Position numbers and translations under genes: made by a program. From Polyangiaceae bacterium (GTDB taxonomy: Bacteria; Myxococcota_A; Polyangia; Polyangiales; Polyangiaceae), in contig JABSRN010000047.1 in the NCBI GenBank assembly GCA_013214025.1, positions 1 to 56,295 on the forward strand: a DNA stretch of 56,295 nucleotides, written 5' to 3'. A model generated the notes under the pieces. The model was not told where the DNA came from and made no database searches. It was given only the letters and a program-made list of their open reading frames with translations. Of this stretch, positions 1 through 56,295 are shown one piece after another (position 1 is the stretch's first letter; each line of letters opens with the position of its first letter).

Positions 1-190
1 CCTCGTGGCGGTCGCCCGGCGTAACAAAACCGCCCGCGCTGTGCAGGTGCTCGTCGTTGTATCAAGCCCCCAAGCGACCCTCCCATTCACGCGCTTCCTC
101 GATGCTTTCGAAACGCTTCTTCGGATATTCAGGGCGATACTTCAGAGTCCGGAACAATGATTCAGAGAACGGGTTGTCGTCGCCGCAGAT
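1..190 (-). pseudogene. IS3-family transposase OrfB, 3' remnant with internal stop
   Basis: The minus strand read leftwards from about 190 encodes DDNPFSESLFRTLKYRPEYP and then, in the same frame, YNDEHLHSAGGFVTPGDRHE. These are the C-terminal signatures of the IS3 OrfB integrase core, which moves the element by DDE chemistry. A TGA at 62-64 interrupts the frame exactly where the family has the Trp of its WYN motif, so a single TGG to TGA change would explain it. Similarity stops abruptly near 190, so the N-terminal and catalytic parts are missing. The fragment runs off the left edge of the window. It belongs to a different IS3 subgroup from the element at 3770-5070, whose tail reads FYNPLRRDSTIGYIKP. 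Confidence 0.85.
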
Positions 191-560
191 TCGAATGGCT
201 GAACTGGCGCGCGGGTGCGGCCGCGGGTTGGCCGAGAGCGCTGCAATAGCGGCCAAGGGGGGGGGGCGGGGGGCGCTGCCGATATTGCCGACACGGCAGC
301 GCCCTCGCGTCCCGACCTCGCCGCGCGTCCAGTCATAGTTGCTCTACCTGTTCTCTATATAAAGCAGGATCCAGGCTATTGCGTATTACTTGCACAGAAG
401 GATAACGCGACAATCCCCAATTAAGCACATGGCCACGAGCACCGCCGACAGTTCCACGCGAACGCCTTTCTCTAAAGCTGCCTCGACAGTTTCGAGGAAC
501 CGTGATTGGCTTCAGCGTTCGTCCGTTTTTCGAGGCGAACTTTATGGGGAGTTCAACCTG
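191..560. other. Intergenic region with a long G-run, upstream of a lipoprotein gene
   Basis: No gene is supported here. A run of ten G, one C and six G lies at 257-273 and could form a G-quadruplex or be a slippage site. The frame of the downstream lipoprotein is open back to 390, but the extra residues are not signal-peptide-like, so translation is placed at 561. Confidence 0.4.
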
Positions 561-2861
561 ATGTTGCTGACCAAATACTATCTAGCCCTGGGGCTCTGCC
601 TCGCAATGAGCAGCTACGGCTGTGACTCAAGCTTGGGGACTGGGCCCAGTGATCCCGACACTGATCGTGACAGCGATGGTGTGGGCAATGCCGACGACGC
701 CTTCTCGGATGACGCGTCCGAGAGTGTCGACTCAGAAGGCGACGGTACGGGCGACAACGCCGACGCTTTCCCCAACGACGCGGTTGAAACCACCGACACG
801 GACGGCGAAGGCGCCGGTGATAACATCGACGCCTTCCCGGGTGATGACCAGCTCCACTGTGCTATCGGCAACTGGGACAACGATGACGATGTGACTACCA
901 TCTGTATCGCCTGGACCGCATGCCCAGCGGGTACCTTCGTCGCGGCAGACGGATCCGAAACTACGGACCGCAGCTGCTCCAACTGCGCGAGCGGCGAGTT
1001 CGGCAACGCGGAGAACCTCCCGGCGTGCTCCGTCTGGACCGAGTGTGCGGCGGGCGAATACGTTGCCTCGGACGGCACACGCACGACGGACCGAGCCTGT
1101 ACGAGTTGTGTCGACGGCTACTCCACCGGCCTCAATACAGCGACTTGCACGCCCTGGACGGACTGCGACCCGGGCGATGAAATTGACGCCGACGGCAGCG
1201 CCACCACCGACCGCACATGTGCCGCTTGTACCCTAGGCTACACCACCGCGGTGAACACAGCGGACTGCATGGCCTGGGACGATTGCTCAGCTGGCACCGA
1301 AATTGACGCCGACGGAACGACAACCACGAACCGGACCTGCACAGCCTGTCTGAACGGATTCTTCACGGACGCTCAAAATACCGCGAGCTGTACGCCCTGG
1401 CTGATCTGTGATCAGGGCTACGAGGAGGACATAGCGCCGACAACCACGAACAACCGCACCTGCAACGATATCGACGAGTGCCTGGTCCACACGAACCCGT
1501 GTGACGACGACGGCGACTCCGCGGCCAGCTGCGGTAACATCAGCGGAAGCTACGACTGCACGTGCAGCGCTAGATGGGGCGGCGATGGCATGTGTTTGCT
1601 ACCGAACTGTTCGGAGATCCAGAACGACGACCCGACGGCCATCGACGACATCTACACTATCGATCCGGACGGCGATGGCGTGCTCTACGGGGCAATGAGC
1701 GCCGATTGCGACATGAACACGGACGGCGGCGGCTGGACGATGGTTCTAAACTACGCGCACAAGAAGGACTCCAACCCCACTCTCGACGTACGCACGACCG
1801 ACCTGCCGCTGCTAGACGTGTCTACGGTACTGGGTCACGACGAATCCGGAACGGCCTTCTGGGGCCACGCCGACAACGCGTTGTTCGCATCTCTCGGTGG
1901 CAACGAGATCCTCTTCTACGGCCGCAGCTCTGGCTACGGCGGTGACATCGATTTCACCACACGCGACAGCGGCTGCCTCGACTACTTCGGTTCGGGCACG
2001 GGAACCTGTACCGGAGTGATGAGCTCGCACACCCTACTGCTGGATCACACGGCGGGTCTTCCGGCCAGCATAAGTGACGGGTCCGTGAACCAGGGTGACC
2101 TGGCGATGACCGAGTTCCCATTCTACAGAACGGGGCACAACTGGGGTATCCGCGGGGAAAACAGTCGCTGGGAGGTCGACGATCTTTCGCACGGCACCAA
2201 GGACACCATTCACCGGGTTTGGGTTCGTACCCGACCTAAGAGCTGTGCCGACCACCTGCTGCGTGGCAATACGACCAACGGTATCTACACCGTCTATTCC
2301 GACAACCCCACGGCTACCCAAGTATACTGCGATATGAATACCGACGGCGGTGGCTGGACACTGATGATGCGTATCGAAGGCGACACTAAGGAGCACGTGG
2401 AGAGCAATGACGCCTTTGGCCCGACGCCGTGTACCCCATCGTCTACAACGTGCAAGCTGAGCACCGCACAGATCACTGACTTTATCGCTCACCCGGGTCG
2501 TCAAATATTCAAGATCGCCCCAGACGATTCCGCGTACTATTCTTGGTTTGTCGCTGCCGGAGACGACTCGCAAGTCTGGCCGGCCGATCTGGAATGTTCC
2601 AACCGTCCAGCCCTGGCCGGCGATATGGACATGTCGTGGATCTTGACATCGTTCGAAACCCTGAGCGATGCGACCACAGGTGTGAACGGCGCTATTGGCA
2701 GATACAAACGGAAGCACCACTATTATCCATCGGCACACCCCAGCGGGAAGCTATTCTTCAATACTCCACACAAAGGACTTAGAAGCACCGCTAGAACCTC
2801 AGGCGCCTGGGGCCGAGGACCTGTGGTTCAACGCCTGCCGGGCACGCTCTGGGTTCGCTAG
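561..2861 (+). CDS. Fibrinogen-like (GGGWT) domain lipoprotein with Ca-binding and EGF/TNFR-like repeats
   Basis: This is a predicted exported lipoprotein of 766 aa. The ATG at 561 is chosen because it follows GGGGA and opens a signal peptide ending in the lipobox MSSYGC, with Cys21 as the lipidation site; the frame is open upstream to 390. After the Cys come DxDxDG-type acidic repeats like thrombospondin type 3 calcium sites (about 25-95). Next are four to five Cys-rich repeats of the form CxxGTxxxxDGxxTTDRxCxxC (about 100-290), an EGF-like module beginning DIDEC (about 300-345), and two fibrinogen-like domains each with DMNTDGGGWT. The first fibrinogen-like domain ends HRVWVR and the protein ends LWVR, which argues that the C-terminus is intact. 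The role is probably carbohydrate or cell-surface recognition (inference). The +2 residue after Cys is Asp. Confidence 0.8.
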   Translation: MLLTKYYLALGLCLAMSSYGCDSSLGTGPSDPDTDRDSDGVGNADDAFSDDASESVDSEGDGTGDNADAFPNDAVETTDTDGEGAGDNIDAFPGDDQLHCAIGNWDNDDDVTTICIAWTACPAGTFVAADGSETTDRSCSNCASGEFGNAENLPACSVWTECAAGEYVASDGTRTTDRACTSCVDGYSTGLNTATCTPWTDCDPGDEIDADGSATTDRTCAACTLGYTTAVNTADCMAWDDCSAGTEIDADGTTTTNRTCTACLNGFFTDAQNTASCTPWLICDQGYEEDIAPTTTNNRTCNDIDECLVHTNPCDDDGDSAASCGNISGSYDCTCSARWGGDGMCLLPNCSEIQNDDPTAIDDIYTIDPDGDGVLYGAMSADCDMNTDGGGWTMVLNYAHKKDSNPTLDVRTTDLPLLDVSTVLGHDESGTAFWGHADNALFASLGGNEILFYGRSSGYGGDIDFTTRDSGCLDYFGSGTGTCTGVMSSHTLLLDHTAGLPASISDGSVNQGDLAMTEFPFYRTGHNWGIRGENSRWEVDDLSHGTKDTIHRVWVRTRPKSCADHLLRGNTTNGIYTVYSDNPTATQVYCDMNTDGGGWTLMMRIEGDTKEHVESNDAFGPTPCTPSSTTCKLSTAQITDFIAHPGRQIFKIAPDDSAYYSWFVAAGDDSQVWPADLECSNRPALAGDMDMSWILTSFETLSDATTGVNGAIGRYKRKHHYYPSAHPSGKLFFNTPHKGLRSTARTSGAWGRGPVVQRLPGTLWVR

Positions 2862-3030
2862 CGATTACGGACGCCGGTAACCGTGTTCCAATGCCGTACC
2901 TACGGGGTGGCGGGTTCACCTGCCGTTGACCCGAAGCCATAGTATCTGCAGATTCGTATGGGTACGGCGGTGGGTGCGAGTATCGGAGCCGGTAGTAGCC
3001 TAGGGATTTGCCGAGCGAAACGCTCACGCT

Positions 3031-3067
3031 CCCGCGGTCAGCGATTCAAATCTTCGCTGACCGCGGG
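3031..3067. repeat. Perfect 14-bp inverted repeat (hairpin)
   Basis: Arms 3031-3044 (cccgcggtcagcga) and 3054-3067 are exact reverse complements around a 9-nt loop. It lies about 170 bp after the fibrinogen-like gene. There is no T-run on either side, so it is not a classic intrinsic terminator. It could be a weak terminator, a protein-binding dyad or the edge of a lost mobile element. Confidence 0.6.
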
Positions 3068-3112
3068 ATTGTGAAGGGCTGGCGGGGGTACGGTCAGGAG
3101 TAGCCGTGTGTT

Positions 3113-3313
3113 CCGGATAGGCGGAAGTCCTATGGAGACTTCCTGCCCTCGAGCAGCGAGTCGGGCAAGGGCTCGGTGTTCTCCGTCGAACTGCCGATAT
3201 TGACGGCGGACGCGGACTCTCCGAAGGCGGAGGGCATTCCCGTTTTAGGCCGTACGTCGAGTCTCGATCTCGAGAACAAAAAGCCGCTGGTACTCGTCAT
3301 CGACGATGGCGGC
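3113..3313 (+). pseudogene. Hybrid histidine kinase scrap: end of HATPase domain and start of receiver domain
   Basis: The plus-strand frame through 3134 and 3176 reads SSSESGKGSVFSVELP, which matches the G2-box end of a HATPase_c domain (usual form GKGSxFxVxLP). About 25 linker residues follow, then KPLVLVIDDGGG, which matches the first strand and acidic pair of a response-regulator receiver domain. The text then changes abruptly to an unrelated secreted-protein sequence. The segment has no upstream kinase core, so it is a fragment of a hybrid sensor kinase left after a rearrangement. The match is by motif only. Confidence 0.55.
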
Positions 3314-3746
3314 GGGCGCTGCGTCACCTCAGGCCTCAGCTGCGGCAGTAACGAGCAACTGACTGATTTTGCCACCTGGATGCGCTCGGAACTACCCGCA
3401 GACTGCAACGATATCCTAGCGGCAGACGACGATGCACCAGACGGGATCTACACGATCGATCCAGACGGAGCGGGAGGTCGTAATCCGTTTGAGGTCAATT
3501 GCGACATGAACACCGAGGGCGGCGGCTGGACACTGTGTGGCAACATCGACGAAGTCGCTAGTAACGCCCCCCCTCCAGTGTGTCGACGAAGACGTCAGCT
3601 ACACCACCACCGCCAGCCTACTGAACACCTCTTTCTGTTAGCTGTTCTTTGCTATCGGCGATCGTCTAAAAGCGAGTCATCCAGGGATCTGCGCAGAAGA
3701 TCGATATATCAGTGATCGCGAGTTACTGGGCCAACGCGGGCATTGA
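3314..3746 (+). pseudogene. Decayed fibrinogen-like (GGGWT) domain remnant
   Basis: The frame continues from the kinase scrap into GIYTIDPDG and CDMNTEGGGWTL, the same module found twice in the gene at 561-2861. It breaks at a run of seven C at 3567-3573. In the shifted frame the sequence resumes as CVDEDVSYTTTASLLNTSFC, hits an in-frame TAG and resumes as LFFAIGDRLKASHPG up to a TGA at 3744. One frameshift and one nonsense codon therefore mark it as a pseudogene. It is probably a duplicated and decayed paralogue of the upstream gene, ending next to the IS3 element. Confidence 0.7.
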
Positions 3747-3795
3747 CGAGCACGATCGCGTGCGTAGACTTGCCCCCGTCTGACGGACAGTTTTG

Positions 3796-4777
3796 TTACG
3801 CTGCCATCGCAGCCAGTTGATGTCGCAGCTCGAACTCGTCGGGGCTTGATGTAGCCGATCGTCGAGTCTCGCCGCAAGGGGTTGTAGAAGTTCTCGATAT
3901 AGCCTCTGACGACGCGGGGGGGCGTCCGAGTGGGAGAGGAACCCGTGGTGATCCAGCTCGTCTCCCTTGGCGGTAGCGAAGAAACTTTCGGCGACGGCAT
4001 TATTCCAGCAACTTGGCTTTCGGCTCATGCTGGCGGTCACTTCGTAGGCTTCGAGTTGGGCTTGATAGTAATGACTCGCGTAGGGGCCAGATTCAATTGG
4101 TCCTCGCAACACCTTGATGATGAGGTGCTTGAATGCAGAAACAGAAGCGAAGAAAGTCGGACCGCTCAGGACGGCCAAAGATGCGTTCTCCAGGACGCCC
4201 TCCCGAGGCCAGGCTTGAGCAACAGAAGCAGTTCTGGCGGGGGATTGCAGAAGGCCTATCAAGCGAGGAGGGTGTCGTTGTGGGCGCTGGTCGCCCAACC
4301 AACGACGCGGTGACTGAAAAGGTCCAGCATCACCGCGAGGGATAACCAACCTGACGCCGTCCAAATCGCCGTAACGTCCGTAACCCACGCCTCGTTCGGA
4401 GACTCTCTCTCGAAAGCGCGAGCAAGCAGGTTCAGTGGAACAGGCCAGCCATGATTGAAGTCAGTCGTCTTGCGAAACCGACGCCGTTTCTGTCCCGCAA
4501 TTCCGTTTTTTTTCATTCGTTTCGCTACACGCTTCTTTGCCACTGAGCGTCCCATCGCGTGAAGTTCTTTCGTGATGCGCGGCGAGCCAGAGGTGCCTCG
4601 GCTCATCTCATGCACGGCCTTGATCTCGGCATCAAGGGATTCGCTGTCCAGCTCCCACAGCGACTTCGGGCGGACGAGCGAATCGTAGTATCGCTCCGGG
4701 AACTTTCATCATTCGACACATCGCTGCCACCGAAAAACTAGCCACATTCTCAACAATGAACGCGAACTTCACTGCCT
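3796..4777 (-). pseudogene. IS3-family transposase OrfB (integrase core), frameshifted
   Basis: The pieces, in order on the minus strand and in different frames, are: VKFAFIVENVASFSVAAMCR, RPKSLWELDSESLDAEIKAV, the DDE-core segment NEAWVTDVTAIWTASGWLSL with LFSHRVVGWA, then CWNNAVAESFFATAKGDELD, then YIENFYNPLRRDSTIGYIKP and finally DEFELRHQLAAMAA with a stop at 3796. At least four frame changes separate them, one of them an extra C in a CCCC run just before the end. It cannot give a full transposase. Intact family members have about 280-300 aa in one frame entered by programmed -1 frameshifting from OrfA. Confidence 0.85.
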
Positions 4778-5068
4778 CTACTTTGCGAAAAACGTGGCCG
4801 CCGCTTCTAAAATGTCACGGTCCTGCTTGAGCTGTCGATTCTCGCGGCCGAACCGACTCAGTTCTGCCCGCTCCTCTGTGGTCAGTTCTCCCGGAGCGCC
4901 CTCGCCAGCGTCGACCTTGGCTTGCTTCACCCAGGCACGCAGCGCGCTTGCCGAGAGGTCGAGAGCTCGAGCAACGCCACTGATACCACGCTCACCCATC
5001 GTACATTGCTTGACCGCCTTTGCCTTAAACTCTTCCGTAAATACTCTTCTGATTCTTCGTTTTGCCAT
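4778..5068 (-). CDS. IS3-family transposase OrfA
   Basis: This 96-aa protein is the DNA-binding half of an IS3 transposase. It starts MAKRRIRRVFTEEFKAKAV, has the expected helix-turn-helix (GISGVARALDLSASALRAWV) and ends with a Leu-zipper-like stretch with LSRFGRENRQLKQDRDILEA. The ATG at 5068 is preferred over the upstream one at 5113 because GGAGAG lies just before it and the family starts here. The frame is intact and of normal length, but the partner OrfB is broken, so the element is not autonomous. Confidence 0.85.
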   Translation of the reverse strand: MAKRRIRRVFTEEFKAKAVKQCTMGERGISGVARALDLSASALRAWVKQAKVDAGEGAPGELTTEERAELSRFGRENRQLKQDRDILEAAATFFAK

Positions 5069-5113
5069 TGAACTCTCCATTCGCACTTTCGCGCATATCT
5101 GGGTGTCAGCCAA

Positions 5114-5323
5114 ATCGGATCAGGTCTATCTCGTCGACATCGATCCCCAAGTCGACGAAAACGTGTACATTCAAACCAATAAGAAACGGGTCAATAAAGT
5201 GACCAAACGAAACAGCAAGAAGGGCGATCAAGCGTAAGGACACCCCTCACAAATGTGTAAGCGATGTCCTGTCGTGCACCGTCGTGCACCGGCGCTCCCC
5301 CGCCAAAGTAATCGCGCGCACCC
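5114..5323. other. Intergenic, with short tandem repeat
   Basis: No gene is supported. The 10-mer gtcgtgcacc is repeated exactly in tandem at 5271-5290. A further short repeat around gctcccccgcc occurs at about 5293 and 5333 beside the end of the downstream minus-strand gene. These may mark an old insertion edge, but nothing more can be said. Confidence 0.3.
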
Positions 5324-6313
5324 CTAACTCACGCTCCCCCGCCGAAATACCGCACGCCCCGCCGCCCCAATCGGCCGAAACAGCGCCGACAGCAACCCCT
5401 GCTCGTGATTCCGCTCCCCCGACCGCAACCCGAACGTCAATTCCTCTTTGCCGTCAGGAATGTAGAGGCTCTTCCCCCAGCGATCCCAGAGCGCGAGTAC
5501 TGAGCCGTAATTCTTGTTCTGGTGACGCTCTGACAAGCTGTGGTGGCATTGGTGTTGGGCGGGACTGATGAGCCAGCGTTCGATGCGCGGGCCGTAGCTG
5601 AGCCAAACGTGGGTGTGGCGTAGGTTGGCGCCGAGAAAACCGAAGAGGAAACCCGCGGCGTCTACCCCGAGGATTTGAAGCCCCACGAGTTTGCCGGCGT
5701 ACAAATAGAAGAAACAGCCGGTCACCACACCGACGGCAAGAGCGCTGGCGCTGGCGTTGAGAAAGCTCTCGATGGGGTGAATGCGGTACAGCGTAAACGG
5801 AGTGAGCACTTCGGCGGAGTGGTGCACCTTGTGTAGCTCCCAGAGTGCGGGGAATCGATGCATGGCGCGGTGCACGATGTAGCGACACAGATCTTCGGCG
5901 ACGAAGGCACAGAAGGAGAACGGCCAGGCGATAGCCCACCACGGCGCGCCCCAGGCTTCTCGCGGAGCCGCCGTGTGTAGCAATGCCACCACGACTGCGG
6001 CCACCAGAGACGACGTCAGCAGCACCGGTGCGAAAAGCAAGGCGGACACGACGGATTTTGCGAACAGCAGCTGGTAGTCGACCACGGCGGAGCGATGCAG
6101 CCACACCCGGCGGGGCCACAGGTAGGCGATGAGGCCTCCCGACTGATTCGACAGCCGATACACAAACACGCCCAACAGCACGGCACTGACGAGGAACATC
6201 CAGTACACCCGGCGCGCCGGATCCACAAAGTAGACGAACGGCTCGAAGGGCGAGTCGATCAGACGGTTTAGGTAGGAATCAGGCATGCGCGCCGTCCCGG
6301 GATGCCACGACAC
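5324..6313 (-). CDS. Sterol desaturase / fatty acid hydroxylase family protein
   Basis: This 329-aa integral membrane di-iron enzyme belongs to the fatty acid hydroxylase superfamily. The diagnostic histidine clusters are present: HRAMH (148-152), HKVHH (161-165) and HQCHH (254-258). They coordinate the non-haem di-iron centre that hydroxylates or desaturates lipid C-H bonds with O2. Hydrophobic segments at about 35-52, 82-112, 122-140 and 186-230 give the usual four-helix topology. The first start is a GTG at 6313; an ATG ten codons in (6286) is an equally good start. Substrate specificity (sterol, fatty acid or carotenoid) cannot be read from the sequence. The gene stands alone, downstream of the glycosyltransferase-like gene on the same strand. 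Confidence 0.85.
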   Translation of the reverse strand: MSWHPGTARMPDSYLNRLIDSPFEPFVYFVDPARRVYWMFLVSAVLLGVFVYRLSNQSGGLIAYLWPRRVWLHRSAVVDYQLLFAKSVVSALLFAPVLLTSSLVAAVVVALLHTAAPREAWGAPWWAIAWPFSFCAFVAEDLCRYIVHRAMHRFPALWELHKVHHSAEVLTPFTLYRIHPIESFLNASASALAVGVVTGCFFYLYAGKLVGLQILGVDAAGFLFGFLGANLRHTHVWLSYGPRIERWLISPAQHQCHHSLSERHQNKNYGSVLALWDRWGKSLYIPDGKEELTFGLRSGERNHEQGLLSALFRPIGAAGRAVFRRGSVS

Positions 6314-6361
6314 ACAGCTGCGCGCTAGCCCCCCGACCGGCGACCAAATCCAGAGCTGAGA

Positions 6362-7021
6362 CTACGGGATCCAGCCCATTTCCCGCAGGACGCGCTCCGT
6401 AGAGCTGGCCTGAACGCTACCCCCCGCGAGCAGTTTCGAGAGCCGACGCAGATCGGCAGGCACATCTACGTCGAACCACGGCTCCAACTGCGTGGTGGAA
6501 AACCCCGACCCCTGCAAACGGTGGAGCGTCTCGCTGCGAGTGTGCTCGCTGCTCCAGGGCAAAGCATCTAGCAGCCCCGGGGGACTCCGCGTGAGACCGA
6601 GTAAGTAATAACCGCCGTCGTCCGCTGGACCGATCACGGCGTCGTGGGTTAGCAGTGATTCGGTCGCCGCTAGGATGCGCTGCTCGGGCAAGCCGGGCGA
6701 GTCCGTACCGATTATCACCGCGCGGGGGGACGACTCCAGAGCCCGGGCCGCTACGCGCTGCATGCGTTCTCCCAGATCCCCTTCGCCTTGGGACCAGATC
6801 GTCGTCTGAACAGCGAGTGGCACCAGTGTGGTGGGATCCCCGGACAAGGCGAGCACTGTACGAGCGCCAGGCATACAAGCGGCCAGGGCCAGTGAATCTT
6901 CGAGGAAAGCCTGGGCCAGAGCGGCCGCGGCCTGATCGCCGATCTCCACGGCCAGCCGCGTCTTCACGGCCCCCGGACGCGGGACTTTCGCGAATATACA
7001 GAGCGTGAAGTCAGCGGGCAT
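6362..7021 (-). CDS. DUF2064 / TIGR04282-type glycosyltransferase-like protein
   Basis: This 219-aa protein has a nucleotide-diphospho-sugar-transferase fold. It opens with IFAKVPRPGAVKTRL, the phosphate-binding signature of the family. GTDSPGLP follows in the middle, where an Asp would bind metal and nucleotide, and then GPADDGGYYLLGL. Length and motif order match TIGR04282 (DUF2064) proteins, which resemble CofC and MobA. The reaction is unknown for most members; transfer to lipid or nucleotide-sugar formation is assumed. The start is set at the ATG at 7021 because the core motif begins ten residues later; an upstream start at 7060 would add 13 unconserved residues. Confidence 0.85.
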   Translation of the reverse strand: MPADFTLCIFAKVPRPGAVKTRLAVEIGDQAAAALAQAFLEDSLALAACMPGARTVLALSGDPTTLVPLAVQTTIWSQGEGDLGERMQRVAARALESSPRAVIIGTDSPGLPEQRILAATESLLTHDAVIGPADDGGYYLLGLTRSPPGLLDALPWSSEHTRSETLHRLQGSGFSTTQLEPWFDVDVPADLRRLSKLLAGGSVQASSTERVLREMGWIP

Positions 7022-7120
7022 GAGCGAAAACCAAGACCCAGCGCTAACACATCGTGCCATTCAAGCGAACGACCACCGTTACGGTCGCTGCGCTCAACGA
7101 CGCTAGAGCCCCATCTGCGG

Positions 7121-7152
7121 CCCGACAGCCCGACAGCCCGACAGCCCGACAG
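7121..7152. repeat. Four exact tandem copies of cccgacag
   Basis: The 8-mer cccgacag is repeated four times without change between divergent genes, just upstream of the peroxiredoxin-like gene. A replication-slippage microsatellite is the simplest reading; a repeated binding site is possible. Confidence 0.8.
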
Positions 7153-7230
7153 CCTGCGAGACGCTCCCGCCACAACGAAATATCGTTTCCGTACTGTTGG
7201 ACTCGCTCGGTACCGGTTAGCGTCCCGCCG

Positions 7231-7797
7231 ATGTCGCTTAGCAGCTTCCTGCGCCCCACGGATTTGGACACCGCTCCTGTTCCAGAGCCAGGCACGGCTG
7301 CACCGAAAATTCCGGGCGACAAATTGCACGCGACTCGCCCCCGGCTGGTCCTGTTCTTACGCCATGTTGGCTGCCCGTTTGCCGAAGCCAGCCTGCGCGC
7401 CCTCGACGGCATCGCCGGAGAGCATCCGTGGCTCGAATGCATCGCCGTCAGCCACGGAACGGGCTCCGCCAATGCTGCCTACTGGCACAAGCTACAAATC
7501 GAACATGTGCGAGCCGTGAACGATCCCGAGCGTGAGATCTACGCGCGGTACGGACTGGGGGTCACGCCTATCAAACACTTCATCGGTTGGGATTCCGTCA
7601 GCGGGGCCTTCGCGCTTCTGCGTCGCGGCATCCGCAATCGCCGACCGAGCGGCAGCCGTTGGCAAAGCGCCGGTGCCTTCGCCGTCGACTCCACAGGAGT
7701 CGTACGCTGGTGTCACGTACCGGTCCACGCCGCGGATTTGCCGCCGCTAGACGACCTAGGCGACACCCTGCGTCCGTTGCTCGTTCCTCCGAGCTAA
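7231..7797 (+). CDS. AhpC/TSA-type (peroxiredoxin-like 2) thioredoxin-fold protein
   Basis: This protein of 188 aa from the ATG at 7231 has a thioredoxin fold. The strand-Cys motif is LFLRHVGCPFAEASLRAL, matching the Prx-like 2 (AhpC-TSA_2) group, where the site is normally CPFC. Here the second Cys is replaced by Ala, leaving a single peroxidatic-type Cys, so any redox chemistry would be one-Cys. Later strands (GVVRWCHVPVHAADLPPLDD) fit the family end. The frame is open to 7054, but that stretch covers the 8-bp tandem repeat and is not protein-like. No Shine-Dalgarno sequence is obvious. The cellular partner is unknown. Confidence 0.75.
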   Translation: MSLSSFLRPTDLDTAPVPEPGTAAPKIPGDKLHATRPRLVLFLRHVGCPFAEASLRALDGIAGEHPWLECIAVSHGTGSANAAYWHKLQIEHVRAVNDPEREIYARYGLGVTPIKHFIGWDSVSGAFALLRRGIRNRRPSGSRWQSAGAFAVDSTGVVRWCHVPVHAADLPPLDDLGDTLRPLLVPPS

Positions 7798-7839
7798 GGG
7801 CGCACGCCGATGCGACTCGGTGATCGGCTCCGGGGCAAT

Positions 7840-8000
7840 TCAGCCCACATCCGCCAAAGCCGTTTTCACTTCGTCTATCAGCGTCTCACGCCGCTAAGGC
7901 TTCCCGAGCCACTTGAACACGCCATCCGGGCGCTCTTCCGTGCCGGGCGCGTGGGCACTCAAAATACTTCTCGGCAGATCGATATAGGTTCTATCCCCTG
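7840..8000 (-). pseudogene. Decayed response-regulator receiver-domain C-terminus (possible)
   Basis: The minus strand reads VFKWLGKP, then an in-frame TAG, then RRETLIDEVKTALADVG and a stop at 7840. This resembles the last strand and helix of CheY-like receivers (KPW-RRE-LL--V), with TGG (Trp) mutated to TAG. The upstream frame DLPRSILSAHAPGTEERPDG is less typical, so only the tail is convincing. It may be scrap of the same kind as the kinase fragment near 3200. Confidence 0.35.
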
Positions 8001-8072
8001 TCGACCATCCTCTGCCTCACCCACATCGTAGCCGTTCTACCCTAGTGCGGGATTCAGAAACACGGAAGGGCA

Positions 8073-8115
8073 TTCGAGATAACTGCTCGCTCGGGGTGAG
8101 AGCAGTTATCTCGAA
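8073..8115. repeat. Perfect 16-bp inverted repeat (hairpin)
   Basis: Arms 8073-8088 (ttcgagataactgctc) and 8100-8115 are exact reverse complements with an 11-nt loop, in the 360-bp gap before the end of the beta-propeller gene. No T-run follows on either strand. It may be a structured RNA element, a dyad operator or a mobile-element relic. The rest of 8001-8360 shows nothing I can name. Confidence 0.6.
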
Positions 8116-8360
8116 GAAATAGGGACAACTCTGTTTCTTCCGCAGGTTCTTCTGGTCGCGGTTCCCTTCAAGTGAAGTGAATCGCGCACTAGGAGCCGGA
8201 CCCATATTTTGCGTGCGGCGTTGGAGTCGACGATGAGAATAGCTGCAGCCATGAAGTGTGGGTTCCTAGCATATCAACGGCAACCCGACGAAAGTTCCTA
8301 ACAGCGTCAGCTCGTGCGCCATTCCGTTGCGGGCTCAGGCCTAACCCTATCGACCCCGTC

Positions 8361-10184
8361 TCAGTCCGTAGCCGCGTCTGTCGGTGCAGCATTCACGCCG
8401 GCTTCCGGTGCTTCACAAGCCGGCGTCCCCTCCACGCAGAAGGCGGAAAGGGGTCGGGGCGCGATGGCGGCAATCTCCGACAAGTCCCCGTCCCGGCCGC
8501 TCATGGTGCCGACCCCGGCGCCCACCACAACCATGCCATCCATAATGGCCGCGCCGGATGCCGTATTTCCGACAACGGGCAGTCTCGTCAGCAACTGGCC
8601 CGTTGCTGTATCGTAAACACGAATACCGCTGCCGGGTACCGTACCCACGAAGGCCACCCCGCGGATGGCGGAGACCGGGGCGAAACTCGAATCGGCGTTG
8701 CCCCCCTCATCGATGTTCTGCCAAAGGATGTCCCCTGTTGTCATGTCGACCGCATGCACGGAAGGCGTGTCGCGGTTGAAAGTATTCATGCCCGGCGCCG
8801 TGCTGAACACGATGCGGTTCGCCGCCACTTCGACGGACGCCGCTGCAATCACGCCCCCTTGGTCGCCGCCGTACACCACATGGCGACTCCAATACGGGAG
8901 ACTCAGCGGATCATCGCTGTTCCAGCGGGTACCGTTCTCCGCATTCACGCCATCACGATCCACGACGTAATAGGCGCCGTCCTTGTTGCCGATGCCCACG
9001 ACCCCTCGGAGTTGGCCGGCCACGTCGATATGAAATAGATTCGGCGTAGCTCCAAACGCCAAATCTTCGTTGAGGCGATTCGCTGTATCCAGATGGGGAC
9101 GAAAGGACCACACCGGCGTGCCGTCGAAGTTCAGCGCCACCAGTGCTTCATCATATAGCGGCAACTCCGCAGGCCGCGACACGGGTCCGCCGACATCGCA
9201 GTTGCTCGAACCGAAAAATATACGCCCGTTATCAAGATCTACCGCTGGAGACGACCAGACACTGCCGCACCCGTTGTTGGCGTGCTCCCAGTCGTTACAG
9301 CCTGCCCTGGACGCGAAAAAACCTGCCTCCAGCCCCAGCTCCGCCTCAGAGTGGTAGCCGTCGAATCGTTTTACTTCGTCATCGTCATTCGGGCGACAGG
9401 TCGCGCCGGTCAAGTCGAAGAACCACTTCATGTTCCCCGTCTCGGCGTCCAACGCGTAGAAACCACCCCGCCCCGCGTCGCTGTCGTTCACATCCATGCC
9501 GAACAACAACAGCCCGCCGGCAACGATGGGCGAGGAGATCACTTCGTTGCGGCTGCCGTATTCACAGTTGCTAGCGATTTCGCAACCGAGCCCGGCGTGG
9601 AAGCGCCAAAGCTCAGCCCCCGTAATCGCGTTCAAACTGTAGACCGCCTGCCCAGCTGCCACAAACACCCGCATCTGTCCTGCTACCGCTTCCACATGCA
9701 AGGAACCCGCATTCGGAAACGACGTCTGGATCCAAGGAAGATCTACTTTCCATACTTCTGATCCATCTTCGAGACGCACCGCACGAGCCGTGTGGTCCCA
9801 GGACTGAAAGAACACCACCTTCGTTGTGCCCTCGCCCGGCAGATCCACCGCCACGATTACCGGAGACGCTGTGATCGCCGCCCCCGTCGGCACCTCCCAC
9901 TTTAGCCGCAGCAGATGCGCGTTGTCCTTCGTGATCATCCACTCATGAGGATTGAAGAAGCGCCGGGCAGGACCGCCCGCGTAGGTGGGCCAGCTATCGG
10001 CGGCCGGCGTATTGCGCGGGTCTTCTACGAAAGCTACGGGGCCACCCGTGTCAGCGCCGCCGTCGTCGGTAGCCTTCGGCTCCTTATCCTCCGTACACCC
10101 CGTGAGAGCCCCGCACAGGACGAGCGTTGAGGTGATGCCGTAAAGGCGGCGCAGGGGACGACGTGAAGAACCCAGAATCCGCAT
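8361..10184 (-). CDS. PQQ-type beta-propeller lipoprotein
   Basis: This 607-aa exported lipoprotein has a basic n-region (SSRRPLRRLYG) and the lipobox GALTGC with Cys30. An acidic linker follows, then a seven- to eight-bladed quinoprotein-like propeller built from blades of the type VYSLNAITGAELWRF, FYALDAETGNMKWFF, VHAVDMTTGDILWQ and RVYDTATGQLL. The blade chemistry matches the PQQ-enzyme repeat family that includes polyvinyl-alcohol dehydrogenase and BamB-like proteins. I see no c-type haem CxxCH, so catalysis would need an external electron acceptor. Several Cys pairs (GCEIASNCEYG, AGCNDWEHANNGCG) suggest disulfides. Function is either a periplasmic or surface alcohol dehydrogenase or a purely structural propeller. 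Confidence 0.8.
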   Translation of the reverse strand: MRILGSSRRPLRRLYGITSTLVLCGALTGCTEDKEPKATDDGGADTGGPVAFVEDPRNTPAADSWPTYAGGPARRFFNPHEWMITKDNAHLLRLKWEVPTGAAITASPVIVAVDLPGEGTTKVVFFQSWDHTARAVRLEDGSEVWKVDLPWIQTSFPNAGSLHVEAVAGQMRVFVAAGQAVYSLNAITGAELWRFHAGLGCEIASNCEYGSRNEVISSPIVAGGLLLFGMDVNDSDAGRGGFYALDAETGNMKWFFDLTGATCRPNDDDEVKRFDGYHSEAELGLEAGFFASRAGCNDWEHANNGCGSVWSSPAVDLDNGRIFFGSSNCDVGGPVSRPAELPLYDEALVALNFDGTPVWSFRPHLDTANRLNEDLAFGATPNLFHIDVAGQLRGVVGIGNKDGAYYVVDRDGVNAENGTRWNSDDPLSLPYWSRHVVYGGDQGGVIAAASVEVAANRIVFSTAPGMNTFNRDTPSVHAVDMTTGDILWQNIDEGGNADSSFAPVSAIRGVAFVGTVPGSGIRVYDTATGQLLTRLPVVGNTASGAAIMDGMVVVGAGVGTMSGRDGDLSEIAAIAPRPLSAFCVEGTPACEAPEAGVNAAPTDAATD

Positions 10185-10362
10185 TAACCGCAGATACTAC
10201 GCAGCGGTCGCGCGGCCAATATATGTATCGTTACCCAGCAACGACACGGGCGAATGGATTCCCGGCGCGGGGCCGCTACGCCCCTTCCCAGCTTGTCCGG
10301 AACTCGCATTGTTGATACCTCAACTTATCCTCTTCCAGCCTCCCTGGCTGATCGTGCACTCC

Positions 10363-10500
10363 GTGGGCAACAGTATCGTCAAAACCACATTGCCTCTTGT
10401 TCTGGCACTGACGGTCTCGGGGTGCGGAAGCGCCAACCGCGACGATGTCGAGGGACCTGACAACGGTACAGCGACTAGCCGCGGTTACTGCGCGCCCTAG
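10363..10500 (+). CDS. Very small putative lipoprotein or truncated lipoprotein start
   Basis: A frame from GTG 10363 (open from TTG 10309) encodes about 45 aa: a hydrophobic stretch TTLPLVLALTVSGC, then GSANRDDVEGPDN and a stop at 10500. This has the look of a lipoprotein signal with a short acidic tail and no domain. It may be a genuine mini-lipoprotein or the 5' relic of a lost gene. It lies in the gap before the large repeat lipoprotein and has no clear ribosome binding site. Nothing else in 10185-10676 is supported. Confidence 0.3.
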   Translation: MGNSIVKTTLPLVLALTVSGCGSANRDDVEGPDNGTATSRGYCAP

Positions 10501-10736
10501 ACGGGAAAATATTCAGGCGCCCGATCCGGTAGCCGGCCCGACGATTCCCCAGTTCACCTTGGCGATTCCGCGCAAAACTGGCGCAGGCGGCACGGCGTGC
10601 CCCAGGGTGCGCTCCCGCAGCTCGCTGAAACTGCGAGGAAAGCTCATTGTCGCGGCCGTTGCAGGCCGAAACGTGTATGTTCCTGCGGCGTCCAGGCCAG
10701 ACGCGCGGTAGCCTACTCGGACACCTGGGAGACAAC

Positions 10737-13700
10737 GTGCCGTATCTACTGCTGGTCCTGTTAGCGCTGCTTACCTCCTGTGATGGCGGCAACAATCGTA
10801 AAAAGACCCGCGCCGTCGACGCCGGATTCGATGCCACGACGGATGGCTCTCCGCTTCTTCAGGAGACCAGCCCCACCCGCGACTCGGGACCCGACGCCAG
10901 CCCCGACACGACTCCCGACGCCGAAGCTGACGTTGGGACCGATGCTGAACCCAAGCCCGAGGACGCCGCGGCAGACGTCGTGACGGTGGACACCACTCCG
11001 CCCGTGACCGCCGAGGTGTTGATCGGAACACCCACCGACGTCTCCGTCGGATCCTCCGGTAGTTCTCTGTTTCCCATCAGCTACACAGGCGCCACCGCCT
11101 TCAACCTAGAGAACGTCGAGGTCCTCGTGGACAACAGCGGCGGCGACGCCAGCTGCGACGTGAACATTCTCAACGGCACGACCCCATCGCCAAGCATCGA
11201 GCTCTCCAATTGTTCTGGCAATGGGCCGTTCCGAATCCAGGTACTCGCTGGAGCCGCCCAAGACGCCCAAGGCGACGATAACGCGGCGAGCGCTCTGAGT
11301 TTGGCGGTCACCATCAATACCGCTGGACCTGTGGCCACGATTTCGGCGCCGACGCCCCTACTGGTAAACGGCGCCAGCAGCAGCGTATTTGACGTCAGCT
11401 ACACGGATGCCACGACTTACACTCTGACCGCCGGTGTCGTGGGCACCGACAACACCGGCGGCGACGCCTCGTGCACGGTGGCCGTAACCGGGGGCGACAC
11501 CGCAAACCCTCAAATCACGCTCTCTGCGTGTACGGGTGACGGCCCTATGGTCTTGCGCATTCTGCCAGGGGCCGTCTCAGACGACCTCGGAAACCCCAAT
11601 TGGCAGAGTGAGGCCAGCGAAGCTCTCACTGTGGACAATACGCCTCCCAGCGTCACCCTCGGCGTTCCGGTTCCGGCTTCCGTCAACGCAACCACCACCA
11701 CGGACATCAGCGTCACCTTCGGCTCCGGCACGGTGTTTCAGTTGACACCAGGTCTCGTCACGACGGACAACAACGGCGGAGACGCAAACTGTAGCGTCGC
11801 CGTGCTCAACGGCACCACGTCAACTCCCACCATTCGTTTGTCCGCCTGTAGTGGCGACGGGCCCGTCGCGATAAGCGTCCTCTCCAATGTCGCCGAGGAT
11901 GCGGTGGGCAATGCAAGCCTCCCCGCCGGTCCCAGTGCAGCCCTCACCGTCAATAATATCGGCCCCACAACTAGCGTCGGTGCGCCGTCCGTCTCCGATC
12001 TCAATTCCACCGGCAGTTCCGATTTTGCCGTCAGCTACTCCGGAGCCGTCGCTTACAATCTAGACAACCTCGAAGTCTCCACAGAAAATAGCGGGGGCGA
12101 TGCTGCTTGCGATGTAGCGATCAGCGGCGGCACGACGGCCACGCCAACGGTCACGCTCTCCAACTGCTCTGGCGATGGGCCCATCGGGGTGCGGGTTCTA
12201 ACCGGAGCCGCCCAGGACGGCGAAGGCAACGACAACTCGGCGAGTCTGCTCAGCACGACAATGAACGTCGACAACACCGGACCCACGGTGAGCGTAGGGG
12301 CGCCCAGCCCGACAGTCGTCAACAGCTCCGGCAGCGCAGACTATGCCGTTGCTTTCGTTGGTGGCACGAGCTTCGCTCTCACGGCCGCAGAAGTCACGAC
12401 CGACAACACCGGTGGCGACGCCGTGTGTAGTAGCCTCGTCGTGCTCAACGCCGCTACCTCGACTCCCACCATCCAAGTATCCGGCTGCACGGGTAACGGA
12501 CCGCTGTACGTGGGCGTGCTCACGGGAGTTGCCACGGACTCCCTCGGCAACACTAACTCCGCGAGTGCCATGAGCGCATCCCTGGACGTGGACAACACTA
12601 CCCCCGTCGTTACCGTCGGTAGCCCGAGCATCGGCAGCCTTAACAACGCTATGACCGCCGATTTTGCCGTAACCATCACCAACGCCGTCAGCTACAGCTT
12701 GGTCAACGGCGAGGTCACAACCGATAACAGCGGTGGAGACGCCGCCTGCGCGATCAACGTCACCAACGGCAACACCGCAAGCCCCACCATTACCATCTCG
12801 TCCTGCAGCGGGGATGGGCCGTTTCGCGTCGGCGTGCTCACTAATGCTGCGATGGACAGCGCCGGCAACATCAATGTAGCTAGCCCGCTCAGCTCAGCTG
12901 TCACAGTCGACAATACCGGCCCGTCGATTGCGGTGGGCGCGCTCTCGCCGACGTCCATCAACAGCGCCGGCACGGTGACGACCATGGTGAGCTACGGCGG
13001 CGACGCCACCAGCTCCGACCTCACCGCCGGCCTTGTGCAAACGGTCTACACAGCGGGCTCCAGCTGCAATGTTCAGATCGGTACCCCCAACGGCAACCCC
13101 GCCACCCTGGCGCTCGACACTTGCCTGCTGGACGGTAGTGTCACCGTGCAAATTCTTGCCGGCGCGGCCTTCGACGCCCTCGGCAACCCCAGCCCGGCCA
13201 GTTCGATCACCGGTGCGGTGAACATCGATAACACCGCCCCGGTCATAAACATCGGTGCCCCGACCGGCATGCCCATCAATGTTGCGGGAACTGGACAGTT
13301 CCCTGTGACGGTCACCGGTGCCGACACGATTAACATCACGAACACTGACATCGGCTTTCAGCCCGACGACAGCGACGCTAGCTGCACCGTCTCCATTGTG
13401 TCTGGAACGTCATCCAGCCCCACCATTGAAACGACGTCGTGCTCGGGCAACGGGGGCTTCTCCGTCAACATCGCAGCCGGTGTCGCCACCGACACCGCAG
13501 GCAACGCCAACGCCGTAAGCGCGTGGGGCGCCTCGGGCGACGTCGACAACACGGCTCCCGTATTGATTATCGGCGCCCCCAGCCAGCTAACGATGATCGA
13601 CAACGAAAGCACCTCGCTGGCTCTCAGCTACACCGGCAACCCCTCGGCCTACGCGTTAACCGCTGGGGATCTGACTTTGACCGGCGCTACCACGGGCTGT

Positions 13701-15236
13701 GGCGTCAACCTCACGGGAGAGACCGGCCCCACTCCCAACGTCGTAATTTTCGGCTGCGACGGCAGCGGCGAGGTGACTCTCAACGTGGCGAGTGGTGCGG
13801 CTATCGATGCCGCCGGCAACCTGACGGGCTCGGCCTCCGGCGCCCCCGTACGCGTGTGCATGAAGAGCGCTCGCTGCGTCACCAATGACGCCCTGTACCA
13901 GGACGCCACACATCCGGGCCAGACAGGCCTCCATTACTTTTGGCCCGAAAGTGACGGCGATTACACCATCAGTCTATTCCTCGGCAGCATCGATGACACG
14001 CTACTGAGCATCGACGATCGTGCCGCCGGCCCTGTCACCGAGGGCACGGCTCCCGTGGGCCCAGCCCCAGACGGTTACACGTTCACTCAAACGGACTGGA
14101 ACGACTACGATTACTTCAGTAGCGACGACTACGGAACGGGCTTGTCCAGTTGCCTTCAAGTCACCCTCAGGGCTGGAACCCAGTATCGCATTGAAGGCGG
14201 CGCGGCCAGTAACGGCGACGGCGACTTTCTTCTGACGCTGCAAGCCGGCAACCACTGCGAGGACGTCAATACGAACCCCGGTGGACTGGTCGCCTATTTC
14301 AATCGCGGCCTCGAAGGGTTCATTGGCGACGCCCGCACGGCCAATGGCCACTACGACGTGGACTACATTGTTCCCACAGACAGCTTCTACACATTCCGAA
14401 GCTACGGCGGCAGCGGCGCCGGCGTCAGCGAGGGTCCCGAGTACCTAAACTTCATCGCTGCTGACCGAAACGTCGGCAGCACCGACACGATGACGAACAA
14501 CAACTTTCACCTGGCGACAACCAGCGACTACCCCACCGCGTCCTTGGACGACTGGAATGCCGGCAGCTACGTGCACTTCATCAACAGCCCATTCGAAAAT
14601 GGTTCATTTGGCCGCGGTTGCCTAGAGATGGAACTGCCGGCCGACGCCGGGGTGCACCTGCAGGGCTCCGATGCCTGGGGTTACAACGATGGCACCCAGG
14701 TGGTGACCATCGAACCCGGTCGGACCTGCGAACACTATATCTTCGCCACCACCATCAACAGCACAGCAGACAGCTTGGGCGGACAAGAGGGCGCCGACGC
14801 GATTTGCGAGGCCCGGGGCAATAGTGGCGATAGCGTCACCGTCACTCTGCGACGCAGTTGGCGAGCGTTGCTCTCGAGTCCAGAGGACGCTGTGCTTCGC
14901 GTCGATTATCACTATGGCGTTCTACTGAACCTGGCAGGCACCCGTTCTGACATTGTCGTTCGTTCTCCCCGACTGTGGCCCTGGGGAGGCGTCTCGCAGA
15001 TCAATCTCCTCGCCACCGTCGCCTACGAAGAAACCGGCGCATCCACGGTTGCCTCCATGGCCTACACAGGCTCGAACATCTACGGAAAAGCCACCGGCAA
15101 CAACTGCTCCCAATGGCAATCATCCGTAGGTACGTTCTCGGGTGGCCTCGTGAACGCCTTTGATGACAACTTCCTCGACGACACAACGGACGATTGCTCC
15201 AGATCGGGATTCGCGCTGCTCTGCGTATCTGAGTGA
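10737..15236 (+). CDS. Giant repeat lipoprotein: nine Ig-like repeats of about 106 aa and a DUF1554/endostatin-like C-terminal domain
   Basis: This protein of about 1499 aa is predicted to be surface-exposed. The GTG at 10737 is preferred because GGGAG lies five bases upstream; the lipobox is ALLTSC. An ATG at 10677 would give a longer, Arg-containing leader. An Asp/Pro/Thr-rich stalk precedes nine tandem repeats starting near 10980 and then about every 320 bp (11307, 11626, 11944, 12262, 12583, 12898, 13219, 13540). Each opens with a VDNTxPxVxVGxPSP-like boundary and contains TDNTGGDAxC and SxCSGDGPxxVxVL; repeats 7-9 are more diverged. The two Cys per repeat probably pair. A Cys-containing beta-domain follows (about 13850-14730). 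The C-terminus, with GGQEGADAICEARG and NCSQWQSSVG, matches the DUF1554/endostatin-like lectin fold. The role is adhesion or matrix contact by inference. Confidence 0.8.
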   Translation: MPYLLLVLLALLTSCDGGNNRKKTRAVDAGFDATTDGSPLLQETSPTRDSGPDASPDTTPDAEADVGTDAEPKPEDAAADVVTVDTTPPVTAEVLIGTPTDVSVGSSGSSLFPISYTGATAFNLENVEVLVDNSGGDASCDVNILNGTTPSPSIELSNCSGNGPFRIQVLAGAAQDAQGDDNAASALSLAVTINTAGPVATISAPTPLLVNGASSSVFDVSYTDATTYTLTAGVVGTDNTGGDASCTVAVTGGDTANPQITLSACTGDGPMVLRILPGAVSDDLGNPNWQSEASEALTVDNTPPSVTLGVPVPASVNATTTTDISVTFGSGTVFQLTPGLVTTDNNGGDANCSVAVLNGTTSTPTIRLSACSGDGPVAISVLSNVAEDAVGNASLPAGPSAALTVNNIGPTTSVGAPSVSDLNSTGSSDFAVSYSGAVAYNLDNLEVSTENSGGDAACDVAISGGTTATPTVTLSNCSGDGPIGVRVLTGAAQDGEGNDNSASLLSTTMNVDNTGPTVSVGAPSPTVVNSSGSADYAVAFVGGTSFALTAAEVTTDNTGGDAVCSSLVVLNAATSTPTIQVSGCTGNGPLYVGVLTGVATDSLGNTNSASAMSASLDVDNTTPVVTVGSPSIGSLNNAMTADFAVTITNAVSYSLVNGEVTTDNSGGDAACAINVTNGNTASPTITISSCSGDGPFRVGVLTNAAMDSAGNINVASPLSSAVTVDNTGPSIAVGALSPTSINSAGTVTTMVSYGGDATSSDLTAGLVQTVYTAGSSCNVQIGTPNGNPATLALDTCLLDGSVTVQILAGAAFDALGNPSPASSITGAVNIDNTAPVINIGAPTGMPINVAGTGQFPVTVTGADTINITNTDIGFQPDDSDASCTVSIVSGTSSSPTIETTSCSGNGGFSVNIAAGVATDTAGNANAVSAWGASGDVDNTAPVLIIGAPSQLTMIDNESTSLALSYTGNPSAYALTAGDLTLTGATTGCGVNLTGETGPTPNVVIFGCDGSGEVTLNVASGAAIDAAGNLTGSASGAPVRVCMKSARCVTNDALYQDATHPGQTGLHYFWPESDGDYTISLFLGSIDDTLLSIDDRAAGPVTEGTAPVGPAPDGYTFTQTDWNDYDYFSSDDYGTGLSSCLQVTLRAGTQYRIEGGAASNGDGDFLLTLQAGNHCEDVNTNPGGLVAYFNRGLEGFIGDARTANGHYDVDYIVPTDSFYTFRSYGGSGAGVSEGPEYLNFIAADRNVGSTDTMTNNNFHLATTSDYPTASLDDWNAGSYVHFINSPFENGSFGRGCLEMELPADAGVHLQGSDAWGYNDGTQVVTIEPGRTCEHYIFATTINSTADSLGGQEGADAICEARGNSGDSVTVTLRRSWRALLSSPEDAVLRVDYHYGVLLNLAGTRSDIVVRSPRLWPWGGVSQINLLATVAYEETGASTVASMAYTGSNIYGKATGNNCSQWQSSVGTFSGGLVNAFDDNFLDDTTDDCSRSGFALLCVSE

Positions 15237-15711
15237 GCGGTTTCTGAGTACGCAGTCGCCCCCTATCCCTACGAGGTCGCTACGTACTCGCCGCGGCGGC
15301 CCACACGTAGCGTTACTCACAATCCCGATTCATTGTCCGCGCCACACTCCGGGACCGACGTCGCCAGCGAGCTGTTCGCTCACCGAAATGACTAGATGAT
15401 TCGGCCGAAGCCTGCGCGGCAACGGTCCGCAGAATGTCGAACGCGCCCAAGCCTCCTAACCTCCAAGAATGCCTAACCGACATCATTAGCCACAGAGACC
15501 AGCCGGGCCGCTGCTTACATGGCGCATGCTTCGTTCGAGTCCTACCGCGCCTTGACACGATCTTTGGCGGCGGTAACGGCATCCAAACAATCGAGCTGCG
15601 CGGTAGGTGGTAAGTGCGTGCCTTGCGAGTACGTAGGCGAAGATTGGCTCATCTGCGATGATGACCCAGCGTCGCCCCACTGCCTAACGGAATTACCGCT
15701 AACTACAGCGA
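15237..15711. other. Intergenic region with no supported gene
   Basis: This stretch lies between the converging ends of the repeat lipoprotein and the AgmX-like gene. The open frames in it are short, have no start-site support and resemble no family I know. I see no strong hairpin with a T-run. Confidence 0.5.
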
Positions 15712-16350
15712 CTACGGCGACGGCGGCATCTCCACCGAAAATCGCATCCAAAATGCGTAGACCCTGCTGGTCGATCGCGTCTGAAACCCTACGGTTCGCA
15801 TCACTCCCAGCACGCACTCCACCATGGCGTCGTCGCTAAGCGCCGGCTCCGCAACAGGCGTGCTCTCGGAGCGTTCGGCACTGATGATGGCTCCGTCGGT
15901 ACCAACGGTCAAATCCATCTTCAACTTACCGCGCAGGTTCGGCTCTTTTTCCAGAGCCACGGCGTAACAATTCTGTATCCCCCACATGGTCTGCTGAAAC
16001 TTCGGAGTCGCCGACAGCGGCTCCGACAGCGGGCCCAAACGCACTCGCGGTACAGCGCCGTCGGAGTTCCGATGCACGCCCTCCGCTTCGGCACTGGCAG
16101 AATCTACCGGGGTGAGCGCCCCCCTAGCTTCCGCGTCATCGGGCGGGGGCACGTCCCAACCAAATATCGCCAACGCCACCAACAACGCACCACCAACGCC
16201 AATCCCCGCCGCCGTCCTCCAACCGTCCCTCGACACGCCTGTCAGCGGTCGCATGGGCTCCCGGCGACAGACATCGCAGCCGTCCGAACGATCGTCATAT
16301 TCGAACCCGTGGGTTTCGCAGGTTTTCGTCTCAGAGGTCACGCTCACCAC
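15712..16350 (-). CDS. AgmX/PglI C-terminal domain protein with N-terminal Zn-ribbon-like motif
   Basis: This 212-aa protein is predicted to be anchored in the inner membrane. Residues 11-28 hold a CxxH...CxxC set (CETH, CDVC) that could bind zinc, and a single membrane helix spans about 46-64. The periplasmic part ends in an AgmX/PglI-type domain: WGIQNCYAVALEKEPNLRGK, then LKMDLTVGTDGAI and DDAMVECVLGVMRTVGF, with the characteristic Cys in each half. The family resembles TonB C-terminal domains and includes Myxococcus gliding and polarity proteins. The gene is not in an Agl/Glt cluster here, so a motility role cannot be claimed. Confidence 0.75.
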   Translation of the reverse strand: MVSVTSETKTCETHGFEYDDRSDGCDVCRREPMRPLTGVSRDGWRTAAGIGVGGALLVALAIFGWDVPPPDDAEARGALTPVDSASAEAEGVHRNSDGAVPRVRLGPLSEPLSATPKFQQTMWGIQNCYAVALEKEPNLRGKLKMDLTVGTDGAIISAERSESTPVAEPALSDDAMVECVLGVMRTVGFQTRSTSRVYAFWMRFSVEMPPSP

Positions 16351-16495
16351 TGCTCATGATGTCACAAGACCAGTGGCGCTCACTGAGATTCGCTACGTCA
16401 TTTCTCCTACGTCGTACGCTGTGTCTCCTGCGTCGTTCCGGCAGATAGCTAGACGCTCACTGGAGCCACGGGAGTATCTCCCATTGCACCACCCT

Positions 16496-16523
16496 CCAGA
16501 CGCCGCCGTCCAGACGCCGCCGT
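16496..16523. repeat. Two exact tandem copies of a 14-mer
   Basis: The sequence ccagacgccgccgt occurs twice back to back between two minus-strand genes. It is too short to assign a role; slippage is likely. Confidence 0.7.
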
Positions 16524-16563
16524 CCAGCTACCGCCCCAACAAAACGCTGATGGCTACCGAGAG

Positions 16564-17415
16564 CTATTCATACAAACAAGAGTCGCTAGCCGGATTACAG
16601 AGGCCGCCGTCGGGGCAGTTGCTCTCCGTGATGCAGATGCCGTCTTGACACATTCCGGTGTGGCAACTGACGCCATCGCTACAGGGGCCGGCGGTGACGT
16701 TGTAGCTACAGCCCGTGGCGCTGCAGACATCGTTCGTGCAGTCGTCGCCGTCATCGCAGCGGGTGCTGTCGGGAGTGCCGCCGATACAGTCGCCATTGTT
16801 GCAGGTCTCGCCAGTGGTGCAGGCGATGCCGTCTTCGCAAGATCCCTCCCGCGGGAGGATCAGACACTTTCCGCTCTCGCAGCTGTCTTGGGTGCAAGGG
16901 TTGCCGGTGTCGCATTCTTCGTTGCTTTCGCAGACGCCACAGAGACCGGTAGCCATACACGCTTCGCTGTTGTTGCAGTTGTTGGTCCCCACACATTGCC
17001 CGGAGACGCACTGGTCGCCGACGGTGCATGCCCGTCCGTCGTCACAATCCGTCGCGCCGACAAAGGCCTCGTTGGTGCAAAAACCGATGGGCATGAGACA
17101 CAAGTCTTCGGTGCACGAGTTGTTGTCGGCGCACTGGCCGCCGGTGGAACACTTGGGTCCCAGAGGCACGGTGGCATCAGGAGTGGAAGCGCCACCGCCC
17201 GTACCGCCCGTTCCCGAACCCGTGTCAGACTGTGGGCCGCTATCGCCCGAGCCGCTATCGACGGGATTGCCGGGATCTGCCGTCGCGCCTCCCGTGGAGC
17301 CAGAATCACCGGCACCGACGACTGGGTCGAGGTCGCTTGGTATATCCTCGCTTTCGGAACAGGCGGTAAAAGCTACCCAAGTCAGGGTAGTAATCAGGGG
17401 GATCCAAATACGCAT
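16564..17415 (-). CDS. Cys-rich repeat lipoprotein
   Basis: This protein of 283 aa from the ATG at 17415 has a signal peptide ending in the lipobox VAFTAC. Next comes a long Gly/Ser/Asp-rich stalk (GSGSGDSGPQSDTG-like, about residues 25-85), then about eight short Cys modules of the form DGxxCTxxxxCxxGxC, such as CTVGDQCVSGQCVG and CTTGETCNNGDCIGG. Modules of this kind are abundant in myxobacterial surface proteins and resemble the Dictyostelium-type disintegrin repeats. All Cys are probably disulfide-bonded after export. The specific ligand is unknown. An upstream start at 17472 in the same frame would spoil the signal peptide. Confidence 0.75.
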   Translation of the reverse strand: MRIWIPLITTLTWVAFTACSESEDIPSDLDPVVGAGDSGSTGGATADPGNPVDSGSGDSGPQSDTGSGTGGTGGGASTPDATVPLGPKCSTGGQCADNNSCTEDLCLMPIGFCTNEAFVGATDCDDGRACTVGDQCVSGQCVGTNNCNNSEACMATGLCGVCESNEECDTGNPCTQDSCESGKCLILPREGSCEDGIACTTGETCNNGDCIGGTPDSTRCDDGDDCTNDVCSATGCSYNVTAGPCSDGVSCHTGMCQDGICITESNCPDGGLCNPASDSCLYE

Positions 17416-17662
17416 TAAGTTCACCAAGTCGCGGCCATAAGGGGATATCGGCAGCGAAGCTTTTAAGCACAATCTGACTCGAAACTCAATTTCACTGAGC
17501 TCCCGGGCCGGATTGCGAGCCCAGCATGGCAGTATTTCTTAGCAAAAACCCAATGCGAGTACGCCTCTCCGAATAAACCCCCGGTCCGAGTCACCTTTCC
17601 GTCACCCACGCAGCCCGCAAGAACCCTGGACGTGCCCGTCGCCGAACGCTATTCGCCGCCCT

Positions 17663-18550
17663 GTGACCGCCCCCGTCGACAATCTCCTTCACCAGCTCAG
17701 TCTTGAACAAACCGGCGCGTTCCGCTTCCGCGCCCCACCCGTCACAGACGATCGCAACCGATTATTCGGCGGGCAACTCATCGGGCAGTCCCTCGCCGCC
17801 GCATCCCGCACCACCGAGCTGGGCCTCGCTCACTCCCTCCACGCCTACTTCCTGCGCGGCGGTCGAACCCAAGAGCCCATCGGCATCACGGTGGAGCCGC
17901 TACGAGACGGCCGATCCTACTGCACTCGGCGGGTCAGCATGCACCAGGGCGGCGAACACATCTTCGAACTCACAGCGTCGTTTCATATCGAAGAAACCGG
18001 CCACGAACACCAGCGCGCTGTGCCGACGGATCTCCCGTCTCCCGACGACTGCCAACCCTGGGCCGAGTTCATCCGCCCCGCCATTTCACACTTTCCCGAG
18101 GGCCAACAGAAACGCATCCTCGCCCCCCGTGCCATCGAGTTCCGACCCATCGATCCCATCGACTTTGCTACCGGCGAGCCCCGCACCACCCGCCAGCGCT
18201 ATTGGATCCGCTCCAACAGCCCACTGCCAAACGATGCCTGCATGAACCAGTGGGTCGTCGCCTACTGTTCCGACCGCGCCCTGCTGGACACCAACCTTCG
18301 TCCCCACGGCACCACTCTCTGGGCCGAAAACATCACCGGCGCCAGCCTCGACCATGCCGTGTGGTTTCATCGCCAAACCAGTCTCGACCGCTGGCACCTG
18401 TACGATCTCCAAAGCGACTGGACCGGCGGGGCCCGGGGCCTCGCGCGCGGTTATCTTTACGATCCGGACGGCCATTTGGTCGCCTCCGTCTGCCAAGAGG
18501 GCATGATCCGCGTACTCGACGACTCCTTACCGAAATCCGAAGCCCGCTAG
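17663..18550 (+). CDS. tesB: Acyl-CoA thioesterase II (TesB)
   Basis: This 295-aa double-hotdog thioesterase hydrolyses medium- and long-chain acyl-CoA to free acid and CoA. It carries RLFGGQLIGQSLAAA, HSLHAYFLRGG, LRDGRSYCTRRV and ASFHIEE in the first hotdog. The second contains SLDHAVWFHRQTSLDRW (catalytic Asp region), LYDLQSDW, GGARGLARGYLYDPDG and VASVCQEGMIR (catalytic Gln region). The order and the length of about 290 aa match TesB throughout. The start is a GTG at 17663. A HAD-hydrolase gene follows 63 bp downstream on the same strand. It probably controls the acyl-CoA pool. Confidence 0.93.
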   Translation: MTAPVDNLLHQLSLEQTGAFRFRAPPVTDDRNRLFGGQLIGQSLAAASRTTELGLAHSLHAYFLRGGRTQEPIGITVEPLRDGRSYCTRRVSMHQGGEHIFELTASFHIEETGHEHQRAVPTDLPSPDDCQPWAEFIRPAISHFPEGQQKRILAPRAIEFRPIDPIDFATGEPRTTRQRYWIRSNSPLPNDACMNQWVVAYCSDRALLDTNLRPHGTTLWAENITGASLDHAVWFHRQTSLDRWHLYDLQSDWTGGARGLARGYLYDPDGHLVASVCQEGMIRVLDDSLPKSEAR

Positions 18551-18613
18551 ACCCCCGCCGCCCGCTAGCGCCCGCAGCGCTAGATCCCGAAACACAACAC
18601 GCTACACTCAGCC

Positions 18614-19108
18614 GTGGCCCCTTCCCTTCCCGCTGTCGTCTTCTTCGATCTCGATGACACGTTGATCGACTCCGCAGCCTCCGAGGCCTCTACTTCCGAC
18701 GCCTGGCAACTCTACGCCGACGTGCTCCCCTGCCTCGACACCCTCGCCAATCTCGGCGTGCGCCTAGGTATCATCAGCAACGGTAAAGACCGTTACCAAC
18801 GCGCCAAGCTGAACAGCTCGGGGCTCGCTTCCCACTTCACCAGCATCACCGTCAGCGAATCGGTCGGCCACACCAAGCCCGATATCGAAATCTTCTTGTG
18901 GGCTTGCCGTCACCAACACGTAGAGCCCGTCCAAGCCGTACACGTCGGCGACCGGCTCGGTCCCGACGCACGCGGCGCCATGGCCGCGGGCCTGCACGGC
19001 ATCTGGCTCAACCGTCACGAAGCCGATCTCGCCGACGAACTTCCGACCATCACGAGTCTTTCCGAACTCGTGCCCTTACTGCACGATGGCGGGCTGCCGG
19101 ACTATTGA
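18614..19108 (+). CDS. HAD-superfamily hydrolase (phosphatase-like)
   Basis: This 164-aa protein has the four HAD motifs. Motif I is VVFFDLDDTLID, with the DxD nucleophile and acid; motif II is IISNGK; motif III is the Lys in HTKPDIEIF; motif IV is VHVGDRLGPDARGAMAAG with its acidic metal ligands. The cap domain is very short (about 20 residues after motif I), so the protein is smaller than typical phosphoglycolate phosphatases of about 220 aa. The start is a GTG at 18614. The substrate is unknown; small phosphate monoesters are typical. It ends 9 bp from the convergent YHYH gene. Confidence 0.88.
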   Translation: MAPSLPAVVFFDLDDTLIDSAASEASTSDAWQLYADVLPCLDTLANLGVRLGIISNGKDRYQRAKLNSSGLASHFTSITVSESVGHTKPDIEIFLWACRHQHVEPVQAVHVGDRLGPDARGAMAAGLHGIWLNRHEADLADELPTITSLSELVPLLHDGGLPDY

Positions 19109-19116
19109 CCCAGCGG

Positions 19117-20013
19117 CTACTGACCCGGCGGCGGTCCTCCGGGAGCCCCCGCTGTTTCACAGCCGTTGTCCTCCGCTGTGGCGATCGAGCTACCGGTAGC
19201 GGCGCCGGCGTAACAACCAATGGTGTACGGAAAGTCCGTCGTCATATGATAGTGGTAGCCCCGCAAGCTGTCGGTATGTCCGTTGCAACCGTCCAGGCTT
19301 TCGCCCTCGCTGTCGTCTGAATCCACGGCGTATATCGCGAAACCGTCCAGCGCATAGGCGACCAACGGGGGATGACCGTCCGCCTCCTGTTGAGTATCGA
19401 GGTCCGTGTTTTCGCCAAACACACAGGGCGACTCACTATGATGATGGTAGCGGCAATTGTTGTCCGCATGACCCCAGCAACCGTCCATGCTCGGCCCTTC
19501 GTTGATGATCGCATCCCCGCCGGTAGCGTCTTGGGGACCGTAAATGGGGATACCCGCCACAGTGAACGCGATCTCTCCCCGGGAATCCAAGACGGACGTG
19601 GCTGTGTCCGCGCAGGTCGCTGTCAACGGAATGGTCACGGTCCACGCCTGTATCTTGACTTCGTTCGGTGTGCTTTGGTCTGAATCGTAACTGGGCACGC
19701 CACTGCTGGAGAACGTGAAGGTCGATTCCCCGTCCGTGCAGTCCACCACCACGTTGCTGGACGCAGAAAAACTTGCCTCCACATCGGCGCAGCTTCGAGT
19801 CACGCCTTCGCACGCGTGGCCGCCATCGACAGCCACGCCGGTAGTTGTGCTGCCGCCCCCAGTGCTCAGAGCGTCGGCCGAGTCTTCTCCGCAGCCCCAC
19901 GCCAACAACAACGCGAGGCCGGCGGCCATCCTAACGGCCCCCGCGCTCATGGCCCCCCTGCCCATTGAACGTGAACGCCGACGTGCCTGTGAACCCGGGT
20001 TGTGTGTACTCAT
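19117..20013 (-). CDS. YHYH-domain lipoprotein
   Basis: This protein of about 298 aa is exported by a signal peptide with the lipobox LLLAWGC. The body has the features of the YHYH family: a first Cys-flanked block with GIPIYGPQDATGGDAI and CWGHADNNCRYHHHS, then ALDGFAIYA and CNGHTDSLRGYHYHMTTDFP followed by YTIGCY. The His clusters suggest metal binding, but no biochemical role is established for the family. The start is uncertain: the ATG at 20013 has GAGGG just upstream, while ATGs at 19965 and 19950 give shorter leaders. The C-terminus is Gly/Pro-rich. It probably acts at the periplasm or cell surface. Confidence 0.8.
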   Translation of the reverse strand: MSTHNPGSQARRRSRSMGRGAMSAGAVRMAAGLALLLAWGCGEDSADALSTGGGSTTTGVAVDGGHACEGVTRSCADVEASFSASSNVVVDCTDGESTFTFSSSGVPSYDSDQSTPNEVKIQAWTVTIPLTATCADTATSVLDSRGEIAFTVAGIPIYGPQDATGGDAIINEGPSMDGCWGHADNNCRYHHHSESPCVFGENTDLDTQQEADGHPPLVAYALDGFAIYAVDSDDSEGESLDGCNGHTDSLRGYHYHMTTDFPYTIGCYAGAATGSSIATAEDNGCETAGAPGGPPPGQ

Positions 20014-20320
20014 CGCCCTCATGGTTGTCTAGACAGCGACTCCAAGGCAAGTCACTAGCGATCCCACCGGCCCCGATGCCGACAGCGGACAGCCGCATCG
20101 ACACCCCTCAGCGACAGTCCTCGTCCTGATTCGCAGCGTCGGCTAGGTGCCGCCATGCCCGTGTCAGCGCCGCGACGGCGGCTTGCGAGCCCGGCGGGGG
20201 CTTCCGGACCTCACCTGACAATGCACGCGAGCATTCCCAGCCACGCCTGCGTCAATTGCGCTACCTTATCCAAGCCGTCGCGCTCCAAACCACCGAGCCC
20301 GCGAGACTCGCCAAAACGTC

Positions 20321-21079
20321 ATGCCCTCCGTCTTCGACCACCCGCTCATTTCCGAGAGATATTTTTTCCCCCGTCCGGACGCACCATCCGACCTCACCGA
20401 AGTCAAGGTCGAAGGAGCCACGCTGGCCTGCCGGCTCACTGTGCGCGATCCTGACGCCCTCACGCTGGTGTTCTTCCACGGCAACGGAGAAGTGATCGCC
20501 GACTACGTGCCAGACTTCGAGGAGATGCTGTTGCAGCTCGGCGTAAACGTCATGTTCGCCGAATACCGCGGCTACGGCGCCTCCACCGGTCGCCCCGAGC
20601 TCGCTCGTATGCTGGACGATGTGACGGATATCGTCGCCGCCACGGGAACCCCACCGGAGAAACTCGTCGCCTTCGGTCGATCTGTCGGCAGCATCTACGC
20701 CATCGAGCTAATCAATCGTTTCCCCAACGCCGCGGGTCTCATCCTCGAAAGCGGAATCGCCGACCCGCTAGAACGTGTACTGCTCCGCGCCACCCCGGAA
20801 GAGCTCGGGGTCACCGCATCCGAGCTCGATGCGGAGGCTGAGCGCTGCCTCAACCACCGCGCCAAACTCGAAAGATACTCGGGCCCGGCCCTGATCCTGC
20901 ACGCCCACGGCGACGAACTCGTTCACCGTTCCCACGCCGAGCGCAATCACGAATGGCTAGGGGGTGAACAGAAGCGCTTACTCATCTTCACTCGCGGCGG
21001 TCACAACAGCGTGCTGGCACTGAATACGGCCGAGTACCTCGACGCCGTGGCGGATTTTCTCGAAGCGCTACCGAGCTAG
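20321..21079 (+). CDS. Alpha/beta hydrolase (serine hydrolase)
   Basis: This 252-aa protein has a canonical alpha/beta-hydrolase layout. The oxyanion-hole strand is LVFFHGNGE, followed by NVMFAEYRGYGASTG. The nucleophile elbow is AFGRSVGSIYA (Ser in GRSVGS), the acid is probably the Asp in LHAHGDELV, and the catalytic His is in RGGHNSVL. The HGNGE form is typical of the BEM46/ABHD13-like group of peptidase-S9-related hydrolases. No signal peptide is seen, so it should be cytoplasmic. The natural substrate is unknown. Confidence 0.85.
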   Translation: MPSVFDHPLISERYFFPRPDAPSDLTEVKVEGATLACRLTVRDPDALTLVFFHGNGEVIADYVPDFEEMLLQLGVNVMFAEYRGYGASTGRPELARMLDDVTDIVAATGTPPEKLVAFGRSVGSIYAIELINRFPNAAGLILESGIADPLERVLLRATPEELGVTASELDAEAERCLNHRAKLERYSGPALILHAHGDELVHRSHAERNHEWLGGEQKRLLIFTRGGHNSVLALNTAEYLDAVADFLEALPS

Positions 21080-21175
21080 GCCCCGGCGATGGGAAACCCC
21101 GCGGCTATGCGCAAAACTGCGGCTATGGGCAACCCTGCTGCCGCGTAGGACGGCCTGAGCCCCTCGCGCTGCCGT

Positions 21176-21523
21176 CTAATCGCCCAGCAGTTCGAAACCG
21201 TAACGGGGACTGCGTTGCCCACCGCGGTCGACTTGTTCAATGCCGACCAATTTCAGCTGATACTGACGCCCGCCCATCTCGAAACCACTGACAGGCTCGC
21301 TCTTGCTGAGCATCACCTGCTTCATGATCCCCACTGTCACCGTGGGCTCGGTGACGCCGGGTACGGTCGGTTTCTCTCCCGGCGCTTTGTAGGGCTCGAG
21401 CATCACGGTGATGGACGTGTCTGTGTAGGGCACAAACAGCTTCAAACTGACCTCGCCAATGGCGCCGTTACCGGTGCCTCCCGGTGGATTCTCTAGCTGG
21501 ATGGCCCCGATGAGATTCGACAT
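21176..21523 (-). CDS. Hypothetical protein of 115 aa, no family recognised
   Basis: A small, probably soluble protein starting MSNLIGAIQLENPPGG. GAGGAG lies about eight bases before the ATG, which supports expression. It has alternating beta-strand-like segments (EVSLKLFVPYTDTSITVML, YQLKLVGIEQVD), no Cys, no signal peptide and no membrane segment. It sits 62 bp downstream of slyD on the same strand, so the two may be co-transcribed. I do not recognise the family and assign no function. Confidence 0.65.
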   Translation of the reverse strand: MSNLIGAIQLENPPGGTGNGAIGEVSLKLFVPYTDTSITVMLEPYKAPGEKPTVPGVTEPTVTVGIMKQVMLSKSEPVSGFEMGGRQYQLKLVGIEQVDRGGQRSPRYGFELLGD

Positions 21524-21585
21524 GGTCGTGCTCCTCTGCTGAGCATAACCTAAAATCGGCCCCGGCCGGGCGGCTTGGAGCGCCC

Positions 21586-22086
21586 TCAGTGGTGGTGGGC
21601 GCCCGGGCCGTGCACGTGTCCATGCTCCAGCTCCTCGGCGGTCGCGGGGCGGATAGTGTCAATGGTGACCTCGAAGTGGAGTGTCACCCCCGCCAGTTCA
21701 TGATTGGCATCCATCTTGACGTGGTCCTCGTGCATCTCGATGACGCGCACGGGGATCTGCTCGTCATCGTTGGTCTCCATGGCCAAGACCAAACCGATCT
21801 CGAGCTCCATGTCACCGGGCAGCTGGTCCCGGGGAACCTCGATGATACGTTCCTCTTCATGCTCGCCGTAGCCCTCCGCGGGAGTCACGACGACCTGCTT
21901 CTTGTCGCCGACGCCAGCGCCCGTCAGCGCCTTTTCCAGGCCGGGCACGATGTTGTCGTGGCCGTGCAAGTAATACAGCGGCTCGTCACCGGAGCTCTGG
22001 TCGATGACGGTGCCGTCGTCGTCCTTGAGTACGTAGTGAAGGGCAACAGCCTGGTCGGCTTGAACGGTCTTGGCTTCTGCAGTCAT
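21586..22086 (-). CDS. slyD: FKBP-type peptidyl-prolyl isomerase, SlyD type
   Basis: This 166-aa cytoplasmic prolyl isomerase and chaperone starts MTAEAKTVQADQAVALHYVL at 22086. The FKBP part contains DGTVIDQSSGDEPLYYLHG, NIVPGLEKALTGAGVGDKK and PAEGYGEH. The inserted-flap domain (about residues 75-125, RIIEVPRDQLPGD to the VKMDANHELAG strand) is the SlyD hallmark. The final HGHVHGPGAHHH is a short His-rich tail like the nickel-binding tail of E. coli SlyD but much shorter. The same frame is open to 22251, but the extra sequence is not conserved in type. Confidence 0.93.
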   Translation of the reverse strand: MTAEAKTVQADQAVALHYVLKDDDGTVIDQSSGDEPLYYLHGHDNIVPGLEKALTGAGVGDKKQVVVTPAEGYGEHEEERIIEVPRDQLPGDMELEIGLVLAMETNDDEQIPVRVIEMHEDHVKMDANHELAGVTLHFEVTIDTIRPATAEELEHGHVHGPGAHHH

Positions 22087-22253
22087 GGGGATGGCTTTCA
22101 ACGCAGATTGGGCCGAGCCGCAAGGAAAAATGACCGATCGACAAGCGTGCGGCGCGAATTTCAGGCTCAAACGCAACAGAGCGCGCCCCCATAGAGTCGC
22201 TCGGCAACGATGACGTTGGGACGCACCCCTCGGGGCACAACCCCGCGCCAAGC

Positions 22254-23237
22254 CTACGGGTTGTAGTCGCAGTACCGGAAGCTCATGAGCATTTCCGGGT
22301 TGTCAGTCTGATTGACCTCACAGGTGTAGTTGTCCGGACAGTCAGCGTTCTCGTAGCAAAGGATGACGTCGCTGTTTCCGTTGCAATCGTTGGCGCCGGT
22401 GCAATAGACCTCGTCCATCTCGATTCCGTAGTCATCCACCACGTAACCACGGAAGCTGTCGATATCTGCACAACAAACCTCACCCCCGTCGCATTGCGCT
22501 GGCCCCGAACAAGCCTGTTCATAGTCATCCCCGCCACACTGGTCTTTGCACGTGAGATCTCCTGGTTCGCCAGCCTGGGTGTCGTCTTGAGCGCCGCAAC
22601 AGACCTGACCGCCGGAACAATCCTCATTGCCGTCGCACTCGATGACTAGGCCAGCACAAGACCCGCCGGTCGTGATGCACGTAGATCCGGAGCCGGAAGT
22701 GCAGCAACTCTGCCCGACCAAACACACCGAGCTCCCGCAAACAACCTCGTCCTCACCGGGCAGGGTCGTTCCGGTGCCACCGCTACCGCCAGACCCTGCC
22801 GTACCGCCAGTGCCCGCCGTACCGCCAGTGCCGCCGCCGCTGTCAAATCCGGAGTCAACACCGGCGTCGTCACTGCCGGTGCCCGCATCTTCGCCGATGC
22901 CGCCATCTTGCGAGAGACCAGCGCCGCCATCCCCGCCGCCGCCATCTTGCGAGCCGCCGGTAGAGTTGACTCCTCCCGTAGCGTTCGCTCCACCAGTGGA
23001 GCCAGAGGAAGCGCCACCGGTCGCGAGCGAACCACCCGTCCAGTTTCCGCCACCAACACTGTTGCCAGAGTCGCCGCTGTCCGTCGAACTATCCCCCGTC
23101 GAGACTCCGGCAGCACCGTAGGTGCCACCAATGTCTGCATCCGTACAACCTAGGACAATCAGAGAAGCCAACGAAACTCGGCGAAATAGCCGGCTCGGGT
23201 TCACGATAGGGGACCCAACTAAGCGCTCACTACTCAT
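22254..23237 (-). CDS. Cys-rich lipoprotein with Gly/Ser/Thr stalk
   Basis: This protein is 327 aa from the ATG at 23237. The signal peptide ends in the lipobox LIVLGC. Residues about 30-165 are an extreme low-complexity stalk rich in Gly, Ser, Thr, Asp and Ala (GTGGTAGTGG-like), which should project the C-terminal domain away from the membrane. The C-terminal half carries Cys pairs such as CCTSGSGSTC, GGQVCCGAQ, GGEVCCADID and CPDNYTCEVN, likely disulfide-linked modules. The function is unknown; its design parallels the other lipoproteins in the window. The frame is open to 23480, but the leader from 23237 is the only signal-like one. Confidence 0.75.
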   Translation of the reverse strand: MSSERLVGSPIVNPSRLFRRVSLASLIVLGCTDADIGGTYGAAGVSTGDSSTDSGDSGNSVGGGNWTGGSLATGGASSGSTGGANATGGVNSTGGSQDGGGGDGGAGLSQDGGIGEDAGTGSDDAGVDSGFDSGGGTGGTAGTGGTAGSGGSGGTGTTLPGEDEVVCGSSVCLVGQSCCTSGSGSTCITTGGSCAGLVIECDGNEDCSGGQVCCGAQDDTQAGEPGDLTCKDQCGGDDYEQACSGPAQCDGGEVCCADIDSFRGYVVDDYGIEMDEVYCTGANDCNGNSDVILCYENADCPDNYTCEVNQTDNPEMLMSFRYCDYNP

Positions 23238-23289
23238 GAACGCACGGTACTTATGAAGTGCACATGGATCAAGATGATGTTCCTGCCTC

Positions 23290-23320
23290 TCACCACCGGT
23301 GGTGAACACCGGTGGTGAAC
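23290..23320. promoter_or_regulatory. 16-bp perfect palindrome plus repeated half-site
   Basis: tcaccaccggtggtga at 23290-23305 is its own reverse complement, and caccggtggtgaacacc repeats most of it directly downstream. It lies about 55 bp upstream of the minus-strand lipoprotein start, where an operator would be expected. No regulator for it is evident in the window. Confidence 0.45.
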
Positions 23321-23901
23321 ACCGACCACCTTTACCTACACTGCCCACAACTCCAAACTTCGCCCGTCTCAGAGCTAAATCAGACCCGTGTGGCAGTCGT
23401 CCTAACAACGGCTGTCCTCCCTTCGTTAGGTCGATAGTCTCTAATCCTCCAAACTCTGTATTGTAATAAACACAGAACACTCGTCAAAATGAAAACCAAC
23501 AGCTACCGCCGGGCAAGTCAATCGGGAGGTGAACGGGCTGGTCGCTGCCAAAACGAGGGAACGACTGCCGTGGAGTTCCACCACCGACGGTATGCGATAG
23601 CGCTACGGAAACTGTCCGTCCGTACCAGAAAGCTTCTTTGCCGAGGGAACGCACGAGCGGCGGACCGTTGCCCCGCAGCGGTGTCGCCTTTCGACCGAGG
23701 CCGAGCGCGGAAAAACCTCTGACTATCGTGCTTGGTCCGGGCCAACGCAAGGGCGCAAGATCATGCTACTCGTCGCTACACTGCAGGACATGACATCCAC
23801 TGTAGGCCTGTATGGGCGGCTTAATTATACCTACGACCCTCGAAAACATCCGGTACCCTGGCGCCGAATTCACTCAGCCGGCCCACGGTCTGGTGCGCAT
23901 T

Positions 23902-23940
23902 TCCTTCACTTAACTCCTTCACTTAACTCCTTCACTCAAC
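23902..23940. repeat. Three tandem 13-bp repeats just before a start codon
   Basis: tccttcacttaac is repeated at 23902, 23915 and 23928 (one mismatch in the last) and ends 9 bp before the ATG of the 1580-aa lipoprotein. The GGAGAG ribosome binding site at 23941-23946 follows at once. The repeat would be in the 5' leader of the mRNA. The rest of 23321-23901 holds no gene I can support. Confidence 0.75.
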
Positions 23941-23949
23941 GGAGAGCCG

Positions 23950-26900
23950 ATGTTCCTTTCCTCATCCGCTTCTTGGCGAGCTGCCACCTCTTGGCCAGCC
24001 GTCACTTTCTGCCTGCTGTTCCTATTTGCGTGTTCGCCGGCAACCGAACAGGAGCCGAGCATAGTCGCGACGCCCAATGGCAACACGGGCACCGACGGAA
24101 CGACGGGCACCGGCGGCGCTGGCGGTAGCGGAGACAACGGCGGCTCAGGCGGCGCACTCATCTTCAACGGACCGACGGGCCCAGCCGATTGCACCCCGAA
24201 AACCTGTGCGGACTTCGCGTCCGCCGACTTCGGCTCTTGCGGGGTGATTCTCACCGGATGCGATCTGGACGGGGACCCAGAGAATGCCATCGACCAAGTA
24301 CAGTGTGGTGATTGCGGAACCGGCGAATCCTGCAGCTTGGAGGTGGGCAACCTCTGCGCTCCGACGCCCATTGACTGTGTGCCCTGGAATCAGATTGCTG
24401 CCTGCGACGGTCGCTGCGGACCGGTGGGCGATAACTGCGGTAGCATCTACCAATGCGGGGAAGAATGCGGCCCCAGCACCGTGTGTTCGAACTTTCCTGT
24501 GGTGGGCGTGTGCACGGACAAATGCATTCCCGTAAGCGATAGCATCACTTGTGAGGGCAAGTGCGGTGACGTCCTCAACAATTGCGACGAAAAAGTCGCC
24601 TGCGGCAACGTCTGCCAGCCGGGCTTCGCCTGTGGCCTCCTTGTCGCGAGCGAGTGCGGCCAAATCGAGTCCGACTGCACCCAACTATTCTACGACGATT
24701 TATGTCCTGGAAAATGCGGCGACTTCAACGACGGATGTGGCGGCAAGGTCGTCTGTGACATGTGCCCAGACGGGTTCGGTTGCGGAGGATACGGCGATAC
24801 GGGCGTCGTCAACGAGTGCGGCGAAACCCCCACCGGTGACGATGAAAACTGCCCGGCCAAGATCAACAGCTGCGCGGAAGTCGCTAAGGACTGTGGAATC
24901 ATCTCGAACGGCTGCGGCGGAACGATCGACTGCGATGCGGAATCCGGCGGCTGCGGCAACGCGGAAATCTGCGGAACCATCACCCCGAGCGTATGCGATA
25001 TCCCGCCCGCCTGTGAGCCGCTGAGTGCGGCCGCCGCATGCGCCGGCACCTGCGGCATTGTCACGAACGGCTGCAGCTCTACCATCGACTGCGCCACTCA
25101 AGGCTTTCCCTGCCCGGACGGTGAGTCCTGCGGGGGTGGCGGTAGCCCTGGCGTGTGTGGCGCTGGCGATCCGAGCAACTGCACCCCATTCACGGCGGCA
25201 ACACTCTGCCCCGGAAAGTGCGGAATCTTTGCTGATGGCTGCGGCAGCACGGTGGACTGCAGCTCGAACGCCAACAACGGCCCTTGCACCAACGACGAGT
25301 GGTGCGGCGGCGGCAGTGTCGCCAATGAGTGCGGCAAACCTGCCTGTGTCACCACGAGCCCAGCAGAAGCCTGCGCCGGTGACAAATGCGGACAGGTCAG
25401 CGACGGCTGTGATGGCCTGATGGACTGCGGCGGCTGTGACCCCGGCGACATCTGTGGCCTGACGGCGACCAACTCTTGTGGCACGCCTCAGTGTCAAGCG
25501 ATCCCAGTAGACGCAGCCTGTGCCGGCAAGTGCGCTTCTGTGTCCGACGGTTGTGGAGCAAGCTATACCTGTAACAACGGCAATGGTGGCGTCACCTGCC
25601 AGGAGCCAGCGTACTGCGGCGGTGGCGGCGTCGCCAACAACTGCGGGCAACCGTCCTGCACGACGCAAACCTGCGCGCAGCAGGGTTATACCTGCGGCAT
25701 TGCTCCCGACAACTGCGGCGGCTTCGTCGACTGTTGGGACGAAACGGGCAACACGGCCCGCACGTGCTCCCAGAGCAACGCTACCTGTATGGGCACCCCG
25801 TCGACCTGTGTGTCGAGCGGCGGCGGAGGCGGCAACTGCACCGGGCCCTTGTGCGATAACATCTCCGCCTGCTCGGACAGTGCGCCCACCAAGATAACGG
25901 GACGCGTCACCACTCCGGACGGCGAGGTCGGCATCCCCAATGCCCTCGTCTACATCCCCCAGGATCCCAGCGCGACGCTCCCGGCGATCACTCAGGGTCC
26001 CTCCTGCGACCGTTGTGAAGACGAAGATCTCGGCCCCGTGCTCGTCAGCGCGCTCACCGGCTACGATGGTTACTTCTCGCTCGATCTGAACGTTCCCACA
26101 GGCACCGATTTTAAGCTCGTGGTCAAGATCGGGAAGTGGCGACGCGCCATCACTGTTGGGAGCACAGTCCTCAACGAGTGTCAAACCAACGCCATCGGCG
26201 AGACCTACACCCGACTTCCGAGGAATCAGAATGACGGCCTGGCCGGCACCCAGATCCCGAAGATCGCCATCTCCACCGGTCGCCGGGACGAGATGGAATG
26301 TGTGTTCGAGAAGATTGGCATCGACGACGACGAGTTCACGGCGCCAAACGTTGCCGCCGGCCAAAAGGACGGTCGCATCCATCTCTACCGCTCCAACGGT
26401 GCCCGCATCCGCACCCGAGTGTACGCCTGCGAAGGTGGCGGTTTGTTTGGCAGCGACGATTGCGACGATGCTGACCACGACAATGAAGCCGCATGTGAGG
26501 CGGATTCGGATTGTGACTGGGAGTACAACGAGGAAGACGGCTCAGTTGCCGACACCACGCTGTTCTCAGACCAAGCAACGCTTAACAACTACGACATGGT
26601 CGTCTTCGATTGCGAAGGCACCGCCTGGACCGAACACAAACCTCACGATGAAAAGGTGCGCGACTACGCCGAGGCCGGCGGTCGTATCTTCGCGAGCCAC
26701 TTTAGTTTTGGCTGGCTGTTTAACACGGCGCGCTTCTCGGCGTCCGCCGAGTGGGACACCGATACCGACTACCCGGATAATGGCACGGGACTTGTCTCTG
26801 TTGGCCGTCCCATGGCCAACGATATCAAGGTCGCCAACTTCCGCGACTGGCTGAACTACGAGGATGCGCTGACAGGTACCAACCCGCCACGTTTTGCGAT

Positions 26901-28692
26901 CACCGACCCCCGCGACAACGCCCTGCAGGTCCTCGCCGGATCTGAAGAATGGGTCTACCGCGAGACCGGTACGGACACCACCTCCGTGCAGCAGTTCTCG
27001 TTCAACACCCCGCTTGGCGAAACTTCGGAGAACATCTGTGGTCGAGTCGCCTACAGTGCCTTCCACGTCGCGGGCGCCGACAACGATTCGAGCGGCGATT
27101 ACTTCCCGGGCGTCTGCAACGGCGACACTCTCACCTCTCAGGAGAAGGTGCTAGTCTACATGTTGTTCGACTTAGCCGCCTGCGTGTCCGAAGGCGAGCC
27201 TCCCCAGCCTCCCTCGTGCACTCCCCAGACCAGCGACGATCTGTGTGTGAGTGATGCTTGTGGCATCTTCTCCGACGGCTGTGGTGACATCATCGACTGT
27301 GGCGACAGCTGCCCCGGCGACCAATACTGCAGCAGCAATATCTGTACAGACCGGGAATGCACCGTGGCGACCTGCGGTTCCTTGGGCGCCAACTGCGGCA
27401 TTGTGCCTGATGGTTGCGGCGGCTCCGACGACTGCGGCATCTGTGCCGAGGGCCAGGTCTGTGGCTACGAGCAGCCGAACATCTGCGGGCAGCCCCTGTG
27501 CACCCCCGATACCTACGACGATGTCTGTGTCATAGGTTCCTGCGGTACCGTCTCCGACGGCTGCGGTGGCGTCATTGACTGCGGCAGCTGCAGCTTGCCC
27601 GAGGTCTGCGGCGGCGGTGGCACAGCCAATATGTGTGGCGAAGGCAGCTGCGATCCGCGGAGCTGCGAAGATCAGGGCTACGGCTGTGGCATGGCCGGCG
27701 ACGGTTGTGGCAACACCATCGAATGTGCCGCATGCAACCTGCCCGAGACTTGCGGCGGCGGCGGTACTCCTAACGAATGTGGTCAGCCCAGCTGTCCTCC
27801 CCAAAGCTGTAACGATGTGGGCGCCGAGTGTGGCTTCATCGGCGACGGTTGCGGCGGAGCCGTCGACTGCGGTGTTTGCCCGAACAACGGCGTCTGCGGC
27901 GGCGCCGGGCCCAACCTCTGCGGTGGCGCCTGTGTCACAGTGGGTTGCGACGACGTCGGCGCCGATTGCGGCGCAATCGGCGACGGCTGCGGCGGCATCG
28001 TCGATTGCGGCCCCTGCACCAACGGCCAAATCTGTGGCTGGCAGACGGCCAACATCTGCGACGCCCCCCCCACCTGCAGCACGACCACGTGCCAGGCCGA
28101 AAGTGCCGAATGTGGCTTCATCGGTGACGGTTGCGGAGCCAGCGTGGACTGCGGTCCCTGTACCGAGCCCGGCGAAAGCTGCGGCGGTGCGGGTGTGCCG
28201 AACCAATGCGGGATCGGGACCAGCGAGTGTGAGGTCACCACCTGCGGAGCCGAAGGCGCCCAGTGTGGGCTCATCGGCGACGGCTGCAGCGCCACCATCA
28301 ACTGCGGCGACTGCCCGAACAACGAGACCTGCGGAGCGCTGTCGCCCAATCAGTGTGCGGGTTGTACGCCGCTCGATTGTGCGGGCGCTGGAGCCGAGTG
28401 TGATCTCATCGGAGACGGCTGCGGCAGTGTCATCGACTGCGGTCCCTGTACCGGTACTGACGAGACCTGTGGCGGCGCAGGTACACCGAACCAGTGTGGA
28501 GTCGGCGATACGGGCTGTTACCCCGCCACCTGCGAGGAGCTGAACGTGGACTGCAACACCGGCGGCTCCTGTGCGGAGTGTGGCGCGGTCGCGGACGGTT
28601 GCGGCGGCTTGCTGCAATGTGGCACCTGTCCCGAAGGTGACGCTTGCGGCGCCCAGGGCACGCCCAACAAGTGCCAGGGCATCCCGACCTGA
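23950..28692 (+). CDS. Giant Cys-rich lipoprotein with an embedded carboxypeptidase-regulatory/GATase-like region
   Basis: This 1580-aa protein has a signal peptide ending in LLFLFACS (lipobox FLFAC) and a Gly/Thr/Asn-rich stalk. About ten Cys modules follow (about residues 75-630), built on the pattern CxGxCGxxxDGCGGxxDCGxC with GGGGxxNxCG. The block about 640-1080 is different: KITGRVTTPDGEVGIPNALV starts a carboxypeptidase-regulatory-like beta-sandwich. A segment with YDMVVFDCEGTAW, DYAEAGGRIFASHFSFGWLF and a later VAYSAFHV then resembles a ThuA/class I GATase-like Rossmann fold. A second set of about ten Cys modules (1085-1580) carries a very regular GAECGxIGDGCGGxVDCGxC core. GGAGAG precedes the ATG, and an intrinsic terminator follows at 28724. 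Exposure on the cell surface is inferred; the ligand is unknown. Confidence 0.8.
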   Translation: MFLSSSASWRAATSWPAVTFCLLFLFACSPATEQEPSIVATPNGNTGTDGTTGTGGAGGSGDNGGSGGALIFNGPTGPADCTPKTCADFASADFGSCGVILTGCDLDGDPENAIDQVQCGDCGTGESCSLEVGNLCAPTPIDCVPWNQIAACDGRCGPVGDNCGSIYQCGEECGPSTVCSNFPVVGVCTDKCIPVSDSITCEGKCGDVLNNCDEKVACGNVCQPGFACGLLVASECGQIESDCTQLFYDDLCPGKCGDFNDGCGGKVVCDMCPDGFGCGGYGDTGVVNECGETPTGDDENCPAKINSCAEVAKDCGIISNGCGGTIDCDAESGGCGNAEICGTITPSVCDIPPACEPLSAAAACAGTCGIVTNGCSSTIDCATQGFPCPDGESCGGGGSPGVCGAGDPSNCTPFTAATLCPGKCGIFADGCGSTVDCSSNANNGPCTNDEWCGGGSVANECGKPACVTTSPAEACAGDKCGQVSDGCDGLMDCGGCDPGDICGLTATNSCGTPQCQAIPVDAACAGKCASVSDGCGASYTCNNGNGGVTCQEPAYCGGGGVANNCGQPSCTTQTCAQQGYTCGIAPDNCGGFVDCWDETGNTARTCSQSNATCMGTPSTCVSSGGGGGNCTGPLCDNISACSDSAPTKITGRVTTPDGEVGIPNALVYIPQDPSATLPAITQGPSCDRCEDEDLGPVLVSALTGYDGYFSLDLNVPTGTDFKLVVKIGKWRRAITVGSTVLNECQTNAIGETYTRLPRNQNDGLAGTQIPKIAISTGRRDEMECVFEKIGIDDDEFTAPNVAAGQKDGRIHLYRSNGARIRTRVYACEGGGLFGSDDCDDADHDNEAACEADSDCDWEYNEEDGSVADTTLFSDQATLNNYDMVVFDCEGTAWTEHKPHDEKVRDYAEAGGRIFASHFSFGWLFNTARFSASAEWDTDTDYPDNGTGLVSVGRPMANDIKVANFRDWLNYEDALTGTNPPRFAITDPRDNALQVLAGSEEWVYRETGTDTTSVQQFSFNTPLGETSENICGRVAYSAFHVAGADNDSSGDYFPGVCNGDTLTSQEKVLVYMLFDLAACVSEGEPPQPPSCTPQTSDDLCVSDACGIFSDGCGDIIDCGDSCPGDQYCSSNICTDRECTVATCGSLGANCGIVPDGCGGSDDCGICAEGQVCGYEQPNICGQPLCTPDTYDDVCVIGSCGTVSDGCGGVIDCGSCSLPEVCGGGGTANMCGEGSCDPRSCEDQGYGCGMAGDGCGNTIECAACNLPETCGGGGTPNECGQPSCPPQSCNDVGAECGFIGDGCGGAVDCGVCPNNGVCGGAGPNLCGGACVTVGCDDVGADCGAIGDGCGGIVDCGPCTNGQICGWQTANICDAPPTCSTTTCQAESAECGFIGDGCGASVDCGPCTEPGESCGGAGVPNQCGIGTSECEVTTCGAEGAQCGLIGDGCSATINCGDCPNNETCGALSPNQCAGCTPLDCAGAGAECDLIGDGCGSVIDCGPCTGTDETCGGAGTPNQCGVGDTGCYPATCEELNVDCNTGGSCAECGAVADGCGGLLQCGTCPEGDACGAQGTPNKCQGIPT

Positions 28693-28723
28693 TCCCCGGC
28701 AGCGGGCTCCCCGGAGCCTACGT

Positions 28724-28764
28724 AAACAACCCTCGGTCCTGGCGGCTGGGGGTTGTTTCGTTTT
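28724..28764 (+). terminator. Intrinsic terminator after the 1580-aa lipoprotein
   Basis: Arms aaacaaccc (28724-28732) and gggttgttt (28750-28758) pair, with further GC pairing possible inside, followed by cgtttt. It lies 32 bp after the stop codon. Confidence 0.75.
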
Positions 28765-28826
28765 GTGGCGTCAGGTGGGGGTGCGTGTTTGTCGTGTTGA
28801 TGACGGACTGATCCTAGCGGCGCGGC

Positions 28827-29354
28827 TTAAAGGGTCCGTGCCATGGCGATGCGGTGTTCGGCGTGAAGGCCCGCTTGGATTTCGCGGTCGAGAGTGTCCC
28901 GCAGGTACGTCGGGATGGAAGGCTCGGGGATCTCAACGAATCCCCGCGCTTCGAAAAATGGGGCGTTCCAAGGCACGTGCCGATAGGTGGTGAGCGTGAG
29001 CGTCGACACGGACTGGCTGCGCGCACATTCGGCGATATGATCGAGCAACCACGACGCCAAACCCCGGCGCCCATGCGCAGGGTGCACGCTCAGCTCGAGC
29101 AAATGAATGGCGTCTTCTTGGGGCTCGACCATCGCAAAACCCACAGGGGTGTGGCCCGGCGCCAATGTGGCCCACAGCCGTCCTTCGGTCTTGGCGCGGA
29201 ACAAGTCCGCGGGTGGGACCATGTGAGATCGCAGGGGCTCAGGGAGATCGGAAAAGCTAAAGCGCTCGGCGGCGGCCACTTCCACTCCGCGGATCAACCC
29301 GAAATGCTCCGGCCGGGGCGTCGTGAGTTGGTAACCATCAGGGCGAGTCGGCAT
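28827..29354 (-). CDS. GNAT-family N-acetyltransferase
   Basis: This 175-aa single-domain protein has the acetyl-CoA-binding motif A LLELSVHPAHGRRGLASWLL (R/Q-x-x-G-x-G/A form HGRRGLA). It is preceded by strand GFAMVEPQEDAIHLLEL and followed by motif B with LTLTTYRHVPWNAPFFEARGF, ending with the usual helix-strand pair. The substrate is unknown; it could be a small amine or a protein N-terminus. It lies between two giant lipoprotein genes but on the opposite strand, so no functional link is implied. Confidence 0.88.
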   Translation of the reverse strand: MPTRPDGYQLTTPRPEHFGLIRGVEVAAAERFSFSDLPEPLRSHMVPPADLFRAKTEGRLWATLAPGHTPVGFAMVEPQEDAIHLLELSVHPAHGRRGLASWLLDHIAECARSQSVSTLTLTTYRHVPWNAPFFEARGFVEIPEPSIPTYLRDTLDREIQAGLHAEHRIAMARTL

Positions 29355-29613
29355 GCAAGGTGGAGCTTACAAGGTCACGCGGATGCATTCGTAAACAGGC
29401 GGGTTTCCCGCACAGGCGTGGGGTCCGCCGCCCACACCTATACCCACCTACACTCTCTACTCCTAGAAGAAAAATTCGCCTTGGGCATGCACGGCGGGTG
29501 CAACTTTGCCGTGAATATCGCATTATATGCCGTTACAGGGGCCCTGCCGACGCCATGTGGCTATTGCCGCGACGCCGTCGCACGGAATCCGTCCCCTCGT
29601 TCGGTCTTATTTT

Positions 29614-32600
29614 ATGAAATCGCCTCAGACTTCTTCCGCTATCCGCAGACAACGCTTCTCAGCGGCTACCTATTCCCTCGTCGTGGTTCTCGCAGTGCTT
29701 GCCGGGGCATGTAGCCCGGACAAGCCCCAAGAGAGCGCTTCAAGCGCCGCGAAGATTCAGCCGAAGATCGCGCAGATCCAGCAACGGGTTTCGGTACCAA
29801 CCAGTGCAGAGAGCTGCGACTTGCCAACCACCGCGGCGGGAGTCTGCACCCTGTCGGATCGCTCACTACTCACGATGGGCACGTTCCGGGACGAGGGCAA
29901 CTACGGCGGCGGCGACATCATGTGCGCGACTGACTGGAACTTCCCGATAGGTCCATTCGACGGCGGCACGGGCACGTACTCACCATCCCGCGGTGCGGTT
30001 AAGTTCAATTTTGGTCCCTATACCGACCTCACTACCGTCGATTTAGTTTCGGCGTCCCTCACCCTCTCCGCCCAGACGGGGGATATGCTGGCCGGCACTC
30101 CCGATGCCCAATTGGAAATCGATCGGATCAACAGCGGCAGCTGGACCGCCACCGCTGAGGTCATCGCCGTGAGTGGTGGCGGCGGCGCTTGCAACCCAGC
30201 CTACCAACCCGCCGGGGGCAACGACCGAGGCGATATCGGCGGCGCCAACCTGTTCGTCAGCGCTGCTTTTTCTCGAGATATCGGCGACGGCTTCAGTCCC
30301 GTCGCACTGAACTTCGACGCAACAACTCTCGTATCGAACTGGTTGGATGCCACGTGGGCCAATGACGGTCTGCGGTTTGACGCCGACCGCGGCGGTGTCG
30401 CGATCAAGATCATGACCCCGGCCATCGTGCTGACTTACACCCTTCAGAACGGTGAAGCCTGCGGAGGCGACAGCGCTTGCAGTAGCGGCAACTGCACCGA
30501 CGGCTATTGTTGCGGCTCGGCTGACTGCGGCACCTGCCGGAGTTGTGGCGAGAGCGGCAGCGAAGGCACCTGCACCGACACAGTAGGAGTCGCCTGCGAC
30601 GACAACACCTACTGCAACGGGACCGATACCTGCGGCTCTGGCGGCAACTGCAATCAACATACCGGCGATCCGTGCAGCGAAAGCGGAGGCGGCAGCAGTA
30701 ACTGCGCCGAGTCCTGCAACGAGGCCGCCGACGACTGCACCGCCGCCGACGGCGACGGTACCGACTGCGACGACGGGCTCTTCTGTAACGGTTCAAGCGA
30801 CAAATGCAGCAGCGGCACCTGTAGCGATTTTAGTAACGCGCCCTGCCCCGAAAGCGGAGGCGGCAGCAGTAACTGCTCCGAGTCCTGCAACGAGACCGCC
30901 GATGACTGCACCGCCGCCGACGGCGACGGTACCGATTGCGACGACGGCCTTTACTGCAATGGTTCGAGCGATAAGTGCAGCGGCGGCTCTTGCAGCGATT
31001 TTAGCAACCCCCCGTGCGCCGAAAGCGGCCCGGGTAGCGCCAACTGTGCGGAGTCCTGCGACGAGTCCGGCGACACCTGTACCGCGAACGACGGCGACGG
31101 CACCGAGTGCGAGGACGGACTATTGTGCAACGGGCCCGACGATAAATGCAGCGGCGGCACCTGCAGCGACTTTAGCAACGCCCCGTGCCCGGAGAGTGGC
31201 GCCGGGAGCAGCAATTGCTCCGAGTCCTGCGACGAGTCCGGCGACACATGCGACGCACCCGACGGCGACGGCACTGACTGCGACGATGGCGTCTTCTGCA
31301 CGGTCAGTGACGAGTGCACGGGTGGCACCTGCGGCGGCGGCCCGCGGGACTGCGATGACGGCATCCTCTGCACCGCCGACAGTTGTGCCGGCGTGGCCTG
31401 CGTGAACGTTGCGGAATCGGATGGCTTCGACTGCACGGGCGACTGGAGCGGAGAAGTCTGCCGCAGCAACACCTGCGTGAGCGGCGTCTGCGATACGATT
31501 CGTCTCGCCGGTGTCTTCGAGTGTGCGCCCTCCACTTGTTCGGGCGCCCCGAGTGCCGTCTTCCAGGACGAAGTCTATTGCGACGGCACCATGACCACCG
31601 GAGGCGGCTACCAGGACGACGGCTGCCCGGACTACGCGGCTCCCGCCGCCTGCGGTAACGGACGCTGCAACGGCGCTGTCTGCGATGGCAGCATCTGTAC
31701 CTCGAGCGCGCAGTGCGGACCGCTCTTCTGGTGCGATGTCGGAGTCACTGATCTGTGCATTCCCGACATCAACAACGGTGACAGTTGCTTCGAGGACGAA
31801 CAATGCCCGAATAGCTTCTGCCGGAACGGCAGTTGCTGCGCGACAGATTGTAACAGCGGCGGCACCGACCCCTGCTTCGAATGCGCCATATCCGGCACCG
31901 GCACTTGCCTCCCCTCCGTTACGGGCACCAATTGCGATGACGGCGTCGGCTGCACGACAAGCGACGAATGCAACGCGGGCGCTTGTGCCGGCACGACCGA
32001 CAACACCTTGTGCGACGACAACGAGGACGACTGCACGGTCGACACCTGCGACCAAACCAACGACTGTGTGTTCACTCCGGTCACGGACGGCGACGCTTGC
32101 GCCGCCGACGCGATCACCTGCAGCGCCGACGTCTGCGCCGCTGGCGCTTGCACACACCCGCCGCTGAACAACGATACGGTGATCTGCAACGCGACCGCGC
32201 CGGGTCCCTGCGATGTCGCAGAGTACTGCGAGGACGGCACCACCACGTGCCCGACGGACGTCTTTGACGCCAGCTCCGAATGCCGGGTGGCGGCCTGCAC
32301 GGGGGGCCGCGACGCTGGCGTCGAGACCCTATCAGCAACGTGCAACGGTTCTGGCCCCGCCTGCCCGACCATTACTACCAATGACTGCCCACCTTACGCT
32401 TGCGCAGCAACCGACTGCCGTACGGACTGCGGTAGCGACACCGACTGCGATATCACGGCGTTCTGTAACGGGGGCGCGTGTGAATTCAAGGCCGTGGGTG
32501 GCACTCCCTGCACTGCCGACAACCAGTGCCAAGATTTCTGCTCGCCCGACGACGTGTGTTGCGACCTCGCTTGCGATGGCCAGTGCGAAACCTGCGACAA

Positions 32601-34668
32601 CACGGGAACCTGCGTGCCCACCACGGCCGGCCAGCAGCCGGTATCGCCCCGCACATTGTGTGCAGGGGCCGGACTGTCAGCGGACTGCGAAGGCCGCTGC
32701 AACGGCACGAACCGCACGGAATGCGCCCTGCCGATCACCACGGTGGTCTGCATTGCCCCCACCTGCCCGGGCGGCAACACGCTAAATCCTGAAGTGACCT
32801 GCGACGGCATAGGTTTCTGCCCGACCCAGGTCCCTGTCGATTGCACACCCAACCTTTGCGCGAGCGGCGCCTGCGCCGGAGATTGCCCGGGCGGCGACGG
32901 ACAGTGTTCCGCCGGCTACTACTGCGACAACGGCAACGCCTGTTTGCCCCAAGAGACGGACGGCACGAGCTGCACCCGCGACCGACAATGCGAATCGGGG
33001 TCCTGTGTCGATGGAACGTGCTGCGACTCCAACTGTAGCGGTCAATGCGAGGCATGCAACGTCGCCGGCAGCGAAGGCAGCTGCACCGCCGTCATCGGAG
33101 TGCCCATCAGCCCGCGTCCCGCTTGTGTCGGCACCGGGAGTTGCGGGGGCAGTTGCGACGGCAATGCGACCGGGAGCTGTACTTATCCGGATCCCAGCGT
33201 GGTTTGCCGAACGGCCAACTGCAGCGGCAATACGGCCATTCTTCAGGCTACCTGCGACGGCACGGGTAGCTGCCCACAGATACAAAACCAGATCTGCGGC
33301 TCCGGACAGTGTGACGGCGACAACTGCGACGGCGACTGCACTGTCGACGCCGACTGCAGCACTACCGAGTTCTGCTCGTCCAATGTTTGCACGAGCAAGC
33401 GCGGACTTGGCGAGACCTGCGCCGATTCCACAGAATGTGACAGCGACCGCTGCGTCGATGGTGTTTGCTGCGGCAGCGCCTGCCTGGGCCAGTGTGAAGC
33501 CTGCAACGTCTCCGGCAACGAGGGGCTCTGCACTCCGATCGAGGGCGTACCCCGCGGCACCCGCCCCCGCTGCGAAGGCGACGGCTCCTCCTGTGACGGA
33601 ATTTGTGATGCCGGTGACGGCTTCAACGATGAGTGCACCTACCCCAACGGCAACAGCTGCCGAACGGCGTCGTGCTCGATCAGCACCGACGTCGCCACCC
33701 TGGGCGCCGTCTGCGACGGAACCGGCGCCTGCCCGGCACTGCAGCTAGAGAGCTGCGCTCCTGAATTCGCCTGCGACAGCGGCGGTACCGAGTGCGAGGG
33801 CGACTGCTTCAACGGCGGTAGTTGCTCCGCCGGGCAGTACTGTTCTGCGGGTGTTTGCGTGGCTCAAGTCGGTACCGGCGAGGTCTGCGCTGATGACACC
33901 CAGTGTAGCGGCGGAGCATTCTGTGTCGACGGCGTCTGCTGTGGCTCGGTGTGTGACGACCAGTGCGCAGCCTGTGATGTGCCCGGCTCCCTGGGCACCT
34001 GTACCGCGGTGACCGGCACTCCCCGCGGCGGTCGTCCCCAGTGCAGTGGCTCGAGCGCCTGCGGCGCTGCGTGCGACGGAACCAACGTCGCTAACTGTAG
34101 CTTCCCGGGCGCCGCCGACGCCTGCAGCGTCGCCAGCTGTTCTAACGGCATCGCCCAAACCACCCGAGTCTGTAACGGCGCCGGAACTTGCAGCCCGGCC
34201 ACCGATACCGTCTGTCTGCCCTACCAGTGTGGCGCCACGACCTGCCTCAGCACATGCAGCACGGATCTCGACTGCTCCGGCGGCTTCTGCTTGAGCAGCG
34301 TCTGTGTGCCGACTCTGCCAACGCAGGATTCGTCGTCCACAGACACTGGCCCGCTCAACACCGACGGCGGACCCCTGGTAGGCCCTGACGCCACAACCGC
34401 TACCGACGCCACGGTCTCCCCGGACGCAGCTCCCGTAGGCGATACTGGCACTGTCGTCCCGCCCACGGGCGACGGCGGCATCATCGGCATCGACTCCGGA
34501 CCCCAGTACATCGATGCCGTGGATCGCGGCAGCTGCGACTGCCGAGTCCCGGGCGATCGGCAGTCGAATTCGAGCTCCCCGTGGCTTCTGTTGTCCCTCG
34601 CGGGCATTGGCGCCGCGGCAGCACGACGCCGGCGGCACCCGGGTAGCGCGTCCCTGCCCAAACACTGA
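29614..34668 (+). CDS. Giant Cys-rich surface protein with DNRLRE domain, lipobox and MYXO-CTERM tail
   Basis: This 1684-aa protein starts at the ATG at 29614, giving signal YSLVVVLAVLAGAC with a lipobox Cys at about residue 33. A DNRLRE-type beta-domain (about 60-270: LLTMGTFRDEGNYGGG to TPAIVLTYTL) follows. More than 1200 residues of Cys modules come next, including a block of four near-identical 57-aa repeats (30673-31356) and later CCxSxCxGQCEACNVxGSEGxC modules. A Thr/Asp/Pro-rich stretch (about 1565-1635) leads to the C-terminal signal: CDC, a spacer, the hydrophobic helix WLLLSLAGIGAAAA and RRRRHPG. That is a MYXO-CTERM signal, recognised by myxosortase for delivery to the outer surface. 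An N-terminal lipid anchor and this tail together are unusual. Confidence 0.82.
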   Translation: MKSPQTSSAIRRQRFSAATYSLVVVLAVLAGACSPDKPQESASSAAKIQPKIAQIQQRVSVPTSAESCDLPTTAAGVCTLSDRSLLTMGTFRDEGNYGGGDIMCATDWNFPIGPFDGGTGTYSPSRGAVKFNFGPYTDLTTVDLVSASLTLSAQTGDMLAGTPDAQLEIDRINSGSWTATAEVIAVSGGGGACNPAYQPAGGNDRGDIGGANLFVSAAFSRDIGDGFSPVALNFDATTLVSNWLDATWANDGLRFDADRGGVAIKIMTPAIVLTYTLQNGEACGGDSACSSGNCTDGYCCGSADCGTCRSCGESGSEGTCTDTVGVACDDNTYCNGTDTCGSGGNCNQHTGDPCSESGGGSSNCAESCNEAADDCTAADGDGTDCDDGLFCNGSSDKCSSGTCSDFSNAPCPESGGGSSNCSESCNETADDCTAADGDGTDCDDGLYCNGSSDKCSGGSCSDFSNPPCAESGPGSANCAESCDESGDTCTANDGDGTECEDGLLCNGPDDKCSGGTCSDFSNAPCPESGAGSSNCSESCDESGDTCDAPDGDGTDCDDGVFCTVSDECTGGTCGGGPRDCDDGILCTADSCAGVACVNVAESDGFDCTGDWSGEVCRSNTCVSGVCDTIRLAGVFECAPSTCSGAPSAVFQDEVYCDGTMTTGGGYQDDGCPDYAAPAACGNGRCNGAVCDGSICTSSAQCGPLFWCDVGVTDLCIPDINNGDSCFEDEQCPNSFCRNGSCCATDCNSGGTDPCFECAISGTGTCLPSVTGTNCDDGVGCTTSDECNAGACAGTTDNTLCDDNEDDCTVDTCDQTNDCVFTPVTDGDACAADAITCSADVCAAGACTHPPLNNDTVICNATAPGPCDVAEYCEDGTTTCPTDVFDASSECRVAACTGGRDAGVETLSATCNGSGPACPTITTNDCPPYACAATDCRTDCGSDTDCDITAFCNGGACEFKAVGGTPCTADNQCQDFCSPDDVCCDLACDGQCETCDNTGTCVPTTAGQQPVSPRTLCAGAGLSADCEGRCNGTNRTECALPITTVVCIAPTCPGGNTLNPEVTCDGIGFCPTQVPVDCTPNLCASGACAGDCPGGDGQCSAGYYCDNGNACLPQETDGTSCTRDRQCESGSCVDGTCCDSNCSGQCEACNVAGSEGSCTAVIGVPISPRPACVGTGSCGGSCDGNATGSCTYPDPSVVCRTANCSGNTAILQATCDGTGSCPQIQNQICGSGQCDGDNCDGDCTVDADCSTTEFCSSNVCTSKRGLGETCADSTECDSDRCVDGVCCGSACLGQCEACNVSGNEGLCTPIEGVPRGTRPRCEGDGSSCDGICDAGDGFNDECTYPNGNSCRTASCSISTDVATLGAVCDGTGACPALQLESCAPEFACDSGGTECEGDCFNGGSCSAGQYCSAGVCVAQVGTGEVCADDTQCSGGAFCVDGVCCGSVCDDQCAACDVPGSLGTCTAVTGTPRGGRPQCSGSSACGAACDGTNVANCSFPGAADACSVASCSNGIAQTTRVCNGAGTCSPATDTVCLPYQCGATTCLSTCSTDLDCSGGFCLSSVCVPTLPTQDSSSTDTGPLNTDGGPLVGPDATTATDATVSPDAAPVGDTGTVVPPTGDGGIIGIDSGPQYIDAVDRGSCDCRVPGDRQSNSSSPWLLLSLAGIGAAAARRRRHPGSASLPKH
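30673..31356 (+). repeat. Four tandem 171-bp repeats inside the DNRLRE/MYXO-CTERM gene
   Basis: Copies begin at 30673, 30844, 31015 and 31186, each 171 bp (57 codons) with no indel between starts. Each encodes a module starting CxESGxGSxNCxESC and containing DGDGTDCDDG. Copies 1 and 2 are nearly identical, while copy 4 diverges in its second half. Confidence 0.9.
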
Positions 34669-34858
34669 TAATCGAATTGAGCTGCTGTCACGTACCCGTG
34701 GCGCAGGCTGGCGTAATGTGCCCCCCCGGCCCCACCAGTATTGAGGCCGACAAGACCCCCCGCGTTCCCCAATGGCTCCGATACAGTTAAGCACCACCGT
34801 TCCGGCCGGCCGCCTCAGGCCGTATTCCCCATTGATTCCGCGGCAATAAGTAAACGCC

Positions 34859-34888
34859 CTGGCAATTTGGCCAATTGAACAATATACT
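34859..34888 (+). promoter_or_regulatory. Sigma70-like promoter upstream of the PEGA gene
   Basis: CTGGCA at 34859-34864 and TATACT at 34883-34888 are separated by 18 bp (4/6 and 5/6 to consensus) inside an AT-rich patch of an otherwise GC-rich gap (34669-34933). The start codon at 34934 lies about 40 bp downstream of the predicted transcription start. Confidence 0.45.
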
Positions 34889-34933
34889 GCATGTCGTAGC
34901 AAGGCAGCTTGGTGGCGCGAGAAGCAGTGCGGG

Positions 34934-36772
34934 ATGACGAACGATTCAGGACTCGAAGTATTCGGCGATATTCAACAAGCAGCCCCCACCCACAACTCTC
35001 GGAGTACATCCGCGGGCAATGATGCTTCCCACGGCGGTCTAGCGAAGAGTTCGGCCCGTCGCAGCATACCTCCGCCGGCTCCCAGCACTCGCGCCCGTCG
35101 CAGCATACCTCCGCCGGCTCCCAGCACTCGTGCTCGCACTATGCCGCCCGCCGCACGGCCCGCCGTGTCCGTTCCCATGGGAGACAACCCGCTCCCGCCC
35201 CCGCCTCACGCAAACTCCAGCGTGCCTCCGCCCCCTCCCGGCTCGCTTCGTTCCAGCGCACCGCCAGCCATGCGTCGCAGCGCACCGCCGCCCGCGCCGA
35301 TGTCGCTGCGACCGGTCACGGCCGTCCCACCACCGTCCACCATTCGCCAGAATTCGCTTCGCACTGCCCCGGGATTGCCTCCCGCACCGCCCGTCAACCT
35401 GGTGAAAAGAATCTCGATCCTGCCTCCTGCGCCGCTCTCGCGTCCCACCGCCGGCACCTATTCCGTGGGTAACACGCCACTGCCGCTCCACCCAGCGCCT
35501 GCCGCCGATAGCGATGATGACGAGCCAACGACCAGCATGGCCACCTCCCTGGATACCCAGCCCGAGTTGCCGCCCGTTCTCAACCCCTCCTCATTCCCAC
35601 CGAGCGCCATCTCATTGCCACGACCGTCTCGACCGCCGGCTATCTCTGTCATCCCCGCCGTAAACCGCGAATCAGTCGCCAGTTTGCCGCCCGTTGCCAT
35701 GACGGCACCAGGCGGCGGCCGCTTCGACACACAAGCCGCTCGCAAGGGTGCTATGCTAGCCGCCGCCGGGCTGTTGCTGGTTGTGGCCGCTCTATTCGGG
35801 CCCAGCACGACGGGCTCACTCGTGCTTACGGTAAGCGGTCCCGGGGGCGTCAGCGTTCGCGGACTCAGCATCCTGGTGGACGGCAAATTGCGATGCGACA
35901 AGTCCCCCTGTCTCGTCAAAGAATTGCCCGAAGGGGCCCGTTTCATCGCGGCCCGAGCACCTGGCTATGGCTCCACCGAAGCCAGCGCGATCCGCATCGA
36001 GCCAGGAGAATCCGCAGCCTACCATATCACTCTCGAAAAAAACGGGATGGGCTCCGGTCTAAGTATCCAGGCAGCCGGCGCCGGACTCAGCGTCTACGTC
36101 GACGGAAACTCCGTGGGCAGCCTTCCGCGTAAACACTTCAACGTGAGCCCGGGTTCCCACCGAGTTTCGATCCGCGGACAACTCTACGAGAATTACGATC
36201 TCGTAGTGAACGTCGACGAGTTCGAGCCGACAGTGATCGGTCCCCTTCGCATGACCCAGACCAAGCGCGCACTCCAGCTAACGCCGGGCAAAGGCGCCAA
36301 GCATGCCCAGATCGTGCTCGATGGACGACATGTGCCCACCCTGCCCGCCACCATCGCCTTGGCACTCGATCGTCCCCACACCATATCCGCGCGTCGCAAG
36401 GGGTATCAAGCTTACGAAAAAACGGTGCAGCTTTTGCCAGGGACGGATCCGATGGTGATGAAGATCGCGCTCTCTCCCGCCACCTACTCCGAGCGCCCCC
36501 GTCCGAAGCCAGTTGTGCGACACAAGCGCCCCGCGCCCGCCAAGGCGCCGGTGAGCAGCTCGCGCGGGCATTCCACACTGAACGTCAATGCCATCCCCAT
36601 GGCCTCTGTTGTGATCGACGGAAAACCCATGGGACACACACCAATCATGGGGATTCGAGTCGGTCCCGGCGTGCACACGGTCGTGTTCAATCATCCCGAG
36701 TTGGGGCGAAAAGTCACAAGCGTCTCCGTCAATCCGGGGGCAACCAAAACCGTTGCCGTGCGTTTTCAGTAA
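34934..36772 (+). CDS. PEGA-domain membrane protein with long Pro-rich N-terminus
   Basis: This 612-aa protein has a disordered Pro/Ser/Ala-rich cytoplasmic arm (about 1-270) with repeated PPPAPS and SVPPPPPG motifs, then one membrane helix (GAMLAAAGLLLVVAALFG, about 272-290). The periplasmic part is mainly beta and contains PEGA-like repeats. One carries VSVRGLSILVDGKLRC, another LSVYVDGNSVGSLP, and the last is TLNVNAIPMASVVIDGKPMG followed by GVHTVVFNHPELG. PEGA domains are small surface-layer or periplasmic beta-sheets, often found with Ser/Thr kinases in Myxococcota. Two exact 39-bp copies (35054-35131) give a duplicated RRSIPPPAPSTRA. A cell-envelope role is likely; the partner is unknown. 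Confidence 0.78.
   Translation: MTNDSGLEVFGDIQQAAPTHNSRSTSAGNDASHGGLAKSSARRSIPPPAPSTRARRSIPPPAPSTRARTMPPAARPAVSVPMGDNPLPPPPHANSSVPPPPPGSLRSSAPPAMRRSAPPPAPMSLRPVTAVPPPSTIRQNSLRTAPGLPPAPPVNLVKRISILPPAPLSRPTAGTYSVGNTPLPLHPAPAADSDDDEPTTSMATSLDTQPELPPVLNPSSFPPSAISLPRPSRPPAISVIPAVNRESVASLPPVAMTAPGGGRFDTQAARKGAMLAAAGLLLVVAALFGPSTTGSLVLTVSGPGGVSVRGLSILVDGKLRCDKSPCLVKELPEGARFIAARAPGYGSTEASAIRIEPGESAAYHITLEKNGMGSGLSIQAAGAGLSVYVDGNSVGSLPRKHFNVSPGSHRVSIRGQLYENYDLVVNVDEFEPTVIGPLRMTQTKRALQLTPGKGAKHAQIVLDGRHVPTLPATIALALDRPHTISARRKGYQAYEKTVQLLPGTDPMVMKIALSPATYSERPRPKPVVRHKRPAPAKAPVSSSRGHSTLNVNAIPMASVVIDGKPMGHTPIMGIRVGPGVHTVVFNHPELGRKVTSVSVNPGATKTVAVRFQ
35054..35131 (+). repeat. Exact tandem duplication of 39 bp in the Pro-rich arm
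   Basis: Two copies, at 35054-35092 and 35093-35131, are identical except at the final base and encode RRSIPPPAPSTRA twice. The identity at synonymous sites indicates a recent duplication. Confidence 0.85.
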
Positions 36773-36867
36773 GCGCGCCGGACAGCCCGATAACACGCCC
36801 AAGTGACGCCCCAGGGGGCACACTTCGTCGAGCGATCTGACTCGGCCGCGGCACCCAGGAGCGGTCC

Positions 36868-38064
36868 GTGGCAACCTACAAGGGAATGCCGACGCCGCTT
36901 ACCTTGAACGAGCTGTCCGCCATCGACGGCAGTCTGACGGAGGAGGAACGTCAGCTCCGCGCGAGTGTGCGTCGCCTGGTGGCCGCTCGATACGCGCCCC
37001 GAGCCGCAGCTCTGTTCGAAAACGAAGAGTTTCCCAGCGACCTCATCGACGAACTCGCTGGCCTCGGACTGCTGGGCGCCGGTCTCGAAGGATACGGCTG
37101 CGCGGGGCTGGGTGCGGTCGCCTACGGAATGATCCTCCAGGAGCTTGAGTATGGCGATAGTGCCCTGCGAAGCTTCGTGAGTGTCCAGGGCTCCCTCGCG
37201 ATGCAAGCCATTCACTCCTTCGGCGACGAGTCCCAAAAACAACGTTGGTTACCGGAGATGGCCAGCGGGAAACTCATCGGGTGTTTCGGTCTGACAGAGC
37301 CAGACAGCGGGTCGGATCCCGCCTCGATGCGTACGGTCGCGAGAAAGGACGGCGACGACTACATCCTGAATGGGACAAAAATGTGGATCACCAACTCCCC
37401 CATCGCACACGTTGCGGTCGTCTGGGCTAAGACGGACGCCCGCGACGCAAAGAGCGTTACCGGCTTCGTGGTGGAGCGCGACAGCGATGGCTTCGAGACA
37501 CCGACTATCACGGGAAAGATGAGCCTGCGTGCCAGCGTCACTGGCGAAATCGTACTGAACGATGTCCGCGTACCGAGCCGTCAAATGCTCGCGGGCAAAC
37601 GTGGCCTTGGAGCGCCGCTAGCCTGTTTGAGTTCCGCCCGCTTCGGCATCTCCTGGGGAGCCTTGGGAGCCGCGCGCGCGTGTCTAGAAAGCACGATCAG
37701 CTACACACGCGAGCGAAAACAGTTCGGCGTCCCCATCGCTCGCAAACAACTGGTTCAAGCTGAGATAGCCGACATGGCGAGCAGCCTCATCACCGGTGAA
37801 CTACTGGCTCTTCACATGGGGCGTATCAAGGAACGCGGCGAGCTACGTCACGAACAAATCTCCCTGTGCAAACGCAACAACGTCGCCGCAGCCCTCGATA
37901 TTGCCCGTCGGTGTCGGGCACTGCTGGGCGCCAACGGCATCTTGTTGGACTACCCCGTCATTCGCCACATGCTGAATCTCGAAAGTGTGATCACCTACGA
38001 AGGCACCCACGAGGTCCATACACTCGTACTTGGGCGCGCCTTGACTGGCGAAGACGCGTTTTAG
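36868..38064 (+). CDS. gcdH: Glutaryl-CoA dehydrogenase
   Basis: This 398-aa FAD enzyme oxidises and decarboxylates glutaryl-CoA to crotonyl-CoA and CO2. It starts at a GTG with AGGAG six bases before. It aligns by eye along its length with glutaryl-CoA dehydrogenases: LRSFVSVQGSLAMQAI holds the Arg that binds the distal carboxylate in this subfamily. CFGLTEPDSGSDP, YILNGTKMWITNSP, ARFGISWGALGAA and RERKQFGVPIARKQLVQ follow, and TYEGTHEVHTLVLGRALTG carries the catalytic Glu. This makes it GcdH rather than a generic acyl-CoA dehydrogenase. Its crotonyl-CoA product is a substrate for the enoyl-CoA hydratase type encoded at 39437. The pathway source could be lysine, tryptophan or aromatic acid breakdown. 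Confidence 0.92.
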   Translation: MATYKGMPTPLTLNELSAIDGSLTEEERQLRASVRRLVAARYAPRAAALFENEEFPSDLIDELAGLGLLGAGLEGYGCAGLGAVAYGMILQELEYGDSALRSFVSVQGSLAMQAIHSFGDESQKQRWLPEMASGKLIGCFGLTEPDSGSDPASMRTVARKDGDDYILNGTKMWITNSPIAHVAVVWAKTDARDAKSVTGFVVERDSDGFETPTITGKMSLRASVTGEIVLNDVRVPSRQMLAGKRGLGAPLACLSSARFGISWGALGAARACLESTISYTRERKQFGVPIARKQLVQAEIADMASSLITGELLALHMGRIKERGELRHEQISLCKRNNVAAALDIARRCRALLGANGILLDYPVIRHMLNLESVITYEGTHEVHTLVLGRALTGEDAF

Positions 38065-38086
38065 TTCCGGAAGGTCTCGCCTCCAC

Positions 38087-38572
38087 TCAGGAGCGAGCAC
38101 CTAGCGGACGACACAGAACCAACGGAATCTCACGCTCGGTCCACGTCTGGTAGTCATCGTATTGGGGCCACGCCGCGGCCATCAACGGCCAGTAGCGTTC
38201 CTTCTCGGCTAGATCGGCGGTGCTGGCGACCATGGGCATCACCGACCGGCCGATCTGCAGCGTCACATCCGGATGAGCCACCAAATTTCGATACCAGAGC
38301 GGATGGGATACCGCGCCGCCGTTCGAGGCCACCAAACAAACCACATCGCCCTCTTGCACGTAAATAAGCGGGAGCGTCCGTTGCAATCCCGATTTGCGGC
38401 CCACGGTGCTGAGCAGGCAACATCGAGCGCCCGGCATCATGCCCGGTCCCAAACGACCGCCGGTTCCTTCGTAGATAGCGACATGCAATCGTTGCCACTT
38501 CTGCTGCACGCCCGAGGCGACCATCCAGTTCATGAATTTCGGACGCAGCTGAATACTCACGGTCGTTACCAT
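38087..38572 (-). CDS. Deazaflavin-dependent (F420-type) nitroreductase-family protein
   Basis: This 161-aa split-beta-barrel protein is of the Ddn/DUF385 type. Signatures are GARCCLLSTVGRKSGLQRTLPL (residues about 47-68), PLIYVQEGDVVCLVASNGG, HPLWYRNLVAHPDVTLQIG and a terminal EREIPLVLCRP. Characterised relatives use coenzyme F420, and some may use other flavins or haem. It is 17 bp downstream of the TetR gene on the same strand, so the two probably form an operon. No F420 biosynthesis gene is in the window, so the cofactor is inferred from the family only. Confidence 0.85.
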   Translation of the reverse strand: MVTTVSIQLRPKFMNWMVASGVQQKWQRLHVAIYEGTGGRLGPGMMPGARCCLLSTVGRKSGLQRTLPLIYVQEGDVVCLVASNGGAVSHPLWYRNLVAHPDVTLQIGRSVMPMVASTADLAEKERYWPLMAAAWPQYDDYQTWTEREIPLVLCRPLGARS

Positions 38573-38589
38573 TCCTCGTTCGAACGCCG

Positions 38590-39267
38590 TCAGGGCGCTA
38601 CGGGTGCGCCTCGGAGACCGTTGAGCACGAGTCGTGACAGCGTGTCCGCGTACTTTTCGACAGCCTCGTCCCCTAGGGGATCCGGCTCACCCAATTTGCG
38701 CGCGATGCTCGACAAGGTCACGAGCCCAGAGGCGCCCGCCGAAAGGATCAATGCCAGGCTACGCATATCGAACTTGGCTCCGCCCGCGTCTTCGAGTCGC
38801 GCCAAATGACGGGTACCGATTTTAACGGCAGGCACGATCGCGCGTTCGTAAATGTAGTCGAGCCGCTCACCACCGATGGCGCTCTCTTGAGCCAAGATGA
38901 GCGGGAACGCCGGGAGCTGAGCGACCACGCGAACAAATAGCTGGAGGGCGACGGAGACAGCTTCGAAAGGGTCGTCGGACTCGCCCAAATCGGTCATGCC
39001 TTCGAGCATCCACGCCAACTGATCCGCAATCCCGCGATCGATTGCCTCGCGCCACAGGTTGTCCTTGGAGCCGAAGTAGTGGTGCACCAGATTGTGACTG
39101 ACTCCCAGGCGCCGTGTGAGCTCCCGTACGGAGACGCCGTCGAAGCCCGAGGCGGCGAAAGCTTCCAACGCCCCCTCTAGAATCAGCGTTCGGGTAGCGT
39201 CGGCATCCGCGCCCGCGGGGCGACCCAGCTTGGGGGGCTTGGTACTACGCCGGCCGGCAATTTTCAT
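38590..39267 (-). CDS. TetR/AcrR-family transcriptional regulator
   Basis: This 225-aa repressor-type protein starts at the ATG at 39267. Its N-terminal helix-turn-helix is classic TetR: RTLILEGALEAFAASGFDGV, then SVRELTRRLGVSHNLVHHYF followed by GSKDNLW. The C-terminal ligand-binding domain is unassigned. The frame reaches a TTG at 39333, but the ATG is preferred because GGGGA lies just upstream and because the longer form would cover the divergent promoter at 39294. It is divergent from the enoyl-CoA hydratase operon, so it probably controls that operon and itself in response to an acyl-CoA or pathway intermediate (inference). Confidence 0.88.
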   Translation of the reverse strand: MKIAGRRSTKPPKLGRPAGADADATRTLILEGALEAFAASGFDGVSVRELTRRLGVSHNLVHHYFGSKDNLWREAIDRGIADQLAWMLEGMTDLGESDDPFEAVSVALQLFVRVVAQLPAFPLILAQESAIGGERLDYIYERAIVPAVKIGTRHLARLEDAGGAKFDMRSLALILSAGASGLVTLSSIARKLGEPDPLGDEAVEKYADTLSRLVLNGLRGAPVAP

Positions 39268-39293
39268 CTTCCCCACAACGCTGCTGACAGTAC

Positions 39294-39322
39294 TTGACAG
39301 CTGCCTAATTTCAACAGATAAC
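39294..39322 (+). promoter_or_regulatory. Sigma70-like promoter for the enoyl-CoA hydratase operon
   Basis: TTGACA at 39294-39299 and GATAAC at 39317-39322 (4/6) are separated by 17 bp, in the divergent gap beside the TetR gene. Two direct TGACAG copies, at 39285 and 39295, overlap the -35 region and are candidate regulator contacts. The leader would be about 105 nt. Confidence 0.5.
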
Positions 39323-39436
39323 GAATTGGACAACTGACAAGATTTGCGGAATCGCTTACCCCGGCCCGTTCTAGGACGGAGCCTGCGAGACCCAGTCTTG
39401 TCAGCAGCGGCAGATCAAGGACACAGGAATCAATCA

Positions 39437-40237
39437 ATGGCCATTCATACCGAAGTACGTGGAAACACCTTTCTGATCACCATCGACCGTCCGGAGCGAC
39501 GCAACTCCCTCGACATGGAGCACTTCGGGCGCCTGGCCAACGCGTGGATCCGATACCGCGACGACGACGACTTGCGCTGCGCCATTATTACCGGCGTGGA
39601 AGACACCTTCTGCGTCGGCGCCGATCTCAAGAGCTTCGTCACCCAGGTGACTGCCAACATCGACGCCCTCGCCAGCGGCGAAGAAGTCGAAGACTTCCCA
39701 GCGGACGCCGCCCTCACGGGCGTGTTGCGTGAGTTCGAACTCTACAAGCCCGTTATCGCCGGCATCAACGGCCTCTGCGCCGCCGGTGGCCTTGAGATGC
39801 TGCACAGTATCGACATCCGCGTCTGCAGCGACAAGGCGCGATTCTCGGTTGCCGAAGCCAAGCGCGGCCTCTTTCCGGGCGGCGGCACCACCGTGCAGCT
39901 TCCGCGCCACATCCCCTACTGCCGCGCCATGGAGATGCTGCTCACGGCGGACTTTATCGACGCCGAAAAAGCCTACGAGTACGGCCTCGTCAACAAGGTC
40001 GTGCCCCACGACCAGTTGCTGGACGCCGCCTTCGAATACGCCGACAGAATCCAGAAGAACGGCCCCGTGGCAATTCGCAAGATCAAAGAGAGCGTTCTCA
40101 AGGGTCTTCGCATGCCCCTACAAGAGGCATTCAACCAAGAACTCAATTACGCCGCCGAGGTGTTCATGACCGAAGACGCCCAAGAGGGTCCCCTCGCCTT
40201 CAAAGAGAAGCGCGAACCGGTCTGGAAGAACAAGTAG
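39437..40237 (+). CDS. Enoyl-CoA hydratase/isomerase (crotonase family)
   Basis: This 266-aa protein starts at the ATG at 39437, after AGGA; the longer frame from 39344 has no support. The first oxyanion loop is DTFCVGADLKSF. The second is GLCAAGGLEML, whose Glu matches Glu144 of rat enoyl-CoA hydratase, and FSVAEAKRG supplies the equivalent of Glu164. Having both Glu supports syn-hydration of a 2-enoyl-CoA to a 3-hydroxyacyl-CoA. The C-terminal ending FKEKREPVWKNK is typical. It is the first gene of a four-gene run: thiolase 30 bp on, then DUF35 and SCP2. Confidence 0.88.
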   Translation: MAIHTEVRGNTFLITIDRPERRNSLDMEHFGRLANAWIRYRDDDDLRCAIITGVEDTFCVGADLKSFVTQVTANIDALASGEEVEDFPADAALTGVLREFELYKPVIAGINGLCAAGGLEMLHSIDIRVCSDKARFSVAEAKRGLFPGGGTTVQLPRHIPYCRAMEMLLTADFIDAEKAYEYGLVNKVVPHDQLLDAAFEYADRIQKNGPVAIRKIKESVLKGLRMPLQEAFNQELNYAAEVFMTEDAQEGPLAFKEKREPVWKNK

Positions 40238-40267
40238 CCCCCACGGGCTCCAATCGGAAAATCTATC

Positions 40268-41428
40268 ATGACCCTAAAGAACAACAGCGCCATCGCCGGC
40301 ATCGGGTTCTCCGACTTCGGCATGGTCTACGGCAAAAGCCACATGCGGCTTACCCTCGATGCCTCCAAGGCGGCCATCGAGGACAGCGGGCTCAACAAAG
40401 ATGACATCGATGGTGTGATCGCCGTGATGCCGGCTGTCATGGGCGAACAGCACGGCTGGGCGACTCGAGTCGCCGCCCACCTCGGACTAACCCCCAAAGT
40501 GAGCTTCACGGCAGACATGGGTGGCGCGACCTGTATCGGCATGATTCAGACCGCGGCGCTGTACATCAATGCGGGCATGGCGAGCGCCGTACTCGTTTGC
40601 TTCGGTAACCAAAACAACCCCCAGGGGCAGCTCATGCAGCTCATGGGCAGCTCCTACGCGTTCCCCTACGGCGACATCGGCGCCATCCCCTTCATGGGTC
40701 ACATCGCCAGTGTTCAAATGGAACACGAAGGCATCACCCAGGACCACTACGGGGAAATCGCCGCCACTTTCCGCAAACACGCCGGAAAGAACCCCAACGC
40801 GCAAAAGCAAAAGCCCTTCACAATCGAAGATCACAACAACTCGCGATTCGTCGCCGAGCCGTTGCGACTCTTCGATTGTTGTCTGGTGACGGACGGCGGC
40901 GGCGCCATCATCGTGACGAGTCGCGAACGTGCCAAAGATCTGAAGAACAAGTCGGTCATCATCCAAGGTGCCGGACAAGAGCATGGTGCGGACATGATTG
41001 AACCCCACGCCCGACCGAAGAGCACCCTGGCGGGCAGCATGGCCGCCAACTCAGCCTTTGAGATGGCCGGCTGTGATCGCAAGGACATCGATGCCGCGAT
41101 GATCTACGACGGATTTACGCCGCTCGTCGTACATTGCCTCGCCGCTTTCGGCTTCGCACAACGCGGCGAGGTCGGGCCTTATCTAGCCAGCGGGGCTCTC
41201 CGTATGGATGGCGCCTTGCCGACCAACACCCACGGCGGTCTACTCAGCGAAGGTCATCTATTCGGTTTCGGTCACGTAGCGGAAGCCACGCGACAAATCC
41301 GAGGCACGGCCGACGGTCGGCAGCTAGACAAGACCGACCTGATTTTCGTCAACGGCTTCGGGGGTGCGCCCCATGAGGCACCGCCCACCCTGAGCTACTC
41401 CACCCTCATCCTCAGCCCGGACGCCTAA
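40268..41428 (+). CDS. SCP2-type thiolase-like protein (non-decarboxylating; thiolase or aldolase)
   Basis: This 386-aa protein has a thiolase fold of the SCP2/lipid-transfer (Ltp) branch. N-terminal IAGIGFSDFG is followed by MGGATCIGMIQTA with Cys89 at the position of the thiolase nucleophile. Later come HTHGGLLSEGHLFGFGH-like (NTHGGLLSEGHLFGFGH) and LIFVNGFGG, near the usual His and C-terminal catalytic loop. Proteins of this branch work with an adjacent DUF35 partner, either as thiolases or, for Ltp2-type members, as retro-aldolases that cleave sterol side chains. The DUF35 gene starts 13 bp downstream, so the pair is intact here. Which reaction applies cannot be decided by eye. Confidence 0.85.
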   Translation: MTLKNNSAIAGIGFSDFGMVYGKSHMRLTLDASKAAIEDSGLNKDDIDGVIAVMPAVMGEQHGWATRVAAHLGLTPKVSFTADMGGATCIGMIQTAALYINAGMASAVLVCFGNQNNPQGQLMQLMGSSYAFPYGDIGAIPFMGHIASVQMEHEGITQDHYGEIAATFRKHAGKNPNAQKQKPFTIEDHNNSRFVAEPLRLFDCCLVTDGGGAIIVTSRERAKDLKNKSVIIQGAGQEHGADMIEPHARPKSTLAGSMAANSAFEMAGCDRKDIDAAMIYDGFTPLVVHCLAAFGFAQRGEVGPYLASGALRMDGALPTNTHGGLLSEGHLFGFGHVAEATRQIRGTADGRQLDKTDLIFVNGFGGAPHEAPPTLSYSTLILSPDA

Positions 41429-41441
41429 GGAGCACTGCAAA

Positions 41442-41882
41442 ATGTTTGATGTACCTCTTCCCGTCAGCAACGAAGACTCCGAGGCGTACTGGGGGGCTTG
41501 TAACAAACACAAGCTGCTCATGAGCCAATGCCAGGACTGCCAACACAACTGGCTGCCCCATATGGGGATCTGCCCGAAGTGTCTCAGCGACAACGTCAAA
41601 GACGTCGAGAGCAGCGGCAAGGCCACGGTCGTCTCCCGCATTGTAGTCTACAAGTCCCAACATCCGGCGTTCTCAGGTCGCTCCTTCAACGTTGCGATCG
41701 TCGAACTCGACGAAGGCCCCCGTTTGCACACACGCATCGAAGGCGTCGAAGACAACAAGTTTTCTATCGGCGACAAGATGGAAGTCGAGTACCTTCTGCC
41801 TGCCGAAGATGAGGCGGGTGAGAAAGTCACACTCCCCGTATTTAAGCCACTCGGCTCCGACTGGAAACCTAGCGCTGAATGA
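41442..41882 (+). CDS. DUF35 Zn-ribbon/OB-fold protein (partner of thiolase)
   Basis: This 146-aa protein has a rubredoxin-like Zn ribbon, CQDC at 30-33 and CPKC at 44-47, and an OB-fold that binds acyl-CoA (GKATVVSRIVVYKSQHPAF, FNVAIVELDEGPRLHTRI). A run of AAGGA precedes the ATG by about ten bases. DUF35 proteins form complexes with SCP2-type thiolases or aldolases and are needed for activity. The 13-bp spacing from the thiolase gene strongly suggests a co-translated complex. The C-terminus is acidic and short. Confidence 0.9.
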   Translation: MFDVPLPVSNEDSEAYWGACNKHKLLMSQCQDCQHNWLPHMGICPKCLSDNVKDVESSGKATVVSRIVVYKSQHPAFSGRSFNVAIVELDEGPRLHTRIEGVEDNKFSIGDKMEVEYLLPAEDEAGEKVTLPVFKPLGSDWKPSAE

Positions 41883-41969
41883 GCGCCCGGCAGCCAACAC
41901 CCCCATTCATCAACCGAATCCCCCATCCACTCAACATGCGTCATCCAGGCGCTGAATAGGAAAAACAAC

Positions 41970-42302
41970 ATGGCCGAAAAAGTAACAAGCGTTAAAGTCT
42001 GGTTCGACGAAGTCTTCCCCAAGAAGTTTGATCCCAAAGCCACCGGCGGCTTCCAGGGCACGTTCCAGTTCAACATTACCGGCGACGACGGCGGCGAATG
42101 GACCACCACCATCGAAGGCGACGCCATGCAGGTAACCGAGGGTCTCAGTGGCGAGCCCGAATTCAGCATCACCATGAAGGACGAAAACTTCCTCAAAATG
42201 ATGAACGGCGAATTGAACGGCCAGATGGCGTTCATGAGCGGCAAGCTCAAGTTCAAAGGTTCCATGAGCGTTGCCATGAAGCTCAAAGGTCTGCTTTTCT
42301 AA
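41970..42302 (+). CDS. SCP2 sterol-carrier domain protein
   Basis: This is a 110-aa single SCP2 domain preceded by AGGA eight bases before the ATG. It has the family strands FQGTFQFNITGDDGGEWT and MQVTEGLSGEPEFSITMKDE, the C-terminal NFLKMMNGELNGQMAFMSGK and then LKFKGSMSVAMKLKGLLF. SCP2 domains bind acyl-CoA, sterols or other hydrophobic ligands in a tunnel. It closes the operon, followed directly by an intrinsic terminator. It would deliver or retain a hydrophobic substrate for the upstream thiolase pair (inference). Confidence 0.92.
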   Translation: MAEKVTSVKVWFDEVFPKKFDPKATGGFQGTFQFNITGDDGGEWTTTIEGDAMQVTEGLSGEPEFSITMKDENFLKMMNGELNGQMAFMSGKLKFKGSMSVAMKLKGLLF

Positions 42303-42324
42303 GCCAGCTCAATTCAACACTGAC

Positions 42325-42359
42325 GAATGGGCATCCTGCGGGGTGCCCATTCTCATTTT
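42325..42359 (+). terminator. Intrinsic terminator of the enoyl-CoA hydratase-thiolase-DUF35-SCP2 operon
   Basis: Arms gaatgggcatcc (42325-42336) and gggtgcccattc (42341-42352) pair over 12 positions with one T-G wobble and a 4-nt loop, followed by tcatttt. It starts 23 bp after the SCP2 stop. Confidence 0.85.
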
Positions 42360-42455
42360 GTGTCCTGGCCCCGATAACTCCGGTGCTCTCAGCCTCGGTT
42401 CTCCCTTCCTCCGATTGTGGCTTGGAAGCCGACCCCTTCCGATCTATCCGGAGAT

Positions 42456-42833
42456 ATGGCTAGCAAGGGACGCCCCTACCGGACCGTGAACGTCGAAGGA
42501 TTCGAGATCCTGATTGGTAAAGGCGACGCCTTCAACGATCACCTCACCTTTGAGATAGCGGATGACGACGACTTCTGGCTACACGTCGCGGACTACGCCG
42601 GCACCCACGTTGTGGTGCGCAACCCCGACAGGCTCTCCGTACTCCCCTCCTCAGTCGCCCAGGCCGCCGCCCAGCAGTCCGTTCACCACTCCAAAGCGCG
42701 GGGAGCGAAAGGCAAAGTTGCCGTACATCTGTGTCGAATCTCTGACGTGTCCAAACGACGCGGGGCGCCCGCCGGCGAGGTCCAACTGCGAACTTGGGAA
42801 GTGCTAAAAATCTATCCGCAAATCGACGGCTAG
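42456..42833 (+). CDS. Stand-alone NFACT-R (DUF814) domain protein
   Basis: This protein is about 125 aa from the ATG at 42456; a GTG at 42417 would add 13 residues. It is a single NFACT-R domain: GFEILIGKGDAFNDHLTFEI, then DDFWLHVADYAGTHVVVRNP, then SSVAQAAAQQSVHHSKARGA and KVAVHLCRISDVSKRRGAPAG. In full-length RqcH/NEMF proteins this domain binds RNA at stalled 50S-tRNA complexes. Here the NFACT-N, helix-hairpin-helix and coiled-coil parts are absent. Stand-alone copies exist in bacteria but have little characterisation. A role in RNA or ribosome binding is inferred from the fold. Confidence 0.82.
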   Translation: MASKGRPYRTVNVEGFEILIGKGDAFNDHLTFEIADDDDFWLHVADYAGTHVVVRNPDRLSVLPSSVAQAAAQQSVHHSKARGAKGKVAVHLCRISDVSKRRGAPAGEVQLRTWEVLKIYPQIDG

Positions 42834-43110
42834 GCCAGTTGTTGATAGTCGGCGCGCCGACACTTCGCGAAGCCGAGCATGTGCGGCCACAGGTGAGTTC
42901 GCCATTCCCCAAAGGCCGGTTTTGACCGAAACATCGCACTGGGGGCGTCCGAGATTCCCGCTTGGCAGTTGACGAAGACCAAGCCCGCTCGTACGTAGAG
43001 CGGCAGGTCCCGCGAGAGTGGAGGGCCAGCCTCCAGACGGCTTCAGGGATGAACAACACCTGGAGAGGGGTATTAGGGCCTGGGGGCGCTTTACGTTTGT
43101 GATCGTCAGA
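42830..43110 (-). pseudogene. Possible decayed gene tail, family unknown
   Basis: A minus-strand frame from 43042 to a stop at 42830 reads RDLPLYVRAGLVFVNCQAG and continues to FAKCRRADYQQLA with codon third positions rich in G or C. A frameshift at about 43040 would join it to VLFIPEAVWR in the neighbouring frame. It has no start codon and no recognised family. It may be the end of a broken gene between NFACT-R and the SDR. Confidence 0.3.
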
Positions 43111-43136
43111 CGCCCAGTCCGGCAGTATCTCCTCGG

Positions 43137-44003
43137 CTAAGCTGTGCCGCTCGCGACCCAGCGTTCCGTCATTTGCCAGAGCCGTCTCTGCGCGTCCTTG
43201 TCGCGCGCGGCCTTCGCGACCTTCTTCGGTTTGCAGTCGGCAAAGTACTGACCACTCACCGATGCCACATCCGGATCCGTCGCGAGGAAAATCGAAGTCG
43301 CAGCTCCGCTCTGGGGCGACCGCAGGAAGCGAGCGCCCCACTTGAAGAACGCCCCAAAGAAGCCCTGAGCATCCCCATCTCGAGCGAAGCCACTCGCCAC
43401 AACGCCCGGATGTAATGAATTCACCGTCACCCCTGAGCCCTCGAGACGCTCCGCGAGCTCCTGCGTGAACAACACATTGGCTAACTTGGATCGAGAATAG
43501 GCCTTGAATCCATCGTAACTTTTCTCCCCCATGGGATCGTCGAAATCGAGCCCACCGGCCTGAGTATGTGCCTTCGATGACACATTGATGATCCGCGCCG
43601 GTGCGCTCGCCTTGATCCGATCCAATAAGAGATCCGTCAACAAGAAGTGCCCCACGTGATTGATGCCCAGAGTCTGCTCGAGCCCCTCCTCGGTCTGCCG
43701 CCGTTCGCTCAACATCAGTCCGGCGTTGTTGATAACGACATGCAAACGTTCATGCTCCGCCAACACCTCCGCTGCGAATCGCCGAATCGAAGCGAAGGAA
43801 GCGAGATCGAGTTGTTTACAGACCAGGCGCCCAGTGCCCTCCGGAATGCTCGCGGCCGCGGCTTTGCCCTTCTCCAAGTCGCGGGCTGCCATTATCACCG
43901 TCGCCCCGCGAGCAACGAGAGCGGCCGCAGTTGCTTTACCGATCCCAGAATTCGCACCGGTGATGAGAATGGTCTTTTCGGACAGACTGCTGGACGACGA
44001 CAT
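43137..44003 (-). CDS. Short-chain dehydrogenase/reductase (retinol-dehydrogenase-like)
   Basis: This protein is 288 aa from the ATG at 44003. The Rossmann motif is ILITGANSGIGKATAAAL, and MAARDLEKG suggests NADP(H) preference. The structural NNAG motif is VINNAGLML, the catalytic Ser is in RIINVSSKAH, and YSRSK provides the catalytic Tyr and Lys. The C-terminal half resembles the RDH/WW-oxidoreductase branch, which acts on hydrophobic alcohols and ketones. A perfect 21-bp palindrome lies 28 bp upstream. The substrate is unknown. Confidence 0.9.
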   Translation of the reverse strand: MSSSSSLSEKTILITGANSGIGKATAAALVARGATVIMAARDLEKGKAAAASIPEGTGRLVCKQLDLASFASIRRFAAEVLAEHERLHVVINNAGLMLSERRQTEEGLEQTLGINHVGHFLLTDLLLDRIKASAPARIINVSSKAHTQAGGLDFDDPMGEKSYDGFKAYSRSKLANVLFTQELAERLEGSGVTVNSLHPGVVASGFARDGDAQGFFGAFFKWGARFLRSPQSGAATSIFLATDPDVASVSGQYFADCKPKKVAKAARDKDAQRRLWQMTERWVASGTA

Positions 44004-44030
44004 CCGCGCGTAATCCCATGCTCCGCGCAT

Positions 44031-44051
44031 GTAGTCAACCTGGTTGACTAC
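44031..44051 (-). promoter_or_regulatory. Perfect 21-bp palindromic operator upstream of the SDR gene
   Basis: gtagtcaacc-t-ggttgactac is an exact dyad with 10-bp arms and a 1-bp centre, 28-48 bp before the SDR ATG. Odd-centred gttgac-type dyads of this length are typical TetR or GntR-family operators. The cognate regulator is not identified. Confidence 0.6.
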
Positions 44052-44137
44052 CCTCTCTCCCGGCCACGCACGATCCCGGCCACGCACCGCATATTGGCTG
44101 ACACCCACTCGCCCTCTCCAGCCTTGCCAAAGTTGTT

Positions 44138-44173
44138 AGCGTCACCTAGCCCGCACGTGGGCTAGGTGACGCT
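44138..44173. repeat. Perfect 15-bp inverted repeat (hairpin) after a pseudogene
   Basis: Arms agcgtcacctagccc (44138-44152) and gggctaggtgacgct (44159-44173) are exact reverse complements with a 6-nt loop. It follows the stop of the minus-strand pseudogene by 6 bp, as a terminator would, but there is no U-tail. It also insulates the SDR gene from upstream transcription. Confidence 0.65.
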
Positions 44174-44178
44174 GCGTA

Positions 44179-44665
44179 TCAAAGCGGGTAGTCCTTGTCA
44201 TCGAGACGGAAGCCATTCACTTTCAGCGCTTTCACCAGGCCCGACAAGTCGTCGGCTTCGCACGTAGCCCGCACTACCGCGCACTTTGGAAACGATGGGG
44301 CGCCAGGCCGCGATCGACGGCACCGTGCGGGGTTCGCCCGATTCACCCCGGATGCCCGATCGATCCAGTACTGGCGCACCTCGTCGGCGTCCATATCGAC
44401 GGCCAGCTTCTCCAACGCGACACGGTCGGGCTGGACTCCGGGTGGTTCAACGACGTGAACCGCTTTCCTTTTACCACCGTCCGGCTTCCGCGAAATACCT
44501 GTTTGAGCGTGGAGGTGGATACATTGCCAAGGGGCTGGTGCGTCCAACAATGATCACCAACACCGTTGCCTTGGGAGGCCGCGGCGCCACACTGGGGGTG
44601 GATACGCCCAACGTGAGCAACACCAGTATTAGCCAAATCACGTGGGAGCGAATCCACCGAGACAT
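44179..44665 (-). pseudogene. Frameshifted PstS-like (periplasmic phosphate-binding-type) protein
   Basis: Reading leftwards on the minus strand, a signal-like start MSRWIRSHVIWLILVLLTLG is followed in a second frame by TLKQVFRGSRTVVKGKRFTS. The next frame gives RVALEKLAVDMDADEVRQYW, another gives RTVPSIAAWRPIVSKVRGSA with GYV, and the first frame returns with LVKALKVNGFRLDDKDYPL and a stop. This order (FRG-R---G, F---L-MDADE--RYW, GA-GYV) is that of small PstS-like substrate-binding proteins with the phosphate-binding fold. At least three frame changes in about 480 bp show the gene is dead. Identification is by motif pattern only. Confidence 0.55.
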
Positions 44666-45390
44666 CATCTCAAAATTCCCAGGCGAGTTCCAACTCAAGC
44701 ATGTGTCTTCGTGCTTTCGACGATGGCAAACGGCATTAAATTGACCAGCTCGTGCGATAACCCACCAGTAGATAGAGACTGGCCACCCGGTGGTCCGCAA
44801 TAGAGGTTCTGGGGACTTCATTCCCCGGCAGTCTCTAGCCTTATACGCAACGTTTTGTTGTCGGTCGACTGCGTGTCACGACGACGGCGGCGGTTGCCGC
44901 ATCCTCCGCTCCGACAGCAAACGAGGCCACCGCATCAGGCACGCCCGACACCGAATCCAGAGCCTCCACAGTTGCACCAGCTTCGCCGGTATCTTTAGAC
45001 GGCGCCGCCGCCGCCGTCCTGACATCCACCGCACTGGGCGCCGCTTCCTTCGACACACATGCAGGTAAAGCCCCGCGCCAGTTCGTTGTCTCAGCACGCC
45101 TCACAGCCGCGTTCCGTTTTTTGTATCCGCCGCCGTAAAAAACTCCGTCGCGCTCCCGCTACTGCCCGGGGTCGCATCTAACGTCGGAGTGGTAAACGCA
45201 GCCTGGCGCGGCGAGCCAACGTGCGAATACTGCCATCCGCAACGAACGCAAGATCGTACCTGTCGCCCGGCGTTCGGCGAATCGGGTCCCTCCCCGATCG
45301 TGTTGTTCCACCGCAGTAAATACGGCGAAGGGGCGTCGCGAGTTCAGTGGCAGCCCCATCGACCGGCCAACGGTCAAGCGCGGCGCGTCA
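44666..45390. other. Intergenic region of about 720 bp, no supported gene
   Basis: This stretch lies between the pseudogene and the MFS gene. An Ala/Thr-rich plus-strand frame with PTANEATASGTPDTESRAST runs from about 44850 to 45130 without a usable start codon. I do not accept it as a gene. No hairpin with a T-run was noticed. Confidence 0.45.
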
Positions 45391-45427
45391 CCGTTCCAAA
45401 ACGATCCAAGGATCGCTACTGGAACGG
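45391..45427. promoter_or_regulatory. Nested dyad upstream of the MFS gene
   Basis: ccgttcca (45391) pairs with tggaacgg (45420), and inside it cgatcc (45402) pairs with ggatcg (45410), with short unequal spacers. It ends 40 bp before the MFS ATG. It may be an operator or an mRNA leader hairpin. Confidence 0.45.
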
Positions 45428-45467
45428 ACAGACCTCGACTAGCATCCGCGAGCCCCGCCGGACCGCC

Positions 45468-46721
45468 ATGCCCAAGACCCCGCCCACCCCTTTCTCTCCC
45501 TATCAGCTCCGATTGATGGTGTTTCTGGGCGTCGCGGGATTCTTTGACGGCTACGACTACCTGGCCATCTCCCAACTGCTCCCGACCTTGGCGAAGGAAT
45601 TCGGCCTCGACGATCGCGCCATTGGAATCCTCGGGGGGGCCGTTAACGCCGGCGGGATCCTTTCGTTTTTTCTCATTCGTCTCGCGGATCAGTACGGACG
45701 ACGCGTCATGCTCTCCGTCTCCATCGCGGGCTACACGCTCTGTAGTTTCGCCACAGGGTTAGCCCCTAACATCTGGTGGTTCGCCATCGCCCAAGTCGGC
45801 GCCAGTACTTTCTTGGTCGCGGAATACGCCCTCGCCATGGTCTACGCCGCCGAGGAGTTCCCGGCGGACCGACGCGGCCTCGCTATCGGCTTCCTTCAGG
45901 CCACCGGCGCGCTGGGCGGCATCGCTTGCGCCCTCTTGGTCCCCGATTTTCTTGAAACGGAGACCGGGTGGCCATTGGTCTACTTCGTGGGCACGATCCC
46001 GTTAATTCTGCTCGCCTTCGCTCGACGCAACTTGAAGGAGACCCGCCGCTACCTAGAACTTGACCAACGAGAAGCGACCTTTCCGCTCATGCGCATTCTC
46101 AGGACCGTGCACCGTCCAACGGTAGTGTTGCTCGCATTGGTCTGGGCGCTCGTCTATTCCAACACGAAAGTCGTCGTCTTTTTCTGGAAAGCTCACGCCA
46201 GCACCGCTCTGGGATTCGACGAACACGCCATGGGGGGGATGTTCGCCACCGCCGCCGCGCTGACTCTGCCCCTGCTCTACGCATGGCCGTGGGTATTTGA
46301 TCGACTGGGGCGCCGGCGGTCTTCCGTCATCGTCATGATATGCCTGAGCGCGAGTACTCTTGCGGCCTATTCCCTTACGGGTCGCACCTCTCTGATCGCC
46401 TCTCTTTGCGTGCTTCTGTTCGCGAATACAGCAGTGCTCGTCGTCATGAACGCCTACACGGCGGAGATGTTTCCGACCCGCTTGCGCGCGGATGGCTACG
46501 CTTGGTCCAACAACGTCTTCGGCCGGATGGGTGCCCTTATCGCCCCCATGCTCATCGGACAGTTGGCCGTCACCCTCAGCGGCTTCTCCACTGCCGTGAT
46601 CCCCGCCGCCTTAGCCCCGTTGGTCGCCCTGGCCCTCATCCTCTGGCGCCTCCCGGAAACGGCCAACCAAGAACTGGAGGGCATCCAAGCGACGACCGGC
46701 GGTCTAGCGGCGACCGATTAG
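45468..46721 (+). CDS. MFS transporter
   Basis: This 417-aa polytopic membrane protein has about 12 helices. The N-terminus FFDGYDYLAISQLLPTLAKE places the DGYD motif in helix 1, typical of the aromatic acid:H+ symporter branch (AAHS, PcaK/BenK-like). The loop 2-3 motif is RLADQYGRRVML and its repeat in the second half is VFDRLGRRRSS. The ending PETANQELEGIQATT fits the family PET motif. The ATG at 45468 is the only start that fits helix 1; the frame is open to 45189 without family features. The substrate is probably an aromatic or other organic acid. Confidence 0.88.
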   Translation: MPKTPPTPFSPYQLRLMVFLGVAGFFDGYDYLAISQLLPTLAKEFGLDDRAIGILGGAVNAGGILSFFLIRLADQYGRRVMLSVSIAGYTLCSFATGLAPNIWWFAIAQVGASTFLVAEYALAMVYAAEEFPADRRGLAIGFLQATGALGGIACALLVPDFLETETGWPLVYFVGTIPLILLAFARRNLKETRRYLELDQREATFPLMRILRTVHRPTVVLLALVWALVYSNTKVVVFFWKAHASTALGFDEHAMGGMFATAAALTLPLLYAWPWVFDRLGRRRSSVIVMICLSASTLAAYSLTGRTSLIASLCVLLFANTAVLVVMNAYTAEMFPTRLRADGYAWSNNVFGRMGALIAPMLIGQLAVTLSGFSTAVIPAALAPLVALALILWRLPETANQELEGIQATTGGLAATD

Positions 46722-46734
46722 CCATTAACGAGCC

Positions 46735-48381
46735 CTAGTCGTGGACAGCTAACCCGCCCCGAAACGTGCCCTTTACGGCGATGTCCGTCGACCACTGAGA
46801 GGCAGGGACGTCCCGCGGGTTAGCCGACAATCGAGTACCATCCGCAATTTTTCCGACCTCAAAGCTGCCCCGGTTCTTTTCGTCGAACACAGAGACCGCA
46901 CCGTGGACGGTGTACGCCCGCAAGGCATCGTCAACGGAGATACTCTGCTCGGGGCCAATGACCTCTCCACTCGCGCGTGTCTTCCGGGTCATCGCAGTTT
47001 GAGCTGAATGCAGGAACGGCGTCAAAAACGAAATAGGCGCATCCGTATGATACGTGAAGGGCAGGCCTTGTTTCTTCGCCCAGGCGGCCGCCATCCAACG
47101 GGAGGCACGTTCGGGGCCCATGATTTCGTCCCGGAGCTGATTCCCATAATAGTAAATATGGTCGGGATAAAAACTCGGAATCATGCCGAGTGCGGCCATG
47201 CGTTCGAAGTGACGCTCGTCTGCGAGGGCACAGTGCTCCACTCGGTGGCGGGCGTCTTTGCGCGGATACTTCTCGTGCAACTCCTCGAACAGGTTGAGTA
47301 GCACATCGAAGGTGCGATCCCCCTGGGCATGCACCATGATCTGCCAGCCCGCCTTGTGATACTTCTCCATCAGCCCATAGAGCTGCCGCGGCTCATAGTT
47401 CATCGAACCGGTACAGTTCTCCGGCAGACCCATGGCCCCGCGCGTCAACGGCGTGTTCAAGTAGGGTTCCCGTAGGGCAATGTTTCCAGCAAAGGGCGAA
47501 CCGTCTGCCCAAAACTTCACTCCGTTCACGGACAAGTTGTTGTCCACCGCTCCTGGGGTCAACTCGTAGGAGTCAATGAACTCGGGCTTGAGGTAGGTGA
47601 ACATCCGGATGGGAGCCATCGGCGCGTCCACGACGCCTTGCAGAATCCCTAGAAAGTCTGGAACGACGGGGATCAGCGGACAACTGGCAGTGGTGTATCC
47701 CGCGCGGCTGTACCCTTTGAGCACCCGCCCGAGCGCGCCGCCGAAGTCTTGATAAACCCCGGCCATCGCGAGAATGCCCACAGCAAATATCGCCGACTCC
47801 TCGTGAAGTAGGCCGGTCAAAGTGCCGTCGGGGTTTCGACCCAAGCGCCCCCCCCCGGGCTCCGGGGACTGTGCTTTCAGATTGGCCGCTGCTAAGGCCG
47901 CCGAGTTGGCGAACGCCAGGTGGGCCATTTGCGTCACCACCAAGACGGGGTTGTTGGGGAACAGTGCGTCCAAACGGTCTTTTGGAAGCGGCCCTAGCTC
48001 GCGGAACGCGATTGGATCGTAACCGCGAAACGCAAGGAACTCCCCCGAGTCTGCAGCGGCTCCTGCAGCCCGAAGAGCGTCCATCACTTCTTTCGCGCTC
48101 GAACAGGTGAAGGCGCTGACGTCGGTGGCGGTAGACTGGGCAACGCCCAGCAACGGGTGGGAATGGGGCTCCACAGCGCCGGGCATCAGCGTGTCCCCCT
48201 GCAGATTTACGACGCGCGCCGCAGTACCCACTGCCGCTCGGACGTCCCGCGCTTCACCCACAGCCACGACCCTACCGTCCGCCACGGCCATCGCTGTCAC
48301 CTCGGGTTTAGCGTCCCGCATGGTAAGAATTGTCCCACCTTCAAAAATAACGGGGTCGCCAGGAGGCGTGGGGATGGCCAT
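46735..48381 (-). CDS. YtcJ-type amidohydrolase (Amidohydro_3)
   Basis: This protein is 548 aa from the ATG at 48381. It is a metal-dependent amidohydrolase: VEPHSHPLLG supplies the first His pair after the small beta-sandwich VIFEGGTILTMRDAKPEVTA. GVKFWADGSPF gives the bridging Lys region, IMVHAQGDRTFD and HRVEHCAL the later His, and TYHTDAPISF the catalytic Asp. The C-terminal DEKNRGSFEVGKIADG is the standard return strand of the composite sheet. YtcJ-like enzymes cleave C-N bonds of poorly known substrates; some remove amides from aromatic compounds. It converges with the MFS gene with 13 bp between stop codons. Confidence 0.9.
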   Translation of the reverse strand: MAIPTPPGDPVIFEGGTILTMRDAKPEVTAMAVADGRVVAVGEARDVRAAVGTAARVVNLQGDTLMPGAVEPHSHPLLGVAQSTATDVSAFTCSSAKEVMDALRAAGAAADSGEFLAFRGYDPIAFRELGPLPKDRLDALFPNNPVLVVTQMAHLAFANSAALAAANLKAQSPEPGGGRLGRNPDGTLTGLLHEESAIFAVGILAMAGVYQDFGGALGRVLKGYSRAGYTTASCPLIPVVPDFLGILQGVVDAPMAPIRMFTYLKPEFIDSYELTPGAVDNNLSVNGVKFWADGSPFAGNIALREPYLNTPLTRGAMGLPENCTGSMNYEPRQLYGLMEKYHKAGWQIMVHAQGDRTFDVLLNLFEELHEKYPRKDARHRVEHCALADERHFERMAALGMIPSFYPDHIYYYGNQLRDEIMGPERASRWMAAAWAKKQGLPFTYHTDAPISFLTPFLHSAQTAMTRKTRASGEVIGPEQSISVDDALRAYTVHGAVSVFDEKNRGSFEVGKIADGTRLSANPRDVPASQWSTDIAVKGTFRGGLAVHD

Positions 48382-48742
48382 CCGCCGCACCCTAGCCGGG
48401 TTTTGGTCCTGCCGTGTGCGACTCGAGCCATTTCGGTCGCAGGCATGAATCAACATGGAAGCCTGCCCTCCTCGCAGCAGAGGCCCGTGTCTCCCCGTGG
48501 TGGCCGGCCGCAGCAGCGCCCCCACAACCGTAGGCACTTGCTCCGAAGCTGTACAGAGCGCATGGTATTGTTCGACGACTCAGCGAGTCTTCCGCTGGAC
48601 CACCGGTTCCAGTTTCGAGCGCCCCCGGTGGCTCCCGACAGAAAAAATTCAGCGCTAGTTCTTGTTTCGCCCCAATGCACCCGTCCTTCAGACCCTTTCG
48701 CCGCCCCAGCGGCTGGCTCAGCGCGTGAACGGAAAACTGCTG

Positions 48743-51700
48743 ATGGGCCGAGCGCAAATGGACACCCCGTCTGCCTCAGACGACGACCTGGGGACAACCA
48801 TCAACGGACGCTACGAACTGGTCTCGCTGCTAGGTGCCGGCGGGATGGGCAAGGTGTATCGGGCCAACGATACTTCGACGGGGAAACCAGTAGCTCTAAA
48901 ACGACTGCAAAAGCAGGAAGAACATCTGCGGACGATGTTTCAGCAGGAGTATCAGACCCTCGAAAGCCTCGCCCATCCGGGCATCATCCAAGTTTTCGAT
49001 TACGGCGTTGACGAAGCCGGGCCCTACTACACCATGGAATTGCTGGCTGGCGAGGACATGGTGGCGAACAAAGCCGTATCTTGGCAGGAGATATGCGGCC
49101 TGCTCCGCGACGTCGCCTCAGCTCTGGCGATACTCCAGTCTCGCCGGCTCGTTCATCGGGACGTCAACCCTCGCAACATACTTCGCACAAACAATGGGCG
49201 TGCGAAACTCATCGACTTTGGAGCGATGACGCGGCGGGGGGTAGCTACAACCGTGGTAGGGACACCTGGCTTCATCCCCCCCGAAGCGATCTACCAGCAG
49301 CCACTGGACGGCCGTTCGGATCTGTATTCCCTCGGCGCCGTCGCCTATTGGGCCTTGAGCGGGAAGTCTCCGTACCCAGGCCGCCGCGTCAACGAACTTC
49401 GCAGTGGCTGGCTCACGAAACCCGTCTCGCTATCCAAGCTCCGCAAGAACCTACCGCCTGAGCTTGAGTCACTCATCATGGCGATGCTGAGTGTACAAGC
49501 CGAGGGGCGACCCAGTACTGCTGCGGAAGTCAGTGAAAAACTAGCCACCATCGCAGACTTGCCAACTGAGCAAGGCATGGGGGTGCGCCAGGCCTATCTG
49601 AGTCACCCTCGACTGGTCGGACAGAGCCAAGCTATAAGCCGCGCCAAGAAAAAATTGCTCAAGACTCGTCGCGGTCGTGGCGGGTCGATCCTGGTCGACG
49701 CAGTCGCCGGGGCTGGTCGGAGTCGATTGCTCGATGAATTCACGATGGAGGCCAAGCTGCTTGGGCTCACTGTGGCCCGCGCGGATTCCAAGGACGCCGG
49801 TCTGGAATTCGGAATCATCCGCGCCCTCGGGCACAATCTGGAAGCTCAAGACGACTCCATCTCGAGCTGTCCGATGCCCGATGCGGCATCTCCAACGCCC
49901 GAACAGCACACACTGTTGACGAACTGGTGGCTGCAACTAATCGCTACCCGTCAACTGGCGCTGGTGGTCGATGATCTTCATCGCATCGACGCGCGCTCCG
50001 CCGCTTTTTTGGCAGTTCTCGCTCGCGCCGCCAAAGGTCGACAACTGTGCCTGGCCACCAGTCTAGAGACCGGCGGCCAGGCGACCTCAGAGGCTGCGGT
50101 CCGCCTACTCCGCCAAGTCAGTACCACCATCACCCTCACTCCGCTCACGCTGACGGACACTTTCGAACTGGTGCAGTCTATATTCGGCGAGGTCCCCAAC
50201 GCGGCACTGCTCGCCGACCGCCTCCACGCGGCGAGTGACGGCATTCCGCGCACTATTATGGATCTCGCCCAACACCTCATCGACACCGACTGCGTGCGGT
50301 ACGAGGATGGCAGTTGGCTGCTCCCGGATCGTCTCTCCGACACCGATATGCCGGGAAGCGCCAAGGACGTAATCGCCGCGCAAGCCAGCAGGCTATCCAC
50401 GGACGCTCGCCTGCTCGGAACCGCCTTCGCGCTACGACCTGATGTCGAATTCTCCCTGGAGGAGCAAAAGACGCTCACCGCCATTGATGATGGTTCCCGG
50501 GTCTTCAAGAGCTGGAACGAATTGGTCGCCGTCGGGGCCCTCCGCTGGGGGCATCAGGGTCGCGCTTTCTCACAACTGGCGTGGATAGAATGCCTGCGTG
50601 ACTCAGTAGCTCCGGAACTCGCCCGGTCCCTCCACGATCGCCTGGCAGTTGTACTGAGCGAACGCAATAACGAGTCGGATTCCCTGCGGTGCCCCACCCA
50701 CCTGTTGGCCACCGGGCGCACCGCCGATGCCATCGACCAAGCCGTCCAGCTAGCTACCCGTCAGCTGGAGTTACAAGCCGACAAGGCGACCAGTGCGGAG
50801 GCCATCGCCATATTCATGTCCGACGAGTACCTCAATAACCTTCAGGCGACTCGCGGACATTGCGACGAACACGATCGTTCCGTGAGAGACCGCTGTCTTT
50901 TAGAATTGGCGTTAGTTCGCGCCGCCACGAGAGCGGGAGAACTCGTGTTGGTCCAAGAACACTTGCCGGAAGTGCTCCAGCGGCTCAAGTCCGACAGCGG
51001 ACTGACTGACTACGAAAGCATGGGAGACGGCGGCAATTGTTTTGCTGCGTTGACCGCGGCTCAGTCGCGGCACGATGAACGCGACGAAAAGCAGCGCGGT
51101 TTCGCCCCCATCGAAGCCTTGATGCAGCTCTCCAGCATGATGCTCGAAGTGGGTGCCCTCGCCACCAGCAAGTGCGAACGCAGCCTGATGGATTCGCTCC
51201 CTTCCCTGGTTCCTATGTTCCCCTTGTCACCGGCATTGAGCATCGCGGAACTCGGATTGGTGGCACAACGCCACGTCGGAGCGGGCCGATACTGGCTCGC
51301 GCTGGACATCACCCGCCAAATGCAAGCGCGCCTGAGTGCACCCGATCACGCCGGACTCGATCCCACCATGTACCGCTACGCTCGTTTCGGAGCGGCCTAC
51401 GCAGTAGGCCTCATCGAGGCACCGTGGGGCATCGCTACTGCGTTGGATGGTGCCAGCGTCCTGGACGACGATGCCTTTTACCAAATCAGTGCCGAACGGC
51501 TGCGCACCACCTACCACCTGACCCTAGGCAACGAGGCGGAGGCTCACGCGAGACGACGGCGCGCCGAGTTGTTGCAGATCCAACATTCTCCCACCCACGA
51601 ACATGACGCAGATGTCATTCCACGACTGAATGCCGCCGCTCACTCGGACGACTGGCTCGGCGTAAAACGAACGCTCGAGCCTCTCACCGAATTGGCGGCT

Positions 51701-52768
51701 CGCTATCCGGGATGGCACCCCATATTGCTCTACGCAGAAGGTCACTACGAACGAATCCGCGGCGAATTTCGGCTAGCCCTCGAACGTTTCGAACAAGCTC
51801 TCGAGCTGACGCAACCAGGTGTTCACCCGCTCTGGTCCAACTTCGCCGCAGCGCATCTGCAGGTACTGGTGGGCATGGGGCGCTCCGCCGAAGCCGTCAC
51901 GATCGGAAAAGCTCGCTTACAAAACTGCCAAGATGCCGATTTGTTCATCCAGGTGGCCTTGCCCCTCGCTCTCGCAGAAGCGGCCACCGCAAATTTCGAC
52001 GCAGCTGTCGCGCACGTGGAAATGTACATCGACGCCTACCAACCCCGCGGCATGCGCGGTCGTCCCCTGGGCAATGCCTACGAGGTGCGAGCCCGCATCG
52101 CGATTCTCCAGAAGGACCCGGTGAGCTTCAGACGCTACGCCGAGTTGTGTTCCGAACAGTACGGCGTCGGCCGAAACACACCGCTCACTTCCATGTATCA
52201 GCGGCTGCTCTTGGAAGCCGACCGCCAATCCATTCGGCCGCCGACGGCTGGCGACAGTCAGGGAGAACCGTCAGACTGGGCACCAGAGGTCACCATCCGC
52301 TTTTCCGGGAATGACTCCGCCGGGCGGTGCAAAGAGGCCCTAGACAGGGTGCTGCAACACTGCGGGTCAGACTGCGGCTACCTGATACTGCTGTACAACG
52401 ACAAGCCCAAGCTCGCGGCCTCCGCGAGCTCGGCAATGATCCCCATGGATCTTCTGGAGCAAGCCCGAGACTTCGTGGAGGCCAAACTCGACGAAGAACT
52501 AGAGGGCACCATGACCGTCGACGTCGAGGCCCATCCAGAAATGGAAGTGTGGCTAGGCGCCCACGGCGTTGAACACCACCCGATTCTGCTGACTCATCTG
52601 GCCCAGGACGAAGAGCGACTGATCGGTCTCGCGCTTGTCCGCTCAGGCACAAACGCCCTGCGTCCCGCGCGGCCCCGATTTCTGCACGCCGTCGCTCAAG
52701 CTCTACTCGATTCCGACGACGCCACTTCTACCGCGTTTGCGGCCGGGACTCGGGCAAATACAACTTGA
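48743..52768 (+). CDS. Giant Ser/Thr protein kinase with AAA ATPase, TPR-like and GAF-like regions
   Basis: This protein is 1341 aa from the ATG at 48743 (an ATG at 48758 is also possible). The kinase domain (about 22-275) has LGAGGMGKVY (Gly loop), Lys53 in VALKRL, Glu69, the catalytic loop HRDVNPRN (138-145), LIDFG (Asp158), GTPGFIPPEA and SDLYSLGAVAYWALSG. Asn replaces the usual Lys of HRDxKPxN. An ATPase follows with Walker A VAGAGRSRLL (Arg in place of Lys, about 321-330) and Walker B LALVVDDLHRID (405-416). A long helical TPR-like region spans about 600-1150. The C-terminus, with GYLILLYNDKPKLAAS and ERLIGLALV, looks like a GAF domain. It probably signals as a sensor kinase and faces the FHA gene downstream. 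Confidence 0.87.
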   Translation: MGRAQMDTPSASDDDLGTTINGRYELVSLLGAGGMGKVYRANDTSTGKPVALKRLQKQEEHLRTMFQQEYQTLESLAHPGIIQVFDYGVDEAGPYYTMELLAGEDMVANKAVSWQEICGLLRDVASALAILQSRRLVHRDVNPRNILRTNNGRAKLIDFGAMTRRGVATTVVGTPGFIPPEAIYQQPLDGRSDLYSLGAVAYWALSGKSPYPGRRVNELRSGWLTKPVSLSKLRKNLPPELESLIMAMLSVQAEGRPSTAAEVSEKLATIADLPTEQGMGVRQAYLSHPRLVGQSQAISRAKKKLLKTRRGRGGSILVDAVAGAGRSRLLDEFTMEAKLLGLTVARADSKDAGLEFGIIRALGHNLEAQDDSISSCPMPDAASPTPEQHTLLTNWWLQLIATRQLALVVDDLHRIDARSAAFLAVLARAAKGRQLCLATSLETGGQATSEAAVRLLRQVSTTITLTPLTLTDTFELVQSIFGEVPNAALLADRLHAASDGIPRTIMDLAQHLIDTDCVRYEDGSWLLPDRLSDTDMPGSAKDVIAAQASRLSTDARLLGTAFALRPDVEFSLEEQKTLTAIDDGSRVFKSWNELVAVGALRWGHQGRAFSQLAWIECLRDSVAPELARSLHDRLAVVLSERNNESDSLRCPTHLLATGRTADAIDQAVQLATRQLELQADKATSAEAIAIFMSDEYLNNLQATRGHCDEHDRSVRDRCLLELALVRAATRAGELVLVQEHLPEVLQRLKSDSGLTDYESMGDGGNCFAALTAAQSRHDERDEKQRGFAPIEALMQLSSMMLEVGALATSKCERSLMDSLPSLVPMFPLSPALSIAELGLVAQRHVGAGRYWLALDITRQMQARLSAPDHAGLDPTMYRYARFGAAYAVGLIEAPWGIATALDGASVLDDDAFYQISAERLRTTYHLTLGNEAEAHARRRRAELLQIQHSPTHEHDADVIPRLNAAAHSDDWLGVKRTLEPLTELAARYPGWHPILLYAEGHYERIRGEFRLALERFEQALELTQPGVHPLWSNFAAAHLQVLVGMGRSAEAVTIGKARLQNCQDADLFIQVALPLALAEAATANFDAAVAHVEMYIDAYQPRGMRGRPLGNAYEVRARIAILQKDPVSFRRYAELCSEQYGVGRNTPLTSMYQRLLLEADRQSIRPPTAGDSQGEPSDWAPEVTIRFSGNDSAGRCKEALDRVLQHCGSDCGYLILLYNDKPKLAASASSAMIPMDLLEQARDFVEAKLDEELEGTMTVDVEAHPEMEVWLGAHGVEHHPILLTHLAQDEERLIGLALVRSGTNALRPARPRFLHAVAQALLDSDDATSTAFAAGTRANTT

Positions 52769-52827
52769 GAGAAGCCGTTCGTCATCAGGCCCCCGATTTC
52801 GTCGAAAACCAAACTGCCTCCCCCTCC

Positions 52828-53436
52828 TTAAGGGCGCCGAATCACATCCCACAGAGTGCCCGGCAACCAAAACAGCGCTTCGATGCTACCCAATCGCAAC
52901 TCATCTCCCACGTCCAATCGACTCAATTGTTTGGGCGCAAGCGAATTTCCATTCCGCAATGATCCATTCTTGCTTCCCGCGTCGGCGTAGAAATACTGAC
53001 CAGATCCGTCCACCTCGAACCAGCCATGAAATTTGGAAACACTACTGTCTCGTAGGACTACGTCCTTGTTGTGCGCTCGGCCCACCGAGATCCGCCCCGA
53101 GAAGGCCTCGGCGTCCGACAGTTTTCGCAAGGGAACGACGTAATAGTTCCCCCGTACCAAACGGATCCGATGCGCCTCCAGATACGCCGCGCCCGTCTGG
53201 CTCGCGACACGAGTTACAGCGGAGTGAATCACAGTGGTGAACGCCAACGGCTCGGCCGTGGCGGCCGCCACCGCGCCTGCATCCAGCCCTTGAAGTAACG
53301 CGCCGGCGTCGTCTTCTATTCGAACCATCAGAAACGCCACCCCGGCATACTGTGAACCGAAATCTTCGCTGGTGAGCGCGCGCAGCTCCTTAACCACGGG
53401 GGTAGGGCGCAAAGACTCCAACAGCTTCGTCGACAC
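52828..53436 (-). CDS. FHA-domain protein
   Basis: This protein is about 202 aa from a GTG at 53436; an ATG at 53592 is in frame but its 52 extra residues are not domain-like. The C-terminal half is a forkhead-associated domain: GRISVGRAHNKDVVLRDSSV (phosphothreonine-binding Gly-Arg), SKFHGWFEVDG with the Ser-x-x-His motif, and DAGSKNGSLRNG with the conserved Asn-Gly. The N-terminal half (about 1-110) is unassigned. FHA domains bind phosphothreonine, and the gene converges on the giant Ser/Thr kinase gene with 59 bp between stops. A kinase-substrate or adaptor relation is likely but not shown. Confidence 0.87.
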   Translation of the reverse strand: MSTKLLESLRPTPVVKELRALTSEDFGSQYAGVAFLMVRIEDDAGALLQGLDAGAVAAATAEPLAFTTVIHSAVTRVASQTGAAYLEAHRIRLVRGNYYVVPLRKLSDAEAFSGRISVGRAHNKDVVLRDSSVSKFHGWFEVDGSGQYFYADAGSKNGSLRNGNSLAPKQLSRLDVGDELRLGSIEALFWLPGTLWDVIRRP

Positions 53437-53597
53437 TGTTCTCAGTCTACCTCGCCTGTGGTTGTCGGCGTGCCGAATTAGCGGGCAGCTCTGTTCCGCC
53501 GCACCGGCCCACCACTGGCTCTCCCGGAGCCGGGTTCCGGCGTTGTTCCCGCCTGGGTGATCCCTCTGGTCAGACGCCCTGGAGGCTGTCATGCTAG

Positions 53598-55121
53598 ATG
53601 AATATGAGGGATATTGGGCTAGTAGCGCTCTGGAGCGTTGCCATGCTCGCGGTCAGCGGACAGTGCTGGGCGGCCGGGCAAGAACTGCCCGCTCTGGGGT
53701 CGCAAGCCATAGGCCGAGGGTCGGCCTTCACCGCCCGAGCCGACAACCCCAGCGCATTTTATTTTAACCCCGCCGGACTCACCAAAGCTCGAGGCGTCGA
53801 AGCCCTCGTCTCCTTCAGCGTGATCCGCATGGACCTCGAGTTCGACCGCGGCGGAAGTGGCGAATTTCGTTGTCCACCGGAAGCCGCCGATCGTTGCTCC
53901 CCCAACGAGGCCTTCTCCGATCGGCATTTCGACCCCGCGGTCGATCCCAACACCGGGCTTCCCTACGAAAGGGTCGCCGCCACCAAGTGGGGCCCATTGC
54001 CCATGGCTGTGCTCGTCTGGGGCCAGCCCGGCGGCATCGCCGGACTGAGCTTGGCCGCCGGGGTGCAGCCCCCTAGCGCCGTCGGCATCGCGCCCTTCGA
54101 CAACGACGGCGCACAACGCTACACTGTTCGGTCAGCCGACGCGATTAGCCTGCAATTCGGTCTCGGCGCGGCGTATGAAATCGCCGCCGGGCTGAGCTTG
54201 GGAGTGACACTGCTCAACGCCGTCACGACCCTTTCTAGTCGGCGGGCCGCACGCAGCGTCATCAACTCCGAGGCACCATCACGAAACGAAGACCCAGGTG
54301 GAGATAACAGCCTAGAGGTGACCGCCTCGGACTACTTCTCCCCAGCGGCTAGTGCTGGTGCCTTGTACGCGCCTATCAAGCAACTCGAGGCGGGTCTCAA
54401 TGTTCGCACTCCAGTGGTGGTCAGCGCGGACGGCGACCTGTCGTTAAAACCGGGCACCGACTCGCCGGGTACCGTGCTTTCCGGCACAGGGCTGACCTTT
54501 CGCCAGAAGAGCCCTTGGGTGTTCCGGGCCGGCCTACGATTCGTTCGACCGAGCTTCGACATCGAGCTCGACTATGTCTTCGAGTATTGGTCCGACACCA
54601 GTAGCTGCGATGTCGATCGCCGCGAAAAGTTGGGAGAGACTGGACGCACGCGATGCGACAATGGGATTGAAGCTGACTTCGACGACGATGTGATGGCTGT
54701 CATCGAAGCCGGGCCGGTACAAGTTCGTGATTTTGTGGTCTACCGAAACTTCCGCGACAGCCACTCGCTTCGTCTGGGGAGCGATGTAGAATTGGTACCC
54801 AATGTGTTGGTCGTGCGCGGCGGCCTCTGGTTCCAAACCTCAGCGTACCCGGAGAACCACTCCACGTTCGGGGTAGATTTTCCCATCAGCCAGCAAGTTG
54901 CATTCACGACCGGCACCACGTGGTCTCCCGGCGGCGGAGACTTTGCGCTGAGCGCAGGATTTTCACACATAATCCAGCCCGACGTTCACGTGAGCGAAGG
55001 CGAAATAATACAGCGGGGCAGTGCCACCGCAGACACGGATCCGGTGGGGAACATCGTAAACAACGGCACCTATCGACTCCAATACAACGTGTTCTCCATC
55101 AGCGCACAAAACCGCTTTTGA
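53598..55121 (+). CDS. OmpP1/FadL/TodX-family outer-membrane channel
   Basis: This 507-aa protein has a signal peptide ending near GQCWA-AG. The mature start contains GSQAIGRGSAFTARADNPSA followed by FYFNPAGLTKARG, the conserved FadL hatch and N-terminal motif. The rest is a beta-barrel with alternating hydrophobic strands (ALVSFSVIRMDLEF, ISLQFGLGAAYEIAAGLSLG). The final residues LQYNVFSISAQNRF end in Phe, as outer-membrane barrels do for assembly by Bam. FadL proteins let long-chain fatty acids or aromatic hydrocarbons diffuse through the outer membrane. It has a GGAGG about 12 bases before the ATG. It could supply the CoA-ester pathway further left (inference). Confidence 0.9.
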   Translation: MNMRDIGLVALWSVAMLAVSGQCWAAGQELPALGSQAIGRGSAFTARADNPSAFYFNPAGLTKARGVEALVSFSVIRMDLEFDRGGSGEFRCPPEAADRCSPNEAFSDRHFDPAVDPNTGLPYERVAATKWGPLPMAVLVWGQPGGIAGLSLAAGVQPPSAVGIAPFDNDGAQRYTVRSADAISLQFGLGAAYEIAAGLSLGVTLLNAVTTLSSRRAARSVINSEAPSRNEDPGGDNSLEVTASDYFSPAASAGALYAPIKQLEAGLNVRTPVVVSADGDLSLKPGTDSPGTVLSGTGLTFRQKSPWVFRAGLRFVRPSFDIELDYVFEYWSDTSSCDVDRREKLGETGRTRCDNGIEADFDDDVMAVIEAGPVQVRDFVVYRNFRDSHSLRLGSDVELVPNVLVVRGGLWFQTSAYPENHSTFGVDFPISQQVAFTTGTTWSPGGGDFALSAGFSHIIQPDVHVSEGEIIQRGSATADTDPVGNIVNNGTYRLQYNVFSISAQNRF

Positions 55122-55244
55122 CTTAACCCCCTGCTCTGTTAGCTTTCGCTCTGTTGGTTTTCACTTGGGTTGCGCGGGGATTACGCGGCCACCTCACCGG
55201 CTCTGTGTCGGGAAATCGTATCAATTCGTCTTCCGGAGCCTTTC

Positions 55245-56243
55245 ATGTCCTACGATCACTATTCTTCTATTCTAATCGCTGACGCACCCATCCGTGGACA
55301 GAAACATCCCGGCATCTGGATCGCCTCCCTGCTCGCCCTATCGCTCTTCGTGGCTTGCGAAGAGTCCGCTGATGACAGCGCCAAGACGGGCGGCGGCACC
55401 GGCGGAACAGACAGCAGCGACAGCGGCGCCACGGACACCGGCATGACAGCCGAGGACATTGGCAACAGCTGCGTCGAGAATACGGACTGCTCTTCAGGTG
55501 TCTGCTTGCAATACTCTGACTCGCCAGACGATCCCGACGCCGTATGCGGGGGTAACGTGGAACTCGGCGCTTTCCGCGCCACCGGTGTCGCGCGCGACTT
55601 TTTCACGGGGGATGTACTCGCGAACGCCCACGTCGGTATCGCCGATGCTCTCGCTGCGCTCATGAACCCGCTCGTAACTCCGTTCGCAGAAACGACGACT
55701 GACAGCGAAGGGCGGTACGACGTGACAACCCCCGTGGCACCCGGCGGCATCGGCAGCCTCGCCGTGTTGAACCTGGAAGGTTACTGGATCACAGCCACCG
55801 GCCTGGTCGCCCCGGAAGCCGGAGTTTACCCGCCCGGAGTGACCGTGCACGAACTTTGGAGCATCAGCGAAACCGAACTGGCCGGCTGGAACTCCGCGCT
55901 GGAAGGCGAAGTCGACCTCGCCACGCATTTGCCTCTTGGCACCAACGGCGGAGTGGTCGGACTTGCCCGTGACCGGCAAACGGGCGTCCCGCTCGGAGGC
56001 GTGACCGTGTTGCCCAAAGCTGACAGTTCAACCGCGATCCTTCGCTATCTCAGCGAAGACGGAACTTCTTTCACTACACAGGGCACCGCTTCCAAGGGGC
56101 TCTTCGTGATCTTGAATCCGGGAGTGGGCGAAAGCTTCACTGCCGATATCGGCGCCGGGCCCATCGAAGCGGTCAGCGGAAAAGCTGGCGCCACGCCCGG
56201 TGCGCTTTTCGTCACCGTGCTCAACGTTCCAACGGGCAACTGA
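55245..56243 (+). CDS. Lipoprotein with carboxypeptidase-regulatory-like repeats
   Basis: This protein is 332 aa from the ATG at 55245, preceded by CCGGAG. The signal peptide ends in the lipobox SLFVAC, followed by a Gly/Ser/Thr/Asp stalk (about 40-75). A short Cys cluster CVENTDCSSGVCLQYS follows. Two beta-sandwich units of the carboxypeptidase-regulatory type make up the rest: RATGVARDFFTGDVLANAHV with the strand TDSEGRYDV, then VVGLARDRQTGVPLGGVTVL. Such domains are structural and often act in surface adhesion or starch-binding-like roles. No catalytic residues are seen. The frame is open to 55170, but the leader there is not needed. Confidence 0.78.
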   Translation: MSYDHYSSILIADAPIRGQKHPGIWIASLLALSLFVACEESADDSAKTGGGTGGTDSSDSGATDTGMTAEDIGNSCVENTDCSSGVCLQYSDSPDDPDAVCGGNVELGAFRATGVARDFFTGDVLANAHVGIADALAALMNPLVTPFAETTTDSEGRYDVTTPVAPGGIGSLAVLNLEGYWITATGLVAPEAGVYPPGVTVHELWSISETELAGWNSALEGEVDLATHLPLGTNGGVVGLARDRQTGVPLGGVTVLPKADSSTAILRYLSEDGTSFTTQGTASKGLFVILNPGVGESFTADIGAGPIEAVSGKAGATPGALFVTVLNVPTGN

Positions 56244-56295
56244 CGCACACCCCCGTCAGCTTCACATTTCGCATTCCAACAGTCATCGAACGGCC

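Follow-up and report, generated by a model that had tools for sequence, protein, structure and literature searches.

Proteins with a MYXO-CTERM tail stay in the inner membrane, retained by a C-terminal helix, until a myxosortase cuts them; that type II secretion then delivers them to the surface is the model of the authors, and lipidation of the signature cysteine is in the literature a prediction (PMC11980579). In TraA, Cys-rich repeats have been proposed to make up a rigid stalk (PMC3325183). Here, we describe a protein from a Polyangiaceae genome in which a MYXO-CTERM tail is combined with a lipobox-like N-terminus. The most likely single reading, to which we give about an even chance, is that of a stalk protein at the surface that carries one lipid anchor signal at its N-terminus and another at its C-terminus, both of which are used.

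The protein is encoded in the window, by which we mean the whole 56,295-nucleotide stretch of DNA that was analysed. It is Cys-rich, with 203 Cys (12%) in 1684 aa, and runs on the forward strand from an ATG at 29614 to a stop at 34668, the strand on which all its features given below also lie. An alternative in-frame ATG upstream at 29527 would add 29 aa ahead of the same hydrophobic core, and a clear ribosome-binding site is absent at both candidate starts. Behind the signal peptide, a linker in which Cys33 is the only Cys (residues 33-67, 29710-29814) leads to an N-terminal domain (residues 68-282, 29815-30459) whose resemblance to DNRLRE is very weak (11.4 bits against a cut-off of 34). This domain gave an unusable single-sequence fold (pLDDT 31), and when residues 33-278 were used as the query, no relative turned up among 183 genomes of the order. 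Further on lie four tandem 57-aa repeats, ESGxGSxNCxESC... (residues 356-583, 30679-31362), and a stalk of disulfide modules with CxDGVCC...CxGQCEAC units (residues 940-1567, 32431-34314). A second linker, without Cys and rich in Ser, Thr, Asp, Pro and Gly, occupies residues 1568-1638 (34315-34527), so that a linker without Cys is found at each end of the protein, one of about 35 aa following Cys33 and one of about 70 aa ahead of the MYXO-CTERM.

A first scan of genome contigs with the whole protein gave no match. Relatives of the stalk were found in 83 of 177 genomes of the order, a 328-aa stretch being 41-53% identical to the stalks of other genomes, and those with named records were mostly MAGs labelled Polyangiaceae, Myxococcales, Myxococcota or Deltaproteobacteria. 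The predicted model of the 328-aa stretch is a succession of small beta modules (pLDDT 82.8, pTM 0.41). With this model, Foldseek returned no significant PDB match (best E 3.2), VIA-align matched disintegrin and Dickkopf-like domains with a Z of only about 3, and a search of the PDB by sequence found no relative of the stalk. TIGR04201, the model of TraA-type Cys-rich repeats, had no match in the 1684-aa protein and was matched weakly by 8 of the 22 members of the stalk alignment, all of them relatives. As modelled, the body is a disulfide-braced stalk resembling that of TraA.

The 56 kb of the window (1-56295) contain at least eight predicted single-signal lipoprotein genes. The upstream neighbour (23950-28692, +) encodes a protein of 1580 aa, 179 of them Cys, that has a lipobox (LFLFACSP) and no MYXO-CTERM and is built of a different Cys repeat, GCGGxxDCGxC. 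Another predicted lipoprotein (390-2861, +) has an animal-like domain set of Fibrinogen_C, TNFR_c6 and EGF_CA, the last with a match just below its cut-off.

The N-terminus reads SLVVVLAVLAGA↓C, or in full MKSPQTSSAIRRQRFSAATYSLVVVLAVLAGA↓CSPDKP, where the arrow marks the presumed cleavage. Our rules predict a signal peptide of residues 1-32 (29614-29709) followed by Cys33 (29710-29712), the candidate lipidated +1 cysteine in LAGA↓CSPD. The general layout is that of a lipoprotein signal, with a basic n-region (RRQR), a core (SLVVVLAVL) and then AGA↓C. The first-pass annotation had taken LAVLAGAC for a lipobox; this motif is present as residues 26-33, but it is weaker than was implied, since Ala at -3 and Gly at -2 deviate from the strict consensus [LVI][ASTVI][GAS]C. 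The N-terminus is probably a non-ideal lipobox, and signal peptidase I, for which AGA↓C likewise makes a good site, could cleave the same bond. It is accordingly conceivable, if unlikely, that signal peptidase I makes the cut, that the mature N-terminal Cys stays unlipidated and that the C-terminus is the sole anchor, the situation in TraA and other ordinary MYXO-CTERM proteins. Although AGA↓C conforms to the A-X-A rule, and the same genome encodes PAQA↓CGG proteins (which we take to be DUF2330-like) where the Cys is part of a domain, the hydrophobic core here nearly reaches Cys33, only AGA lying between its last Leu and the cysteine in a short c-region with no polar part, and Cys33 is followed by a linker without Cys.

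The composition of cleavage sites also bears on this alternative. Signal calls were made by applying our own site rules to the retrieved loci, and composition tests were added. A signal could be recognised in 86 MYXO-CTERM proteins, of which 37 had Cys at +1, about 5-7 times the other common residues when corrected for abundance. The 338 signal-bearing genes had 44 Cys at [LVI].[AGS]↓X sites against 4.3 expected, and at A.A↓X sites they had 12 against 2.1, which argues against a C-terminal anchor alone. Given this 5.7-fold excess, about 5/6 of the A.A↓C sites in this lineage should be real lipoboxes, and the same estimate should apply to the 1684-aa protein. Ala is moreover a common residue at -3 in the rule-selected single-signal lipoproteins of the same loci (19 of 56, with Leu in 16), so the strict consensus describes a preference and not a requirement, and LAGAC itself recurs in another lipoprotein of the same genome (L003). 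Ser at +2 was found in 20 of 41 dual-signal proteins versus 11 of 58 single-signal lipoproteins (p 0.002), an enrichment that may reflect relatedness. A pair of tandem paralogues in another locus (L035:1756-3738 and L035:3794-5728) has CGGTFC immediately behind the signal peptide, and the tail, though MYXO-CTERM-like, stays below the TIGR03901 cut-off; the Cys behind the signal peptide probably belongs to the domain and is a trap for lipobox rules.

At the other end, the tail SCDCRVPGDRQSNSSSPWLLLSLAGIGAAAARRRRHPGSASLPKH has the Cys signature, the helix and the Arg-rich end of a MYXO-CTERM: SCDCR, with the signature cysteines Cys1641-Asp-Cys1643 (34534-34542), is followed by the hydrophobic helix PWLLLSLAGIGAAAA (residues 1656-1670, 34579-34623) and RRRRHPG. 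The identification of this tail as MYXO-CTERM, made at first from the sequence alone, was borne out when TIGR03901 was run, with a match at 34528-34635 scoring 21.0 bits in the protein search and 21.5 bits in the genome search. The pass is narrow, the scores being barely above the cut-off of 20; failure of the C-terminal model, which had been named as grounds for abandoning the double-signal idea, thus did not occur. Counts for the protein's own genome are based on TIGR03901 matches and retrieved stretches, and nine matches stood above the cut-off. A myxosortase, for which a genome search had been proposed, was indeed found: one clear enzyme of the MrtC type (NF040594, 287.7 bits, cut-off 195), while the MrtX model had no match over its cut-off in this genome. 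Three Lgt-family genes (G000:C24:1163-1900, C138:43678-44532 and C150:80172-80858), LspA and a GspD type II secretin are encoded as well, and the sole LspA found adjoins one of the three. Both signals, and machinery for both (MrtC, Lgt, LspA and GspD), are hence present in one genome, and to that extent the proposal of a chain held at both ends stands. Guo et al. have reportedly proposed an Lgt-like enzyme for the MYXO-CTERM Cys, which makes the extra Lgt paralogues candidates for this step.

The pair of signals had been presented as a feature of one protein and turned out to mark a class. Three sources supplied the MYXO-CTERM genes, namely 60 genomes of the family, a phylum-wide draw and the stalk relatives, and the genes with a closed 5' end, 139 in all, were counted. 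By our own rules, and with the stalk relatives forming a non-random part of the sample, 41 of these N-termini were lipobox-like, 73 were of the signal peptidase I type and 25 were uncallable. The 73 ordinary N-termini are in favour of anchoring through the C-terminus alone. The lipobox-like rate was 10 of 46 among the family genes, an unselected sample picked by TIGR03901 score alone, and 4 of 39 in the loci of the phylum draw, which were mostly outside the family. At 50% identity over half of the length the 41 dual-signal proteins formed 32 clusters, and many of their tails pass the TIGR03901 cut-off individually. Many of the cases are from MAGs, while one (L147) comes from a 13.2 Mb genome in two contigs. 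The genome of the 1684-aa protein has a second case, GTTA↓CGSPE (L026), with a tail below the TIGR03901 cut-off. Since the pair recurs in tens of unrelated proteins, spread over these 32 clusters and over several families of the phylum, and since the lipoboxes that accompany a MYXO-CTERM resemble those of single-signal lipoproteins, an accident of domain shuffling that left one of two sufficient signals idle is very improbable, even though either type of N-terminus is found on Cys-rich MYXO-CTERM proteins. A tie between the lipobox and a Cys-rich body was also considered; it was strong in the pooled genes (p 6.5e-05) and weak in the unselected sample (p 0.07-0.12), and we do not claim it.

The number of cysteines provides a further indication. 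Counting as body those between the lipobox Cys and the final 50 residues, the number was even in 29 of 35 Cys-rich dual proteins (p 0.00012, a value inflated by the relatedness of repeats) and in 31 of 41 MYXO-CTERM proteins of the signal peptidase I type. The 1684-aa protein has 200, which by itself is an even number of coin-toss weight. An even count would place the N-terminal Cys outside disulfide pairing, and the simplest reading of the counts would be that body cysteines pair among themselves and that the N-terminal Cys is spare, as a lipidated Cys should be. That the body is even without Cys33 speaks once more against the C-terminus as the only anchor.

From the two signals, their recurrence, the even body cysteines and the enzymes present, we infer two lipidations, retention at both ends, a surface position and the shape of an arch. 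The protein would be exported by Sec, Lgt would add diacylglyceryl to Cys33 and LspA would cleave. The Cys-rich body would then fold into disulfide modules while the C-terminal helix keeps the protein in the inner membrane, after which the MYXO-CTERM Cys would be lipidated, MrtC would take off the helix and type II secretion would carry the protein to the surface. The product would be an arch about 1600 residues long and braced by disulfides, whose two ends would be fastened through flexible linkers in the outer leaflet of the outer membrane.

The same enzymes could also leave the N-terminus as the sole final anchor, if the helix were a temporary hold in the inner membrane from which MrtC frees the folded protein with its C-terminal Cys unlipidated. 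We consider this rather doubtful. Lipidation of the MYXO-CTERM Cys is so far a prediction, and cleavage without prior modification is kept as possible though unlikely in PMC11980579; according to the same paper, however, TraA, for which no lipobox is reported, needs MYXO-CTERM processing for surface anchoring, so the C-terminus is able to anchor alone.

If anchoring at both ends holds, a single chain in a bacterium would use two lipid-anchoring pathways whose topologies are opposite, and would finish as a loop at the surface. As many relatives have both signals too, some myxobacterial proteins may be lipid-anchored at both ends. More tentatively, and with somewhat less than an even chance, Myxococcota could possess a broad class of surface proteins in which both terminal cysteines are lipidated, one by Lgt and LspA and the other in the myxosortase pathway, to give closed loops or arches on the outer membrane. 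No bacterial precedent for double-ended lipid anchoring was found in the portion of the literature searched, nor was a report of dual signals as a recurring class, the founding myxosortase paper being outside the reach of that search, and the available text of PMC11980579 has no description of dual signals. The parts themselves are known. With both signals in use, dual proteins would bear at their other end a lipid that serves as an internal control, and would thus offer a direct test of whether, and by which enzyme, the MYXO-CTERM Cys is lipidated.

Among known systems, pullulanase has a lipidated N-terminal Cys and passes through the T2SS to the surface. It is, like the protein proposed here, a lipoprotein exported by type II secretion (cited in PMC11980579), but it has no second signal at the C-terminus. 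The Hedgehog proteins of animals are likewise secreted with one lipid per end (PMC11036296), whereas protein, enzymes and lipids are unrelated to the bacterial case and the likeness is one of analogy only. TraA differs from the 1684-aa protein and its lipobox-like site in having no reported lipobox and in its PA14 tip domain, for which the 1684-aa protein gave no Pfam match at E up to 1, and MXAN_4924 is reported with a type I signal. Both of these Myxococcus xanthus proteins share with it the order of a signal peptide, an N-terminal domain, a stalk of Cys-rich repeats and a MYXO-CTERM processed by myxosortase (PMC3325183; PMC11980579).
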